Of a stretch of 64,000 nt of DNA, positions 1-64,000 are shown piece after piece. A program made the position numbers and the translations under genes. Within the stretch, counting starts at the first letter, position 1. The number at the start of each line of letters is the position of its first letter. The DNA comes from Hyphomonadaceae bacterium (lineage in GTDB: Bacteria; Pseudomonadota; Alphaproteobacteria; Caulobacterales; Hyphomonadaceae), in NCBI GenBank assembly GCA_024742355.1, contig JANSYM010000002.1:1-64000 (forward strand), given 5' to 3'. The notes beneath the pieces were generated by a model that worked only from the letters and a program-made list of their open reading frames with translations, was not told the origin of the DNA and made no database searches.

Positions 1-193
1 CTACTTCCGCACGACGGACGTGACCGGTGTTGTCACCCTGCCAGCGGACAAGGAAATGGTTCTGCCAGGCGACAATGTGAAGATGAGCGTTGAGCTGATC
101 CAGCCAATCGCCATGGACCAGGGCCTGCGCTTCGCGATCCGCGAAGGTGGCCGCACGGTCGGCGCCGGTGTTGTGGCTTCTGTCTCCAAGTAA
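1..193 (+). CDS. tuf: Elongation factor Tu, C-terminal part (5' truncated by window)
   Basis: Frame-2 translation [63 protein letters not shown] matches the EF-Tu C-terminus. Confidence 0.97.
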
Positions 194-218
194 GAGACAC
201 ACAACCAACCAAATCAGA

Positions 219-248
219 AACCCCGCTGCTGAAGCAGCGGGGTTTTTT
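219..248 (+). terminator. Rho-independent terminator after tuf
   Basis: CCCCGCTGCT-gaa-GCAGCGGGG followed by TTTTTT. Confidence 0.9.
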
Positions 249-396
249 GTGCGCGGAAGTGTGGCTTCCCGCAAAATCCTTCCCGCTCTAACTCGATCTC
301 GACGCAGTTTATGTCTTGAGCGTGCGCGCGGCGCGTGTTGTACCTTGAGCAAAGGCCGCAAAAGCGGATTCAATATTCATTGCCGGGGAGGCACAT

Positions 397-2211
397 TTGA
401 CTGAAGCTGTAGCGGATAGCGCAGGCGCGAAACCTCGAGATACGAGTTTCTTTGGCCATCCTAAGGGATTGGCCATTCTGTTTTTTACGGAGATGTGGGA
501 GCGATTTTCCTATTACGGGATGCGCGGCCTGCTTGTCCTCTATCTGACACAGCATTTCCTGTTCTCAGATGAGAAATCCTCGATCATGTACGGCGCGTAT
601 ACGGCGCTCGTCTATGTCATGACGATTATCGGGGGCACGCTCGCGGATCGATATCTTGGGCAACGCAAGGCAGTTACGTTTGGCGCGATCCTATTGTGTA
701 TCGGCCATTTCGGCATGGCGTTCGAAGGCACGGGTTCGAAAGAATACGTCGTCACCAATGGCGCAGAAATTGTGATGGAACATGAAGGGCGGGGCGATAA
801 CCGGCAGCTATTCATGGAATATGATGGCGTCGAACGCCGGATCACGTTCGATGCAGAATCCGGAGACATGTTGGTGCTGGAAACGGCAGATCGCGAGCGC
901 GAGCCGACCGCGGGTGTTTACGCGACCATTGCTAAAGCGGATTATACCACGCGAGTTGAGCAGCAGACGCTGTACACCAACATATTGTTCCTCTCACTGG
1001 CGTTCATCATTGCCGGTGTTGGCTACCTGAAAGCGAACATCTCAACGATTGTTGGTGCGCTATACGAGTTTGATGATCCGCGGCGTGATTCAGGGTTCAG
1101 CCTGTTTTACATGGGCATCAATCTCGGGTCGCTGATATCGTCTTTGACCTGCGGGATTATCGGTATCGTTTGGGGTTGGAAGTATGGGTTCGGACTTGCC
1201 GGGATTGGCATGCTGGCCGGACTTATGGTGTTTGTCTGGGGTCAGAAGTTTCTAGATGGAAAAGCCGAACCACCAAATCCGGAGCTGCTGAAAAAGTCAT
1301 TCCTGGGGCCAATCACGGTCGAGATGGCTTGTTACCTGGCGGGCGCAGTTGTGATTGCAGTTGCGATGCTGTTGGTGATGAATGCCGAGATTATTCCGGA
1401 ATGGTTTGTCGGATCGCTCGGGATTGCCGTTTTCGTCGGACTGGTCGTGTACGCGTTTATTCAACTCAACGGCACAGAACGAAATCGCATGTTCGCGGCG
1501 ATTTACTTCGTGTTGGCACAGATTCCGTTCTGGGCACTGTTTGAGCAAGCTGGGTCGTCCTTGACTCTGTTTACAGATCGATTGGTCGACAAAACCATGT
1601 TTGGGATCAACGTTCCAACGCCGGTGTTCCAATTCCTCAATGCTGGTTACATCGTGATCTTCGCGCCAATCTTCGCATGGATGTGGATCGCTCTGTCGAA
1701 GCGCAACATGGAACCATCAACGCCGGTGAAATTCGCGATCGGCGTGTTCCTGGCAGGGCTTGGGTTCCTCTCGCTCGTCGGTGGTATGGGCGCATCGGGA
1801 TCGACTGGCCTGACGGCTGTGTACTTCATTTTCCTGATTTATTGGGTGCATACGATGGGGGAGTTGATGGTGTCGCCAGTCGGATTGTCAGCTGTCACAA
1901 AGATGGCCCCTGCGCGCGTCGTCGGGATGACCATGGGCGCCTGGTTCTTGTACTCCGGTCTCTCCAACTATCTGGCCGGCGTGATCGCACGCACGACCGG
2001 TGCGGAGACGATTGGCGGACAGATTACCAATGTTGCTGAGGCGAAAGCGACTTATGTCAGCGTCTATACCAACGTCGCATACGTGGCGATGGGAATTGGT
2101 GTCTTCATGCTGCTGATCTCACCGATCATCAAAAGCTGGATGCGGACGGATGTCGGCGCGGTGGATTCTCTGGACGATGAGTTGAGAGCCTCCGGCGAAA
2201 AGCCGGCTTAA
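397..2211 (+). CDS. POT/PTR family peptide MFS transporter
   Basis: FFTEMWERFSYYGMRGLLVLYLTQ motif, multiple TM segments, POT-like C-terminal half. Confidence 0.9.
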   Translation: MTEAVADSAGAKPRDTSFFGHPKGLAILFFTEMWERFSYYGMRGLLVLYLTQHFLFSDEKSSIMYGAYTALVYVMTIIGGTLADRYLGQRKAVTFGAILLCIGHFGMAFEGTGSKEYVVTNGAEIVMEHEGRGDNRQLFMEYDGVERRITFDAESGDMLVLETADREREPTAGVYATIAKADYTTRVEQQTLYTNILFLSLAFIIAGVGYLKANISTIVGALYEFDDPRRDSGFSLFYMGINLGSLISSLTCGIIGIVWGWKYGFGLAGIGMLAGLMVFVWGQKFLDGKAEPPNPELLKKSFLGPITVEMACYLAGAVVIAVAMLLVMNAEIIPEWFVGSLGIAVFVGLVVYAFIQLNGTERNRMFAAIYFVLAQIPFWALFEQAGSSLTLFTDRLVDKTMFGINVPTPVFQFLNAGYIVIFAPIFAWMWIALSKRNMEPSTPVKFAIGVFLAGLGFLSLVGGMGASGSTGLTAVYFIFLIYWVHTMGELMVSPVGLSAVTKMAPARVVGMTMGAWFLYSGLSNYLAGVIARTTGAETIGGQITNVAEAKATYVSVYTNVAYVAMGIGVFMLLISPIIKSWMRTDVGAVDSLDDELRASGEKPA

Positions 2212-2294
2212 GGTCTTCGACAACGCGTATCTTGATTGAAATGGCGGCCTCTATGGTCGCCATTTCTCGATTGAGCGCTAGCAAAAGCCGTCGC

Positions 2295-3698
2295 CTAACC
2301 GGCACCGCCGACGGTCAAACCACCGATCTTGAGCGACGGCTGTCCAACGCCAACGGGAACAGACTGTCCCGCCTTGCCACAAGTTCCGACACCGTCATCC
2401 ATGGCAAAATCATTGCCGATCATCTCGACCTGGCTGAGCGCCGTCGGGCCGTGGCCGATCAGGGTCGCATTCTTCACTGGCGCGACGATCTTGCCGTTCT
2501 CGACGAGATAGGCCTCGGTGCACTGGAACACGAAATTGCCGGAGGTGATATCGACCTGGCCGCCGCCAAAATCGACAGCCCAGATGCCGTTCCTGATTGA
2601 GGCGACGATTTCGCCAGGATCATCCTGACCACCCAGCATCACCGTATTCGTCATCCGCGGCATGATGGTCGCGTCATAGGATTCGCGTCGGCCATTGCCG
2701 GTTGGCGCAACGCCCATGAGGCGGGCATTCTGGCGGTCCTGCATATAGCCTTTCAGGATGCCGTCCTCGATCAGGACGGTGCGATTGGTCGGCGTGCCCT
2801 CATCATCGACGGACAAGGAGCCGCGGCGCGCGTCAATTGTTCCGTCATCGATCACAGTGATGCCCTTGGAGGCGACTTGTTCGCCGACACGGCCCGCATA
2901 AACGCTGGTGCCCTTTCGATTAAAATCGCCCTCCAGGCCGTGACCGACCGCTTCATGCAGCAACACCGCAGGCCAGCCTGGCCCGAGCACGACTTCCATT
3001 TCGCCAGCGGGGGCCGGGATCGATTCGAGATTGACCTCGGCCTTGCGTAGCGCGCGATCAGCGAGCTTTTTCCATCGGTCCGGCGCGATCCATTCATCAT
3101 AGGCGGCGCGGCCACCGGCGCCGGCGGATGCTGATTCGCGGCGACCGTTTTGCTCCAATGTGACGGACACGTTCAAGCGCACCAGCGGGCGGACATCGCT
3201 GAACATTTCACCGGCTGGGCGAAGTATATCGATTTGCTCGTGCGATCCCGCGAGCGAGACGGACACCTGAACCACGCGCGGGTCCTTGGCGCGGACCCAG
3301 GCATCGATTTCTGCGAGCAGGCCCGTCTTGACGCTGAAATCGGGCGCTTCAGTCGGGTCGATCGGGGCATAGAGCCGACGGTTGGTTGGCGTCGGGCCCG
3401 TATCGAGAGAACCGGAATAGCCACGCTTCGCTTGTCGTGCGGTCTCGGCAGCTCGGCGAATCGCCGCGATGGTGAGCTCGCCAGAATGTGCATTACCGCT
3501 CGCTTCGCCGGCCACCACGCGCAGGCCGAATCCCTGCGACGTGTCATAAGTCGCTGATTTCAGGCGCCCGTCATCAAACACGAAGCCTTCGGAGCGGGAG
3601 CGTTGAACGTAAATATCTCCATCGTCGGCGCCATTGGCGGCATCGGACAGGAGTTTCGAGGCATCTTGCGCGTCGAAGGGCAGGGGCATGTAAGTCAT
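2295..3698 (-). CDS. tldD: Metalloprotease TldD
   Basis: HEAVGHGLEGDFNRKGTS and DDEGTPTNRTVLIEDGILKGYMQDRQNARLMG motifs typical of TldD. Confidence 0.95.
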   Translation of the reverse strand: MTYMPLPFDAQDASKLLSDAANGADDGDIYVQRSRSEGFVFDDGRLKSATYDTSQGFGLRVVAGEASGNAHSGELTIAAIRRAAETARQAKRGYSGSLDTGPTPTNRRLYAPIDPTEAPDFSVKTGLLAEIDAWVRAKDPRVVQVSVSLAGSHEQIDILRPAGEMFSDVRPLVRLNVSVTLEQNGRRESASAGAGGRAAYDEWIAPDRWKKLADRALRKAEVNLESIPAPAGEMEVVLGPGWPAVLLHEAVGHGLEGDFNRKGTSVYAGRVGEQVASKGITVIDDGTIDARRGSLSVDDEGTPTNRTVLIEDGILKGYMQDRQNARLMGVAPTGNGRRESYDATIMPRMTNTVMLGGQDDPGEIVASIRNGIWAVDFGGGQVDITSGNFVFQCTEAYLVENGKIVAPVKNATLIGHGPTALSQVEMIGNDFAMDDGVGTCGKAGQSVPVGVGQPSLKIGGLTVGGAG

Positions 3699-3756
3699 AC
3701 AGGCTATGTGACGCTGCCGGCCACCGAGATCAAGCGCCGCTGTGAGCTATGCGAGC

Positions 3757-4314
3757 TTAACTGACGTCTTCGACCGAAAAACGGGTCAACTGGCGTTCGG
3801 CGAGTGCCCAACCTGGCTTCAATTCCAGCGCGGTGACGAAGTCATCGTAAGCGCCAGGGACATCCCCGGTATGCTCTCGCGCGATCGCTCGGTTGTAATG
3901 GGCAGCAAACAGATCCGGCGAATCAAGATCAATCGCGCGGTTCAGAGACGCCAATGCCAGATCAAAATCATGGCGGTAGATATGTGCGGCGCCCTGATTG
4001 AGATAGGCGGCGCCCATTTCAGGTTTCAGCTCCAGCGCCTTGGCATAATCAGCCAGAGCGTCGTCATACCTGCCTTCGCGCATGCGCAGGACTCCGCGAT
4101 TCACATAGGTCGCGGCCCTATTCTCTCTATTCATCGCCTGTTCGCGCAAGGCCCGCGTGCACACCTCGTCGGCAGCGCGGAAGCTGGAATATTTGTTCTT
4201 GGTTTTCTGGTAGCACTCTCCGCCCAGGCCTTTGCCGATAACGAAAACCTGTGCGGTGGCTGTTTCTGCCGCAAGCGCTGTGGCGGCCGCGGCAATCATC
4301 AGTTTGAGTTTCAT
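3757..4314 (-). CDS. Secreted tetratricopeptide-repeat protein
   Basis: Start set at MKLKLMIAAAATALAAETATA (signal peptide) with upstream AGGAGG-like RBS; TPR repeats (YVNRGVLRMREGRYDDALADYAKALELKP). The longer ORF in the track extends upstream artificially. Confidence 0.85.
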   Translation of the reverse strand: MKLKLMIAAAATALAAETATAQVFVIGKGLGGECYQKTKNKYSSFRAADEVCTRALREQAMNRENRAATYVNRGVLRMREGRYDDALADYAKALELKPEMGAAYLNQGAAHIYRHDFDLALASLNRAIDLDSPDLFAAHYNRAIAREHTGDVPGAYDDFVTALELKPGWALAERQLTRFSVEDVS

Positions 4315-4455
4315 GGCTGACCTCCTTTTCTTAACCATACAATAAGGCCGGAGATTTAGCGAGCGAGTGCGACATTTTATTAGAGCTGGGTGTATTGGGT
4401 AGACCTGCGGGTCTGTCGTATATATGGCATCAGCCAAGACTGGATGGAGTGACTC

Positions 4456-5406
4456 TTGCGTTACATCTTTGCGTGGATCTCTGCAGTGCTGATGACAGGA
4501 TCGGCATTTGCACAAGAACTCGTCGGGCAGCCCACCCCGGGCGCCCTTGGATTTCAACCTGCGGCAACGCGGATCATGGAGCGTGTGAACGATTTCCATA
4601 ATTATCTGCTGGTGATCATTACCGTGATCACCGTGTTCGTGCTCGCGCTGTTGATTTGGGTATGTGTTCGGTACAATCGCCGCGCCAATCCTGAAGCGCG
4701 CAAGTTCAGCCACAACACGACCGTGGAAATTATCTGGACCGCAGTGCCCGTGATCATTCTGGTGGCGATTGCCGGCCCGTCTTTCTCGAACCTGTTTTAT
4801 CAGGAGAATGAGCCGGACCTCGAAATGATCGCGCAGAGCGGCGATCTCGATGATCCCAACATTTTCGTCGATGCGGCCAAGGAAGGCTGGATCACGATCA
4901 AGGCCGAAGGCATGGGGAACTGGGCCTGGACCTATTACTATATGGATGAGCTCGATGTGGACGGCTATCCGGTTCAATATGTCTCGAACGGCATCCACTT
5001 TGGGCTGCCGACCGATCCGGCGCCGACCCCGGAAAAGCCACTCTATCTCGCCACCGATTATCCGATGGTGATTCCAGTCAACCGTTACATCCGCTATCAG
5101 ACCACGTCAGACCGCGTCATCCATTCCTGGACCGTGCCAGCGTTTGGCGTGAAGACCGATGCTGTGCCGGGCCGCCTGAATGAAGGCTGGTTCCTGGTAG
5201 AGGAAACCGGCGTATTTTACGGCCAGTGCTCAGAACTTTGCGGCAAGAATCACGCGTTCATGCCAATCGAGGTCCGGGTCGTCCCGCAGGATCAGTATGA
5301 TAGCTGGCTTGCTGTGATGAAGACTGGCGACATCGACGCAGCGACTGAGCTCGTTCAAGTTATTGACTCGACCGGCGAGGGCACACGCCTCGCATCGGTC
5401 GAGTAA
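4456..5406 (+). CDS. coxB: Cytochrome c oxidase subunit II
   Basis: CuA motif GQCSELCGKNHAFMPIEV; two N-terminal TM helices; TTG start. Confidence 0.96.
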   Translation: MRYIFAWISAVLMTGSAFAQELVGQPTPGALGFQPAATRIMERVNDFHNYLLVIITVITVFVLALLIWVCVRYNRRANPEARKFSHNTTVEIIWTAVPVIILVAIAGPSFSNLFYQENEPDLEMIAQSGDLDDPNIFVDAAKEGWITIKAEGMGNWAWTYYYMDELDVDGYPVQYVSNGIHFGLPTDPAPTPEKPLYLATDYPMVIPVNRYIRYQTTSDRVIHSWTVPAFGVKTDAVPGRLNEGWFLVEETGVFYGQCSELCGKNHAFMPIEVRVVPQDQYDSWLAVMKTGDIDAATELVQVIDSTGEGTRLASVE

Positions 5407-5422
5407 GAGAGGGATTTAGATC

Positions 5423-7102
5423 ATGCCTATGGATCAAGTTGCTGCTCACGATCACGACGATCACGATCACAAGCCAGGCTTTTTCGTGCGTTGGTTCTTC
5501 TCGACCAACCACAAGGATATTGGGACGCTTTATCTCGTCTTTGCCCTGATTGCCGGTATTGTCGGATACTCCCTTTCGGGTCTGATTCGCCTTGAACTGG
5601 CTGAACCTGGTATCGGCCCGCTGACAGGCATTGTTGAGATGCTCTACGGCACCAGTGGCCCACAAGCGATTGAACAAACCAAGAGTTTCTACAACACCGT
5701 CATTACTTATCACGGTCTGATCATGATCTTCTTCATGGTCATGCCGGCCTTGATTGGCGGGTTCGGGAACTGGTTCGTGCCGCTGATGATCGGTGCGCCG
5801 GACATGGCGTTCCCGCGCATGAACAATATCTCGTTCTGGTTGACCGTCGCCGCATTTGTTCTGGCCTGTATCTCGATGATTGTGCCAGGTGGTAACGGGG
5901 TCAACGGCTTTGGCGGCGGTTGGGTGCTTTATCCGCCCTTGTCGGGCATGGCAGGCCACCCGGGACCGTCCATGGACCTGCTGATCCTGTCGCTACACAC
6001 AGCGGGTATCGCGTCGATCCTCGGCGCCATCAACTTCATCGTGACGATCCTGAATATGCGTGCACCTGGCATGACGCTGCACAAGATGCCGCTCTTTGCA
6101 TGGTCACTGCTCGTCACCGCAATTTTGCTGCTTCTCGCGCTTCCAGTTCTGGCAGGCGCGCTGACCATGCTGCTGACAGACCGGAATTTCGGATCGCAAT
6201 TCTTCGACCCGTCCGGCGGTGGTGATCCGATCATGTTCCAGCATCTGTTCTGGTTCTTTGGTCACCCGGAAGTGTACATCATGATCCTGCCAGCTTTTGG
6301 CTTGATCTCGCACATTGTCTCGACCTTCTCGAAAAAGCCGATCTTCGGCTATCTCGGCATGGCCTATGCCATGGTCGCGATTGGTGCGATCGGCTTCATC
6401 GTGTGGGCGCACCACATGTACACTGTCGGCATGCCTTCGGACATGAAGGCCTACTTCGTGGCGGCGACAATGGTGATCGCGGTGCCAACGGGGATCAAGA
6501 TCTTCTCCTGGATTGCCACCATGTGGGGCGGTTCGATCGACTTTTCCGTGCCTATGGTCTGGGCGATTGGTTTCATCTTCCTGTTTACCGTCGGTGGTGT
6601 GACAGGCGTTGTCCTCGCCAATGCCGGTATCGACCATTCTTTGCACGACACCTATTACGTCGTGGCGCACTTCCACTACGTGCTGTCACTCGGCGCCGTG
6701 TTCGGTCTGTTCGCAGGTTGGTATTACTGGTTCGAGAAAATGTTTGGCATCAAGTACAACAAGTTTGTTGGCTATGCCCATTTTTGGATCATGTTCATCG
6801 CTTCGAACCTGATCTTCTTCCCGCAGCACTTCCTCGGCCTGAACGGCATGCCGCGTCGTTATGTTGACTATCCGGAAGCATTCTCGCTCTGGAACAATGT
6901 CTCGTCCTGGGGCTACGCGCTGTCCATGGTTGCGACACTGCTCTTCTTCTACGGCCTGGTCGAAGCGATGGTGCGCCGTCGCAAGGGTGAAGCTAATCCG
7001 TGGGGCGAAGGCGCTACAACGCTCGAATGGACGCTGCCAAGCCCACCGCCATTCCACCAGTTCAACGAACTGCCAGTGGTCAAGAATGAGGGTGGTCACT
7101 AG
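5423..7102 (+). CDS. coxA: Cytochrome c oxidase subunit I
   Basis: [25 protein letters not shown] and [15 protein letters not shown] motifs. Confidence 0.98.
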
Positions 7103-7125
7103 GCCGCTCGTCTAAAACAGATCAA

Positions 7126-7163
7126 GCGGCCCTTTGCGCAACATCGCGCGGAGGGCCGTTTTT
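7126..7163 (+). terminator. Putative terminator/stem-loop between coxA and ctaB
   Basis: CGGCCCT...AGGGCCG inverted repeat followed by TTTTT. Confidence 0.65.
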
Positions 7164-7188
7164 CTAGAACCGCAAAGGGTTTTGCACT

Positions 7189-8148
7189 ATGTCACTCGAC
7201 ATGACCGCATCACAGCCACAAGCAAGACTCGCTTCTGCTCGCGATTATGTCGAGCTGATGAAGCCGCGCATCATGATGCTCGTCGTCTTCACCGCGCTGG
7301 CAGGCCTCGTCGCTGCTGTCGGCGTCACGGGGCAGGGGATAAATCCGGTGCTGGCAAGCGTTGCCGTGCTCGCTGTTGCACTCGGGTCCGGCGCCGCTGG
7401 AGCGATCAATATGTGGTACGATTCAGACATTGACGCTGTCATGGTTCGCACGTCGACCCGGCCAATCCCGTCCGGCGCTGTCCCGCGCAGTGAAGCGCTC
7501 GCCATGGGCATGATCATGTCGGCGCTGTCTGTGTTGCTGATGTGGATTGCTTCCAACGTCTTGGCTGCCGCGCTCCTGGCGCTCTCTATCGTCTATTATG
7601 GCTGGTTCTATACGATGGTGCTCAAGCGCCGCACGGCACAGAACATTGTAATCGGCGGCGCTGCGGGTGCTTTCCCTCCAGTCATTGGCTGGGCAGCCGT
7701 GACAGGATCTGCGCCGCTGGATGCCTGGATCCTTTTCGCCATCATCTTCTTCTGGACGCCGCCGCATTTCTGGGCGCTGAGCCTCGTCGCGCACAAGGAA
7801 TATGAAAAAGCTGGCGTTCCGATGCTGCCGGTCACCAGCGGGGCCAAGTCTACGCGTACGCACATTCTGCTCTACACGATCGCATTGACCCCGATCGGCC
7901 TTGCGCCACTCGCCACAGGTCTCGGCGGCTGGCTCTATGCCGGTGTCGGTGGATTGCTCAGCGCGTCATTCCTCTATTTCGCTGTCAAAGTCTATCGCAG
8001 CGGGGCAGGGGACGCGGATGCAGGTGATGCCGAACGCAAGCTGGCCATGAGCATGTTTGCCTTTTCGATCCTGTACCTGTTCGGGCTCTTTGCCGCACTC
8101 ATCGCGGAGCATGGATTCGGGTTATACTTCCCGCTCGGAGGCGCATGA
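7189..8148 (+). CDS. ctaB: Protoheme IX farnesyltransferase
   Basis: MKPRIMMLVVFTALAG, NMWYDSDIDAVMVRTSTRPIPSG, FFWTPPHFWALSL motifs. Confidence 0.96.
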   Translation: MSLDMTASQPQARLASARDYVELMKPRIMMLVVFTALAGLVAAVGVTGQGINPVLASVAVLAVALGSGAAGAINMWYDSDIDAVMVRTSTRPIPSGAVPRSEALAMGMIMSALSVLLMWIASNVLAAALLALSIVYYGWFYTMVLKRRTAQNIVIGGAAGAFPPVIGWAAVTGSAPLDAWILFAIIFFWTPPHFWALSLVAHKEYEKAGVPMLPVTSGAKSTRTHILLYTIALTPIGLAPLATGLGGWLYAGVGGLLSASFLYFAVKVYRSGAGDADAGDAERKLAMSMFAFSILYLFGLFAALIAEHGFGLYFPLGGA

Positions 8149-8450
8149 TGACCGAGCCCATGTCTCAATCAGAACCAGATGCCGCTGCGATCCTGAAAGC
8201 GCAGAAGCGGCGTAATGTCTGGCTTGCCTGGGCCCTTGTGGCGTTTGTCGTTATCGTTGGCGTCACAACCGCTATACGGATCCAGCAGGCTGATTTCAGC
8301 GGTGGCGATCGTCTTTACTTCTCTGGATATCTCGATGAAGCGGCCAAGGAAAAGCGCGATCGGGAGGCGGTTGAGCGCGCTCGTGCGGCTGAAGCAAAAG
8401 CTGCAGCAGCGGCGGCCGATCCAGCGCCGGAAGGGGCTGACGATGAATAA
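8145..8450 (+). CDS. Small single-TM protein in cox operon (CoxF-like)
   Basis: 101 aa, one TM helix, Ala/Glu-rich C-terminus, overlaps ctaB stop and ctaG start; position matches the small ORF in alphaproteobacterial cox operons. Confidence 0.7.
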   Translation: MMTEPMSQSEPDAAAILKAQKRRNVWLAWALVAFVVIVGVTTAIRIQQADFSGGDRLYFSGYLDEAAKEKRDREAVERARAAEAKAAAAAADPAPEGADDE

Positions 8451-8991
8451 TTCCCGGATCGCCATTATCGCCATTGGTGCAGCGGTATTTATGCTCGGGC
8501 TCGCCTTCGCGTCCAAGCCGCTTTACGACACGTTTTGTCGTGTGACCGGGTTCGGTGGCACCACGCGCATCGCCGAAAGCGCGCCAGATCGCATCAGCGA
8601 CCGTGAGATCACGGTTCGCTTCGACGCCAATGTCGCAAACGCTCCGCTCAAGTTTCGCGCGACGCAAAACGCGCTGCCGGTGCAAGTCGGCGCACATAGT
8701 CTCGCCTTTTACGAGGTCACCAATACATCCGTGAGCGATGTCAGCGTGATCGCCAGCTATAATGTCACGCCGCACAAAGCCGGCCGCTTTTTCAGCAAGC
8801 TCGAATGCTTCTGCTTCGAAGAGCGAATCATCAAGGCTGGCGAAACGAAAAAACTGCCCGTCATCTTCTTTATCGATCCTGCAATCGACGAAGAAAGCAA
8901 TGTCGATGATGTGCGGACAATCACACTGTCCTACACGTTTTTCCAAACCGACGACTTTCGGGGTGCGGCGAATACAGCATCTCTCGATTGA
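8443..8991 (+). CDS. ctaG: Cytochrome c oxidase assembly protein CtaG/Cox11
   Basis: FNVTPHKAG-type motif (YNVTPHKAGRFFSKLECFCFEE) and FFIDPAID; start at MNNSRIAIIAIG. Confidence 0.93.
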   Translation: MNNSRIAIIAIGAAVFMLGLAFASKPLYDTFCRVTGFGGTTRIAESAPDRISDREITVRFDANVANAPLKFRATQNALPVQVGAHSLAFYEVTNTSVSDVSVIASYNVTPHKAGRFFSKLECFCFEERIIKAGETKKLPVIFFIDPAIDEESNVDDVRTITLSYTFFQTDDFRGAANTASLD

Positions 8992-9065
8992 CCTATTGCA
9001 GAAACAGGGCGCACCGGTCTAAAAGCGCCGAGAATTGAAACCATTGCCACAAGGGATTCCCTCTC

Positions 9066-9932
9066 ATGGCCGACGACGTCAAACACGACTATCACCTTGT
9101 AAACCCATCGCCATGGCCGCTGATTGGCGCCATTGCGCTGACGACGCTCGCTGTGGGCGGCGTGACCTACATGAAAGGTCTGTTCGGCATCCAAGCAGGC
9201 CAATTGTGGACGCTGCTGCCGGGCTTCCTGATGGTGATCTGGGTGATGGCTGGTTGGTGGCGCGAAGTCATCAAGGAAGGCCGCACGGGCGATCACACGC
9301 CTGTCGTTGAGATTGGCCTGAAATACGGCATGGTCCTGTTCATCGTTTCAGAAATCATGTTCTTTGCCGCATGGTTCTGGAGCTTTTTCGAACTCGCCAT
9401 CTTCTACCCAGCGCGTGTCGGCGAAACATTCGATGCTGCCAGCCCGGTCTGGGAAGGCCTGAATGCGTTTGCGCAATGGCCGCCAACCGGTGTCACGACG
9501 TTCGATCCGTTCCACCTGCCGCTGATCAACACGCTGATCCTGCTGCTGTCGGGCACCACGGTCACTGCTGCGCACCACGCGCTGCAGCACGACAAGATGG
9601 ACAATGCCAAGTTCATGCTGTTGCTGACGATTATTCTCGGCGTCGCATTTACCTGCCTGCAGGTCTACGAATATTCAGAAGCCCAGTTCACATTTGACGG
9701 AACCCTCTACGGATCGGCCTTCTTCATGGCGACCGGATTCCATGGTGCACACGTAGTCATCGGGACCATCTTCCTGACGGTCTGTCTGTTGCGATTGTAC
9801 GCCAACAACATGACCGCGAAGAAACATCTCGGCTTCGAGTTTGCCGCCTGGTACTGGCACTTTGTTGACGTGGTCTGGTTGTTCCTGTTCGCTTTCGTCT
9901 ACGTCCTGCCGCACCTGGTTCTGGGACACTAA
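9066..9932 (+). CDS. coxC: Cytochrome c oxidase subunit III
   Basis: HHALQHDKMDNA, GFHGAHVVIGTIFL, AAWYWHFVDVVWLFLF motifs. Confidence 0.97.
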   Translation: MADDVKHDYHLVNPSPWPLIGAIALTTLAVGGVTYMKGLFGIQAGQLWTLLPGFLMVIWVMAGWWREVIKEGRTGDHTPVVEIGLKYGMVLFIVSEIMFFAAWFWSFFELAIFYPARVGETFDAASPVWEGLNAFAQWPPTGVTTFDPFHLPLINTLILLLSGTTVTAAHHALQHDKMDNAKFMLLLTIILGVAFTCLQVYEYSEAQFTFDGTLYGSAFFMATGFHGAHVVIGTIFLTVCLLRLYANNMTAKKHLGFEFAAWYWHFVDVVWLFLFAFVYVLPHLVLGH

Positions 9933-9936
9933 GGCG

Positions 9937-10317
9937 ATGCCTCGCGAGGTCTCGCCGATATCGGCAGGCCTCGGCTGCCGATGCCCCAAATGCGGGGAAG
10001 GGCCCGTTTTCAAATCCTATCTCGGCTTTGCGCCATCCTGCTCTGCCTGCGGGGCGGATTTCAGCAAAGCAGATTCTGGCGATGGCCCCGCATTCTTCGT
10101 GATGTTCCTGGTCGGCATTATCGTAACGCCGCCTGTCCTGTTGGTGCAGATCATGTTTGATCCGCCGGTCTGGGTGCACATCGTGATCTGGACACCTGTC
10201 ATCATCGGGTTGAGCGTCTGGCTGCTGCGCCCGTTCAAATCGTTGCTGTTCGCTCTGCAATGGAAGAACCATGCAGAAGAGGCGCAGTGGGAATCGACCG
10301 GGACCCACGGGAAATGA
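9937..10317 (+). CDS. DUF983 family membrane protein
   Basis: CPKCGEGPVFKSYL...CSACGADFSKADSGDGPAFF Zn-ribbon-like N-terminus plus two TM helices; in cox operon context. Confidence 0.88.
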   Translation: MPREVSPISAGLGCRCPKCGEGPVFKSYLGFAPSCSACGADFSKADSGDGPAFFVMFLVGIIVTPPVLLVQIMFDPPVWVHIVIWTPVIIGLSVWLLRPFKSLLFALQWKNHAEEAQWESTGTHGK

Positions 10318-11003
10318 GTTTTCGCCCCATGCCCGTTTTATCGGTGCTGAGTGCGATCAGCCTGGTCATCTTGTTCATGCTGGGATCCTGGCAATATGAT
10401 CGTTACTCCGAGAAGATGGAACGTCCAGAAGCCGTTCAAACCGAAGAACCTGTCCTTGCGATAGAGATCGATCTCGATCGCGATCTTCCCGGCAGTGTTC
10501 AGCAAGTGTACGGCTTCGCAGATAGTGAACCCATTTGGCGGCGGTATGCGCCAGGGCGCGTCAAGGACACCGGAGACCGCGTCCTGGTCATGATAGAAGC
10601 AACGGGCGGCGCAGAACCGGTGGCGGCGCCGCTGTCCACGCTTCAGGCCACTGTGTCATATGAAGGTACGTTGACGCGCAAGGAACGTAACGAAAGCGCG
10701 TTTAATGCGCAGGACAATCCCGACCAGGATCAATGGTATGCTTTGTCGCCAACCCTGATGTGGACAAATCTCGGCCTCGAAGGCACGCCGCTTGTCGCCG
10801 AGCCGGTGATCATGACGGTTAGAAATGCAGCAGATTTGAATCAGTCGCGTCTTACGCCGAACCCTTATGCCTATTCAAAGCCCATCGACCCGCTCCCACC
10901 GGAACGTCATTTTGGTTATGCCTTGACCTGGTGGGGGATGGCATTGGGCCTGATAGGCGTGTATGTGGCGCTGCATCGCGCGCGCGGACGATTGAAGTTC
11001 TAG
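10314..11003 (+). CDS. SURF1 family protein
   Basis: Start MSFRPMPVLSVLSAISLVILFMLGSWQ, C-terminal HFGYALTWWGMALGLIGVY; ATGA overlap with DUF983 gene. Confidence 0.9.
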   Translation: MSFRPMPVLSVLSAISLVILFMLGSWQYDRYSEKMERPEAVQTEEPVLAIEIDLDRDLPGSVQQVYGFADSEPIWRRYAPGRVKDTGDRVLVMIEATGGAEPVAAPLSTLQATVSYEGTLTRKERNESAFNAQDNPDQDQWYALSPTLMWTNLGLEGTPLVAEPVIMTVRNAADLNQSRLTPNPYAYSKPIDPLPPERHFGYALTWWGMALGLIGVYVALHRARGRLKF

Positions 11004-11018
11004 TATAAGGCTTTCGCC

Positions 11019-12407
11019 ATGAAATATGTTTCAACTCGCGGTCATTCAGAGCCGGTTGATTTCGTCGAAGCCTGTCTGACGGGCCTGGCCCCGGACGGCG
11101 GCCTGTATGTGCCAGAAAGCTGGCCACAAATCGCGCCAGCGAAGCCGAATGAATCCTATATCGACGTTGCGACACGGATCCTGAACACTTTCGCGGGTGA
11201 CGCTCTGAGTGATGAGGATGTGCGCGGCCTGTGCGAACGTGCCTATGCCAGCTTCTCGCATCATAGTGTAACGCCGCTGACCCAGTGCGGCCCGAACACG
11301 TTCATGATGGAACTCCACCATGGCCCGACCCTGGCATTCAAGGATGTGGCCATGCAGTTCATCGGGCAGCTCTATGATTTGGTCCTGGGGCGCCGCGGCC
11401 AACGCATGAGCGTCGTCTGCGCGACATCCGGAGACACAGGCGGCGCCGCTGCAGCGGCCTTTGCGGGTGCAGCTTCTGTCGATCTCTACATTCTGCACCC
11501 GCATGAGCGCGTGTCACCAGTGCAGCGCTTGTTCATGACCACGACAGGCGCCTCCAACGTGCACAATCTTGCGGTTGATGGCGATTTTGACGATTGCCAG
11601 TCTTTGGTGAAATCCATGTTCGCGGACAAGGCGTTTGCCGCGGAGGTCAGCCTATCTGGCGTCAATTCAATCAACTGGGCACGGATTGCCGCGCAAACCG
11701 TGTACTATGCCGCCGCACAAGCGGCGATTGGACCGGATCGACCCATTCGATTTGTGGTTCCTAGCGGTAATATGGGCGATGCGTTTGCCGGCTATGTCGC
11801 GGCACGATGTGGTCTTCTATCTGGGTTTGAACTCGTCTGCGCCGTCAATGAAAACAAGACGCTCGCAACGCTCCTGAATGACGGATTGATGCAGCGCGAA
11901 CAGGCGGTGGCGACGCCGAGCCCGGCCATGGATATCTCCGTCCCCAGCAATTTCGAACGCCTGTTTTTCGAAGTCGCCGGGCGTGATGGTGAGACCGTGC
12001 GCCGGACCTATGACCAATATCGTCAATCAGGCTCGGCGATTTTGCCTGATTCCGTTCGTGGACCATTAGGATGTACCGGCTTTAGTTCAGCGGTGATCAA
12101 CAATGGAGACACGCTCGCCGAAATGCGCACATTCAAGCAACTGACTGGCGCGCTCATTTGCCCGCACACGGCCGTCGGAACGGCTGCTGAGCGACGTCTG
12201 CCGCCGTCTGAGGCCACGACAGTTATCTTGTCGACCGCGCATGCCGCAAAGTTCCCCGAGACCGTTCTGGAGGCGACGGGCGATGATGCGCCCCTGCCGA
12301 AGCGGTGTTCAGAACTCAAGGCGCGTGGCGAAGTGTATGAGCGGGTGGCGAACGATCTCAAATTGATCAAGGATCAAATTCGCGGACATATGACCGCTGA
12401 GGCATAA
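11019..12407 (+). CDS. thrC: Threonine synthase
   Basis: MKYVSTRGHSEPVDFVEACLTGLAPDGGLYVPE, HGPTLAFKDVAMQF, CATSGDTGGAA motifs. Confidence 0.97.
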   Translation: MKYVSTRGHSEPVDFVEACLTGLAPDGGLYVPESWPQIAPAKPNESYIDVATRILNTFAGDALSDEDVRGLCERAYASFSHHSVTPLTQCGPNTFMMELHHGPTLAFKDVAMQFIGQLYDLVLGRRGQRMSVVCATSGDTGGAAAAAFAGAASVDLYILHPHERVSPVQRLFMTTTGASNVHNLAVDGDFDDCQSLVKSMFADKAFAAEVSLSGVNSINWARIAAQTVYYAAAQAAIGPDRPIRFVVPSGNMGDAFAGYVAARCGLLSGFELVCAVNENKTLATLLNDGLMQREQAVATPSPAMDISVPSNFERLFFEVAGRDGETVRRTYDQYRQSGSAILPDSVRGPLGCTGFSSAVINNGDTLAEMRTFKQLTGALICPHTAVGTAAERRLPPSEATTVILSTAHAAKFPETVLEATGDDAPLPKRCSELKARGEVYERVANDLKLIKDQIRGHMTAEA

Positions 12408-12410
12408 AGT

Positions 12411-13412
12411 ATGAGCGTACCAATTGGCGAATGGCAGTGGAACAAGAGCACACAGCGACTGACCCTGTCGCTGGTGCCTCCATCGTTGGAGCGGCTGTTG
12501 TCGGGCGATTGGGCGCTGGATGATCTCAGCAATGTGCTCGATGGATTGAGTCGGCAAAGATTGCGCAATGGCCTGGAAACACCTGATGGCGATGTCGCGC
12601 TGGAGCTCGTGACAGCTGAAGGCAGCATTGTGCATCTGGCAGGTGGCGCTGTGGACGATTACTGGTCTCGCGGCGTGATCCTGTCGGTGGGCGAATCGAC
12701 AGGTGCGGCGGAAGATTCAGTCGTCGAGTTGCTTCCCGTTTTTCAACCTATACTCTGTCTGCGCAGCCACCGGGTCGAAGGCTTTGAAGCCCTTGCACGT
12801 TGGGAAGGTGAGAAGGGGGCGCAGACGCCAGTAGGGGATATGCAGGGTCTCGCATCATCGATGCTGATCCATGCCGCTGAATCCCTGGTCGGTTTTCGCA
12901 AGACGGCCCGCAATCCAAATCTGTTCGTCCAGGTCAATATTACCAGCCTGGATCTTGAAGGTGATGAGCTGATTGACCTGATCTCAGCCTTGCAAAGTGG
13001 TCACAAGTTCGCTCCGGGCTCCATTCGCCTCGAACTGACCGAACAGGATGCCTTGCGTGATACGCAGCAGACGCTCAACCGCTTGCACGATCTGAAAGCG
13101 GCAGGGGCCGGGATCGTCCTCGATGATTTTGGATCGGGACATTCTTCTTTCCTCTGGCTCGCCGATCTACCGGCGGACGCGCTGAAAGTCGACGCATCAC
13201 TGATCCAACAATTGGACAACCCCCGCGTCGAAACCATTCTTGAGGCGCTCACGCTTATGGCGCGGCGCCTGGGGATGACCTCGACGGCTGAAGGTGTGGA
13301 AGATGAAGCGATCATGCCCCTCTTGCGCACGCTCGGGTTTGATCACGCACAAGGGTTCGCCCTCGGACGACCGATGTCCGTGAGCAAAGCGGAAGCGTTC
13401 CTAAGCGCCTAG
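12411..13412 (+). CDS. EAL-domain protein (putative c-di-GMP phosphodiesterase) with undefined N-terminal region
   Basis: FEALARW, DDFGSGHSS, LKVDASLI, AEGVED, AQGFALGRP EAL signatures. Confidence 0.9.
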   Translation: MSVPIGEWQWNKSTQRLTLSLVPPSLERLLSGDWALDDLSNVLDGLSRQRLRNGLETPDGDVALELVTAEGSIVHLAGGAVDDYWSRGVILSVGESTGAAEDSVVELLPVFQPILCLRSHRVEGFEALARWEGEKGAQTPVGDMQGLASSMLIHAAESLVGFRKTARNPNLFVQVNITSLDLEGDELIDLISALQSGHKFAPGSIRLELTEQDALRDTQQTLNRLHDLKAAGAGIVLDDFGSGHSSFLWLADLPADALKVDASLIQQLDNPRVETILEALTLMARRLGMTSTAEGVEDEAIMPLLRTLGFDHAQGFALGRPMSVSKAEAFLSA

Positions 13413-14732
13413 ATCGACTTCAAGCGTTGATATCGCGTGGACAAAATTGCTCGGCGCGAGTGAACTTTTCCCAGTCCAGCGTATCTTCGGGAAGCGTTTC
13501 AAAATGTTCTGATATGCGGTTTCGAGCTGCATGATGGCGACGCGCTTGCCGAGGCAGACATGTGGACCATTGCCGAATGCCAGATGCTCATTGGCGTTTT
13601 TCCGCTCGATATCGAACGCATTGGGTGCATCAAATTTTGCCGGGTCGCGATTGGCAGCGGCATAGTACATCACGACCTTGTCACCTTCGCTCAGCGCCTG
13701 ACCGCCGAGCGTGGTCGATTTGGTTACGGTGCGCCGCATGTATGTGACCGGACTGACCATTCGGATGGCTTCATGAACGAAGTTTGGGAACAGGGCGGGA
13801 TTGGCAATCAGTTTCGCGCGTTGTTCCATATGGTCCGTGATCAGTTTCATCGTCCCGGATAGCGAGTTGCGGGTTGTGTCATTGCCGGCAAAGACGATGA
13901 GCAACCAGGAGCCATCCAGGAATTCATCCGAAAGCAGCTCGCCGTCAATTTCCGCGTTGGCAATGGCGCTCAGCAAGTCCTTGCGGGGATTCTTGCGGCG
14001 CTCGAGCAATTGATGGCGTCCATAATCAAACAGCGCCTGGATCTCATTCATGAATTCCATGATCTGTTCAGGTGATAGGTTTCCGAGGCCTTCCTGTTGG
14101 GCCTGGTACTGCGCATTCTCCAGATAATGCATCCAGTGCACGAGCTTGGGGCGGTCTTCTTCAGGAACTCCGAGAATCTCGCACAGGGTGAACAACGGAA
14201 GTTCCGCAGAGAAAGATTCGACCATATCGACGACGGGTCCCTTGCGTTCCATGCCGTCGAGCAGCTCGTTGACCTTTGCGTCTACTTTTTTTCGAAGCTC
14301 CGCGACATAGTCGGGTCGAAACCAGGCCATATGCTCCATGCGCAAAGGTGTATGGTGCGGTCGATCCAGGTTGATCAGCGAGTTGAGCGATGATGAGTGA
14401 AGGAGGGGGTGGCGCGGCACTTCCGGCAAGCCATAGGACATCAGGATGCCGCCGCGCTGCGATGAATAAGTTACGGGGTCGAGTTCAACCTGTTTGATCA
14501 GATCATACTCAGTCAGCGCCCAGAACCCACGACCATATTCTTCCGGATGCCACATGATCGGCGCTTCACGGCGCATCTGATCGAATGCATCGAACGTGTA
14601 GCCATTATTGCTGGAAAAGACATCTGGTTCGTTTAGCTGAACCGGGGGTGTCAGCGCATGGATCGGAGGGTTCGACGGCGGCGCCGATGGTGTCTCTTGT
14701 TGATAGGTGTCGGTAACGTTCTGAAAGCCCAT
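13401..14732 (-). CDS. Cytochrome P450
   Basis: Heme motif FGNGPHVCLGKRVA, I-helix FAGNDTTRN, EAIRM. Confidence 0.95.
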   Translation of the reverse strand: MGFQNVTDTYQQETPSAPPSNPPIHALTPPVQLNEPDVFSSNNGYTFDAFDQMRREAPIMWHPEEYGRGFWALTEYDLIKQVELDPVTYSSQRGGILMSYGLPEVPRHPLLHSSSLNSLINLDRPHHTPLRMEHMAWFRPDYVAELRKKVDAKVNELLDGMERKGPVVDMVESFSAELPLFTLCEILGVPEEDRPKLVHWMHYLENAQYQAQQEGLGNLSPEQIMEFMNEIQALFDYGRHQLLERRKNPRKDLLSAIANAEIDGELLSDEFLDGSWLLIVFAGNDTTRNSLSGTMKLITDHMEQRAKLIANPALFPNFVHEAIRMVSPVTYMRRTVTKSTTLGGQALSEGDKVVMYYAAANRDPAKFDAPNAFDIERKNANEHLAFGNGPHVCLGKRVAIMQLETAYQNILKRFPKIRWTGKSSLAPSNFVHAISTLEVDLGA

Positions 14733-14761
14733 AAGACAACTCCTTTGTACCAGAGACTAGC

Positions 14762-15652
14762 TCACCGCTTGCGCCCGTGAACCCGTGCCCCTGCGCGAGG
14801 TTTTCTGCGTTCGCGAGTGGGTGGTTTTTCTTCGGACGGTAACAGGTGCGCTGGAATTTGGTCGGCCAATGCTGCGCGTAACCGCTCGCCTGAGATCTCT
14901 TCCACTGCGCCAGGGCGAAGCTCTGCCAGTTCGAACGGACCATACTGCGTCCGGATCAAGCGGTTGACCTGCAAGCCCAAATGCTCAAGCGCTTTTCGCA
15001 CTTCGCGGTTCTTGCCTTCGCTCAGGCGCACATTGATCCAATTATTCGACCCGGTCTCGCGCTCGAGTTCGGCTTCGATAGATGTGTACCGCGTGCCATC
15101 ATCGAGCGTGATGCCGCCCTTCAAGGTATCAAGCTCGGCCTGCGTGATCTTGCCATGTGCCCGAGCCCGATAGTGGCGAATGAAGCCAGTCTTTGGCAGT
15201 TCCATGGCCCGTGCGAGGCCGCCATCATTCGTCAGAAGCAGAATGCCTTCAGTCGTCAGATCCAGGCGTCCAATTGTAATCGTGCGCGGGAGCGATTTCG
15301 GCAATTCCTCGAATATTGTCCGGCGCCCCTCAGGATCGGACGTCGTTGTGATCAGACCCGAAGGTTTGTGATAGCGCCAGACGCGCGTCTGCTCATGCGC
15401 TTTGACGGGCTTGCCGTTCACGCGAATATCTTCGCGGCCGGTGACCTTGAAGGCAGGCGTGGTGAGCTTGCGACCATTGATGCGCACTTCGCCGCGTTCG
15501 ATCATGGCTTCGGCTTCGCGGCGCGATGCGATGCCCGCACGGGCGAGGTATTTTGCGATCCGTTCGCCATCCTGCCAGTCGCGGTCAGGGTTGGAATTTC
15601 GTCGGTTGGGACGTTTCTTGCGATTTCGGTTCGTCTCACGACGGTCCGCCAT
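14762..15652 (-). CDS. rRNA pseudouridine synthase (RluB/RsuA-like)
   Basis: S4 domain (ERIAKYLARAGIASRREAEAMI) and GRLDLTTEGILLLTNDG active-site motif; basic tails. Confidence 0.93.
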   Translation of the reverse strand: MADRRETNRNRKKRPNRRNSNPDRDWQDGERIAKYLARAGIASRREAEAMIERGEVRINGRKLTTPAFKVTGREDIRVNGKPVKAHEQTRVWRYHKPSGLITTTSDPEGRRTIFEELPKSLPRTITIGRLDLTTEGILLLTNDGGLARAMELPKTGFIRHYRARAHGKITQAELDTLKGGITLDDGTRYTSIEAELERETGSNNWINVRLSEGKNREVRKALEHLGLQVNRLIRTQYGPFELAELRPGAVEEISGERLRAALADQIPAHLLPSEEKPPTRERRKPRAGARVHGRKR

Positions 15653-15661
15653 ATGGAGCTC

Positions 15662-16081
15662 CTATCCGGATGAAAGTCCGAAGACCGGGGCTAGAATGGC
15701 AAATCCGAGCGCCAGTTCCAAGGGGATCCACACAGGGATCAGACCTTTTTCTCGATTTTCCTTGGTATCCAGTAGCAGCGATAACAGACGCCCGCACCCG
15801 GCGCCGATCCATCCCATGGCAACCGGGAACAGCGCAAACACCTTGTATTGCAGCCCGAGTTCGCCCTGAAGCAGGATGATCAAAACGGTCAGGTGTATGA
15901 GCAGTAGCAGGCCGCCATAGGTTGCACGGAACTCCGAGAATCCACCGGGCTTGTCCGGATCGGGATCGGCGACGAGGCGAACAACACCTGCAGCCCATTT
16001 CGGCACAAACAGGGCACCAAGGCCGAGCGCAGCGCAAAACCCAAGCGCGACGATGGCTATGAGATCTAGAATAGGGGGCAT
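15662..16081 (-). CDS. Small multi-TM membrane protein of unknown function
   Basis: Start MPPILDLIAIVALGFCAALGLGALFVPKWAAGVVRL; about four hydrophobic segments, 139 aa. Confidence 0.7.
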   Translation of the reverse strand: MPPILDLIAIVALGFCAALGLGALFVPKWAAGVVRLVADPDPDKPGGFSEFRATYGGLLLLIHLTVLIILLQGELGLQYKVFALFPVAMGWIGAGCGRLLSLLLDTKENREKGLIPVWIPLELALGFAILAPVFGLSSG

Positions 16082-16143
16082 GCTGCACCTTTGAGTCTCT
16101 TGGAACACAGGAGAATAGGGCGCGACCGCGGGATGAACAGACC

Positions 16144-17103
16144 TTATGTGATGCCGGCGCTCTTCCAGGCGTCTTTTGGCCAACGGCGATGTTGCCAGAA
16201 CCATTGCCCGGGATTGGCTCGAACTTCCTCTTCCACAAAGGCTGTGATGCGTTTCACGCTGGCAATCAGGTCGGCTTCAGAATTGCCCGTGATTTCAGGC
16301 GTGAAGGGGGTGTGAACCGTAACCTTGAATCGCGCCGGCCCGGTGCGGCGGGTCGACATAGGCACAATCGGCACACCATATTTCAACGCCAGGCGAGAAG
16401 GACCCTGGGCCGTCATGGCATTGTGTCCGAAGAATGGGATGGCCAGCCCTTCATTGAATTTCTGATCATTCATCAAAGCGACGACGCGACCTGCGCTGAG
16501 CGCCCGCATGAGTTCGCGCGTGCCCGCGCCCTTCGGGGCGAGGACACCGATCCCGTAATCATGGCGAACCTGATTGAGGCGCCGATCAATGTACGGATTG
16601 TTGAGAGCGCGATAGGTGATCAGACAATCAACCGGGCGCCGGCAGATAGCGGCGCCAAGGACTTCCCAATTCGCGAAATGACCTGAAACGATGACCGCAC
16701 CGCGGTCAGAGGCCTCGATCGCATCCAGGTGTTCGGCGCCAATGACTTCGACGCGATCGCCATCATAGGGATCAATTTTTGGCAGGTGCGGAAGCTCTCC
16801 TGCCGTGCGACCAACACTTTCCCAGGCTTGTCTGGCAATCTGCTCGCGCTCTTCCTCTCCCATGTCTGGAAAGGCGAGCTGCAAGTTTCGATGTACGGTT
16901 TTGTGTTGCGAAAGAACGGGACCCAGCGATCTGAACAACCAGCCGAGAAAATTCGAAGCGCGATCTGGCCCAAGCGCTTTCATTGGCCACCAATAAATGA
17001 CATCCCATGCAATCGCCTCCAGGCGCCAGGTCAGGCGCTGCCAGAACGTCGAGCGATTGTCGATGTCTTTCGGTCGAATGTATTGCTGCGCAGCTTTAGT
17101 CAT
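16144..17103 (-). CDS. Lysophospholipid/lauroyl acyltransferase family protein (LpxL/HtrB-like)
   Basis: SGHFANWEVLGAAI (H-x4-D/E-type), DQKFNEGLAIPFFG, adjacent to lpxK and waaA. Confidence 0.93.
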   Translation of the reverse strand: MTKAAQQYIRPKDIDNRSTFWQRLTWRLEAIAWDVIYWWPMKALGPDRASNFLGWLFRSLGPVLSQHKTVHRNLQLAFPDMGEEEREQIARQAWESVGRTAGELPHLPKIDPYDGDRVEVIGAEHLDAIEASDRGAVIVSGHFANWEVLGAAICRRPVDCLITYRALNNPYIDRRLNQVRHDYGIGVLAPKGAGTRELMRALSAGRVVALMNDQKFNEGLAIPFFGHNAMTAQGPSRLALKYGVPIVPMSTRRTGPARFKVTVHTPFTPEITGNSEADLIASVKRITAFVEEEVRANPGQWFWQHRRWPKDAWKSAGIT

Positions 17104-18097
17104 CGCGGCCGGGTTTGATCACATTTTCCAGCATTTTGTCGAGGTCTGCCCTGCGGTCGAAGATCACTTCTACCGGGAGCGATAGAATACCCGTTTGCTG
17201 CGCCGCCGACAATCGCACTAGGTCTTTGTCCGTTGTGATCAAGGTTGCGCCATAGTCGCCTGCGAGGCGGCGAAGGTAGTTCAGATCGCCATCGGTGAAT
17301 TTGTGATGATCCGGAAAAGGCACCGCATCTCGAACGTCCGCGCCCATCGCTTTGAGTGTATCAAAGAACTTTTCCGGGCGCCCGATTCCAGCGAATGCGA
17401 CGTAGGGGAGTTCGGACGGTTTGGATTGCGCGGCAAGCACAGCGCTGAACACAGGCAAATTGCTCTCCTCGACTTCAGCGGGGGGCTGACCATAACCCAT
17501 GACGATGATCGCGTCTGCGCGCGCTAATCCTTCCGCGATGGGCTCTCGTAGCGGACCCTTTGGGATGACATGTCCATTTCCAAATCCTGCGGCTGCATCG
17601 ACCACAATAAGTGACAGGTCCTTGTGCAATCCGGGGTTTTGATGGCCGTCATCCATGATGATAATATCGACCCCATCATTCGACATGTCCTGTCCAGTGG
17701 CGGCACGATCTGCGCCAATCCAGGACTCACCTGACTTGGCGAGCATGATTGGCTCATCCCCGACATCCTCGGATGTGTGCACGTCCGGATCGACCTTGAG
17801 CGGTCCTTTCAGCTTGCCTTTGTAGCCGCGGCTGAGTGTTGCGACCCGCAAGTCGGTTGTGGCTTCGAAATGGGCGCGCAGCGCTGCCACAATGGGGCTC
17901 TTGCCGACGCCTCCAGCGGTCAGATTTCCCACGCAGATCACGGTCGGTCGCACCTTTAGTGGCGTCGCTCGCGCGATCCGTCGATGCGTCGCCTCGGCAT
18001 AGAGCCAGGAGAACGGCGTGAGCATGAAGCGCAAGAGGGGGGCAGCTTCGCGTGAGCGAGGATCAACATCACGGGCCCAGAATCGGGGTTCTCTCAT
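17096..18097 (-). CDS. lpxK: Tetraacyldisaccharide 4'-kinase
   Basis: VGNLTAGGVGKSPIVAAL P-loop, DDGHQN motif. Confidence 0.96.
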   Translation of the reverse strand: MREPRFWARDVDPRSREAAPLLRFMLTPFSWLYAEATHRRIARATPLKVRPTVICVGNLTAGGVGKSPIVAALRAHFEATTDLRVATLSRGYKGKLKGPLKVDPDVHTSEDVGDEPIMLAKSGESWIGADRAATGQDMSNDGVDIIIMDDGHQNPGLHKDLSLIVVDAAAGFGNGHVIPKGPLREPIAEGLARADAIIVMGYGQPPAEVEESNLPVFSAVLAAQSKPSELPYVAFAGIGRPEKFFDTLKAMGADVRDAVPFPDHHKFTDGDLNYLRRLAGDYGATLITTDKDLVRLSAAQQTGILSLPVEVIFDRRADLDKMLENVIKPGRDD

Positions 18098-19374
18098 CCG
18101 CTTATTCCAGCACGCTTCTGTAACGGTTTTAGGAGTTGCAGCGTCTTCGCCATAGGACCCAATGCGTCAGCTTCCAATATTTCCGTCAATTCAGCAGAAA
18201 CGGGCGGCGCTGGAAAGGCTTCTGCGAGCGCCTCGGCATCGTCGACAATGGCAAATCCTTGATGTTCGATCAGCCGATTTGTCAGATCGTTGAAGTTAAA
18301 CAGGCTGGGACCGGTCACGATCGGCTTGTCGAGGCGCAAGGCTTCCAACGGATTATGTCCACCCACGCCCGGTGCGTGTCCGCCACCGAGATAGACAGTG
18401 TCTGCCAGGCGATACCACAAACCCATCTCGCCCATTGTGTCGGCCAACAGTATATTCGTGGTAGGCGTTATTTGATCTCCCTCAGACCGGCGGGCGATGG
18501 CATATTTGGTACACGATAGGAGAGCATCGACTTCGTCCCCTCGTTCGGGATGGCGTGGGGCCAGGATCAGGAACGTATCGGCGGGAAGGCGCATGTACGC
18601 GTCGAGGACAAGAGCTTCTTCGCCGGCATGGGTGGATGCGGCGAGCAAGACCTTTCGCGGGCCGATGGCTGTTTCAAGATCTGGCAATTGCTGATCGTCA
18701 AAGCTCGGTGCGGGTAATGCCGATTTCAGATTACCCGGATTGTCGACGGCGCGTTCCGACAAAGCTTCGAGGCCGGTTTTTGTTTGAACATCGGCCGCGA
18801 CTATGATGTCGAAGCAATTGAACACCCGCCGCGCGGTTTTGCGCCATCGCATCCAGCCCTTGATACTGTTGTCCGTCATGCGCGCATTGATCAACGCGCA
18901 CGGAACCAGATTTGCGTGCAATTGCAGCATCAGGTTTGGCCAGATCTCGCCTTCGGCGAAGATTGCAAGATCAGGTCTCCAGTGTGCGACAAATCTCCTC
19001 GCGCCACTTGGGGAGTCAAAGGGCGCCATTTGTTGGATGCCGCGAACGGCTTCTAAGTCGATATCCGCCTTGAACGCATTGGTGATCAAGGTCGCCGCAG
19101 TCCGGGTCTGACACGTCATCAAGACCGTGGCATCGTGTAATCCCTCACGAGTGAAACGACGTACAAGTTCGAGCAAAATCTGGCTTTCACCCACGCTCGC
19201 CGCGTGCAGCCAGATCAGCTTTCCGTCTGGGCGTTCTGGCAAGCCTCGGGCGCGCCGCTCGTTCAGTCGATCGGCAGCTTCCTTTCCGGATTTGACCCGG
19301 CCACGAAGGAAAACGCCCAGAAAGGGCGTCAATAGAAGCGTCAATGTCTTGTATAGATACAGGCCAAGCGTCAT
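18094..19374 (-). CDS. waaA: 3-deoxy-D-manno-octulosonic acid transferase
   Basis: LIWLHAASVGES, TCQTRTAATL, FAEGEIWPNLM, GGGHAPGVGGHNPLEAL motifs. Confidence 0.96.
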   Translation of the reverse strand: MTLGLYLYKTLTLLLTPFLGVFLRGRVKSGKEAADRLNERRARGLPERPDGKLIWLHAASVGESQILLELVRRFTREGLHDATVLMTCQTRTAATLITNAFKADIDLEAVRGIQQMAPFDSPSGARRFVAHWRPDLAIFAEGEIWPNLMLQLHANLVPCALINARMTDNSIKGWMRWRKTARRVFNCFDIIVAADVQTKTGLEALSERAVDNPGNLKSALPAPSFDDQQLPDLETAIGPRKVLLAASTHAGEEALVLDAYMRLPADTFLILAPRHPERGDEVDALLSCTKYAIARRSEGDQITPTTNILLADTMGEMGLWYRLADTVYLGGGHAPGVGGHNPLEALRLDKPIVTGPSLFNFNDLTNRLIEHQGFAIVDDAEALAEAFPAPPVSAELTEILEADALGPMAKTLQLLKPLQKRAGISG

Positions 19375-19419
19375 CGCGACCTTATAGACAGATTGGCGGG
19401 CATTCGCCCACCACTAGTC

Positions 19420-19566
19420 TCAGCCAATAAACGCGATGGCGCTGCTGTTTGGTGCAATAGAACCGGACTCTTCTTTGTCGTCTGCGTCCGGTGCGAGCGA
19501 GAAGCCCATCCAGGCGAGCAGGACGGCAATGGTGAAGTTCCGAACAGCGATCAAGATGCCAACCAT
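19420..19566 (-). CDS. Small putative single-TM protein, 48 aa
   Basis: Hand translation of the minus strand: MVGILIAVRNFTIAVLLAWMGFSLAPDADDKEESGSIAPNSSAIAFIG*; TAGGGG-like RBS upstream; below the ORF-track length cut-off. Confidence 0.5.
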   Translation of the reverse strand: MVGILIAVRNFTIAVLLAWMGFSLAPDADDKEESGSIAPNSSAIAFIG

Positions 19567-19677
19567 GACAAACCCCTACAAATTATCGAATATCATTAAA
19601 CCAGAATCGTCTTAACGAAAAGAGGCTAGAGCAGATAAAATTGCCAAACTGGATCGCTTAGATAAGGGCAGCTGACC

Positions 19678-20055
19678 ATGCAGATAGAAATTGATCATTT
19701 GCTCAAAATGACTGGAGGGGATGCAAACCTTGCGGATGAAGTCCTCGAGATATTTCGAAACCAGGCGGAAACCTGGGGGCGCATGTTGTCCGCGGATCTA
19801 GACCAGACCGAATGGGCAGACGCGGCCCACGCGCTGAAGGGAGCGGCGTTGAGCATTGGCGCTGCTGAATTCGCTGAATCCTGTGCGAAGGTCGAAACAC
19901 GGGGCAGGGCAGAAGAGCGGGCGTCCAGAGTCGAAGCTGCGGCGCTCTTATCCGCGCTCAAGGACGATCTGGTGCACGTGATTGAGGCGTGCGCTCGGGC
20001 GAGCTACGAATTATCCAAACCCGGCTTGAGTCGATCGAAGGATTCGAATTCATAG
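19678..20055 (+). CDS. Histidine phosphotransfer (Hpt) domain protein
   Basis: DWADAAHALKGAALSIGAAEFAESC-type Hpt helix (WADAAHALKGAALSIGA). Confidence 0.82.
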   Translation: MQIEIDHLLKMTGGDANLADEVLEIFRNQAETWGRMLSADLDQTEWADAAHALKGAALSIGAAEFAESCAKVETRGRAEERASRVEAAALLSALKDDLVHVIEACARASYELSKPGLSRSKDSNS

Positions 20056-20378
20056 GCGATGCAACGGTCTATGAGAGTTCGCCAAACGGGCTCAGCGATG
20101 GCGGGTGACAGTCCCTGACGCTCTGCTTCCGCTTTCACCTTGCTGACGACATCTTCAATTCGAGGACGGTCGAGCACGGCTTTCCGGTTGCCTTTTATGC
20201 GAGCGGCGGCGTCCATGAAAGATTGCCGTTCCTCGAGCAGGCTCACCAGAATACGATCAATGCGATCCACTTCATGGCGAACGTCGGCCATGGTTTCAGC
20301 TGTTTCAGCCGTGTGGTGCTGCTGATCAGATTTATCGATGGACTTCAACATCGCTTTCGACCTTTGTTTCTGACCCAT
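20004..20378 (-). CDS. Chorismate mutase (AroQ-type)
   Basis: VRHEVDRIDRILVSLLEERQSFMDAAARIKG...AVLDRPRIEDVVSKVKAEAERQGLSPAIAEPVWRTLIDRCIAYE; exact start uncertain (20378 or 20351). Confidence 0.88.
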   Translation of the reverse strand: MGQKQRSKAMLKSIDKSDQQHHTAETAETMADVRHEVDRIDRILVSLLEERQSFMDAAARIKGNRKAVLDRPRIEDVVSKVKAEAERQGLSPAIAEPVWRTLIDRCIAYEFESFDRLKPGLDNS

Positions 20379-20439
20379 ATCTAAGATCTTCCCCGACAAA
20401 AGCGATGCGGTGCGGCGCCGCGGCATCTTTCGCTCAAAA

Positions 20440-20474
20440 CGAAATAGGCCTTCCGAGGTGTGCTCGGAAGGCCT
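20440..20474 (-). terminator. Rho-independent terminator of sppA
   Basis: Perfect 12-bp inverted repeat AGGCCTTCCGAG-N5-CTCGGAAGGCCT; T-rich flank on the minus strand. Confidence 0.85.
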
Positions 20475-20493
20475 TGTGCGCAGTCCGCTGCGA

Positions 20494-22290
20494 TTATCGT
20501 TCGATGAAGGTCGGCATGCGCGCCTGAATTCGGCTGTTGCGCATCGCCTCTGTCTCCATGAGCAGTGCCTGGACTTCGGGATCATTGATGATCTCGGCCA
20601 GTTGCCCGATGGCTTTCAGCTCTGCTGCAGACGCAGAGGATGACGCGCTGAAGAACGAGAACCCACCATCATTCATCGGGTAAGTCTTCACGCGAATCTC
20701 GGCGTCTTCCTCGATCTCAGCCAGCTCACGGGCTTTCGAAATTGCAGCGGTCAGGCCGCCGAGTTCATCGACCAGTCCGTTATCGAGCGCATCTTCGCCG
20801 CTCCAGACCCGTCCGCGTGCGATCTCGTCGACTTGTTCGAGAGACAATTCACGGCCTTCGGCGACCAGGGTTGTAAAGCGGTCATATCCACGCTCGAGCC
20901 AGGCACGGATCATTGCGCGCTGCGCGTCGGTGAAGCCTTCTGTGGTCGAGAAAGCGCCGGCAAATGGACCTCCGACCTTGATTGATTCGGCATTGATGCC
21001 GATTCTGGCCAGGCCCTCATCGATCGCCATCTTGCCCCCGAAGATCCCGATGGAACCGGTGATCGTTGTGCGGTTTGCGACGATCCAGTCAGCCCCGGTA
21101 GAGACATAATAGCCGCCGGAAGCCGCTACCGATGCCATAGAGACGATTACGGGCTTTTGCTCTTCTGTTTGAATGTAATTGATAGCGTGCCAGATCTGGT
21201 CGGACGCTGTTGGAGAGCCGCCAGGGCTGTCGACGCGAAAGACGACGGCTTTGACATCTTCATCACGGCCCGCCTCATAAAGTGCGGCGGCGATCGTGTC
21301 TGACGCAAACCCGTTACCTTCCTGGAACAGGCTGCCGCCTTCTTCGCCGGTTACAATCGGACCTTGTCCACCAACGATGGCGATAACGGGCGCCCCGAAT
21401 TTTGTTTCCGGCGCTGCGTAAGAGGCGACATCGATCGTAATCGCATCTTCTCCCGCTTGTTCCGTGGCTTTGTCGAGAGCCTGTTCCGGCCAGCCAAGTT
21501 CTGTCGCCAGATTGTACTCGATCATCTGCTCACCGCTGATCGGGCTGGCCTCGAGCGCCGAGCGGGCTTGCGTCACGGTGATGCCGCGATCTGTTGCGAT
21601 GTCGCCCAGGGAAACGTCCCAGATTGATTCGGCAAGTTCTGTCATCGCTCGGCGATGCGGCTCGGTATACGTGTCCTCTTTGTAGACGTTGGGCGCATTC
21701 TTGTATTCATAGAGCGCCTCAATCTCGGGCGTTACCGAGAGATTATCCAGCAATCCCTTGAAGAACAGAGTTTCGAAAACGATGCCGCTCGCGATCATGT
21801 CGCTGCCGGGTTGGATCCAGATTTCATCTGAAGGTGCAATCGCCCGATATCCAGATGGCCCACCACCGTAAGACCCCTGGCTGTGGGTGATGATGAACTT
21901 GTCTGCGGCTTGGAATTTCAGAAATGCCTCACGATACTCTTCTGCCCGCGATGACCCGATTCCAAATTCGCTCGCGCGAATGAACAGGCCTTTGACCTGA
22001 TCGTCGGAGGCTGCCGCATCGAGTTTTGAAATAATATCGATAAAGCCGGTGCCGCCACCAAAGAGGACTTCGGGCCCAGATGTCGGTGCCTGGTCGGCAT
22101 AAGGCACGCGCAAATCCAATGTCAGGACAATCGGATCTCCGTCATCCTGACCTGTCTCAGGGCCTGACGCTGATTTCATCGCATTGCTGACGGTCATCTG
22201 AATGAGCCCAACGCCGATGAAGAACAGCAGGAACAATCCGACGATCGATCCAATCACTGCCCCCCCGAGGGATGCAAAAAAGGTTTTCAT
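20494..22290 (-). CDS. sppA: Signal peptide peptidase SppA, 67K type
   Basis: VFRVDSPGGSPTASDQIW, SMASVAASGGYYVSTGAD, TITGSIGIFGGK motifs. Confidence 0.96.
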   Translation of the reverse strand: MKTFFASLGGAVIGSIVGLFLLFFIGVGLIQMTVSNAMKSASGPETGQDDGDPIVLTLDLRVPYADQAPTSGPEVLFGGGTGFIDIISKLDAAASDDQVKGLFIRASEFGIGSSRAEEYREAFLKFQAADKFIITHSQGSYGGGPSGYRAIAPSDEIWIQPGSDMIASGIVFETLFFKGLLDNLSVTPEIEALYEYKNAPNVYKEDTYTEPHRRAMTELAESIWDVSLGDIATDRGITVTQARSALEASPISGEQMIEYNLATELGWPEQALDKATEQAGEDAITIDVASYAAPETKFGAPVIAIVGGQGPIVTGEEGGSLFQEGNGFASDTIAAALYEAGRDEDVKAVVFRVDSPGGSPTASDQIWHAINYIQTEEQKPVIVSMASVAASGGYYVSTGADWIVANRTTITGSIGIFGGKMAIDEGLARIGINAESIKVGGPFAGAFSTTEGFTDAQRAMIRAWLERGYDRFTTLVAEGRELSLEQVDEIARGRVWSGEDALDNGLVDELGGLTAAISKARELAEIEEDAEIRVKTYPMNDGGFSFFSASSSASAAELKAIGQLAEIINDPEVQALLMETEAMRNSRIQARMPTFIER

Positions 22291-22500
22291 TGGCGTAAGG
22301 CTCCGTAGTCTTTCTTATCGGATAACGATATGGGCGTTAAGATAGGGTTTGTCAAAACACAAAGATCACATGGACTTTAAAAACCCACGTGAACAGACCT
22401 CACCGGGATGTGAAATTTTGCAAAAATGCAGCTCAATTAAATTTGGCAGCGATTTGGGTGTTGCAAGCCGAAATTGGATTGGCTATGTCCGCCGCTCAGT

Positions 22501-22575
22501 TGGGGTGTCGCCAAGTGGTAAGGCACCGGTTTTTGGTATCGGCATTCCCAGGTTCGAATCCTGGCACCCCAGCCA
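22501..22575 (+). tRNA. tRNA-Gln (anticodon TTG)
   Basis: TGGGGTG...CACCCCA acceptor stem, D-arm AAGTGGTAAGGC, anticodon loop TTTTGGT, GGTTCGAATCC T-arm, encoded GCCA. Confidence 0.95.
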
Positions 22576-22977
22576 CTTTTCATCTCAGTCCAGATTTGTG
22601 CGCGGCAAGATCCAAGTACGGACTCGTCCGAGATCGGACCTTGATCTATTTTCAGAATGTAATAATATTTCAAAAAGGCCTTGTAACTGCCTCAATTATG
22701 AATGAGAGTTTGACAAGCTCCCGAGCATTTTGCAGAGGTGACCATGTATGCGAATATGACCACGGGTTAATCCCGTTCGCTGCGTAGATTAGAAAGACGA
22801 AATGTCTCAAGGTCAAAAACTGGGAGGAGGTGGGCCACGCCCGTTTTCCTTTTTGCAACTGCGCGGGTTTGTGTGTGTTACCCCGCTAAGATCGTTTCAA
22901 CATTCTGTTGGAGCTAACCAAGAGTTTCAGCGACGTCCAACGGCGGCGCACCATTAGGAGAGTGAGAGGCAGACTTC

Positions 22978-23754
22978 ATGAAGAATGTTCTGACACCGGC
23001 TCGCGGAGCCATTCTTGCAGCTACAGTCGTCGGTTTGACCGCGCCCGCAGTTGCACAGGGACTGGATCGCGCGATCGCGACCGGCGAACAGGCGACACGC
23101 CGCGCCGAACAAGTTCAGCAGCAAATTAACCAGCTCGATGACGAGCGCGCAGATATGGTCGGTGAATTCCGAACCCTGCTTCAGCGTAAGACAGCCGCAG
23201 AGCTTTACGCCAGACAGCAGGCAGCTGCCGTCGAAAGTCAGCAGCGCGAAATCGCGTCCCTGACAGATCAGCTTAGCCGAGTGGACGAGATCACCTCTCA
23301 GACCGTTCCAATGCTCGAGACGCTGATCGATGACCTCGATGCTTTCATCGATGCTGATCTTCCGTTCCGCCTCGAAGCACGCAAGGCGCGCATTCAGCGT
23401 CTTCGCGATTATCTCAGTGATCCGGCGATCTCTGTGACAGAGCGCTATCGTCAAATCATGGACGCTTACACAGCAGAAATGGAAGTCGGTCGTAAGACAG
23501 ACACCTGGAAAGAGACGATCACGGTAGATGGCGAAAAAGAAGTCACCGTGGACATGGTCCTCTTCGGTCGTGTCGCGATGGTCTACATGGACCCAACCGG
23601 TCGCTATGCGAAGCGCTATGACCGAGAAACCCAGTCATGGGTCGATCTTGAGAACAAGTACAAGCCCGAAATCGAAAAAGCGATTCGGATCATCCAGGGT
23701 AAGCGCACGCAAGACGTGATGTATGTCCCTGCAACCAAGCTTAACGTTCAGTAA
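22978..23754 (+). CDS. DUF3450 family periplasmic protein of TonB-associated locus
   Basis: Signal peptide then coiled coil; FRLEARKARIQRLRDYLSDPAISVTERYRQIMDAYTAEMEVGRKTDTW. Confidence 0.9.
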   Translation: MKNVLTPARGAILAATVVGLTAPAVAQGLDRAIATGEQATRRAEQVQQQINQLDDERADMVGEFRTLLQRKTAAELYARQQAAAVESQQREIASLTDQLSRVDEITSQTVPMLETLIDDLDAFIDADLPFRLEARKARIQRLRDYLSDPAISVTERYRQIMDAYTAEMEVGRKTDTWKETITVDGEKEVTVDMVLFGRVAMVYMDPTGRYAKRYDRETQSWVDLENKYKPEIEKAIRIIQGKRTQDVMYVPATKLNVQ

Positions 23755-23780
23755 GCCCAATGGAGATGAGGAAAGAACAC

Positions 23781-25172
23781 ATGAAACCGTTCACAAAATC
23801 ACTTAAAACCATTGGCATCGCGGCAGCTTTTGCTGTCACGTCAATGGCCGCTTCTGCGCCCGCTGTAGCGCAGTCCCTTTCAGATATTCTCGCGCGTGTG
23901 CAGCAGGACAGCCAGGAGCTTTCTGCTGAGAACGAGCAGCGCTTGAATGATTTCCGTCGTGATCGCGATGCGCAGGCCGACGCCATGGCGCAAGCCCGTG
24001 GCGAATTGAATGCTGCCAATGCACGCGGCAATGCGCTCGGTGCACAGTTCGACGCTTATCAGGCTGAGATTGATACGCTGGCAACTGAGCTTGATGTTCA
24101 GGCCGGTGACTTCGCTCAACTGGTCGGTGAATTCCGCGCCGTTGTTGGTGAAGTTCAGCCACTGATGCGTGAAAGCCTCGCGAGCTTTGAATATCCGGGC
24201 CGTTATGAAGGTCTGGCTGAAGTTGCAGAAGCGACGACACTTCCAACCCGCGAAGAGCTCGATCGTCTGCCAAAGGCCATCCTTCAGGAGATGATTGCAC
24301 AGTCAGAAGTGAAAACCTTCACTTCGCCTGTATCCATGGGCGGAAGCGACGAGTCTGTCGTTGACGTTGCCGTCACTCGCGTCGGTACATTTATCGCAGC
24401 CACCGACAATGATGCCGGCTTCGTGACCATTGAACGCGCAGGCGATGGCGACTTCTTCCTCGAGAAGCTTGAGCGTCAGCCAGGCGGCCGTTTCCGCAGT
24501 GCGTTCCAGTCTCTTATCCGAGCAGATGAAGGCGCGACCTTGACCGTTCCATTCGATCCGAACCGCGGCGAGTTGTTCAAGATCGAAGGCGACAAGCCAA
24601 GCCTGGGAGAGCGCGTAAACCAGGGCGGTATCGTTGGTTATATCGTTCTCTGCCTTCTGGTCATTGGTCTGACCGTAGCACTGTTCAAGATCATCACACT
24701 GTTCTTCATGGGCAACGCAATTCGCTCTACCGCGAAAACGAAGCAAGCTGGCGATGGCAACCCACTCGCACGCGTCTTCGAAGCTTATGAGACCAACAAG
24801 AATGCAGATCTCGAGACCCTCGAACTGAAGCTCGACGAGCAGATCCTTCGTGAGTCGCCGAAAATCGAACGCTATAACGACATCGTTAAAGTGCTGGCTG
24901 CTGTGGCCCCGCTTATGGGTCTGCTTGGTACGGTTATCGGTATGATCATTACCTTTACCGCGATTACAAACTTCGGTGCCGGTGATCCGAAACTTATGGC
25001 TGGCGGTATTTCCGTTGCGCTTATGACCACCGTGCTTGGTCTGGTTGCTGCGATCCCGCTGCTGCTGACTCACGCCCTGGCGGCTGCCATGGCTCGAGGC
25101 AATCAGCAAATCCTGGATGAGCAAGCAGCCGGTCTTGTGGCCGAACGTGCAGAACGTGGGGTGGCGGCGTAA
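23781..25172 (+). CDS. MotA/TolQ/ExbB proton channel protein with long periplasmic N-terminal extension (TtpC-like)
   Basis: Signal peptide and coiled coil, then LAAVAPLMGLLGTVIGMIITFTAITNFGAGDPKLMAGGISVALMTTVLGLVAAIPLLL. Confidence 0.93.
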   Translation: MKPFTKSLKTIGIAAAFAVTSMAASAPAVAQSLSDILARVQQDSQELSAENEQRLNDFRRDRDAQADAMAQARGELNAANARGNALGAQFDAYQAEIDTLATELDVQAGDFAQLVGEFRAVVGEVQPLMRESLASFEYPGRYEGLAEVAEATTLPTREELDRLPKAILQEMIAQSEVKTFTSPVSMGGSDESVVDVAVTRVGTFIAATDNDAGFVTIERAGDGDFFLEKLERQPGGRFRSAFQSLIRADEGATLTVPFDPNRGELFKIEGDKPSLGERVNQGGIVGYIVLCLLVIGLTVALFKIITLFFMGNAIRSTAKTKQAGDGNPLARVFEAYETNKNADLETLELKLDEQILRESPKIERYNDIVKVLAAVAPLMGLLGTVIGMIITFTAITNFGAGDPKLMAGGISVALMTTVLGLVAAIPLLLTHALAAAMARGNQQILDEQAAGLVAERAERGVAA

Positions 25173-25199
25173 GCCGCCACTGAGATCGGGAGCCCATAT

Positions 25200-25712
25200 A
25201 TGCTGGGAATGACCGAACTTCAGGAGTTTTTGGCTCGCGGAGGGCCAGTGCTTCTCTGGATTATGGGGGCCACATTTGTCATGTGGGCCCTGATCCTGGA
25301 GCGCTTGTTCTACTTCCGTATTGCCCATGCTTCTGTCGCAGAGGAGGCTCTTTCAGAGTGGCGTTCGCGTTCTGATCATAAGTCCAAATTCGCGCACTGG
25401 GTCAAAGACAAGCTGGTGTCAGAAGTCCGTCAGAAAGCGCAAGCGAATGTGTCGTTTGCGAAAGCCATGGTGGCGCTCGCGCCACTCTTGGGTTTGCTCG
25501 GAACCGTGACCGGAATGGTGACTGTGTTTGATAATATGGCGATCACAGAAGGGGCAGACGCAAAAGCCCTTTCACGTGGCGTCTCACAGGCGACTATCCC
25601 AACGATGGCCGGCATGGTCGCGTCGATTTCAGGAATTCCATTTGCAACTGGCATGGACAAAAAAGTTCGTCGCCTGGTGCAAAAGGTCGAAGACCAGATG
25701 GAGATTTACTGA
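25200..25712 (+). CDS. exbB: MotA/TolQ/ExbB proton channel protein
   Basis: [24 protein letters not shown]...[17 protein letters not shown]. Confidence 0.93.
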
Positions 25713-26116
25713 TGAGAGGACGCGCCAGTCGCCCATCCGAAGAGGCCCATGTCGATCTGACGCCGATGCTCGACGTGGTCTTCATTCTGTTGATCTTCTT
25801 CATCGTGACCTCGACCTTCATTCAGGAAGAGGCGCTCGGTGCAGAACCGCCGCCGCCGCAAACGAATGCGCCGAGTAATCCAGCGCCTGCGATTATCGTC
25901 TATATCGACGAAGTCGACCAAATTCGGGTCAATCGCAAGCTCACGGACATCTCAGCTGTTCGCGGTGGCATGGAGCGTGCCCGCGCAGAAAATCCAGAGA
26001 GTGCCTTGATCATTCAAGCGCATCCACTGGCGCGTACCGGCACCATCATTGAAGTGCGTGATATCGCTTATGACGCACAAATGGAGCGGGTGAACATCGT
26101 CCGTTCCGCAGGTTAG
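25712..26116 (+). CDS. exbD: ExbD/TolR family protein
   Basis: [23 protein letters not shown]. Confidence 0.95.
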
Positions 26117-26128
26117 AGGAGGCTAGAT

Positions 26129-26539
26129 ATGGCTCGCAAAATGCGCGCAGCGGCAGAAAGTGCCGAAGACGATGTCAACCTCACGCCAATGCTTGATGTG
26201 GTCTTCATCCTGCTTATCTTCTTTATCGTTACGGCTCAGTTCATTCGTGAACCCGGTGTCGAAATCGATCGCGTTGAGGTCAATAATAAAGAGCGTCAAA
26301 ACCCGCTCGGCATTTTGATCGCGATTGATGCGAACAGCGAGATCTACATGAACAAGCAGGTCGTTTCGATGTCTGAGGTCGGGTTCCGTGTTCGTGAACT
26401 TCGCGAAGACAACCCGAAAGGTCGACTTGTTGTTCAGGCAGATGCCGACGCGCAAGCCGGGGTGCTGATCGATCTCATGGAGATCGTCAACGAAATCGAT
26501 GGCCTGGGGCGCGTGCCGCTCTCGGTGGTCAATAATTAG
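26129..26539 (+). CDS. exbD: ExbD/TolR family protein (second copy)
   Basis: [23 protein letters not shown]. Confidence 0.95.
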   Translation: MARKMRAAAESAEDDVNLTPMLDVVFILLIFFIVTAQFIREPGVEIDRVEVNNKERQNPLGILIAIDANSEIYMNKQVVSMSEVGFRVRELREDNPKGRLVVQADADAQAGVLIDLMEIVNEIDGLGRVPLSVVNN

Positions 26540-26548
26540 GAGGATCTC

Positions 26549-27175
26549 ATGTTTGCAAATCCGCTAATTCGATTTGGCATTGGTTTGCCCATCGCGATTA
26601 TCGTAACGCTCGCTTTGTTTCACGTCATGCGCATTGTGATCAGCAACGACTTCGAGGAGCCTGACAATCTCCGCGAGTATAATCTCGAGAGTATTACGCC
26701 TGAGGCGCAGGAAGAGACGGTGTCTCGACGGGCGCGTAGCAAGCCGCGCAAACTCAACAATGCTGACAAGCCACCGCCGCCACCGAAGCTGACGGCAAGC
26801 AAGTCGGATATTGATCTGCCAACGCCAAACATTCAGGGCGCACCGCCAAGTGAGCTTCCACCAACCCGGTTGAATTCACTCGCGATTGATCCTGTTGCGA
26901 TTTCGGACCGCGATGCGCAGCCGATCCGCCCACCAGTGCCGACTTATCCGAGTCGCGCGGCTGAGCGTGGGATCGAGGGGTCATGCGATGTTCGGTTTGA
27001 TGTTGATACGCGCGGCAAGCCTTACAACGTCGAAGCAGACTGCTCGGACCGCGTGTTCAAGCGTGAAGCTGAGCGCGCGGTGAGCCGTGTGGAATTTGCT
27101 CCGAAGATCATTCGAGGGCAGGCGGCTGAACGCCGGAATGTGGTCTATCCACTCGAGTTCACGCTGGCTGACTAA
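26549..27175 (+). CDS. tonB: TonB family energy transducer
   Basis: N-terminal TM, Pro-rich region, C-terminal YPSRAAERGIEGSCDVRFDVDTRGKPYNVEAD TonB domain. Confidence 0.93.
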   Translation: MFANPLIRFGIGLPIAIIVTLALFHVMRIVISNDFEEPDNLREYNLESITPEAQEETVSRRARSKPRKLNNADKPPPPPKLTASKSDIDLPTPNIQGAPPSELPPTRLNSLAIDPVAISDRDAQPIRPPVPTYPSRAAERGIEGSCDVRFDVDTRGKPYNVEADCSDRVFKREAERAVSRVEFAPKIIRGQAAERRNVVYPLEFTLAD

Positions 27176-27195
27176 GAAAATTCCATTTCCAATGG

Positions 27196-27231
27196 GGAAG
27201 GGGAGGTCATTCGATCTCCCCTTTCTTTTTG
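27196..27231 (+). terminator. Rho-independent terminator after tonB-1
   Basis: AAGGGGAG-N10-CTCCCCTT followed by TCTTTTT. Confidence 0.88.
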
Positions 27232-27233
27232 TG

Positions 27234-27272
27234 TTGACAATGTTATATAGTTACGTATAGTAATAATGTAAC
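27234..27272 (+). promoter_or_regulatory. Putative sigma70-type promoter with overlapping inverted repeat, upstream of tonB-2
   Basis: TTGACA-N16-TATAGT in an AT-rich stretch; GTTAC (27250) and GTAAC (27268) inverted repeat. Confidence 0.6.
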
Positions 27273-27287
27273 AAAAGGAGGCTGGAG

Positions 27288-27950
27288 ATGTCGACGCTGA
27301 GATCCACGCTAGCGTACCCGGTGCAACATCAGTCAAAACTGAAAAGGCTGAGTGCCGTCGCGATTCCGGCGAGTGTCATCACGGCATCCTTGTTCATGGC
27401 GATGCAAAACCTGGTTGAAGTCGACGACTTTTCTCCTCCCGAGCCGATCGCGTATGAGTTGATTGAGTTTGAGCCAATCGAAATCAATAAACCAGAAATC
27501 ATTCGTGAAACACGTCTGGATCGGCCAAAGGTCATCGATGTGCCACCAAAGGCGCCGCCCTTGGTGAATGAGATAAAGAATATGGATCAAGCGTTTGATG
27601 GGTATTCTGGGACGACGCCCGCCGATTATGGCAAGGCGGAATTCAAGCCAATTTTGCCCGAACGCGTGAGCGCAATTCGAATGAGAGACATCCAACCGAT
27701 AACGCCGCCCGTGCCAATTTACCCACGGCGCGCAGCCGAAAAAGGATTGGAAGGGGATTGTTCGGTGTATTTGGGTGTTTCTGTTCGCGGCGAACCTTTC
27801 AATGTCAACGCAGAGTGCACTCATTACCTGTTTGAAAGTGCGGCGCAAAGAGCGGTCGAGAAAGTCAAATTTGTGCCCCAAATACGTGATGGACTGCCGG
27901 TCACTGTGACAGGTGTGGTCTATCCCCTTGAGTTCCGGCTGGAACCATAA
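27288..27950 (+). CDS. TonB family energy transducer (second copy)
   Basis: N-terminal TM; ITPPVPIYPRRAAEKGLEGDCSVYLGVSVRGEPFNVNAEC C-terminal domain; AGGAGG RBS. Confidence 0.9.
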   Translation: MSTLRSTLAYPVQHQSKLKRLSAVAIPASVITASLFMAMQNLVEVDDFSPPEPIAYELIEFEPIEINKPEIIRETRLDRPKVIDVPPKAPPLVNEIKNMDQAFDGYSGTTPADYGKAEFKPILPERVSAIRMRDIQPITPPVPIYPRRAAEKGLEGDCSVYLGVSVRGEPFNVNAECTHYLFESAAQRAVEKVKFVPQIRDGLPVTVTGVVYPLEFRLEP

Positions 27951-28073
27951 GACAGTGCAGGTGTAAAAGTCTGGGAAAATGCTTCAACTATTCGCTTGAA
28001 GCGCTTGAAATCGGAGAGAACTTCCGGTTCAAAGGAATTCAACCGTCAAACCGGCGGAGAGGAGTGAAACAGT

Positions 28074-29453
28074 ATGATCAAGAATATCATGAAAAGTGCA
28101 GCCACAGTTGCCATCATGGTCGCCATGGGGAGTGGTGTCGCGAACGCGCAAGCTTGTGAAGAAACCCAGTTCAGCTCGACCAATGCCGAGAATTATCTGA
28201 CGGCTGAGACCGAACTCATCGTAAATGACAATCCGCAAGCGGCACTCGTGGCGTTAAACGCTCTGAAAGCCCAGGAGTTGAATTGCTACGAAGAAGGGGC
28301 GGCGCTCCGTCTCGGTGCGGCGATCAAGATTGAAACGGAAGACTATGAGGGCGCGGTCCGTGACCTTTTGACCGCAATCGACCGGGGGTACATTCCTCCT
28401 GCAGAACAGAAAACGACCTTCTACAATATCTCGCAGATTTATCTGTCGATCGATAAGAAGGAAGAGGCCCTCGAATATTTCGATAAGTGGATGGCGGCTG
28501 GCGGTGTGCCGGACCGGAATCAGAAGTGGACCCTGGCGGTTCTCTATCAGCAGATGGATCGTTTCCCGGAATCTCTCCGTTGGGCCGAGCAAGTGCTCGC
28601 AGCGGATGGCCCCGGTGCTGAGCGCCAGGTCTATGATTTCCTGATCTTCCTGTACGACAAAACGGGCAACCGCGCGAAGAAGGCCGAGCTGCTCGAATTG
28701 CTGCTGGAACGCGATCCAACGGACACGCAACTCTGGCAGGCCATTGCCGGCGAATACTTCCAGGCGGGCGAAGATCGCAAGGCGTTTGAAGTTCAAAAAG
28801 CCATGTATCTCGGCGGTATGTTGACGACCGAAGAAGAGCTGATGCGCATCGTCAATTTCTACAACTCGTTTGATGTCCCATATGTGGCCGCAAAAACGCT
28901 TGAGAAAGAGATGAACGCGGGTCGGATTTCCAAATCCTATCAGCGCCTCGAATTGCTGGCGAACCTGTACCAGGTGGCGCGTGAGTTCGACCGCGCCATT
29001 CCAGTAATTGAAGAAGCTGCCCGCCTTGCGCCAGATGGCAAGATGTTTGAGCGCCTTGGGCGGTCGTACAGCGAGCTCCAGCAATGGGCTGAAGCCGAAG
29101 ATGCGCTGATCCAGGCCATCAATAAAGGCGGCCTTCAGAATACCGGACTCGCCTGGGTGCTGGTCGGCCAGTCGCGTTACGAGCGCGATGATCGGTCTGG
29201 CGCTCGCGAAGCGTTCCGAAGCGCCAATAATCGCGGCGGACGCGGCTGGCTCGACTTTATGCGGGCTGAAGACAATACCGCGATTGCGCTCGCACGCTTC
29301 GAAATTTTCAACGAAGTGAGCGATTACAAGAAAGAAAAAGAACGCTGCAAGGACCTCGAAGTCATCGGCAATGCGCCGGAGACGTGTCAAACCGTCGACG
29401 AGCGACTGGCCGAAGCTGAAGAGCGACTGGCGGAATTTGATCGCAATACGTGA
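28074..29453 (+). CDS. Periplasmic TPR protein of TonB-associated locus
   Basis: Signal peptide, multiple TPR-like repeats (YNISQIYLSIDKKEEALEYFDKWMAAGG); co-directional with the exb/ton genes. Confidence 0.88.
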   Translation: MIKNIMKSAATVAIMVAMGSGVANAQACEETQFSSTNAENYLTAETELIVNDNPQAALVALNALKAQELNCYEEGAALRLGAAIKIETEDYEGAVRDLLTAIDRGYIPPAEQKTTFYNISQIYLSIDKKEEALEYFDKWMAAGGVPDRNQKWTLAVLYQQMDRFPESLRWAEQVLAADGPGAERQVYDFLIFLYDKTGNRAKKAELLELLLERDPTDTQLWQAIAGEYFQAGEDRKAFEVQKAMYLGGMLTTEEELMRIVNFYNSFDVPYVAAKTLEKEMNAGRISKSYQRLELLANLYQVAREFDRAIPVIEEAARLAPDGKMFERLGRSYSELQQWAEAEDALIQAINKGGLQNTGLAWVLVGQSRYERDDRSGAREAFRSANNRGGRGWLDFMRAEDNTAIALARFEIFNEVSDYKKEKERCKDLEVIGNAPETCQTVDERLAEAEERLAEFDRNT

Positions 29454-29475
29454 TCCTGTTCTAACTCCAATCTTC

Positions 29476-29510
29476 AGCCCCGGACTTCACGGTCCGGGGC
29501 TTGTTGTTTT
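29476..29510 (+). terminator. Rho-independent terminator
   Basis: AGCCCCGGAC-N6-GTCCGGGGCT followed by TGTTGTTTT. Confidence 0.88.
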
Positions 29511-29535
29511 AGCGAAAGCGTGAAACCAAGACGAA

Positions 29536-30792
29536 ATGGTCAATCTCAGTCAAAAAACTTCTGAAGATGATGCGATCTGCGAACGCGTATCAGACCTTCA
29601 GACCGTCATGCAGTCGCGTACGTTCGAGTGGGCGAGAATCAATACAGGCAGCTGGAATCGTGCGGGTCTCGATGGCCTTGCGCCAAAGCTTGGTGACGCT
29701 TTCAGCGCGCTGGATGCTGATATTGAACTGATCGCCACCGATCCGTTCGAGAAAGTCTCAAATAACGGTCAGGTTGAAGCCTTTGAAACGGGGCCCGTCA
29801 TTCGCATTTCGTCACGCCCCGATGCCGACATGCAGATTATCATGAGCGGGCATTACGATACCGTGTTCCCGCCTGAAACTTTTGATGCGATCACAGATAT
29901 TGGGGATGACAAATTCAACGGTCCGGGCCTGGCGGATATGAAAGGCGGCTTGTCAGTCATGTTGGGCGCCCTGCAAGCCTTCGAGGCGGGGCCGCTCAAG
30001 GATAAGGTGGGTTATCAGATCGTCGTGACACCTGATGAAGAGACCGGCAATTTTGCGAGCGCGCCGTTTTTGACCAAAGCAGCGCAGTCCGGCGCAATGA
30101 TCGGTATGACGTATGAGCCGTGCATGGATACTGGTGCCATGTCAGGCGGCCGCAAAGGGTCTGCGGTGTTTGATGTCGTCCTTCACGGACGCTCCGCACA
30201 TGCAGGACGTGCCAAAGAAGAAGGCCGCAGCGCCGTGGAAGCTGCTGCGGCCATGGTCGTGCAGCTCGAGCAGCTCAACGGGCAGCGCGAGGGCGTCACT
30301 TTCAATGTCGGCTCCATTGATGGCGGCAGCGCCGTCAACATTGTGCCTGATCTCGCAATTGTGCGCTTCGGCGCGCGCGCGCCGGATGCCGAAGCGGCAG
30401 CCTGGGCAACGAGCCAGGTTGAAAAATTACTGGAGGCCGCTCGCGATCTGGACGGTATTTCCGGCCACATGCATGGCGGTTTCTATCGCCCACCCAAACC
30501 GAGAAATGCGGCGCAGGACGCTTTATTCAATGCCGTGTCCGAAACCGGAAAAGCCATTGGACTGGAGCTGGAATTTGTCGACACGGGCGGTGTTTGCGAG
30601 GGCAATAATATCTTCGCTGCAGGCGTGCCGAATGTTGATACACTGGGTGTCATGGGTGGACGTATCCACTCGGATGAGGAGTATGTGGTGATGTCGAGTT
30701 TTGTCGAACGCGCTCAGCTATCGGCATTGCTCCTGAATCGTATTGCAGACGGGCGGCTGGACGCTCGAAAAATCAAGGCGCTGATGGGATGA
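29536..30792 (+). CDS. M20 family metallopeptidase/deacylase
   Basis: SGHYDTVFP, GPGLADMKGGLSVMLGAL, TPDEETGNFAS metal-binding motifs; overlaps the start of astA. Confidence 0.92.
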   Translation: MVNLSQKTSEDDAICERVSDLQTVMQSRTFEWARINTGSWNRAGLDGLAPKLGDAFSALDADIELIATDPFEKVSNNGQVEAFETGPVIRISSRPDADMQIIMSGHYDTVFPPETFDAITDIGDDKFNGPGLADMKGGLSVMLGALQAFEAGPLKDKVGYQIVVTPDEETGNFASAPFLTKAAQSGAMIGMTYEPCMDTGAMSGGRKGSAVFDVVLHGRSAHAGRAKEEGRSAVEAAAAMVVQLEQLNGQREGVTFNVGSIDGGSAVNIVPDLAIVRFGARAPDAEAAAWATSQVEKLLEAARDLDGISGHMHGGFYRPPKPRNAAQDALFNAVSETGKAIGLELEFVDTGGVCEGNNIFAAGVPNVDTLGVMGGRIHSDEEYVVMSSFVERAQLSALLLNRIADGRLDARKIKALMG

Positions 30793-31811
30793 AGTCTCCA
30801 TATGTAATGAGGCCTGCGGAGCTGTCGGATTTTGACGCGCTGCGCTCGATGGCCGTGGAATCGGGCCCGGGATTCACGTCCTTGCCGGTCGATGAAGACA
30901 TTTTGCGAAAGCGATTGCTGAAATCTGTCGATTCGTTTGCCGGCCGGATTGAGCAACCGGAACTCGGCAAGTATCTGATGATGCTTGAAAATGTCGAAAC
31001 CGGCGAAATTGGCGGATGCAGTGCTGTAAAATGCGGCGTGGGCATCAACTCGCCCTTCTTCAACTACCGCATCATTACCCTCGCACAGGCCAGCCAGGAG
31101 GCCGATCGGCGCTTCGACATGGATGCTCTGATCCTGACCAATGAATTTGTCGGTTGCACCGAGGTTGGCACGCTGTTTCTGCGCCCGGAGCATCGCGGCG
31201 CCGGGGTCGGACGCCTGTTGGCGCAATGTCGCTACCTGTTGATGTCCACGCGGCCCGAATGGTTTGGCGAGAAGATTATCGCTGAACTGCGGGGTGTCGT
31301 GTCTCACGATGGCGAAACACCGTTCTGGGAGTGTTTGGGACGCCAGTTCTTTCGGATGTCCTTTCCTGAGGCCGATTATTTGTCGGCGACGACGGACAAT
31401 CAGTTCATTCTCGACCTGATGCCGAAATACCCGATCTATGTGGACCTGTTGCCGAATGAGGCGCGCGAGGTGATCGGACGCTGTCACTCTGATGGCGTGC
31501 CGGCGTTCAAGCTTCTCGAGTGGGAAGGCTTTGAGTTCGAGCGCGTGGTCGATATTTTTGATGGCGGGCCAATCATGCAGGCATCCCGCGATATGATCCG
31601 GACGTCGCGTGAAAGCAAGATCATGGAGCTGGAGGTTGGCGACGCGACCGGAGAAAGCGGGATTGTCGCGCGGACAGACCTTGAAGATTATCGCGCCTCT
31701 CTCATCGAAGGCGCCGTCATGGGCGAACAGAGATTTATGACGAGTGCGGAAACGCTTGAAAAACTTAAACTGAAACGGGGCGATAAAGCCCGCATTTGGC
31801 TCAGGAGCTGA
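30789..31811 (+). CDS. astA: Arginine N-succinyltransferase
   Basis: VMRPAELSDFDALRSMAVESGPGFTSLP, GCTEVGTLFLRPEHRGAGVGRLLAQCRYL. Confidence 0.95.
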   Translation: MKSPYVMRPAELSDFDALRSMAVESGPGFTSLPVDEDILRKRLLKSVDSFAGRIEQPELGKYLMMLENVETGEIGGCSAVKCGVGINSPFFNYRIITLAQASQEADRRFDMDALILTNEFVGCTEVGTLFLRPEHRGAGVGRLLAQCRYLLMSTRPEWFGEKIIAELRGVVSHDGETPFWECLGRQFFRMSFPEADYLSATTDNQFILDLMPKYPIYVDLLPNEAREVIGRCHSDGVPAFKLLEWEGFEFERVVDIFDGGPIMQASRDMIRTSRESKIMELEVGDATGESGIVARTDLEDYRASLIEGAVMGEQRFMTSAETLEKLKLKRGDKARIWLRS

Positions 31812-31812
31812 C

Positions 31813-33267
31813 ATGGCCAAGAGTGTCTACATCAACGGACGCTGGAGTGATGGTGCAGATGACTGGTTTGAAAAAACCAATCCTGCGAACGGAGAAACAA
31901 GCTGGGACGGACAGGCGAGCAGTCCCGAGCAGGTTGCTGAAGCTACGCGCGCCGCGCGTGATGCCCAGGCCGATTGGGCGCGGCGCCCGCAGCATGACCG
32001 GACGACCATTCTTGAACGCTATGCCGAAGAGATCACCAAGCGCTCGGATGCCATCGCCGCCGCCATTAGTAGTGACATGGGCAAGACTGCCTGGGAGGCA
32101 AACGGCGAAGCGGGAGCTATGGCGGCGAAAGTCGGCATCTCCATAAAAGCCCAGGTTGAGCGGGCAGGCACATCCTATTCCGAGGCAGCATTCGGCTCGA
32201 TGCATCTCACTCACCGCCCGCACGGTGTCATGGCGGTATTTGGGCCGTTCAACTTTCCGGGACATCTTCCCAATGGTCACATCGTGCCGGCCTTGCTGGC
32301 TGGGAATACGTGTGTCTTCAAACCGTCTGAACTGGCGCCATCGGTCGCGCAAATCATGGCAGAGGCGTTCGCGGAAGCGGGCCTGCCTGACGGCGTTCTG
32401 AACGTCGTCCAGGGTGGCCGCGATACGGGGGCCGCGCTGCTCGATGGTGACATTAATGGATTGCTGTTCACCGGTTCGGCACAAACGGGTCTGTTCTTTC
32501 ACAAGCATTTTGCTGGCCGACCAGAAGTCATATTGGCGCTCGAGATGGGCGGCAACAATCCGCTCATCGTCTGGGATCCAGCTGAGGTCGAGTCGGCTGC
32601 CGACATCGCAGCCCAGTCCGCGTTTCTGACAACCGGGCAGCGCTGCTCCTGTGCGCGCCGTGTTATTCTGCCGAAGGGCAAGTGGGGCGATCAAGTCGTC
32701 GATGCGATAATTGAGCGCGCAAAGAAGCTGAAAATCGGAGACGCTTCAGACGCAGAGGCGTTTATGGGACCGCTCGTATCTGAGCAGGCTGCGCAAAATG
32801 CGACCGATTTCCAGATGATGCTGTCCAAGAAGGGCGGCAAGTCTTTGCGGCGATTGAAGCGCATGGATCGCGGCGGCGGTTTTGTGACGGCGGGCGTGAT
32901 CGATGTCACAGAAGCGAACGATATCCCTGACGAGGAACTGTTTGGTCCGCTCATGCAGGTCATCCGTGTCGATGATTTCGATGAAGCCATCACCCGCGCA
33001 AATGATACCCGGTACGGCTTGTCCGGCGGCTTGATCAGCGATGATGATGCGCTCTGGCTGCGCGCGCATGCAGAGATGAAAGCTGGTATCCTCAACCGGA
33101 ACCGACCTACGGCTGGCGCCAGCGGGGCGATGCCTTTCGGTGGCCCTGGCCTGTCCGGCAATTTCCGGCCTGGCGCTTACTATGCCGCCGACTATTGCGC
33201 CTGGCCACAAGCCAGCCAGGTCTCCGATGAGGCGACAAGGCTTGGCGCAATCGGTTTCCCGAAGTAG
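31813..33267 (+). CDS. astD: Succinylglutamate-semialdehyde dehydrogenase
   Basis: FGPFNFPGHLPNGHIVPALLAGN, LEMGGNNPLIVWD, TTGQRCSCARR; between astA and astB. Confidence 0.96.
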   Translation: MAKSVYINGRWSDGADDWFEKTNPANGETSWDGQASSPEQVAEATRAARDAQADWARRPQHDRTTILERYAEEITKRSDAIAAAISSDMGKTAWEANGEAGAMAAKVGISIKAQVERAGTSYSEAAFGSMHLTHRPHGVMAVFGPFNFPGHLPNGHIVPALLAGNTCVFKPSELAPSVAQIMAEAFAEAGLPDGVLNVVQGGRDTGAALLDGDINGLLFTGSAQTGLFFHKHFAGRPEVILALEMGGNNPLIVWDPAEVESAADIAAQSAFLTTGQRCSCARRVILPKGKWGDQVVDAIIERAKKLKIGDASDAEAFMGPLVSEQAAQNATDFQMMLSKKGGKSLRRLKRMDRGGGFVTAGVIDVTEANDIPDEELFGPLMQVIRVDDFDEAITRANDTRYGLSGGLISDDDALWLRAHAEMKAGILNRNRPTAGASGAMPFGGPGLSGNFRPGAYYAADYCAWPQASQVSDEATRLGAIGFPK

Positions 33268-33378
33268 AGAGCCAGATTCCTATTCAGCCGCGCCCTGAGC
33301 CTGTTGAGACGCGCTGCTGACCCAATCCGTTCGGGCGTAAAGGACACGCCCTTCAACAGGCACAAGGCAGGGGTTCCC

Positions 33379-34707
33379 ATGTCTTCAACTGAAACTCTGG
33401 AAGTCAATTTCGACGGCCTGATTGGCCCAAGTCACAATTATGGCGGGATGTCAGACGGCAATCTTGCCAGTCAGACCAATGCTGGCGATGTCTCCAATCC
33501 GCGCGAAGCGGCGCTGCAAGGCCTTGAAAAGATGCGCATGCTCGTGCGCGCGGGATTTGTTCAGGGCGTGTTGCCGCCGCTGGAGCGGCCGAATCTCGGA
33601 TTTCTGGTGGATGCGGGTTTTGGGGGCTCTGATGCAGATATCGTCGCAGCAGCGGCCAAGAACGCGCCTGCTTTATTGAAGTCTGCCTACTCGGCAAGTT
33701 CAATGTGGACGGCCAATGCGGCGACTATTTCACCTTCTGCCGATACGCAGGACGGACGGTTGCACCTGACCGCTGCGAACTTGTCTTCGATGCTGCACCG
33801 GTCGATTGAGCATCCTGAAACCACAGCATCGCTCGCATCGATATTCGAAGATGAAGAGGCGTTTGCCGTGCACGCTGCGCTGCCTATGCACGCAGACTTT
33901 GCCGATGAAGGCGCCGCCAACCATGTTCGCCTGAGCGCCCAACACGGTGAGTCTGGTGTTGAGCTTTTTGTATATGGTCGGGAAGCCGGTGAAAGCGTAA
34001 ACGGTTTTCCGGCTCGGCAGACGCGACTTGCGTGCGATGCAGTCGTTTGGTCACATGGATTGAATGATAAGCGCACCGTGCTTGCGCGTCAGTCTAAGAC
34101 GGCAATCAATGCGGGAGCGTTCCACAATGACGTGGTCTGTGTCGGAACGCTCGACACGCTGTTTTTCCATGAGCACGCGTTTGAGGACACGCAAACCACG
34201 TTGAGTGATTTGCGCAAGGCCGCTGAAGGCCTGTTCGAATTGAAACCCGTCATGGTGCCAGACGCAGAGGTGCCGCTTGCTGACGCCATCAAGTCTTATT
34301 TGTTCAACTCACAACTCCTGCAATGGCCGGGCGAAGACCGACTGGTTCTGCTGGCGCCGATGGAGACGCAGGAAACAGCTTCAACGCGTGCCTATTGCGA
34401 GCGTCTCGTTCAAGGCAACGGACCGATCGGGCGGGTGCAATATGTCGATGTGCGCCAATCTATGCGCAATGGCGGCGGGCCTGCTTGCTTGCGCTTGCGT
34501 GTCGTGATGACGCCTGAAGAACGTGCCGCCTGTCATCAGGGCGTGTTGCTCGATGAAGCCCGAATTGATGCGCTGCAGGCAGTTGTGCGCGATACCTATC
34601 GCGACCGACTCGCCACAGCAGATTTGGCGGATCCAGCATTCGTGAACGAGTGTCTGATAGCGCGAGAAGGCCTGTTGCGCGTATTGGATCTGGAGAAACT
34701 GATCTAG
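33379..34707 (+). CDS. astB: N-succinylarginine dihydrolase
   Basis: [52 protein letters not shown]; start at [13 protein letters not shown]. Confidence 0.97.
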
Positions 34708-35852
34708 TGGCCACGTTTGATTTCTCTATCCACGCCACGAGCGGCGCGGCCCGTGCCGGTGTCCTGAAGACACCGCGCGGGGACATCCGCACGCCCGCCT
34801 TCATGCCGGTCGGCACGGCGGGCACTGTGAAGGCGCTTTATATGGATCAGGTCAAGCAGACCGGCGCCGATATCATTCTGGGTAATACGTATCATCTAAT
34901 GCTGCGGCCAGGCGCAGAACGCGTAAAACGCCTGGGCGGCTTGCACGCCTTCTCGAAATGGTCGGGCCCGATGCTGACCGATAGCGGCGGTTTCCAGGTC
35001 TGGTCACTGTCCCAACTGCGCAAGATGGACGCTGATGGCGTCACGTTTCGCAGCCATATTGATGGTTCAGAGCATCGCCTCACGCCAGCGCGCAGCATTG
35101 AGATCCAAGCCGATCTCCTGGGTGCCGATATCTCCATGCAACTGGATGAATGCACGGACTATCCATGCACGCATGAGGCAGCCGAGGCGTCGATGCGATT
35201 GTCGCTGGATTGGGGCGCACGCTCGCTGGAAGCTTTCGGGGAACGCGAACGTCAGACCTTGTTCGGCATCGTTCAGGGCTCGAATTATCCCGACCTTCGC
35301 GAGGCGTCGGCTAAAGCGGTTGCGACGCAGGGATTTGGCGGCATAGCGCTGGGCGGGCTCGCCGTCGGTGAGGGGCATGATCAAATGTGCCGCACGATCG
35401 ATATGACCGTTCCGCATCTGCCCAATGCGTTCCCACGCTATGTCATGGGCGTCGGCAAGCCGATTGATCTGGTTGAAGCCGTCGCGCGCGGAATCGATAT
35501 GTTTGATTGCGTCCTGCCAACCCGTGCGGGACGCCACGGCCAGGCCTGGACCTGGGACGGGCCGATCAATCTCAAGAATGCCCGTTTTGCCGAAGATCTA
35601 GCTCCGCTCGATGACGCGGTGGATTGCCCTGCCAGTCAGGACTTTTCCCGCGCTTATCTGCACCATCTGGTCAGGTCTGGAGAATATCTCGGCTCAATGG
35701 TGTTGAGTTGGCACAATATCGCGTTCTTCCAGGCCCTGATGCAGCAGCTGCGAGTGTCGATTGCGGACGGCACGTTTGGCGACTTGCGCGAACAACTGTC
35801 GACTCGCTGGGCGCGAACCAAATCAAAACCGCGGACCGAGTCTGCGTCCTAG
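34707..35852 (+). CDS. tgt: Queuine tRNA-ribosyltransferase
   Basis: [59 protein letters not shown] start overlapping astB stop. Confidence 0.96.
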
Positions 35853-36442
35853 CGAAACTGGATTTTTGATTCCTCTTCCACCGGGGGAAGGGGGGATGCC
35901 GGATAGTCACAGCCTTTGGCGAGACCAATGCCTTTCAGGAAGGTCCGGCGATGCGAACCCCGCTCATAGGCCTTGCGAACCTTCGTAGCATGACTGTTCG
36001 CGCCCGTTACCGTCCGAACGATTCCGCGATAAGGAATCAGGCCCGACGCGCCCGATGCGACTGTGTCGAGGAAGGCTGTTGATGCGCCGTCAGCGGCCCG
36101 GTCACTGAGACCTTTCTTGTCTGGCGGCGGTATATCCCAGTCGCGTCCGAGTAGGGCGTCCAATTCAAGCACTTCCTCAGCGATCTTTTCGCAAGGCGTC
36201 TCGACCGCGACCAGGTAGGGATTTTTTATCTGCTTGAATTTTTCCGGGATTTTTGCGCGCTTGAGGTTTACATCTTCCAAGGGCGAGAGCGCGGCTTCAC
36301 CGAACCCGTCTTGGGTTTTTACGATGGCGCGTTCCGTGGCGCTGGGACCGGCTTCGGCGGCGGGTGCCTGGTCGGCTGGAGGGCTAGTGGCACAAGCGGC
36401 GCCAAACAGGGTGAAAGAGAGGGCAATATACGTGTATTTCAT
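35849..36442 (-). CDS. Putative lipoprotein of unknown function
   Basis: Lipobox-like signal [25 protein letters not shown]; convergent with tgt, sharing CTAG. Confidence 0.78.
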
Positions 36443-36556
36443 TCCCTGATTTTGCGACCTTAGGTGCGTGCTGACAAGAATGTTGATACAGGGCTGTTTT
36501 CAGCAGCAAAAACCGTTGACCACAGGCAGGCACTCAACTATGTGGGCCGTTCGGAT

Positions 36557-36632
36557 GCGCCCATAGCTCAGTTGGTAGAGCAACTGACTTTTAATCAGTA
36601 GGTCACAGGTTCGAATCCTGTTGGGCGTACCA
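36557..36632 (+). tRNA. tRNA-Lys (anticodon TTT)
   Basis: GCGCCCA...TGGGCGTACCA acceptor, anticodon loop CTTTTAA, GGTTCGAATCC T-arm. Confidence 0.96.
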
Positions 36633-36726
36633 TCTCCTGCAATCGCCGCCAGTTGGCTGCGCCGACCATGTATTTGCGTTGGATTCAGAGCATGAAGTTC
36701 TGGATTTCACTCTCTAGTCTGGCGTG

Positions 36727-36741
36727 ATAACCTACAGTTAT
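36727..36741. promoter_or_regulatory. LysR-type operator-like palindrome ATAAC-N5-GTTAT overlapping the regulator start
   Basis: ATAAC ctaca GTTAT, contains T-N11-A; same motif recurs at 37638. Confidence 0.55.
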
Positions 36742-37642
36742 GCGATTACGTCAGATTGAAGTGTTTTACGCCGTCTATTCGGCCGGCTCCATCAGCAAGG
36801 CGGGTGAATTGCTTGGCGTGTCTCAGCCGGCTGTCTCAAAAGTGTTGCGGCATACCGAAGATATGCTCGGTTATGCTCTGTTTGAGCGAACGTCGACGGG
36901 ACTTGTGCCAACCCGGGAAGCTGCTGAGCTGTTCGAGGGGGCGGCAAAAGTCTTTGCTGAGGTCAACCGATTTCGGTCGCGGGCGAACGGCGTTCAACTG
37001 AGCACCGACAAACCGCTGCGCATCGCAATGGCACCCAGTATTGGTCTTTCTGCGGGACCGACGGCGATCGCCAAGTTCGCAAAATCCTACACCGATATCA
37101 GCATCGAGATTGAGACCTTCCACTTTGACGAAGCGGTGAGCGCCCTTCGCGCGGAAGAGACGGATATCGCCATTGCGTACCAGCCTTATCCACGAGAAGG
37201 GCTGCGTATTATTCCGGTGACGACGGCCAATTTCGTCTGCGTCACGCCCAAGGATCACTGGCCTGCCGGTCGCACGGAAATTGGCGTGCAGGACCTCATT
37301 GGCGAGTCGCTGATCTATTTGAATGTCGACGCCCCGCTGGGGCACCTGTTAAGTTCGCACCTCGAGAACGTGTCCGAAATACAACAATCGCGCCGAATTG
37401 TGGTGAACACTTATTATATCGCCCAAATGCTGGTTGCCAGTGGAGCAGGCGTTGCGATCGTAGATGAGTTCGCCGCGAGGGGGCCGGCTGGAACCAACGT
37501 AGATATCTACGCATTTTCCGAGAATATAAGGTTATCCGTAGGGGCGATCGTTCGCGAAAACTATACAATCTCCGTCGCAGAGCGGGCGTTTTTGAGCGCT
37601 TTGACCGCTGAACTTCAGGCAATCTCGTCCCAAAGTGTATAA
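36740..37642 (+). CDS. LysR family transcriptional regulator
   Basis: N-terminal HTH MRLRQIEVFYAVYSAGSISKAGELLGVSQPAVSKVLRHTE. Confidence 0.95.
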   Translation: MRLRQIEVFYAVYSAGSISKAGELLGVSQPAVSKVLRHTEDMLGYALFERTSTGLVPTREAAELFEGAAKVFAEVNRFRSRANGVQLSTDKPLRIAMAPSIGLSAGPTAIAKFAKSYTDISIEIETFHFDEAVSALRAEETDIAIAYQPYPREGLRIIPVTTANFVCVTPKDHWPAGRTEIGVQDLIGESLIYLNVDAPLGHLLSSHLENVSEIQQSRRIVVNTYYIAQMLVASGAGVAIVDEFAARGPAGTNVDIYAFSENIRLSVGAIVRENYTISVAERAFLSALTAELQAISSQSV

Positions 37643-37655
37643 CTAAAGGTTATAC
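37637..37655. promoter_or_regulatory. LysR-type operator-like palindrome GTATAAC-N5-GTTATAC upstream of the TonB receptor
   Basis: Perfect 7-bp inverted repeat containing the ATAAC-N5-GTTAT core seen at 36727. Confidence 0.6.
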
Positions 37656-37734
37656 CCCAATCCTAAATATTTCATTGTCACGAGGCACAGGGATAATCAG
37701 TCATGGGCTCTGATGAATACTGGGAGGATATAGT

Positions 37735-40683
37735 ATGTTCGTCAAAGCTTCGCTCAAAAGCGCTCTCTTAGGCAGTGTGGTTCTAGCCTCCGGCATGGTG
37801 AGCTACGCGCAGGATGCGGCCGATTCAGATGAAGAGGCCCGCGAGCTCGATAAGGTTGTGATCGTTGGGTCGCAAATCGTTGGATCAGACGTTGCGGGCG
37901 CTCTGCCGGTTACAGTCCTGAATGTCGATGATATCGACGTCACAGGCGCTGCCAGCGGCGATGAGCTGCTCCGCTCTATTCCGCAAGTCGGTGACATTAT
38001 TTTCAGTGAGGCCGAATTCACCGGCGTTAATGGCGCCCGCGGTGACATCGGTTCGATCAACCTGCGCGGTATTGGCACCGGCAATACTCTGGTCCTGCTC
38101 AACGGTCGCCGCCTGGTTCTTCACCCAGGTACGCAGGTCGAAGACTTGGTCCCGGTGAACACCGTCAACTCGCAGTCATTGCCGGTCACGGGCATTGAGC
38201 GCCTTGAAGTTCTGCGCGATGGCGCAGCCGCGATTTACGGCACGGATGCTGTTGCCGGCGTTATCAACACGATCACCCAGGACGATTTCGAAGGCCTGGA
38301 AGCCAGCATTCGCTATGGCGGGTCTGAAAACACCGACCTGAGAGAACTGACAGGGACTTTCAAGTGGGGCAAGAATTTCAACGATGATCGCACCAATTTC
38401 TCGATCTTCGCGAATTTCCTCGACCGAGAAGGCTTCAGAGCGCCTCAACTGCGCAATACCAGCACGGAAGATCTGCGAACCTTCTTCGTGGGCACACCGT
38501 TCGAGGGCGACACGCAATTGCGCAACCTCTCCACGCAGACCCAGTGGGGCGAGTTCCGTGCGCTCGGCGGATCAATTGCGGCGATCGGCGATGACGATTT
38601 CCACATTCAGCCGAGCAGCTTTGCCGGCTGTCTCGTCGATCTTGGCAATGGCGTCTGTGCGGATAATGGCGGGTCAATCGACACCGCTCTGAGACTTGAC
38701 CGCGCCCGGTACCGCGAAATCGTTGGGAATACTGAGCGCCAGAACATTATGGCGTTCCTGAACCACGAGACCGATAGCGGCGTGGAGTTCTTTGCAGAAG
38801 CTACCTACTACCACGCAGACTATAACCGTGAGCGTGAAGCGGCGCAGATGTTGTCGAGCGGCCGACTGACCGTACCGGGAACATCATTCTACAACCCATT
38901 CGGCGTCGATCTGCAGATTCGTGATTATCGTCCATTGGATGTAGGCCCACGCCGGGTCGACGTGACAAATGACAGCTACCGTCTCCTTGGCGGCGTTCGC
39001 GGTGACTGGGGCGACTGGAACTGGGAAACCGCCTTCCTGCATTCGGAAGCCGAAACCTCAGACCTGACCAACCGTGTCAGCAACACGCTGTTCCAGCAAG
39101 CACTCGCGCGGACCACACCAGATGCCTATAACATCTTCGCGGGTGGCAACACGACCGACACCAACGCGCCGGGAACGTTCAACAATCAAAACCAGGCGAC
39201 GATCGATAGTTTCATCGTGCCCGTATCGCGAGTTGGCGAGACAGCACTGACACTGCTCGATTTCAAAGTTTCGAATGGCGCGGTGATGGAGCTGCCAGCA
39301 GGCAGCGTCGGGATCGCACTGGGTACGGAATTCCGCCGTCAACAATTCCGGGATGATCGGGATGCGCGCCTTGATGGCACGATCGTGTTTACCGACATCG
39401 TGACCGGCAATGTCATTCCAAGTGACGTCATGGGCTCCAGCCCGACGCCGGACACTGACGGTGAGCGCGATGTCTGGTCCGCCTTCGCAGAACTCGCTGT
39501 TCCGCTGGTGAGCGAGGATATGAATATCCCGCTGGTTCACAGCCTTGACGCGCAGCTCGCTGTTCGCGCCGAAGACTATTCGGATGTTGGCAGCGTGGCC
39601 AAGCCGAAAGTCGCCTTGTCCTGGTATCCACATCCGGATTTCCAGGTTCGCGCGGCCTATTCTCAAGGCTTCCGTGCGCCAAATCTGGAGCAGATCAATG
39701 CCACTAACAATCGCCGTGTGAATGGCGGCCGTGAGGACTGGATTCTCTGCGAAGCGACAGCACTCGCGAATAACACGACCTTTAGCACCGGTGATTGTGA
39801 TGGCGTCTCGGTCGAGAGTGTGCGGTCCGGCGGACCGGACCTGAAACCGGAAGAGAACGATAATATCTCTATCGGTCTGGTCTATCAGCCTTCCTTCGTG
39901 GACGATTTGACCTTCACCGTGGATTGGTGGCGCATCGAACAGGAAGACGTCGTCGGTATCTTTGGTGACCAGAACCAGATTTCGCTCGACTATGTTCTGC
40001 GTCTGCAGGGCAGTTCAAACCCGAACGTCGTGCGCATGGCGCCAACTGCGTCCGAAATCGCGCTTTACACGGCCGCTGGCCTGGCACCAGCGGGCGAAAT
40101 CCTGGAGGTTGCGGATCAATATGTGAACCTCACCCCGCGGGAATTTGAAGGTATCGATTTTGGCGTCAATTGGGGCCTGGATTTCGATCAACTCGGTACG
40201 TTCGATTTCAAGGTGAATGCGGCTTATCTGAAAGAAGCGTTCCAGGCACCGTCGCCAGATGCTGCGACTATTCTGGCGGCAGTCGATGCCGGACAGGCGA
40301 ATAGTGCCGTCGATGTGCCGGGCTCTCAGGATCGTGTTCAGCAAAACGGTCGTCCCGAATGGCGCGGTAATGCCAGCATGACCTGGCGCAATGGCGCCTG
40401 GGGTGCCGGTCTGTTCTACAATTATGTTGGTGAAGTTATCGACACCTCCGTGACCGGCCCGAACAGTGAGATTTTCGTGGTCGACCCGTTCGAAACCGTC
40501 AGCCTCTATGGCCAATACACGATTGAAGACTGGTTTGGTGGCGATACCCGCATCCGTGTCGGTGCGCGTAACATCACCGACGAGGAGCCACCGCTCGCAG
40601 ACGAGTTTGCCAGTGGTTACTTCCCGAGCCTGCACTCAAACCGTGGCCGCTACTGGTACGTGGATCTCCGCAAGGAATTCTAG
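37735..40683 (+). CDS. TonB-dependent receptor
   Basis: Signal peptide, plug domain (GVNGARGDIGSINLRGIGTGNTLVLLNGRRL), C-terminal beta-barrel ending in aromatic YWYVDLRKEF. Confidence 0.95.
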   Translation: MFVKASLKSALLGSVVLASGMVSYAQDAADSDEEARELDKVVIVGSQIVGSDVAGALPVTVLNVDDIDVTGAASGDELLRSIPQVGDIIFSEAEFTGVNGARGDIGSINLRGIGTGNTLVLLNGRRLVLHPGTQVEDLVPVNTVNSQSLPVTGIERLEVLRDGAAAIYGTDAVAGVINTITQDDFEGLEASIRYGGSENTDLRELTGTFKWGKNFNDDRTNFSIFANFLDREGFRAPQLRNTSTEDLRTFFVGTPFEGDTQLRNLSTQTQWGEFRALGGSIAAIGDDDFHIQPSSFAGCLVDLGNGVCADNGGSIDTALRLDRARYREIVGNTERQNIMAFLNHETDSGVEFFAEATYYHADYNREREAAQMLSSGRLTVPGTSFYNPFGVDLQIRDYRPLDVGPRRVDVTNDSYRLLGGVRGDWGDWNWETAFLHSEAETSDLTNRVSNTLFQQALARTTPDAYNIFAGGNTTDTNAPGTFNNQNQATIDSFIVPVSRVGETALTLLDFKVSNGAVMELPAGSVGIALGTEFRRQQFRDDRDARLDGTIVFTDIVTGNVIPSDVMGSSPTPDTDGERDVWSAFAELAVPLVSEDMNIPLVHSLDAQLAVRAEDYSDVGSVAKPKVALSWYPHPDFQVRAAYSQGFRAPNLEQINATNNRRVNGGREDWILCEATALANNTTFSTGDCDGVSVESVRSGGPDLKPEENDNISIGLVYQPSFVDDLTFTVDWWRIEQEDVVGIFGDQNQISLDYVLRLQGSSNPNVVRMAPTASEIALYTAAGLAPAGEILEVADQYVNLTPREFEGIDFGVNWGLDFDQLGTFDFKVNAAYLKEAFQAPSPDAATILAAVDAGQANSAVDVPGSQDRVQQNGRPEWRGNASMTWRNGAWGAGLFYNYVGEVIDTSVTGPNSEIFVVDPFETVSLYGQYTIEDWFGGDTRIRVGARNITDEEPPLADEFASGYFPSLHSNRGRYWYVDLRKEF

Positions 40684-40693
40684 TCGGTAGCTG

Positions 40694-40729
40694 AGCAGGT
40701 GAGCTTACCTCTTCCGGAGCTCACCTGCT
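40694..40729. repeat. Perfect 12-bp inverted repeat (intercistronic stem-loop)
   Basis: AGCAGGTGAGCT-N12-AGCTCACCTGCT between the receptor gene and the dadA-like gene; no T-run on the + strand. Confidence 0.85.
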
Positions 40730-40745
40730 TGCCGTGGGGCCTCAC

Positions 40746-41975
40746 ATGAAGATCGCAATCATCGGAGCTGGCGTTGTGGGCGTGACCACAGCGTACATGC
40801 TCGGCAAATATGGCCATGAAGTCACGGTGTTTGACCGTGAACCAGGGGCCGCCATGGAAAGCAGCTTTGCCAACGGCGGACAGCTTTCTTACGGGTTTGC
40901 ATCCCCGATGGGAACGCCGTCCTTGATTGGCAAAGTGCCTGGCATCTTGATGGGCTCTGACCCGGCGTTTCGCTTGCCATCAGCCATGAGTTTCGAGTTT
41001 ATGCGGTGGTCATTGCAATTTCTTGGACATTGCCGAAGTGGCGCTTCACGCAGAGATGCCGAAGAGCTTGCGCGCCTGGCGGCGCAATCCGGTTCGGTTT
41101 TTCAGGAAATCCTCAACGATACAGAATTTGAGTTTGGTCATCGGCAGGCCGGAAAACTGGTTCTCTATAAATCGAGAACTGACATGCAAAAGGCGCGCTC
41201 TGCGTTGGACCAGGGTGAGACGTCGGCTTCGAAACGCGTCGTGTCCTATGATGAATGCCTCGAACTCGAGCCTGCATTGAAGAACTACACCGGCCAGGCC
41301 GTCGGCGGACTGTGGGTGGGCGGCGATGAGGTTGGCGATGCGGCGCGTTTTTCCGAGCAGCTCGCTGAACTGAGCGCTCGAAACTTCGGCGTGAAATTTC
41401 GTTTCAATGCAAATGTCGCCAAGGTCGAAGCACTGGCGAGCGGTGGGCACGAAATTATCCTGTCGAGTGAGGAACGGGAACGCTGTGATGCGGTGATATT
41501 CTGCACCGGAGTCGCGGGTACGAAACTGCTTCAGACATTGGGCATCAAGCTCCCGATCTATCCTGTGATGGGCTACTCATTGACGGCCCCGGTTGGCCAA
41601 GACGCGCCAAAAATGGCGGTGACGGATGCTGGCTATAAAATCGTGTTCTCGCAAATTGGGGATCAGATCCGTATCGCCGGGTTTGCCGATTTCGGTATCG
41701 CCAGCGAAGAACGCCGGCGGCAACGTATCCAGGAACTGATAGTGACGGCACGGCGATTGATCCCAGAGGTCGCTGACTATTCACGGATCAAGTCGACGTG
41801 GATCGGCGCCCGTCCGGCCACGCCGAGCAGTCTGCCCATTGTCGGAACGACCAAAAGAAACGGCATTTATCTGAATATGGGGCACGGTATGTTCGGATGG
41901 ACCTTGTCGGCTGGCGCCGCACAAAAACTCGCCGACCTGATTGGTCCCGCATCGCAGGTCTCGCAAGCCGCTTAG
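40746..41975 (+). CDS. FAD-dependent D-amino acid dehydrogenase (DadA-like)
   Basis: MKIAIIGAGVVGVTTAYMLGKYGHEVTVFDRE dinucleotide fold, ANGGQLSYGFASPMGTP, C-terminal GHGMFGWTLSAGAAQKLADLI. Confidence 0.92.
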   Translation: MKIAIIGAGVVGVTTAYMLGKYGHEVTVFDREPGAAMESSFANGGQLSYGFASPMGTPSLIGKVPGILMGSDPAFRLPSAMSFEFMRWSLQFLGHCRSGASRRDAEELARLAAQSGSVFQEILNDTEFEFGHRQAGKLVLYKSRTDMQKARSALDQGETSASKRVVSYDECLELEPALKNYTGQAVGGLWVGGDEVGDAARFSEQLAELSARNFGVKFRFNANVAKVEALASGGHEIILSSEERERCDAVIFCTGVAGTKLLQTLGIKLPIYPVMGYSLTAPVGQDAPKMAVTDAGYKIVFSQIGDQIRIAGFADFGIASEERRRQRIQELIVTARRLIPEVADYSRIKSTWIGARPATPSSLPIVGTTKRNGIYLNMGHGMFGWTLSAGAAQKLADLIGPASQVSQAA

Positions 41976-41988
41976 AAAGGGCAGTAAC

Positions 41989-43194
41989 ATGAAACAGGCA
42001 CTCTCAATTATCGGCTTCGGATTTCTGGCTGCCTGTACGCAGGTGCCACCACCCGAGCCCTCGACTGCGCCCGTTGAAGCCGCCGCCTTCGAACCGGTTG
42101 AGGGCGAGTATTGCCAGACAGCCGTCTTCAAGCTCGATGCCGACTTCTCGGCCGCGAACATGGCGTCATGCGCGGTGATCGACGACCGTACAATCGAGGT
42201 TTTCCTCAAACCGGAAAACGTCCCGATCAATATCAGCCCCTGGTATGCGGTGCGTTTGACCCCGGCACAGGCTGGCGATGTGCGCGTGGTCCTGCGTTAT
42301 GAAGAACATCCGCATCGCTACAAGCCAAAAGTCAGCAAGGATGGCCGCGCCTGGTCTGTCGTGCCGGATGGCCGGGTCGATGTGAAAGCCTCCGGGTATC
42401 GCGTGACGATCAAACTTACGCTGGATGAGGATGCGATGTTCCTTTCGGCGCAGGAGCTGTTCACCAATGCCGCGCACGATGCGTGGACAGACGCGCTGAC
42501 AACAAAACCGTTTGTACAAACAGGCCAGATTGGTGCCTCTATCGAAGGGCGACCCATTCGGATGATGCAATCCGACGCGCGGGTTGATGCGCCAAAGACC
42601 GTCATGCTTGTCGGCCGGCAACATCCACCGGAGGTGACCGGGGCTCTCGCGATGACGAGTTTCGTCGAAGAGATCCTTGGCGACTCACCGTTGGCTGAGA
42701 GTTTTCGGTCGAGGTTTGACCTCGTGATTATTCCAAATCTCAATCCCGACGGCGTCGAGCATGGTCATTGGAGGCACAATATGGGCGGCGTCGACCTCAA
42801 CCGGGACTGGGGCCCGTTCACGCAGCCAGAAACACAAGCCGCAAAATCGGTCATTGATGAGATCGCGGATCCGGGAATGGCGCTGTTCCTCGATTTCCAT
42901 TCAACCCGCCGCAATGTGTTCTATACTCAGCCCGTTGGAAATGATGGGACGGAATATGGCTTTACGGCTGAGTGGCTGAGCCGGGCTCGAAGCAATGTCG
43001 CGGATTATCCCTTTGATCGCGAAGGCGCGCACAATGTCGATCTGCCGACCTCCAAGACCTACATCTATGAACGGTTCGGCATCCCCGCCATCACTTATGA
43101 ATTGGGCGATGAGACTGATCGGACCGTCATCGCACAGACCGCGAAGATCTTTGCCCGGGAGATGATGACGCTCTTGCTGGAGCAGGAATCGTGA
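41989..43194 (+). CDS. M14 family zinc carboxypeptidase, lipoprotein
   Basis: Lipobox GFLAAC; HPPE zinc motif (GRQHPPEVTG), NPDGVEHGHWRHNMGGVDLNRDW, LDFHSTR, catalytic ITYELGDE. Confidence 0.9.
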   Translation: MKQALSIIGFGFLAACTQVPPPEPSTAPVEAAAFEPVEGEYCQTAVFKLDADFSAANMASCAVIDDRTIEVFLKPENVPINISPWYAVRLTPAQAGDVRVVLRYEEHPHRYKPKVSKDGRAWSVVPDGRVDVKASGYRVTIKLTLDEDAMFLSAQELFTNAAHDAWTDALTTKPFVQTGQIGASIEGRPIRMMQSDARVDAPKTVMLVGRQHPPEVTGALAMTSFVEEILGDSPLAESFRSRFDLVIIPNLNPDGVEHGHWRHNMGGVDLNRDWGPFTQPETQAAKSVIDEIADPGMALFLDFHSTRRNVFYTQPVGNDGTEYGFTAEWLSRARSNVADYPFDREGAHNVDLPTSKTYIYERFGIPAITYELGDETDRTVIAQTAKIFAREMMTLLLEQES

Positions 43195-44777
43195 CCTGGC
43201 AGCTGGCGACCCTTGTCGTCGCATTGGCTGGCATCGCAGCGTGTCAGGCGCCGGAGCCGACCGCGTATGACATTCAGATATCCGGCGGCGTGGTTTATGA
43301 CGGCGTGTCGGAATCGGGGCGTGCTGCCGATGTCTTTATAGACGGCGACAAGATCGTCTTTGTGGGCGATGCAGAAGCCGCCAATGCCACCGCGCGCGAA
43401 ACGATTGATGCCACTGGTTTGATTGTCGCGCCAGGCTTCATCGATCCACACACGCACACACTCTCCGACGTTATGTTCGAGCAGGATGGTCAACAGCTGG
43501 CGGGTTACCTGACACAAGGTGTGACCACAGTCGTTGCTGGGAATGATGGTGGTGGCCCGGTCGATACGGGAGGCGCACTTGCCGCTACTCAAGAGCGTGG
43601 GCTTGGCCCTAATTTCGCGCTGTTTACGGGCCATGGCTCGCTGCGCAGTGAGGTGATGGGGCGTGAAAACAGAGCGCCGACCGAAACCGAAATCGATGAG
43701 ATGAAATCGAAACTGCGCCAAGCGCTGGCGGATGGCGCGCTCGGACTGTCGACCGGTTTGTACTATGCGCCTGCGTCTTATGCCGACATTGATGAGATCG
43801 CTGCGCTCGCGGCAGTCGCGGCAGAATATGACGCGCTCTACGAATCTCATATTCGCGACGAAAGCAGCTATTCCGTCGGCCTGCTCGGGGCTGTAGACGA
43901 AGCGTTGGAGATCGGTCGCCGCAGTGGCGCGGCGGTGCACATCGCTCACATTAAGGCGCTTGGAGTCGATGTCTGGGGCCAAAGCGAGGATGTCATAAGC
44001 CGCATAGACGCCGCACAGGCAGAGGGGCTGGAGGTCACGGCTGATCAGTATCCCTGGTCAGCGTCCGGAACGCGGATATCCAACGCGCTCATCCCAAACT
44101 GGGCGAAAGCAGATTCCGACGAAGCGATGTACGCTCGTTTGCGCGCGCCGGAAAACCAGGACCGCCTGGTTGAAGAGATTACCGAAAACCTCCGAAAGCG
44201 GGGTGGACCTGATGCCATCCTATTGGTTGCGCGAACAGATGGTTTGCCCAGTCGAACCCTCACCGAAGAAGCTGCTGCGTTACAACTCGATCCCGTACAG
44301 GCTGCGATCGACATCGTGCTGGGCGGCGATGCCCGGATCGCATCATTCAACATGCAGGATGCCGACATTGAACGCTTCATGCGCCAACCCTGGGTCATGA
44401 CCAGTTCTGACGGCACGAATGGTCATCCCCGCAAATTTGCCAGCTTTCCACGCAAGTACCGAACCTATGTCGAAGAGAAATCGGTATTGACGCTGGCGCA
44501 ATTCATCAATCGAAGTTCGCGCCTCACCGCTGACACGTTGAACCTGTGCGCGCGTGGTCAACTCAAACCCGGTTATTACGCCGACGTGGTTGTTTTCGAC
44601 CCGCAGACATTCGGGCCGGTAGCTGATTTCTCCACGCCTTCGGAACTCTCAACCGGCGTACAGCACCTGTTCGTCAATGGTCACCGTGCCATCGCGGACG
44701 GAAGTCTAAATCAAAATCTACGGGGTCGCGCGCTCAAACGAGGAGCGTGCGCGGACATAAAGGAAACGGCGTCATGA
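43191..44777 (+). CDS. N-acyl-D-amino-acid deacylase/amidohydrolase family protein
   Basis: VAPGFIDPHTHT, GVTTVVAGNDGGG, DGALGLSTGLYYAPASYAD, ESHIRDES, AHIKALG; GTG start overlapping the upstream stop. Confidence 0.9.
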   Translation: MTWQLATLVVALAGIAACQAPEPTAYDIQISGGVVYDGVSESGRAADVFIDGDKIVFVGDAEAANATARETIDATGLIVAPGFIDPHTHTLSDVMFEQDGQQLAGYLTQGVTTVVAGNDGGGPVDTGGALAATQERGLGPNFALFTGHGSLRSEVMGRENRAPTETEIDEMKSKLRQALADGALGLSTGLYYAPASYADIDEIAALAAVAAEYDALYESHIRDESSYSVGLLGAVDEALEIGRRSGAAVHIAHIKALGVDVWGQSEDVISRIDAAQAEGLEVTADQYPWSASGTRISNALIPNWAKADSDEAMYARLRAPENQDRLVEEITENLRKRGGPDAILLVARTDGLPSRTLTEEAAALQLDPVQAAIDIVLGGDARIASFNMQDADIERFMRQPWVMTSSDGTNGHPRKFASFPRKYRTYVEEKSVLTLAQFINRSSRLTADTLNLCARGQLKPGYYADVVVFDPQTFGPVADFSTPSELSTGVQHLFVNGHRAIADGSLNQNLRGRALKRGACADIKETAS

Positions 44778-46018
44778 TCATGGGCTGGTTTAAGATCACA
44801 CTGTGGAAGCGCATTCTCGGCGCCTTGATTCTGGGCCTGATTGTCGGGCTGATCTGGGGCGACGGCGCCAATTCAATCCGATGGATGGGCGACATTTTTG
44901 TGCGCGCCATCCGGATGCTGGTCGTGCCATTGATCTTCACGACATTGGTGGCAGGGGTGGTTTCAATGGGCGATGCCCGTCGGCTTGGATCCATCGGGCT
45001 GAAGGCGTTCGTCCTGTATCTCGGGACGACGGCTCTGGCGATCACAATCGGCTTGATATTCGGCACCATCATGCAGCCTGGTGTCGGAGTCGAATTGTCC
45101 GCGGCTGAGCCTCACACGCTTTCAAGCGCTGTGTCTCTCGGTGAGCGTTTGATCAACATGATCCCGATCAATCCGATTGCTGCATTAGCGGAAGGCAACA
45201 TTCTGGCAGTGATCATATTCTCAATCTTGATCGGCGTCGGGATCATCATGGTCGGCGATGAAGCGAAAGTGCTGCGAGATGCGTTCAATGCAGGCGCGGA
45301 AGTCATGCTCAAGCTCACCTTCATCGTCATGGAACTGGCGCCGTTTGGCGTCTTCGCCCTGATCGCATGGGTCGCCGGCACTCAGGGCGCCGAGACATTG
45401 CTGAAAGTCATCACGCTTGCAGCTGCGGTCTATCTCGCTTGCATCGCACATATCGTCATCGTGCAATTCGGATTGGTGAAATTTCTCGCCCGCTTGCCAA
45501 TACTGCCATTCGTCCGCGGGGCGGTGGATCCACAGCTGCTGGCGTATTCGACATCATCGAGTGCGGCGACGTTGCCGGCGACCATGGCAGCGGCAGAGGA
45601 GAATATGGGGATTGGCGTACCTGTACGCTCATCCGTGTTGCCACTCGGCGCGACTGTGAACATGGACGGTACGGCTCTCTATGTCGGCATCGTGGCCTTG
45701 TTCTCGGCCCAGGCCTTCGGCGTTGATCTCGCATTGAGCGATTATCTGATTATCGGTTTGACCACGACTCTGGTCTCTATTGGTACGGCGTCAGTCCCCT
45801 CTGCTTCGCTCTTCCTTCTCGCTGCCGTGTTGACCTCGATTGGAATTTCGGCCGAACAGACCGCGATTATTGTTGGCTTCATCCTGCCATTTGACCGCGT
45901 ACTGGATATGATGCGCACAGTGGTCAATGTGACCGGCGATCTCGCAGTGGCGACGGTCGTGGCCAAATCGGAGGGCGAAATCGATGTGGAGACCTACAAT
46001 GCTGCGCCAGATCTTTAG
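44774..46018 (+). CDS. Dicarboxylate/amino acid:cation symporter (DAACS)
   Basis: MLVVPLIFTTLVAGVVSMGD, STSSSAATLPATM, LPLGATVNMDGTALY, ATMDRVLDM-like (LPFDRVLDMMRTVVNVTGD). Confidence 0.95.
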   Translation: MIMGWFKITLWKRILGALILGLIVGLIWGDGANSIRWMGDIFVRAIRMLVVPLIFTTLVAGVVSMGDARRLGSIGLKAFVLYLGTTALAITIGLIFGTIMQPGVGVELSAAEPHTLSSAVSLGERLINMIPINPIAALAEGNILAVIIFSILIGVGIIMVGDEAKVLRDAFNAGAEVMLKLTFIVMELAPFGVFALIAWVAGTQGAETLLKVITLAAAVYLACIAHIVIVQFGLVKFLARLPILPFVRGAVDPQLLAYSTSSSAATLPATMAAAEENMGIGVPVRSSVLPLGATVNMDGTALYVGIVALFSAQAFGVDLALSDYLIIGLTTTLVSIGTASVPSASLFLLAAVLTSIGISAEQTAIIVGFILPFDRVLDMMRTVVNVTGDLAVATVVAKSEGEIDVETYNAAPDL

Positions 46019-47927
46019 CGTCTTCGCGCTCGGTTTTCTGACCCTCACAGCCTCATGCCAGACCGTGAGCGATACAGCGGGCGGAGCGGGCTGGCTCACC
46101 GGGCAAGTTGTCGATGAGAGGGGTGTACCGATCCGCGCGCGGCTTGAGATTGACGGAGAGGCGATCGACACGGAAATCGACGGAACGTTCGCCATCGCGC
46201 CAACCGAGGCGCTTGTCTATCGAATGGAGTTCAGCGCCGACGGCCACTATCCAATGCGCCAGACGTTCAGCCATGCTGAGCTTCAGGACGACGGCGATCT
46301 GGGGCGGATAACTCTCGTACAGCGCGCAGACAATCGAACGCTCTTCGTGTTCGGAGGCGATGCTATGATCGGGCGGCGCTTTTACGACCCTTTCGATGGT
46401 GAGCCGGTGCTCGTGACACCGGAAAACAGGCTGGAAGACTCGCGAGCCTTGCTACGCGAGATGAAGCCTTATCTCGAACGTGCGGACTACGCCTCGATCA
46501 ATCTAGAAACCCCGATCTTCGACGCGCCGCCGGGGCCATCGGCGCCGAAATTTGTGACGTTTTTCTCAGCGCCCGAGACGCTCGAAGCCCTGGAATGGGC
46601 GGGCACGGATTATGTCGCGCTGGGGAATAATCATACATATGACTTCCTCGAGCCCGGACTGGACGTCACGCTCGCGCATTTGTCGGCGAGCGAGTTGGAT
46701 TTTTCAGGAGCTGGCAAAACGGAGCGTGAAGCGCTTGCAGCACACCGCGAGCGACTTGCCGGCACTGATTACGATCTGCTGAGCTATGTCGGATGGCCCG
46801 CCGGACCGCCAACGCAATCTGCGGAAGACGATAAAGGCGGGGCCGCGCTTGGCACTGAAGAGAACCTGGTCGCAACGAGCCGTCAGAGCGTCGCGACGGG
46901 CGGAGTACCTGTGCTTCAGTACCATGGCGGTCTCGAATATGTGGAAGAACCCACGTTGACGGTCGAAACGCGCGTGAAGCACGCAATTGATGCCGGCGCG
47001 GCGCTCGTCGTAGCGCATCATCCGCATGTCACACAGGGGCTCGAACTGTATGAGGATAAATTGATCGCCTGGTCATTGGGGAATTTTCTATTCGACCAGT
47101 ATTTCTATTCCGCGCAGTCCGCGGCCTTGCTCTATGTCTGGATGGACGGTGACCAATTCTATCACGCTGAAACCGTGCCGATCTACATAAAGGGCTACCA
47201 TCCGACACCCGCAGTGGGCGCGATGCGCAACAAGATCAATCGGCGCGTCTATGAGCTTTCCAGCGCCCGCAACACGTTCTTGCAACGCTCTGGCGGCCAT
47301 TTGATCCTGCGTTCGGGCAATACCGTCGCGGCAGACGCGCTCCGTTTCAATATCGAAACGGATTGTCAGCAGGGTCGGGTGCGGCAGGGCAAGGATTTGC
47401 TCGCGCGCGGTGATTTTGACGCGCATGCTTTGTTTGACGTCAAAGATCGATCCTGGATCGAGCCTGCGGGAATGGTACGCGTCCAGTCCGAACCGGGTAC
47501 CGATTGGGATCAGGCGATGATTCTGGACATTCCGGTAGGGGAGACCCTCATTACCGGAATGCGCAAATTTCAAAGAGTTTTCACCAAAGGGACGCCGATG
47601 AGTTTGCGAGCCAAGGTCGAGAGTACATCAGACGTAACGATCGATGCTTACCTGCAAATCCGTGCAGAAGGGGAGCGTTTGAGCGACGCGCTTGCCCGCG
47701 GTCGCAAGATCAAACTGGGCCGCATCAGCGTCACACCTGACACGCCTGTTTCAATCGATATTGATTTTGACAGTCCGAGAACGCGCGCACGCTCATTGCG
47801 GGTCTTGCTTGAAGTCACATCGCATGATGAAGCCGCGCAGGTCGAACTGGACGACCTCAAGCTGATCGAGTGGGAAACTCCGTTTGAGGCTGGTTTGAGT
47901 GGATGTAGCGTCGACGGTGCTCGCTAG
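45999..47927 (+). CDS. CapA family (poly-gamma-glutamate synthesis-type) metallophosphatase, lipoprotein
   Basis: LFVFGGDAMIGRRF, ASINLETPI, LGNNHTYDF, VVAHHPHVTQGLELYEDKLIAWSLGNFLFDQ; lipobox LTASC. Confidence 0.9.
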   Translation: MLRQIFSVFALGFLTLTASCQTVSDTAGGAGWLTGQVVDERGVPIRARLEIDGEAIDTEIDGTFAIAPTEALVYRMEFSADGHYPMRQTFSHAELQDDGDLGRITLVQRADNRTLFVFGGDAMIGRRFYDPFDGEPVLVTPENRLEDSRALLREMKPYLERADYASINLETPIFDAPPGPSAPKFVTFFSAPETLEALEWAGTDYVALGNNHTYDFLEPGLDVTLAHLSASELDFSGAGKTEREALAAHRERLAGTDYDLLSYVGWPAGPPTQSAEDDKGGAALGTEENLVATSRQSVATGGVPVLQYHGGLEYVEEPTLTVETRVKHAIDAGAALVVAHHPHVTQGLELYEDKLIAWSLGNFLFDQYFYSAQSAALLYVWMDGDQFYHAETVPIYIKGYHPTPAVGAMRNKINRRVYELSSARNTFLQRSGGHLILRSGNTVAADALRFNIETDCQQGRVRQGKDLLARGDFDAHALFDVKDRSWIEPAGMVRVQSEPGTDWDQAMILDIPVGETLITGMRKFQRVFTKGTPMSLRAKVESTSDVTIDAYLQIRAEGERLSDALARGRKIKLGRISVTPDTPVSIDIDFDSPRTRARSLRVLLEVTSHDEAAQVELDDLKLIEWETPFEAGLSGCSVDGAR

Positions 47928-48101
47928 TCTCGCAGGATCGGCTCCGTTGGCCCGCGTTTCCGGGTGCGAAAAAGTTCCCATAATGTAGATTATCGAATAT
48001 CTGGGTGTGGATCTCCCATGTCCGTTGATGCTTGCGAAATCTCTTGATTACGTGTTTTTCGTCGGCGCCAGGTTCTTTCACCATTTTGACGTTTGAGTTT
48101 A

Positions 48102-48111
48102 CCCCCCCCCC
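48102..48111. repeat. Homopolymeric C10 tract
   Basis: TTTACCCCCCCCCCTGC in the intergenic region. Confidence 0.9.
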
Positions 48112-48230
48112 TGCTCATGCCTTGTGCTCAGCCGTTTTGATTCATGCCTCGTTAATTCTTCGGCTGCGGTCATTGCCGAGCGGCGCCACGCGCTTCTAAA
48201 GAGTGATCAATTTGTTCAATCGCACTAGCC

Positions 48231-48246
48231 GCACCGCATGCGGTGC
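48231..48246. promoter_or_regulatory. 16-bp perfect palindrome just upstream of the xdhC-mocA gene
   Basis: GCACCGCATGCGGTGC, 14 bp before the ATG at 48261. Confidence 0.5.
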
Positions 48247-48260
48247 ATTAGATCCGAAGC

Positions 48261-49814
48261 ATGACCCCTGCGACCCTTCTCTCCGGCGAACATGCTGAAG
48301 ATGTGCTTTCGCGTCTCTCTGATTGGATAGCGACCGCGCAAAAATGCGCTCTAGTGTTCGTTACAGCGACAGAAGGTGGCGCTGTCAGAGCGCCGGGCGC
48401 CCTGCTCGCTGTCGGTGAACAGACCAGCATCGGATACATTTCGGGTGGTTGTATTGATGCCGACGTCGAATTGCAGGCGCGACAAGCGTGCGCAAAGGGT
48501 GAATCCAGGGCGCTGCGATATGGTGCGGGATCGCCATTTGTCGATCTGCCATTGCCGTGTGGCGGCGCGATTGAGGTCTTCATCGCCTGCAATCCTGATA
48601 TCACTTCGATCATGTCTGCCCGCGATCGCCTGATCTCGCGGCAAGAGGCGGAGTTGATCGTTCGGACCGACGGCACCATTGTTCTCGGCTCCGACATAGA
48701 GCGTCCGGCGCACGGTGATCATGTCTTCACGTATTGTCCGAAACTGCGTCTGCGCATCGCGGGTCGCGGCGCCGATGCCCTCGCTTTAGCACGCGTCAGC
48801 GATGCTGCAGGATACGCAACACACTTGCAGCTGGTGGATGACGAGGACCTCGAAAACGCAAGCGCCGCGGGATTGCCATCGCTCGAGCGTTTGTCCACTC
48901 CGGCCGCGATATCTGCGAACACAGACGACGCCTGGACCGCTTTCGTCCTCCTTTTTCATGATCAGGACTGGGAAGTACCGCTATTGCAGCAAGCCGTTCG
49001 AGGACCTGCTTTCTACGTTGGCGCTGTCGGCAGTCGCCGTACGCACGCCAATCGATGCGACGCGTTGAAAACGGCCGGGTGTTCGGCGGAAGAAATCGCG
49101 GCCATCCATGGCCCAATTGGGCTTGTGCCGTCCTTGCGAGATGCTTCCATGCTGGCAATCTCAACCCTGGCTGAAATCGTTGGTTCTTTCCCCGCGCGGT
49201 CATCAAGCCGCCGACCACGGACCGCCTTGCTCATGCTGGCCGCGGGCGCATCGAGTCGCTTCGAAACCGGGGACAAGCTCCTCGCAGACCTGGATGGACT
49301 GTCGGTTCTGGAGCGGGCGGCATCCAATGTTCCAGGCACGCCGGACCTCATAAAAGTCGCCATAATATCCAGCGAAACGCCTCGCCGCCGGGAAATCCTC
49401 GAAAGACAGGGATGGCGCACGATTGAAAATTCATCATCTCATCTGGGCCAATCCACCTCATTGAAGCTCGGTATTGAAGCGTTGCAAAATCTCTCAGAGA
49501 TCGATCAGGTCATTGTGCTGCTGGGCGACATGCCATTTGTTCCAGCCACACACATCGAAGCGCTTCGGCAGTGCGCCGATCTTCCCAGCACGTCTTGTGT
49601 GATGTCCGAGAGCGACGGCGTCATCTCGCCTCCCGCTTTGTTCAAGCGCGAGCATTTCGGAAAACTCATTGCGCTTGAGGGTGATCGCGGGGCAAAAGCA
49701 ATCTATCAAGCCATCGAGCATGGCAACGTGACCGTACCACTGCCAGACAAACACGCTGCTGATATTGATGTTCTAGCGGATCTCGAACGCGCAAAGGAGG
49801 TTGTTGATGCCTGA
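48261..49814 (+). CDS. XdhC/CoxI family protein fused to MobA-like NTP transferase (MocA-type molybdenum cofactor cytidylyltransferase)
   Basis: XdhC part: GCIDADVELQARQ, FYVGAVGSRRTHANR, GPIGLVPSLRDASMLAISTLAEIV; MobA part: TALLMLAAGASSRFETGDKLLADLDG, VIVLLGDMPFV, GDRGAKAIYQA. Confidence 0.92.
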   Translation: MTPATLLSGEHAEDVLSRLSDWIATAQKCALVFVTATEGGAVRAPGALLAVGEQTSIGYISGGCIDADVELQARQACAKGESRALRYGAGSPFVDLPLPCGGAIEVFIACNPDITSIMSARDRLISRQEAELIVRTDGTIVLGSDIERPAHGDHVFTYCPKLRLRIAGRGADALALARVSDAAGYATHLQLVDDEDLENASAAGLPSLERLSTPAAISANTDDAWTAFVLLFHDQDWEVPLLQQAVRGPAFYVGAVGSRRTHANRCDALKTAGCSAEEIAAIHGPIGLVPSLRDASMLAISTLAEIVGSFPARSSSRRPRTALLMLAAGASSRFETGDKLLADLDGLSVLERAASNVPGTPDLIKVAIISSETPRRREILERQGWRTIENSSSHLGQSTSLKLGIEALQNLSEIDQVIVLLGDMPFVPATHIEALRQCADLPSTSCVMSESDGVISPPALFKREHFGKLIALEGDRGAKAIYQAIEHGNVTVPLPDKHAADIDVLADLERAKEVVDA

Positions 49815-50838
49815 CGACCTGGGACGCACGAATAGCAAGCCGCTTGTCGATCAATTTGGACGTCAGGTGACGTATTTGAGATTATCGGTGACGGATCGAT
49901 GCGATCTGCGCTGCACCTATTGCATGGCCGAACGGATGCAGTTTCTCCCCAAACAGGAACTGCTCACGATTGAAGAACTGGATCAGGTGGCGGCCGCCTT
50001 CATCCGCCGCGGCGTACAAAAAATCCGAATTACTGGCGGCGAACCACTGGTGCGGCGTGGCATGCCAGAACTGATTGAACGGCTTGGTGGTTATCTCGGC
50101 CGTGGCCTGGAAGAGCTCACGCTGACGACCAATGGTACATTGCTGGACAAGTTCGCCGATTTGTTGGTGGAGAATGGCGTCAAGCGCATAAATGTGTCCC
50201 TCGACTCGCTGGATCCGCAAGGTTTCGAGCGGATCACACGACGCGGAAAGCTGGACAAGGTGCTCGCCGGAATTGATGCCGCGCTTGAAGCGGGCCTCAA
50301 GATCAAGATCAATACGGTCGCTATGAAACACGATAATCTGTCCGAGCTGCCTGCTATGATAGAGTGGGCGCATGGGAAAGGCATGGACCTCACTCTGATT
50401 GAGGTGATGCCATTGGGCGACACGGGCGAAGACCGGATCGACCAATACATTCCGTTGCCCATGGTGCGCGACCAGCTTGAAACGAGATGGCATATGCAAG
50501 ACGCCCATGTGTCGGAAATGAACGCGGGTCCGTCGCGATATGTGCATATCCGCGAAACCGGTGGCAAACTCGGCTTCATTACGCCGCTCACCAACAATTT
50601 TTGTGCGGGATGCAATCGTGTGCGTGTGACCTGCACCGGGCGTATTTATATGTGCCTGGGTCAGGATGATCATATTGACCTGCGGGCGGCGATCCGCGAT
50701 TCTGAGGATTCAGCTCAGGCGCTCGACTCATGCCTGGATCGGGCGCTTCTGAAAAAGCCAGAGCGGCATGAATTCAACATCAAAAACCGCGGTGAGGCCC
50801 CTGCTCTGCCGCGGCATATGTCAGTGACGGGCGGATAA
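49807..50838 (+). CDS. moaA: GTP 3',8-cyclase MoaA
   Basis: LRLSVTDRCDLRCTYCMAE radical SAM motif, RITGGEPLVRR, C-terminal FCAGCNRVRVTCTGRIYMCLGQ, terminal GG. Confidence 0.97.
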   Translation: MPDDLGRTNSKPLVDQFGRQVTYLRLSVTDRCDLRCTYCMAERMQFLPKQELLTIEELDQVAAAFIRRGVQKIRITGGEPLVRRGMPELIERLGGYLGRGLEELTLTTNGTLLDKFADLLVENGVKRINVSLDSLDPQGFERITRRGKLDKVLAGIDAALEAGLKIKINTVAMKHDNLSELPAMIEWAHGKGMDLTLIEVMPLGDTGEDRIDQYIPLPMVRDQLETRWHMQDAHVSEMNAGPSRYVHIRETGGKLGFITPLTNNFCAGCNRVRVTCTGRIYMCLGQDDHIDLRAAIRDSEDSAQALDSCLDRALLKKPERHEFNIKNRGEAPALPRHMSVTGG

Positions 50839-51086
50839 TGGCCAGGATTCTCTATTTCGGTCGCTTGAGCGATCTTACCGGCGCCGCAGAAGAAACAGTG
50901 GCATTGCCCGATACCGTTTCAACGGCGGGCGAGTTGCGCCAGTTTCTTGATCTTCGGTTTGAAGCAAATGGCGCTTTGCTGGAGCCGACCGTGCGGATCG
51001 CGATCAATAATGAACTCTGTTTTGACACGATGGCCGTCACCGAAACGGACGAGATTGCTTTCATGCCCCCTGTCGGAGGCGGTTAG
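50838..51086 (+). CDS. moaD: Molybdopterin synthase small subunit
   Basis: Ubiquitin-like 82 aa protein ending EIAFMPPVGGG. Confidence 0.95.
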   Translation: MARILYFGRLSDLTGAAEETVALPDTVSTAGELRQFLDLRFEANGALLEPTVRIAINNELCFDTMAVTETDEIAFMPPVGGG

Positions 51087-51545
51087 ATGCTGACCGTCAC
51101 CGAGGGGCCGCTTGATGCAAGCGCCTTGCTCAATGAATTTGAAAAAACCGCTATGGGCGCAGGCGCGATTGTCAGTTTTACCGGCTTGGTGCGTGCAGAG
51201 GCAGCCGCGGGACAGGTCAAAGGTCTGTATCTCCAGGCCTATTCGCCCATGACGGAGAACGGCATTCAGGCTGCGATTGATGAAGCAAAAACTCGGTGGC
51301 CTGTCCCAAATGTATCCGTGGCGCATCGCGTCGGCGAAATGATGGCCGGCGAGGCGATCGTATTTGTCGCGACTGCGTCCGTGCATCGACGCGCCGCCTT
51401 TGAGGCAGCCGACTTTCTGATGGATTACCTGAAAACCAAAGCCGTGTTCTGGAAACGCGAAACGACGGATCAGGGTGAGGCTTGGATCGAGCCGCGAGCT
51501 GATGATTATGCTGATGCTGAACGATGGGCGAAATCGTCGGATTGA
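51087..51545 (+). CDS. moaE: Molybdopterin synthase large subunit
   Basis: GAIVSFTGLVRAE, VAHRVGEMMAGEAIVFVATASVHRRAAFEAADFLMDYLKTKAVFWKRE. Confidence 0.97.
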   Translation: MLTVTEGPLDASALLNEFEKTAMGAGAIVSFTGLVRAEAAAGQVKGLYLQAYSPMTENGIQAAIDEAKTRWPVPNVSVAHRVGEMMAGEAIVFVATASVHRRAAFEAADFLMDYLKTKAVFWKRETTDQGEAWIEPRADDYADAERWAKSSD

Positions 51546-51693
51546 TGCCGCACGTGTTCACTTTTGGCGGCGCCCGTCGATTTTCTTTCGATCAACACTT
51601 TACTCGATGAACGATTGGATCATTATTCAATAGGAATGCGTGAAGGAGAGACCTATCGGGGTCCCCGCGTCCAAGTGCTGGAGGATGCACAGT

Positions 51694-52146
51694 ATGGCGA
51701 CACTCAAGATCAATGGCGAAACCGTAACGGTGGATGTGGCAGATGACACACCGCTACTCTGGGTTATTCGCGAACAAGTCGGGCTCACAGGGGCCAAGTA
51801 TGGATGTGGAATTGCCCAATGCGGCACATGCACCATTCATGTCGATGGCAGCCCAGTGAGGTCGTGTGTCTATCCAGTCGGCGCCCTTTCTGGTGAAGAG
51901 GAAATCACCACGATTGAAGGCCTCTCCGAGGAAGCGAACCACCCGGTGCAGGAAGCGTGGGCGGAACTCGATATTCCGCAATGCGGATACTGCCAGCCTG
52001 GGATGATCATGGCCGTTGCCGGCATGCTCAACGACAATCCAAATCCTTCGGACGAAGATATTGATGCCGAGATCACCAATATCTGTCGCTGCGGGACACT
52101 GGCGCGCGTCCGCAAGGGCATCAAGCTCGCCGTCGAAAAATCGTAA
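51694..52146 (+). CDS. (2Fe-2S)-binding subunit of molybdenum hydroxylase (IorA-like)
   Basis: KYGCGIAQCGTCTIHVDG, CGYCQPGMIMAVAGML, CRCGTLARVRKGI. Confidence 0.94.
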   Translation: MATLKINGETVTVDVADDTPLLWVIREQVGLTGAKYGCGIAQCGTCTIHVDGSPVRSCVYPVGALSGEEEITTIEGLSEEANHPVQEAWAELDIPQCGYCQPGMIMAVAGMLNDNPNPSDEDIDAEITNICRCGTLARVRKGIKLAVEKS

Positions 52147-52158
52147 GGGAGACGAACC

Positions 52159-54405
52159 ATGGCTGATACAGGAATTCTCTCCCGCCGCGGCTTTATCGTC
52201 GGCACCGGGGCCACTGGCCTCACCATTGGTATCCTCGCAAGTTGTTCGCCCGGCGCGTCGGGCCCTGAGGAGCCCGATTACTCGGACCTGCCCCCAAATG
52301 ATGAGGTCAATGCGTGGGTGCATATTGATCATGATGACACGGTGACCGTTCGCATTGCTCGTTCTGAAATGGGGCAAGGTACGCTCACCGGACTTGCACA
52401 ATTGGTGGCCGATGAACTCGATGCTGACTGGGACAAAGTCACAACGGTCTATCCAACCCCCGGCGAAAACCTGGCCCGCGAACGGGTCTGGCGCAGCTAC
52501 TCCACAGGTGGCAGCCAGGGCATCCGTGGATCGCAGGATTATGTCCGCGAAGGAGCCGCCGCCGCAAAAGCAATGCTGATCGAAGCCGCCGCGAACGAAT
52601 GGGGCGTTGCAGCCTCAGAATGTACGTCGGCCGATAGCGTGATTACGCACGGCCCAAGCGGCCAGACGACCACCTATGGCGCCGTTGCGGGCGCAGCAGG
52701 AAAGCTTGCACCGCCTCTGGAAGTGACCGTCAAAGACCCGAGCGAGTGGAAGATTATCGGCGAAGCCAAGAAGCGTCTCGATACCGCCGACAAGCTGATT
52801 GGTGCACAAGTCTATGGCGCGGATATCGGTCTCGAAGATGTTCTTAAAGACACTGACGCGACGCCGACAGAACTGCTGAGCGCCTCGATCCGCCAATCGC
52901 CGAAGATTGGAGCGACTGTTGCATCGTTTGACGCCGCAGCCGTGGAGAATATGCCGGGGGTCCGCAAAGTCGTTGCTTTAAACAATCCATTCGGTGAAGG
53001 GCAAAACGCGGTAGCCGTCATCGCCGAAACCTGGTGGCAGGCAAATTCCGCGCTGGATGCTTTGCCGATTGAATGGGAAGGCGGTGTCGATTTCTCGACC
53101 GAGGCTTTTGAGGCCGAACTCGATGATGGTCTGACTTCAGACGAGGCGTTCGTGGGTAATGGTGGTGGTGACCTCGCCGGCGCGTTTGCCGATGCTGCGC
53201 AGGTGATCGAAGCCACATACAATATGCCGTTTCAGAACCATGCGTGTATGGAGCCAATGAACACAACGGCGCTTTATACGGACGATAGGTGCGAAATCTG
53301 GTGCCCGACCCAAAATGGTGAAGCGGCCTTAGCGGCTGTATCTGAAGCGTCAGGCCTGGATATCCAGAATTGCGAGGTTTACAAAGTCCATCTTGGCGGT
53401 GGCTTCGGGCGCCGCGGTGCACCGGACTATGTCCAACAAGCCGTGATGCTGGCCATGGAGGTTCCGGGCACTCCAGTGAAGCTGCTCTGGACCCGCGAAG
53501 AAGACATGAAGCATGGCTTCTTTCATCCAACCACCAAGGGCCGCGTTCGCGGCGCACTGGACGCGGATGGCAATCTGACGGGTTTGCATCTGCGCATTTC
53601 CGGTCAGTCGATCCTCGCTGCCCTGATCCCACAAGCGCTTCAGGACGGTGTTGACTACGCGACCTTCCAGGGGTTGTTGCCGCCCGGCGTCGATCCACGT
53701 CTGGAAGACCAGACCTTGAAATATTCATTCGATAATTTCCTGGTCGATCACGCCATGCGTAATCCGCCCGTACGGCCTGGATTTTGGCGCGGCGTGAACC
53801 TGAACCAGAACGCCATCTACCTTGAGTGCTTCATGGATGAGCTGGCGCATGCGGCTGGGCGCGATCCTCTGGAGTTTCGTCTGGCGCACCTCCAGGACAG
53901 CCCGGAAGCAGCAGCTGTCTTGCAAGCCGTCGCCGATCGCTCCGGATGGGGCCAGGATGACGGCAAGCATCGCGGCCTCTGCGTTATGTATGGCTTTGGC
54001 TCGTACGTCGCGGCCTGTTCGGAAGTCACAGTTGACGAGGACGGCGTGCTATCGATCGATCGCATCGTCGCCGCGACCGATCCGGGGCATGCGGTAAACC
54101 CGCAGCAAATCGAAGCCCAGGTTGAAGGGTCATTCGTCTACGGGCTTTCGGCCATGCTGTTTGGTGAAATCACATTTGAGGACGGTGTGGCACAGGAGAC
54201 GAATTTCGACACATTCAACTCCATGCGCATTGTCGACATGCCGGAAGTCGAAACGATCATCATGCCGTCGGGTGGTTTCTGGGGCGGGGTTGGCGAACCA
54301 ACCATCGCCGTGGCAGCACCATCGGTTCTCAACGCGATCTATGCGGCGACGGGCAAACGTGTCCGTCAGCTGCCGATCAAGGATCAGAACTTGCGGGATG
54401 CCTAA
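52159..54405 (+). CDS. Molybdopterin-binding xanthine oxidase family subunit (IorB-like)
   Basis: TAT-like SRRGFIVGTGATGLT; HLGGGFGRRGAPDY; catalytic-type GGVGEPTIAVAAPSVLNAIYAATGKRVRQLP. Confidence 0.93.
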   Translation: MADTGILSRRGFIVGTGATGLTIGILASCSPGASGPEEPDYSDLPPNDEVNAWVHIDHDDTVTVRIARSEMGQGTLTGLAQLVADELDADWDKVTTVYPTPGENLARERVWRSYSTGGSQGIRGSQDYVREGAAAAKAMLIEAAANEWGVAASECTSADSVITHGPSGQTTTYGAVAGAAGKLAPPLEVTVKDPSEWKIIGEAKKRLDTADKLIGAQVYGADIGLEDVLKDTDATPTELLSASIRQSPKIGATVASFDAAAVENMPGVRKVVALNNPFGEGQNAVAVIAETWWQANSALDALPIEWEGGVDFSTEAFEAELDDGLTSDEAFVGNGGGDLAGAFADAAQVIEATYNMPFQNHACMEPMNTTALYTDDRCEIWCPTQNGEAALAAVSEASGLDIQNCEVYKVHLGGGFGRRGAPDYVQQAVMLAMEVPGTPVKLLWTREEDMKHGFFHPTTKGRVRGALDADGNLTGLHLRISGQSILAALIPQALQDGVDYATFQGLLPPGVDPRLEDQTLKYSFDNFLVDHAMRNPPVRPGFWRGVNLNQNAIYLECFMDELAHAAGRDPLEFRLAHLQDSPEAAAVLQAVADRSGWGQDDGKHRGLCVMYGFGSYVAACSEVTVDEDGVLSIDRIVAATDPGHAVNPQQIEAQVEGSFVYGLSAMLFGEITFEDGVAQETNFDTFNSMRIVDMPEVETIIMPSGGFWGGVGEPTIAVAAPSVLNAIYAATGKRVRQLPIKDQNLRDA

Positions 54406-54745
54406 GACGAGCCTTCTTGTCGTCGCACCGCTGTTTGGCTTTTTGAGCCTTGCAGGGTGCGGCGATACGAGCCCGTCATTGGACGATCCCGCGAACAACA
54501 CGATAGGCGCCGCGACGGACCGTGCGACCGCACTTGCAATGGCCTGTTCCGGGTGCCACGCGGCTCAAAGCGATGCCGTGGTTTCGCTCGACGAGTATGG
54601 CGCCGATGCTTTGCGCGACGCGTTGCGCCGCTATAAAACAGAATCGGATGGAACGACCGTCATGCACCGTCTCGCACGGGGGTATTCAGACGAGGACGTG
54701 GATCTGCTGGCCACATATTTTGATACAGAGGGCGTTGAGCCATGA
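54398..54745 (+). CDS. Class I cytochrome c, lipoprotein-like (FccA/SoxE-like)
   Basis: CSGCH heme motif (ALAMACSGCHAAQ), signal LSLAGCGD; overlaps the iorB stop and precedes the flavoprotein gene. Confidence 0.85.
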   Translation: MPKTSLLVVAPLFGFLSLAGCGDTSPSLDDPANNTIGAATDRATALAMACSGCHAAQSDAVVSLDEYGADALRDALRRYKTESDGTTVMHRLARGYSDEDVDLLATYFDTEGVEP

Positions 54746-56013
54746 TTGGTTTGGACCGCCGCAGTCTGCTCAAAGGGCTTGGACTGGGCGCAGCTGCGCT
54801 CACCCTGCCCTTTCAGGCGTTCGCACGGTCAAAAGCCAATATCGTCGTGATTGGAGGCGGATTCGGAGGGGCCAGTGCTGCGCGTACGCTGGCGACGCTC
54901 CTGCCATCTGCCTCGGTGACGCTCGTCGACGCCAATCCAGTCTATACCGCCTGCCCTTTCAGCAATCTGGTTTTGGGCACAGATCGCCCACTCAGCGCTC
55001 AACAATTTGGGTATGACAGCTTGCAGCGCCTTGGCGTGACCGTCGTGACGGCGCTGGCCACGGATATTGATCCGGTCGCACAGACGGTGACCCTGCAAGG
55101 TGCCGAAGATCTGACGTATGACCGCCTCATCCTGTCGCCAGGCATCGATATGCGGTGGAATGCCCTGGAAGGATATGACGAGGCGGCCGCCGAACTTCTG
55201 CCGCACGCCTGGAAGGCTGGACCGCAAACGACGTTGTTACGGCAACAGCTCGACGCACTTGAAGACGGTGATAATGTCATCATGAGTGTGCCCACAGCGC
55301 CATTTCGCTGTCCACCCGGACCTTATGAACGGGCGAGCCTGATTGCGCATTACTTGAAAACACGGAAGCCACGGTCAAAACTCATTGTACTGGACGCCAA
55401 GGATAGCTTTTCAAAAATGGCCCTGTTTCAGGAGGCCTGGTCCGAACACTATCCGGATCATCTGGAATGGCGCGGTGCCAGCGATGATGGAACCGTCGCG
55501 CGCGTCGACGCGGTCGGGCGCGCCCTGGAAACAGATTTTGAAACCTTCTATGCACCTGTCATCAATGTGATCCCACCGCAAAAAACGGGGTTCATCGCTG
55601 ATCGCGCGGGGGTCAGCGATGCCACGGGGTGGTGCCCGATCGATCCCCTGGCCTTTGAATCCACGCTGCAAGACAATATTCACGTGATCGGCGACGCTAC
55701 GATTGCTGCGCCCATGCCGAAGTCCGCATTCTCTGCAAATCTACAAGCCAAGATCTGCGCCCTCGGCGTGGCGCGCCTTGTTTCCGGATTGTCGCCTGAG
55801 CCCACGGTGCTCGCAAACACTTGTTACTCATTCACGACACCGGACGAAGCGATTTCGATTGCGGGTGTGTACTCCAATGAAAACAACGCACTAAAGAGCA
55901 TCTCCGGCGCTGGCGGCGTGAGCCCCTTGGCGGCGGATAAGACAATTCGGGCTCAAGAAGCTGCGCAAGCTCGGTCCTGGTTTGAAACGATCACCTCGGG
56001 AGCTTTTGGATGA
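54742..56013 (+). CDS. soxF: Flavocytochrome c sulfide dehydrogenase flavoprotein subunit (SoxF/FccB)
   Basis: TAT signal RRSLLKGLGLGAAAL, VVIGGGFGGASAARTL, YTACPFSNLVLGTDR. Confidence 0.93.
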   Translation: MIGLDRRSLLKGLGLGAAALTLPFQAFARSKANIVVIGGGFGGASAARTLATLLPSASVTLVDANPVYTACPFSNLVLGTDRPLSAQQFGYDSLQRLGVTVVTALATDIDPVAQTVTLQGAEDLTYDRLILSPGIDMRWNALEGYDEAAAELLPHAWKAGPQTTLLRQQLDALEDGDNVIMSVPTAPFRCPPGPYERASLIAHYLKTRKPRSKLIVLDAKDSFSKMALFQEAWSEHYPDHLEWRGASDDGTVARVDAVGRALETDFETFYAPVINVIPPQKTGFIADRAGVSDATGWCPIDPLAFESTLQDNIHVIGDATIAAPMPKSAFSANLQAKICALGVARLVSGLSPEPTVLANTCYSFTTPDEAISIAGVYSNENNALKSISGAGGVSPLAADKTIRAQEAAQARSWFETITSGAFG

Positions 56014-56468
56014 TCTGGCGCGCGCTTGCGGCGGGCTTGTGCCTAAGCGCCTGCGGCGCTCCAAATTCCGCTTTGATTGATCAAGACATGATCACCGGTG
56101 ACTCGATTGAGCAGCCTTTGGTCAACGCCCCTGGTGATCCCGTTCGCGGGCAGCGTCTTTTCGTAGATCGAGATGCGGGCCATTGTGTGCTTTGTCATCA
56201 AGTGATGGGTTTGGACGCCGAATTTCAGGGAAATATCGGACCAGATCTGTCTTTAGTGGGCGCGCGATTGAGCCCCGGTCAGCTTCGTCTACGCATCGTC
56301 GATTATCAAATTGTGCGACCTGGGACGCTGATGCCCTCCTATTATCGCATTCATGACCTACATCAGGTGGAAGAAACCCATTCCGGGGCGCCAATTTTGT
56401 CGGCGCGGGACATTGAGGATATTGTTGCTTACCTGGAGCGACGTAAGGACGTAGAAGACGATGCATAA
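56010..56468 (+). CDS. soxX: Sulfur oxidation c-type cytochrome SoxX
   Basis: GHCVLCHQV heme motif, GNIGPDLSLVGARLSPGQLRLRIVDYQIVRPGTLMPSYYR. Confidence 0.92.
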   Translation: MIWRALAAGLCLSACGAPNSALIDQDMITGDSIEQPLVNAPGDPVRGQRLFVDRDAGHCVLCHQVMGLDAEFQGNIGPDLSLVGARLSPGQLRLRIVDYQIVRPGTLMPSYYRIHDLHQVEETHSGAPILSARDIEDIVAYLERRKDVEDDA

Positions 56469-56925
56469 GACGCCGCCAATACTCAGCCGGAGGGACCTGC
56501 TCTCAGTCGGTGTGGGTGCTGTGATCGTGTCTGCATCGCCGCTGCGGAGCTTCGCCGCTCAGGCGGATTTAGATCGTGCGCAAAAGGAATTGTTCGGCGA
56601 TCGTCCTGTCACGGAAGGCCGGGTCGCCTTGACCTTGCCTCCGATCGCAGAGAACGGCTATTCGGTGCCGCTTTCGGTCGACATTGAAAGTCCCATGACC
56701 GATCAGGATTACGTCAAACGCGTGGCGATTCTGTCGCCTAGAAACCCCCTGCCCCTGATTGCGCAGTTCCAATTTACCCCGCAATCGGGCCGGGCACGCG
56801 TTGATGCCCGTATTCGGATGTCGGGCACACAATCCATCCAGGCAATCGCTGAGATGAATGACGGTTCGCTCTGGTCTGGCAGCCGCGAAACCGTCGTGAC
56901 GCTCGCCGCTTGCGTGGTGCTATAG
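56461..56925 (+). CDS. soxY: SoxY-like thiosulfate carrier subunit with non-canonical C-terminus
   Basis: TAT signal SRRDLLSVGVGAVIVSASPLR; VPLSVDIESPMTDQDYVKRVAILSPRNPLPLIAQFQFTP; ends VVTLAACVVL; adjacent to soxX, soxZ and soxA. Confidence 0.88.
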   Translation: MHKTPPILSRRDLLSVGVGAVIVSASPLRSFAAQADLDRAQKELFGDRPVTEGRVALTLPPIAENGYSVPLSVDIESPMTDQDYVKRVAILSPRNPLPLIAQFQFTPQSGRARVDARIRMSGTQSIQAIAEMNDGSLWSGSRETVVTLAACVVL

Positions 56926-56933
56926 AGAGAAAC

Positions 56934-57254
56934 ATGGCCAGCATTCGTCTCGCAGTCCCGGAAACCGCCAGAGTCGATGAAATAGTCGAAGTGAAGGCGT
57001 TGATCCGCCACCCAATGGAAAGTGGGCACAGGCGGGGCTCGCGAGGCGAAGTAATACCGCGCGACATCATCACACGATTTGAATGCCGCTATGCCGGCGC
57101 GTTGGTGTTTGCTGGCGACTTTCATCCCGGCATCGCCGCAAACCCGTTGATAACGTTCCATGTGCGGGCGACGCGTAGCGGGGATTTAGAGTTCACGTGG
57201 ACTGATCAGCACGGAGAAAGCTGGTCCGAATCCGCCACGCTGACGGTGACATGA
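56934..57254 (+). CDS. soxZ: Thiosulfate oxidation carrier complex protein SoxZ
   Basis: EIVEVKALIRHPMESGHRR...PRDIITRFECRYAGALVFAGDFHPGIAANPLITFHVRATRSGDLEFTWTDQHG. Confidence 0.93.
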   Translation: MASIRLAVPETARVDEIVEVKALIRHPMESGHRRGSRGEVIPRDIITRFECRYAGALVFAGDFHPGIAANPLITFHVRATRSGDLEFTWTDQHGESWSESATLTVT

Positions 57255-58030
57255 ACCGGATTGTCGGCTGTGTGAGCCTGGCGACAATAGCGGCGTGCAG
57301 CGCGCCCCCTCAAGAGCGCGCCCATGACCGCCTGTCGCCTGATGAGATTGTTTCCGGAAGCGTATTCCTGACCGCTGAAACACGTGCCTTGCAGGCAGAT
57401 GATTTTGCCAATCCGGGGTTCCTTTGGGTCGATCGCGGTGAGGCCTTGTTTTCTGAAGCGCCCCAGACAGGACCGGCGTGTGTATCGTGTCACGCAGATG
57501 GGCTGGCAGGCGTTGCAGCAACTTATCCTGCTTATGATTCAGACACAGACACAGTCCTCAACATTGAAGGCCGTATCAATCAATGCCGCGCAAAACATCA
57601 GGGCGCATCCAGCCTCGATTATGAGAGTGATGAGCTTTTATCGCTGACGGCCTATATTGCCAATCAATCGCGCGGAGCCCCCGTTTCAGTCGACACCTCC
57701 GGATCAGCCAGAGCGGTGTATGAAGAAGGAGCGCGCTATTTCCGCACGCGCCGCGGTCAGTTCAATCTGTCCTGCCAGCAGTGTCACACCGAAAACTGGG
57801 GCAAACGTCTGCGCGGAGACACGTTGAGCCAGGGGCACGGCAATGGCTTTCCAGCATATCGATTGGAGTGGCAATCCATGGGGTCTCTGCATCGGCGGTT
57901 GAGAGACTGCGACATGGGCGTTCGAGCAGAACCCCTGCCCTATGGCGACCCGCTCTACATTGCCGTGGAGCTCTATCTTGCCGCTCGTGCGGATGGCCTC
58001 GAAGTCGAAAGCCCAGCAGTGCGGAGATAA
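57251..58030 (+). CDS. soxA: Di-heme sulfur oxidation cytochrome SoxA
   Basis: CVSCH and CQQCH heme motifs; GDTLSQGHGNGFPAYRLEWQSMGSLHRRLRDCDMGVRAEPLPYGDP. Confidence 0.93.
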   Translation: MNRIVGCVSLATIAACSAPPQERAHDRLSPDEIVSGSVFLTAETRALQADDFANPGFLWVDRGEALFSEAPQTGPACVSCHADGLAGVAATYPAYDSDTDTVLNIEGRINQCRAKHQGASSLDYESDELLSLTAYIANQSRGAPVSVDTSGSARAVYEEGARYFRTRRGQFNLSCQQCHTENWGKRLRGDTLSQGHGNGFPAYRLEWQSMGSLHRRLRDCDMGVRAEPLPYGDPLYIAVELYLAARADGLEVESPAVRR

Positions 58031-58067
58031 AAAAAATGGCGGGCCCGAAAGCCCGCCATTCTTGTTT
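58031..58067. terminator. Bidirectional terminator between soxA and the TonB receptor
   Basis: AATGGCGGGC-ccgaaa-GCCCGCCATT flanked by A-run and T-rich sequence. Confidence 0.9.
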
Positions 58068-58082
58068 CGAATTAGGTCGCTC

Positions 58083-61000
58083 TTAGAACGATGCCTTAAC
58101 ACCAACGGTCCACAGACGGCCAAGTGTCTCATACGCACTTGGGAATGTGTTACCGAAGTTACGAGCAGTCGAACCAGCGCCGTTACCAACGATCGGAGGC
58201 TCTTCGTCGAAGAGGTTCCGAATGTTCGCAGACAGGGTGACATTCTCGTTGATGTCCCAGCTACCAGACAGGTCAAAGCGATGCTGCGCATCGATCGTTT
58301 CGAATGCATCGAACGTACCTGCACGCTGAGCGTCCTGAATGTCGACTTCACCGAAGTACCGCCACAGCAGAGACGCCGTGTACGGGCCTTTGCGCCATGT
58401 GGTGCGCTGGTTGAAGCGAAGCTCAGGTGTTGGCTGACAATCGTTACCGAAACGACCCAGGCAATCGATCACAGGAGTTGTGCTCGAAGACTGGCTTTCG
58501 TTCGCGGTCTGAAGTGTCGCAAAGAAGCCTACGCTCAGTTCACCGATTTCGCCCATATCCCAGTCAGTGTCGACGCTGAAGTCGATACCTTCTGCTGCGC
58601 GATAGTCGAGATTGGTCGTGAACAGGTTCACGCCAGCACCAGATGTGGCAAGCGTACCGCCAATACGGTTGATCTTGGCACATTCGGTAACATCGCCACC
58701 GATATAGCAGTTGTCGAGAACCTCTTGCGGGCTGAACTCGCCAATCTCGTCCGTGATTTCGATTTCATAGTAATCGAGGGTGACGAGACCAGAAGTCATG
58801 TTGCCAAAGGTTGGTGTCTGCCAGGTCATACCAATGGTGAACGTGTCACCGGTTTCTGGCTCAGGCAGAGCGTTCGGGTCAGTACCTTCAAACGTGTTGA
58901 TCTGGCTCGACACGATGTCCGGAACAATACCGATCAGCGGCGTGATCACACCTGTAGAGTTACAAAGTGTTTGCAGCTGTGGGTTCGACGCCAGAGTAGA
59001 TGCGATCAGGCTTGCCTGAACCGTGCCCGTACCATCCTGGAACGCTGGGTTACCATTAGAGCATGGGTCGAAGCTCGCGTCTTCGAGACCGGTTACAACC
59101 GGGCTACCCAGTTCGCCAATGTTTGGTGCACGAACTGCGCGCTGTTGCATGACGCGGAAACGCAGACCATCAACAACTTCCCAGTTCAAACCGGCTTTCC
59201 AGGTTTCGTTATTACCGAAAGAGGAATAGTCCGCGGCACGGAAACCAAGCTCGAGTTCGAGGTTCTTGGCGAATTCCATGTCCTGCACCAGCGGGACAAA
59301 TGCTTCACCATAAAACTCGGTTACGTCGAACGAAGAACCGATTGGCAGAACCGTACCACCGGCACCACCGAGACAGCTGGTTGGCGGCTCTTTCAAGCAC
59401 TCGTCCGGTGTAGAGGAACCGATTTCTTCACGGTATTCAGCACCAATTGACACCGTCACAGGGTTTGCTGCGGTCGGCATTTGGAGCGCGTCGATCGGGC
59501 CATACGCCACGGCACTGAAGACGTTCTGTTCATAATCAGACTTCAGGATACCCGTGGCGCTATTCGCCGCAGCCATAGCTGGTGTGATTGAACCGAAACC
59601 TGTTGAGAACAAGTCGATCGGCACACAGCCCGCGACAGCTGACGTTGCACCAGGTGCAAGACACTGGGTCGCGTCAATCGTATTCAGAGCGTCAGCAAAT
59701 GCAGATACGTTGGTGTATCCGCCGCGGACTTCAGTCCGGTCAGCTTCAGCGTGTGAATAGTAGACGTCGTAATCCCAATCGCCCCAGAGATCGCCGCGAA
59801 GACCGGCAACGAACTGGAAGTTGTTGGAATCATAGTTTGTCGAACGTGTTCCAAGCTCGAGCGTACGACGGCGGACCGGCGCAGTAATCGAGTCGTTCAC
59901 ATCGAATACACCATTGCTGTTCAGATCATTGACACCAGCATCAGCGAACGAGACCAGCGGGTTCGCCGCCAGGAATGTGTTAATGTTGTTGACGATCGTG
60001 TTCCGAGCATTGTCGGACAGGAACGGGTTCTGCAGCGGAATTTCAAACCGGTTGCCGAAAACACCTGATGGCGCAACTTGCTGGCGAACGTTGATCGCGG
60101 CGAAGTTTGCACGTGCATAGGCTTCAAAGTGGTTGTTGATCTCGTAACGGCCTGTTGCCATCGTCACAAAGCGCTCTTGTGGCGTTTGCAGATAGTTGAA
60201 CGGGCTGAAGTTGAATCGAGAACAACGTGGACCAACGGTACCATCGTTCAAGAACTGGATCGTTCCGCTGAGCAGATCGATCGCGGTCGGCATGGCTGTC
60301 GTCGAACCAACACCGGTTGATGCCAGCGTCGCGTTTGGTGCGTCACAGTTTGCATCTGGGCTCGCGGGAGCACCACCAGCGTTTGGACCGTTGGCAGTCG
60401 AAACACCGAACTCGGAATAGTCACGGTCGCCGAGCAGTACGCCCTTACGATCGGTGAAATCCAGAGCCAGAGTTACGTTACCACGGCCATTGTCGAGGTT
60501 TGCACCCAGCAATGTCGAGATGCTGTAAACTTCCGAGTCGCCCCAAAGTTCGCCGTCGCCCTGCTCAGAGAAGCGGTAACGCGACGCAACTTCGACACCT
60601 TCGAAATCGTCTCTCAGAATGAAGTTGACCGCACCGGCCATCGCATCCGACCCGTAAACAGCCGATGCACCGCCGGTAACAACGTCAATGCGGTCCAGCA
60701 TGATGACCGGGATCGCAGAAATATCGACTTCACCGTCAGTGTCGAATGGCACCATGCGCTTTCCGTCGACCAGAACCAGCGTACGCTGATCGCCGAGGCC
60801 GCGCAGGTCAACCGAAGTCGCACCCGCTGTACCGTTATTGACGTTCTCGTTGTCGCCCGGAAGCGCAACAGGAAGGTCACGGAACAAGCGCTCAACTTCG
60901 ACAGATTGCGTCAGTTCGAACTCTTCTTGGCCGAGGGTTGTAATTGGGCTCGATGAAACGATCCCAGGCGCTTGGATGCGTGTACCGGTGATGATCACCG

Positions 61001-61136
61001 TATCCTGACGCAGATCGTCTGCGTCTACAGTGGAAACAGGCGTCGGTGCGTCTGTTTCCTGAGCCATGGCAGGCACGGCATAAATACCGAATGAAGCACC
61101 GGCGATAATCGACGACGCAAACAAACGGCTTTTCAT
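58083..61136 (-). CDS. TonB-dependent receptor
   Basis: Start MKSRLFASSIIAGASFGIYAVPAMAQ; plug GATSVDLRGLGDQRTLVLVDGKRMVP; C-terminal YETLGRLWTVGVKASF. Confidence 0.95.
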   Translation of the reverse strand: MKSRLFASSIIAGASFGIYAVPAMAQETDAPTPVSTVDADDLRQDTVIITGTRIQAPGIVSSSPITTLGQEEFELTQSVEVERLFRDLPVALPGDNENVNNGTAGATSVDLRGLGDQRTLVLVDGKRMVPFDTDGEVDISAIPVIMLDRIDVVTGGASAVYGSDAMAGAVNFILRDDFEGVEVASRYRFSEQGDGELWGDSEVYSISTLLGANLDNGRGNVTLALDFTDRKGVLLGDRDYSEFGVSTANGPNAGGAPASPDANCDAPNATLASTGVGSTTAMPTAIDLLSGTIQFLNDGTVGPRCSRFNFSPFNYLQTPQERFVTMATGRYEINNHFEAYARANFAAINVRQQVAPSGVFGNRFEIPLQNPFLSDNARNTIVNNINTFLAANPLVSFADAGVNDLNSNGVFDVNDSITAPVRRRTLELGTRSTNYDSNNFQFVAGLRGDLWGDWDYDVYYSHAEADRTEVRGGYTNVSAFADALNTIDATQCLAPGATSAVAGCVPIDLFSTGFGSITPAMAAANSATGILKSDYEQNVFSAVAYGPIDALQMPTAANPVTVSIGAEYREEIGSSTPDECLKEPPTSCLGGAGGTVLPIGSSFDVTEFYGEAFVPLVQDMEFAKNLELELGFRAADYSSFGNNETWKAGLNWEVVDGLRFRVMQQRAVRAPNIGELGSPVVTGLEDASFDPCSNGNPAFQDGTGTVQASLIASTLASNPQLQTLCNSTGVITPLIGIVPDIVSSQINTFEGTDPNALPEPETGDTFTIGMTWQTPTFGNMTSGLVTLDYYEIEITDEIGEFSPQEVLDNCYIGGDVTECAKINRIGGTLATSGAGVNLFTTNLDYRAAEGIDFSVDTDWDMGEIGELSVGFFATLQTANESQSSSTTPVIDCLGRFGNDCQPTPELRFNQRTTWRKGPYTASLLWRYFGEVDIQDAQRAGTFDAFETIDAQHRFDLSGSWDINENVTLSANIRNLFDEEPPIVGNGAGSTARNFGNTFPSAYETLGRLWTVGVKASF

Positions 61137-61415
61137 TGAATTCCCTCTCACAGTGGAACCTCCGAATGATTGTGATAATTTGCTCAAATACTCGAGCGGC
61201 TCGGCTTTACCCAGTCCGAGATGTGGCGACGCTAGGCGAGTGTTCACATTTTCGTCAACATTCGCTCGGCTGAGACACTCGGAAAATGAAAGTACTGTGA
61301 CTTATTGGCCTCACATTTCCTTGAAAGAGGCAAAATTCGCAATATCCATCCGTATACGTGGGGTGTATCGGGAAGAACTCGTCGTGAAATACCTTATTCG
61401 AGGAGAAATCTATTA

Positions 61416-61490
61416 ATGTTGCCTGTTTCAGGTGTTACGTTTGTGACGCAACCCTCGGAAAAGATTGAAGAACCTGAGAAGGGTCATTAA
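61416..61490 (+). CDS. Putative micro-ORF, 24 aa
   Basis: MLPVSGVTFVTQPSEKIEEPEKGH*; GAGGAG RBS 10 nt upstream of ATG. Confidence 0.3.
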   Translation: MLPVSGVTFVTQPSEKIEEPEKGH

Positions 61491-61491
61491 A

Positions 61492-61602
61492 ATGCGACAC
61501 CCGGAGCATATTGACATTGTCCGCTATTCAGACCGCGAGGCATCTCCTACACTGGCAGAAGCACGACTGAGAATTGCACAAATAAGACGAGAAAGCCGCT
61601 GA
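61492..61602 (+). CDS. Putative micro-ORF, 36 aa
   Basis: MRHPEHIDIVRYSDREASPTLAEARLRIAQIRRESR*; 2 nt upstream of the next ATG. Confidence 0.35.
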   Translation: MRHPEHIDIVRYSDREASPTLAEARLRIAQIRRESR

Positions 61603-61604
61603 AC

Positions 61605-62132
61605 ATGCTCAAAATCCTGCTTCCTGCCGCATTGATTGGCATCGCCACCCCGGTGATGGCCGCTCAGGAGGATCAACCGATCTCAACCCAGGCAATCTAT
61701 GCGTGTGCTGAAATTGCGGACGATGCAGAGCGGCTGGCGTGCTATGATGAAACGGTGGGCCGGTTCGAAGCCGCAGAGGCCGCTGGCGAAGTGACCACGA
61801 TCAGCAAGTCTGAGGTCGAAGAGATAAAGAAGGACTCGTTCGGCTTCGCCCTGCCTTCCATTCCGCGCATCGTGATGCCCAAATTTGGTGGCGACGACAA
61901 AGACGACCTGGACTCAGTCACCATTGCCGTCACCGAGGTCGAGCGCCTTCGCTATGACAATCTGCGGGTCACGCTCGAAAACGGTCAGATCTGGGAGCAG
62001 ACGGACGGCAAACGAGTTCAGTTCTCCAAGCGGGTCGGCGTCGAATCCGCCAAGATCACGCGCGCTGCGTTTGGCAGCTTTAAAATGAAACTCGACAATG
62101 GCGTCAGTTTCCGGGTGAAGCGATTGCGGTAA
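61605..62132 (+). CDS. Conserved-looking periplasmic protein of unknown function
   Basis: Signal peptide MLKILLPAALIGIATPVMAAQ; YACAEIADDAERLACYDETVGRFE motif seen in several envelope proteins. Confidence 0.8.
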   Translation: MLKILLPAALIGIATPVMAAQEDQPISTQAIYACAEIADDAERLACYDETVGRFEAAEAAGEVTTISKSEVEEIKKDSFGFALPSIPRIVMPKFGGDDKDDLDSVTIAVTEVERLRYDNLRVTLENGQIWEQTDGKRVQFSKRVGVESAKITRAAFGSFKMKLDNGVSFRVKRLR

Positions 62133-62163
62133 CCCTGTCCGCGCCAAACCGACAAATCACTTT

Positions 62164-63543
62164 TTAGTATGCGAGTTCTTTGAACACTTTTCGCGTGTCC
62201 CTGCCCCAGTCTTCGTGATAGGCGCGCAACAATTCTTCGGCCGGGGTTCGACCCGTGCTGATTGTATGTTCGAGTTCTTGCAGGAATCCGGTCTCATCGT
62301 CGCCAGAGACGGACAGCATGGCCCGTCGGCGCAAGCCACCGCGCGCGATGTCAAGAACGTCCTTTCCAAGGGCCTGAAGAGTGCGGCCACCCGGAACAGG
62401 CGATTTCAATCCGATCGTACGCACGGATTGCCGGAGGGCTTCGCGGTCGCCATCTGTCCAGTCCTTGACGAGCTGCCAGGCGTCATCAAGCGCTGTTTCG
62501 TCATAAAGCAGCCCGGTCCAGAAGGCGGAGAAGGCGCACAGGCGCGACCATGGTCCTGAATCACTCCCGCGCATTTCCAGGAAGCGTTTTAAGCGCACCT
62601 CGGGAAAGATGGTTGAGAGATGATCTTCAAAATCATCAATCGCCGGCTTTTCGCCGGGCAGAATAGGCAGATTGCCATCCATGAAATCACGGAAGCTCAG
62701 ACCGGACGCATCGAGATACTGCCCGCCACGCCGGACAAAATACATCGGCACGTCCAGCGCATAATCGACATAGCGCTCGAAGCCGAAGCCGTCTTCAAAT
62801 ACGAAGGGCAGCATGCCAGTGCGATCCGGGTCGGTGTCCGTCCAGATTTGCGAGCGATAGGACAGGAAGCCATTCGGTCGACCTTCCAGGAAGGGCGAGT
62901 TCGCAAACAAGGCGGTGCCGAGGGGTTGCAGCGCGAGCGAGACGCGAAACTTCTTCACCATGTCGGCTTCAGAGCCGTAATCCAGATTGCTCTGTACGGT
63001 GCAGGTCCGGAACATCATCTGGCGGCCCAGACGCCCGACTTTTTCCATATAGGCGCGCATGATTTTGTAGCGCCCCTTGGGCATGATCGGGGTCTCTTCC
63101 ATGGACCAGATCGGACTGGCGCCGAGGCCGATAAAGCCGATGCCGAGCGGCTCGGCGATTTCGCGCACTTCATTCAAGTGCTGGCCAACCTCATTGCAGG
63201 TCTCGTGAATATGTTCGAGCGGCGCGCCGGAGAGTTCGAACTGCCCGCCCGGCTCGAGGCTGACACTGGCGCCGTTCTTCTTGAGGCCGATCAGGTAGCC
63301 ATTCTCCTCGATCGGGGCCCAGTCGAAACGATCACGCAGGCCTTCGAGCATCGCCTTGATGGAGGCCTTGCCTTCATATGGTAGCGGTTTCAGGTCATCC
63401 CACGTGAAGCCGAACTTCTCGTGCTCGGTTCCAATCCGCCAATCGGCTTTCGGTTTGCTGCCGGCTTCGAACCATTCGATCAGTTCCGTCTTTCCGGAAA
63501 TGCGCGGTGCGTTTTCGTCGATATCTGTGGTCGGAGTCGTCAC
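62164..63543 (-). CDS. gshA: Glutamate--cysteine ligase (class 2/plant type)
   Basis: WRIGTEHEKFGF, LEPGGQFELSGAPLEHIHETCNEVGQHL, MFRTCTVQSNLDYGSEADMVKKFR. Confidence 0.95.
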   Translation of the reverse strand: MTTPTTDIDENAPRISGKTELIEWFEAGSKPKADWRIGTEHEKFGFTWDDLKPLPYEGKASIKAMLEGLRDRFDWAPIEENGYLIGLKKNGASVSLEPGGQFELSGAPLEHIHETCNEVGQHLNEVREIAEPLGIGFIGLGASPIWSMEETPIMPKGRYKIMRAYMEKVGRLGRQMMFRTCTVQSNLDYGSEADMVKKFRVSLALQPLGTALFANSPFLEGRPNGFLSYRSQIWTDTDPDRTGMLPFVFEDGFGFERYVDYALDVPMYFVRRGGQYLDASGLSFRDFMDGNLPILPGEKPAIDDFEDHLSTIFPEVRLKRFLEMRGSDSGPWSRLCAFSAFWTGLLYDETALDDAWQLVKDWTDGDREALRQSVRTIGLKSPVPGGRTLQALGKDVLDIARGGLRRRAMLSVSGDDETGFLQELEHTISTGRTPAEELLRAYHEDWGRDTRKVFKELAY

Positions 63544-63566
63544 GCCCCTGCCCTCCCGGCAAAATC

Positions 63567-64000
63567 TTATGCTTCAGGCAGATAGGGTGCCTTCTGCCAA
63601 TCTCCAACCTCCGATTGCCAAAGGGTGAGTGCGGACACAACCGCTGTCTCTGCGCGAAGGATGCGCGGACCCAGTGAAATCGGGATCACGAATTCGAGAG
63701 CGCGCAGCATTTCTCGCTCTTTCGGTGAGAATCCACCTTCAGGCCCGATGAGAATGCCGCCAGAATTGCGCTGCAGGCGATTCGCATGTTGGGAGAGCGG
63801 CGCCGCATCACTCGCTTCGTCGCAATAGATGAGCGGCGTCTCCGTGTCCCAGGACGCCAGGATTTTTGGCAGAGCCGCGGCCTCATGAATGGTCGGCAAA
63901 TCCATGCGTTCAGTCTGTTCGGCTGCTTCAATTGCCAGCAAGCGCATTCGATCCGTGCGCACCCGCTGGGTCTGGGTGTAATCCGTCATCACAGGCTGCA
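63567..64000 (-). CDS. rsmE: 16S rRNA (uracil1498-N3)-methyltransferase, partial (N-terminus beyond window)
   Basis: AAEQTERMDLPTIHE, ILIGPEGGFSPKEREML, LGPRILRAETAVVSALTLWQ. Confidence 0.93.
   Translation of the reverse strand, partial: QPVMTDYTQTQRVRTDRMRLLAIEAAEQTERMDLPTIHEAAALPKILASWDTETPLIYCDEASDAAPLSQHANRLQRNSGGILIGPEGGFSPKEREMLRALEFVIPISLGPRILRAETAVVSALTLWQSEVGDWQKAPYLPEA

Follow-up and report, generated by a model that had tools for sequence, protein, structure and literature searches.

Carriers of the SoxY type

SoxYZ-type carriers are not confined to loci with SoxB. Fused SoxYZ-like proteins occur in clusters for PQQ (or lanthanide) alcohol dehydrogenases, where roles in protection, maturation, or carbon metabolism have been proposed (PMC12997753; PMC11237559). 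A large SoxY phylogeny dropped sequences without GGC (PMC11237559), and thereby left out of its tree the proteins in which alanine precedes the carrier cysteine (xAC arm). This arm type is already known by name: NCBIfam TIGR04487, the "SoxY-related AACIE arm protein" (SoxY_para_1); and the AACIE name is used in public annotation of Methylobacterium and Neorhizobium records. A literature search found no paper that treats the AACIE arm or links SoxY to IorAB, and no description of SoxYZ with a molybdenum hydroxylase as a carrier-enzyme pair. New here is the genomic context of xAC SoxY, and in particular its link to IorAB.

The protein analysed is encoded by a Hyphomonadaceae bacterium (assembly GCA_024742355.1), within positions 1 to 64,000 of contig JANSYM010000002.1; this whole 64,000-nucleotide stretch is termed the window. 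The closest named homologues are from Henriciella and Hyphomonas, genera near which the source bacterium is placed. Comparison of gene neighbourhoods indicates that the xAC arm probably serves IorAB in place of SoxB.

The IorAB-Sox locus

The genes lie in the order IorA-IorB-cytochrome c-FCSD-SoxX-SoxY-SoxZ-SoxA (Table 1). Successive frames overlap (54398/54405, 54742/54745, 56010/56013, 56461/56468, and 57251/57254), and the SoxZ ATG lies 9 bases past the end of the SoxY stop. With frames from IorB to SoxA overlapping or within 9 bases of one another, the arrangement resembles a single transcription unit.

Table 1. Features of the IorAB-Sox region, with positions in the window
Feature	Positions	Strand	Remarks
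XdhC-MobA/MocA fusion, Mo-cofactor maturation	48261..49814	+	PF02625, PF13478, PF12804
MoaA-type radical SAM protein, Mo-cofactor synthesis	49801..50838	+	PF04055, PF06463
MoaE, Mo-cofactor synthesis	51087..51545	+	PF02391
IorA-like [2Fe-2S] subunit	51694..52146	+	PF01799, PF00111
IorB-like molybdopterin hydroxylase subunit (xanthine oxidase family), TAT signal	52159..54405	+	PF02738, PF20256; PDB 8gy3_C 1.5e-76
Small c-type cytochrome, one CxxCH, lipobox-like LAGC	54398..54745	+	weak cytochrome c matches; orthologues found
FCSD/SoxF-type sulfide dehydrogenase flavoprotein, TAT signal	54742..56013	+	PF21706, PF09242; CPFSN and NTCYS cysteines present
SoxX, c-type cytochrome, lipobox-like LSAC	56010..56468	+	TIGR04485 73 bits, cut-off 61
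SoxY, xAC-arm type (TIGR04487-like, just under cut-off)	56461..56925	+	154 aa; carrier Cys151 in AAC-VVL
C-terminal arm of SoxY, VVTLAACVVL-stop	56893..56925	+	codons GTC GTG ACG CTC GCC GCT TGC GTG GTG CTA TAG
SoxZ	56934..57254	+	TIGR04490 92 bits, cut-off 76; PF08770; PDB 2ox5_Z 3.9e-20
SoxA, diheme c-type cytochrome type, lipobox-like IAAC	57251..58030	+	TIGR04484 224 bits, cut-off 110

SoxX and SoxA both exceed their family cut-offs, and SoxA retains the cysteine of RDCDMGVRAE, aligned to that of 1h31, which we take to be the active-site Cys. As judged from their sequences, the SoxXA, SoxZ, and sulfide dehydrogenase genes look intact.

Lipobox-like ends recur in the Hyphomonadaceae, in the small cytochrome c (LAGC), SoxX (LSAC), and SoxA (IAAC), encoded at 54398-58030, and possibly in IorB (LASC). 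The IorAB-Sox system may therefore be membrane-anchored in this family; such ends are missing from most checked relatives in other families.

The SoxY protein and its arm

The SoxY reading frame scores 110.8 bits against Pfam PF13501 (cut-off 28.4). Its best family is TIGR04487, at 154.2 bits, which does not reach the curated cut-off of 172; against TIGR04488, true SoxY, it scores 107.4 bits, under the cut-off of 125. All 21 aligned relatives match both models. A phmmer comparison pairs the protein with PDB 2ox5 (2.7e-13) and aligns its final Cys with the carrier Cys of the solved SoxY.

A first-pass annotation had read the end of the protein as AACVVL, without GGCGG and with the Cys kept, and translation of 56893-56925 gives just that: the GGCGG arm is missing, and the AAC characteristic of TIGR04487 is present. 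The annotation further supposed a less flexible, hydrophobic arm. This was not upheld. An AlphaFold2 model built from 21 homologues (mean pLDDT 82.7) resembles 2nnc and 2oxg in a Foldseek search of the PDB, with TMt about 0.87 (2nnc_A, 0.87). Its last strand ends at residue 147; residues 148-154 have no assigned structure, and pLDDT falls below 50 at 152-154. In the model, then, residues 148-154 still look like a loose tail. Nor can a hydrophobic end define the type, as residues past the Cys are mostly polar or acidic in relatives outside the Hyphomonadaceae (AACIE, AACTEE); hydrophobicity is a local trait of this family.

Alignment of SoxY C-termini, proposed in the same annotation, was informative. 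Among 61 related genomes, the window genome included, 26 have soxY, and all 26 orthologues end in AAC followed by V/I/L, V/I, and L/G/M/D; none is canonical. An arm so uniformly present reflects neither chance nor base-calling error. Sequencing error, or a pseudogene that has lost GGCGG, thus has a negligible probability, given the AAC arm in 25 other family genomes: these SoxY proteins differ, at about 51-80% protein identity; and soxY overlaps soxX, with soxZ starting 9 bases downstream.

Absence of SoxB from the locus

Searches of the whole window genome (99.8% complete) found no match to SoxB, either beside the locus or elsewhere, and did not find SoxC. The complete thiosulfate system, with SoxB and SoxCD, is therefore lacking. 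The earlier observation that soxB is absent nearby thus extends to the whole genome, and SoxB was likewise not found in 22 related genomes holding the cluster.

This pattern would also fit a reduced module for sulfide and sulfane sulfur, in which FCSD, SoxXA, and SoxYZ generate and retain sulfane sulfur with no SoxB involved, and IorAB is merely co-expressed, acting on an unrelated substrate. The arm would then have changed because glycines required by SoxB were no longer selected: the canonical arm is bound in the known SoxB-SoxYZ complex (PDB 4UWQ). In keeping with such a module, FCSD, SoxXA, and SoxZ are each of an intact type, and SoxB and SoxC are missing from the window genome. Relaxed selection would predict drift, however, and the Ala before the Cys is conserved over many families. 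Together with the constancy of IorAB as a neighbour and the distinctness of its IorB, described below, this makes the reduced module a somewhat unlikely account.

Absence of SoxB is a property of the locus rather than of the genome. SoxB is present in 17 of 33 named genomes with xAC SoxY, which rules out the simpler rule that xAC means no SoxB in the genome. There it sits at another locus, and never in the fetched flanks of xAC SoxY from the class sample.

Arm type and neighbouring enzyme

The class sample, 385 genomes taken evenly across the class, was searched with TIGR04487; SoxY loci were extracted with their flanks and sorted by the residue preceding the carrier Cys. Where this is Ala, IorB lies near in 33 of 42 loci and SoxB in none (0/42); where it is Gly (GGC), IorB lies near in 1 of 52 and SoxB in 38 of 52. 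Fisher tests of arm type give 5e-16 for IorB and 8e-15 for SoxB, uncorrected for relatedness; on the SoxY tree there are only 2-3 independent arm-partner pairs, too few for a significance that allows for relatedness, the association being mostly that of one old clade. Three loci outside the simple parse (L086, L229, and L234) were read by eye. L229 and L234 have a GAC arm with IorAB; an SGC arm (L249) also has IorB.

In named genomes, nearly all xAC SoxY genes are preceded by IorAB (Hyphomonas, Ponticaulis, Ancylobacter, Methylobacterium, Mesorhizobium, Bradyrhizobium, and Polynucleobacter). Synteny is retained through the Hyphomonadaceae, and extends to Rhizobiales, Polynucleobacter, and other proteobacteria. 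FCSD, SoxX, and SoxA accompany xAC SoxY less constantly than IorAB does, which counts against the reduced module. The first-pass annotation had suggested an altered carrier chemistry or partner; an altered partner is supported, since IorAB adjoins xAC SoxY and SoxB is absent at the locus.

The association is not a strict rule. IorB was not seen near nine of the 42 xAC loci (L054, L136, L236, L238, L240, L244, L245, L256, and L261). Contig ends account for L054 and L256; those away from contig ends include five of GACS type (L236, L238, L240, L244, and L245) and one of AAC type (L261).

Several loci show other neighbours. At L136 (4932-12113), a SAC-arm SoxXYZA cluster adjoins a DMSO-reductase-family molybdenum enzyme and a ferredoxin, with no IorAB. 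At L236 (5345-9286), GACS-arm SoxXYZA is followed by two PLP-enzyme genes of sulfur-amino-acid type (a Cys/Met metabolism enzyme and a PALP enzyme). L094, L099, L103, and L104 hold SoxYZ pairs ending in GGCSV, GGCST, GGCGS, and GGCAS, respectively, with no match to SoxB, SoxXA, or IorAB in the flank. L086 (3821-4276, minus strand) encodes a fused SoxY-SoxZ with an internal GGCGAPG arm, and an FCSD gene is near.

In six betaproteobacterial contigs the locus is minimal: IorA-IorB-SoxY-SoxZ, without adjoining soxXA. Each of these six genomes encodes SoxA at another site, so SoxXA may act in trans. The loci were therefore not taken as a SoxXA-independent system; they show only that soxXA need not be adjacent.

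The minimal loci, which speak for IorAB as the partner, also bear on another explanation, in which a persulfide on SoxYZ maintains IorAB, either by keeping or restoring the essential sulfido ligand of its periplasmic molybdenum site or by shielding that site from reactive sulfur. Occurrence of IorAB and SoxYZ without adjoining soxXA is what such a role would allow, and the XdhC/MobA, MoaA, and MoaE genes adjoin the window locus; maturation or protection has also been suggested for the fused carriers found with PQQ/lanthanide alcohol dehydrogenases (PMC12997753; PMC11237559). Most loci also hold SoxXA, and often FCSD, however, and so read as catabolic sulfur oxidation. Moreover, XdhC is thought to sulfurate enzymes of the xanthine oxidase type in the cytoplasm, before export. 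Overall, maintenance is an unlikely function for this SoxYZ.

Co-inheritance and phylogeny

An IorB orthologue (at least 70% identity) is present in exactly those 26 of the 61 relatives where SoxY occurs; the remaining 35 hold at most distant IorB paralogues, whose identity over any aligned segment is about 42% at most. Because iorB and soxY are adjacent, their joint loss may be a single deletion, and the co-occurrence supports the link without proving it. Some genomes of the same genus encode a second IorB, a distant paralogue, within a few kb of the Sox-linked IorB (L272 and L274, in genomes G021 and G019).

In a SoxY tree from which the arm columns were excluded, xAC proteins form two groups: the main one, with 54 rows (SH-aLRT 91); and a GACS/GACGG group of 10 rows, one of them SGC (99). 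With only 140 columns to work from, support is modest. The window SoxY groups with over-cut-off TIGR04487 members in the 54-row clade, and IorAB-linked members occur in both groups.

Of the 50 Sox-linked proteins in the IorB tree, 48 group together (support 80; 46 of these, 95), and the two GACGG-linked ones fall in another IorB group. That the IorB of most xAC loci is a distinct clade is not expected of an unrelated enzyme that is simply co-expressed with a reduced module. The main Sox-linked IorB differs from 20 non-linked paralogues, a narrow comparison group all from the same order, at F542, G545, N551, W708, and other positions. F542, G545, and W708 lie near the conserved GVGEP Glu or within the WRG motif, W708 being four residues ahead of that Glu, which we take to be the catalytic base of the enzyme family. 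The distinctive residues may line the substrate funnel.

A model for SoxYZ and IorAB

Together, these comparisons suggest a Sox sulfur-oxidation system rewired for a different partner. That SoxY is the carrier of a SoxB-less Sox branch, serving the periplasmic molybdenum hydroxylase IorAB instead of SoxB/SoxCD, is an evenly balanced proposition, judged from synteny, co-occurrence, and clade structure. A more specific version, in which SoxYZ presents a Cys-bound sulfur or organosulfur adduct to this xanthine-oxidase-family enzyme and IorAB replaces both SoxB and SoxCD in periplasmic oxidation, is put forward tentatively. SoxXA would still couple a reduced sulfur compound (sulfide, persulfide, or thiol) to Cys151, while FCSD would oxidise sulfide alongside; the loaded arm would visit the IorAB molybdenum site, where the bound adduct would be oxidised or released; and the c-type cytochromes of the locus would accept the electrons. 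The change to Ala could have come about because the arm no longer needed to fit SoxB.

The chemistry of this SoxXA-SoxYZ-IorAB route is possible rather than probable. Enzymes of the xanthine oxidase family usually hydroxylate carbon, which counts against the model, and we know of none that acts on protein-bound sulfur.

The model matters for annotation, since carriage of soxXYZA has led many genomes to be counted as sulfur oxidisers. If xAC marks a pathway served by IorAB, SoxB-type and IorAB-type clusters could be told apart by the residue preceding the carrier Cys, a rule that applies per locus and not per genome, because 17 of the 33 xAC genomes also hold a true SoxB. It could also explain sox loci without a confirmed role in thiosulfate oxidation. 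The soxY2 gene of Bradyrhizobium diazoefficiens, for example, is presumably of xAC type. Of the soxY genes in that species, soxY1 alone is required for thiosulfate oxidation, and soxY2 is dispensable (PMC5748708). Energy gain from the sox genes of Polynucleobacter is likewise unconfirmed (PMC3308952). Finally, a molybdenum hydroxylase would join SoxB and the PQQ dehydrogenases as partners of SoxYZ-type carriers.

Comparison with known systems

Canonical SoxY (TIGR04488; Paracoccus and Chlorobium; PDB 2ox5 and 2nnc) shares with the window protein its fold, SoxZ partner, and Cys position. The window SoxY differs in lacking GGCGG, in scoring below the TIGR04488 cut-off, and in belonging to a genome without SoxB or SoxC.

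The fused SoxYZ-like carrier (TIGR04557, found with SoxH and rhodanese) is similar in that a SoxYZ-type carrier is tied to a periplasmic dehydrogenase and not to SoxB. That carrier is one fused protein with a PQQ-enzyme partner, whereas the window has two genes and a molybdenum hydroxylase, and its match to TIGR04557 (75.6 bits) is well under the cut-off of 140. SoxY variants of symbionts likewise combine changed swinging arms with changed gene neighbours, including DMSO-reductase genes (PMC11237559).

On the enzyme side, the window IorB aligns over its full length (1.5e-76) with the large subunit of a membrane-bound molybdenum aldehyde dehydrogenase (PDB 8gy3), and shares GGGFGRR and GVGEP with this group, which includes isoquinoline 1-oxidoreductase IorAB. 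The Sox-linked IorB clade is set apart by its own residues near the conserved Glu.

The nearest relative of all is the TIGR04487 AACIE family, with the same SoxY fold and the same Cys in a C-terminal xAC arm. The window arm departs from it in ending VVL rather than IE, and its score of 154.2 bits stays below 172. Gene order is that of an annotated Methylobacterium plasmid and, unlisted genes aside, of a Neorhizobium plasmid too.
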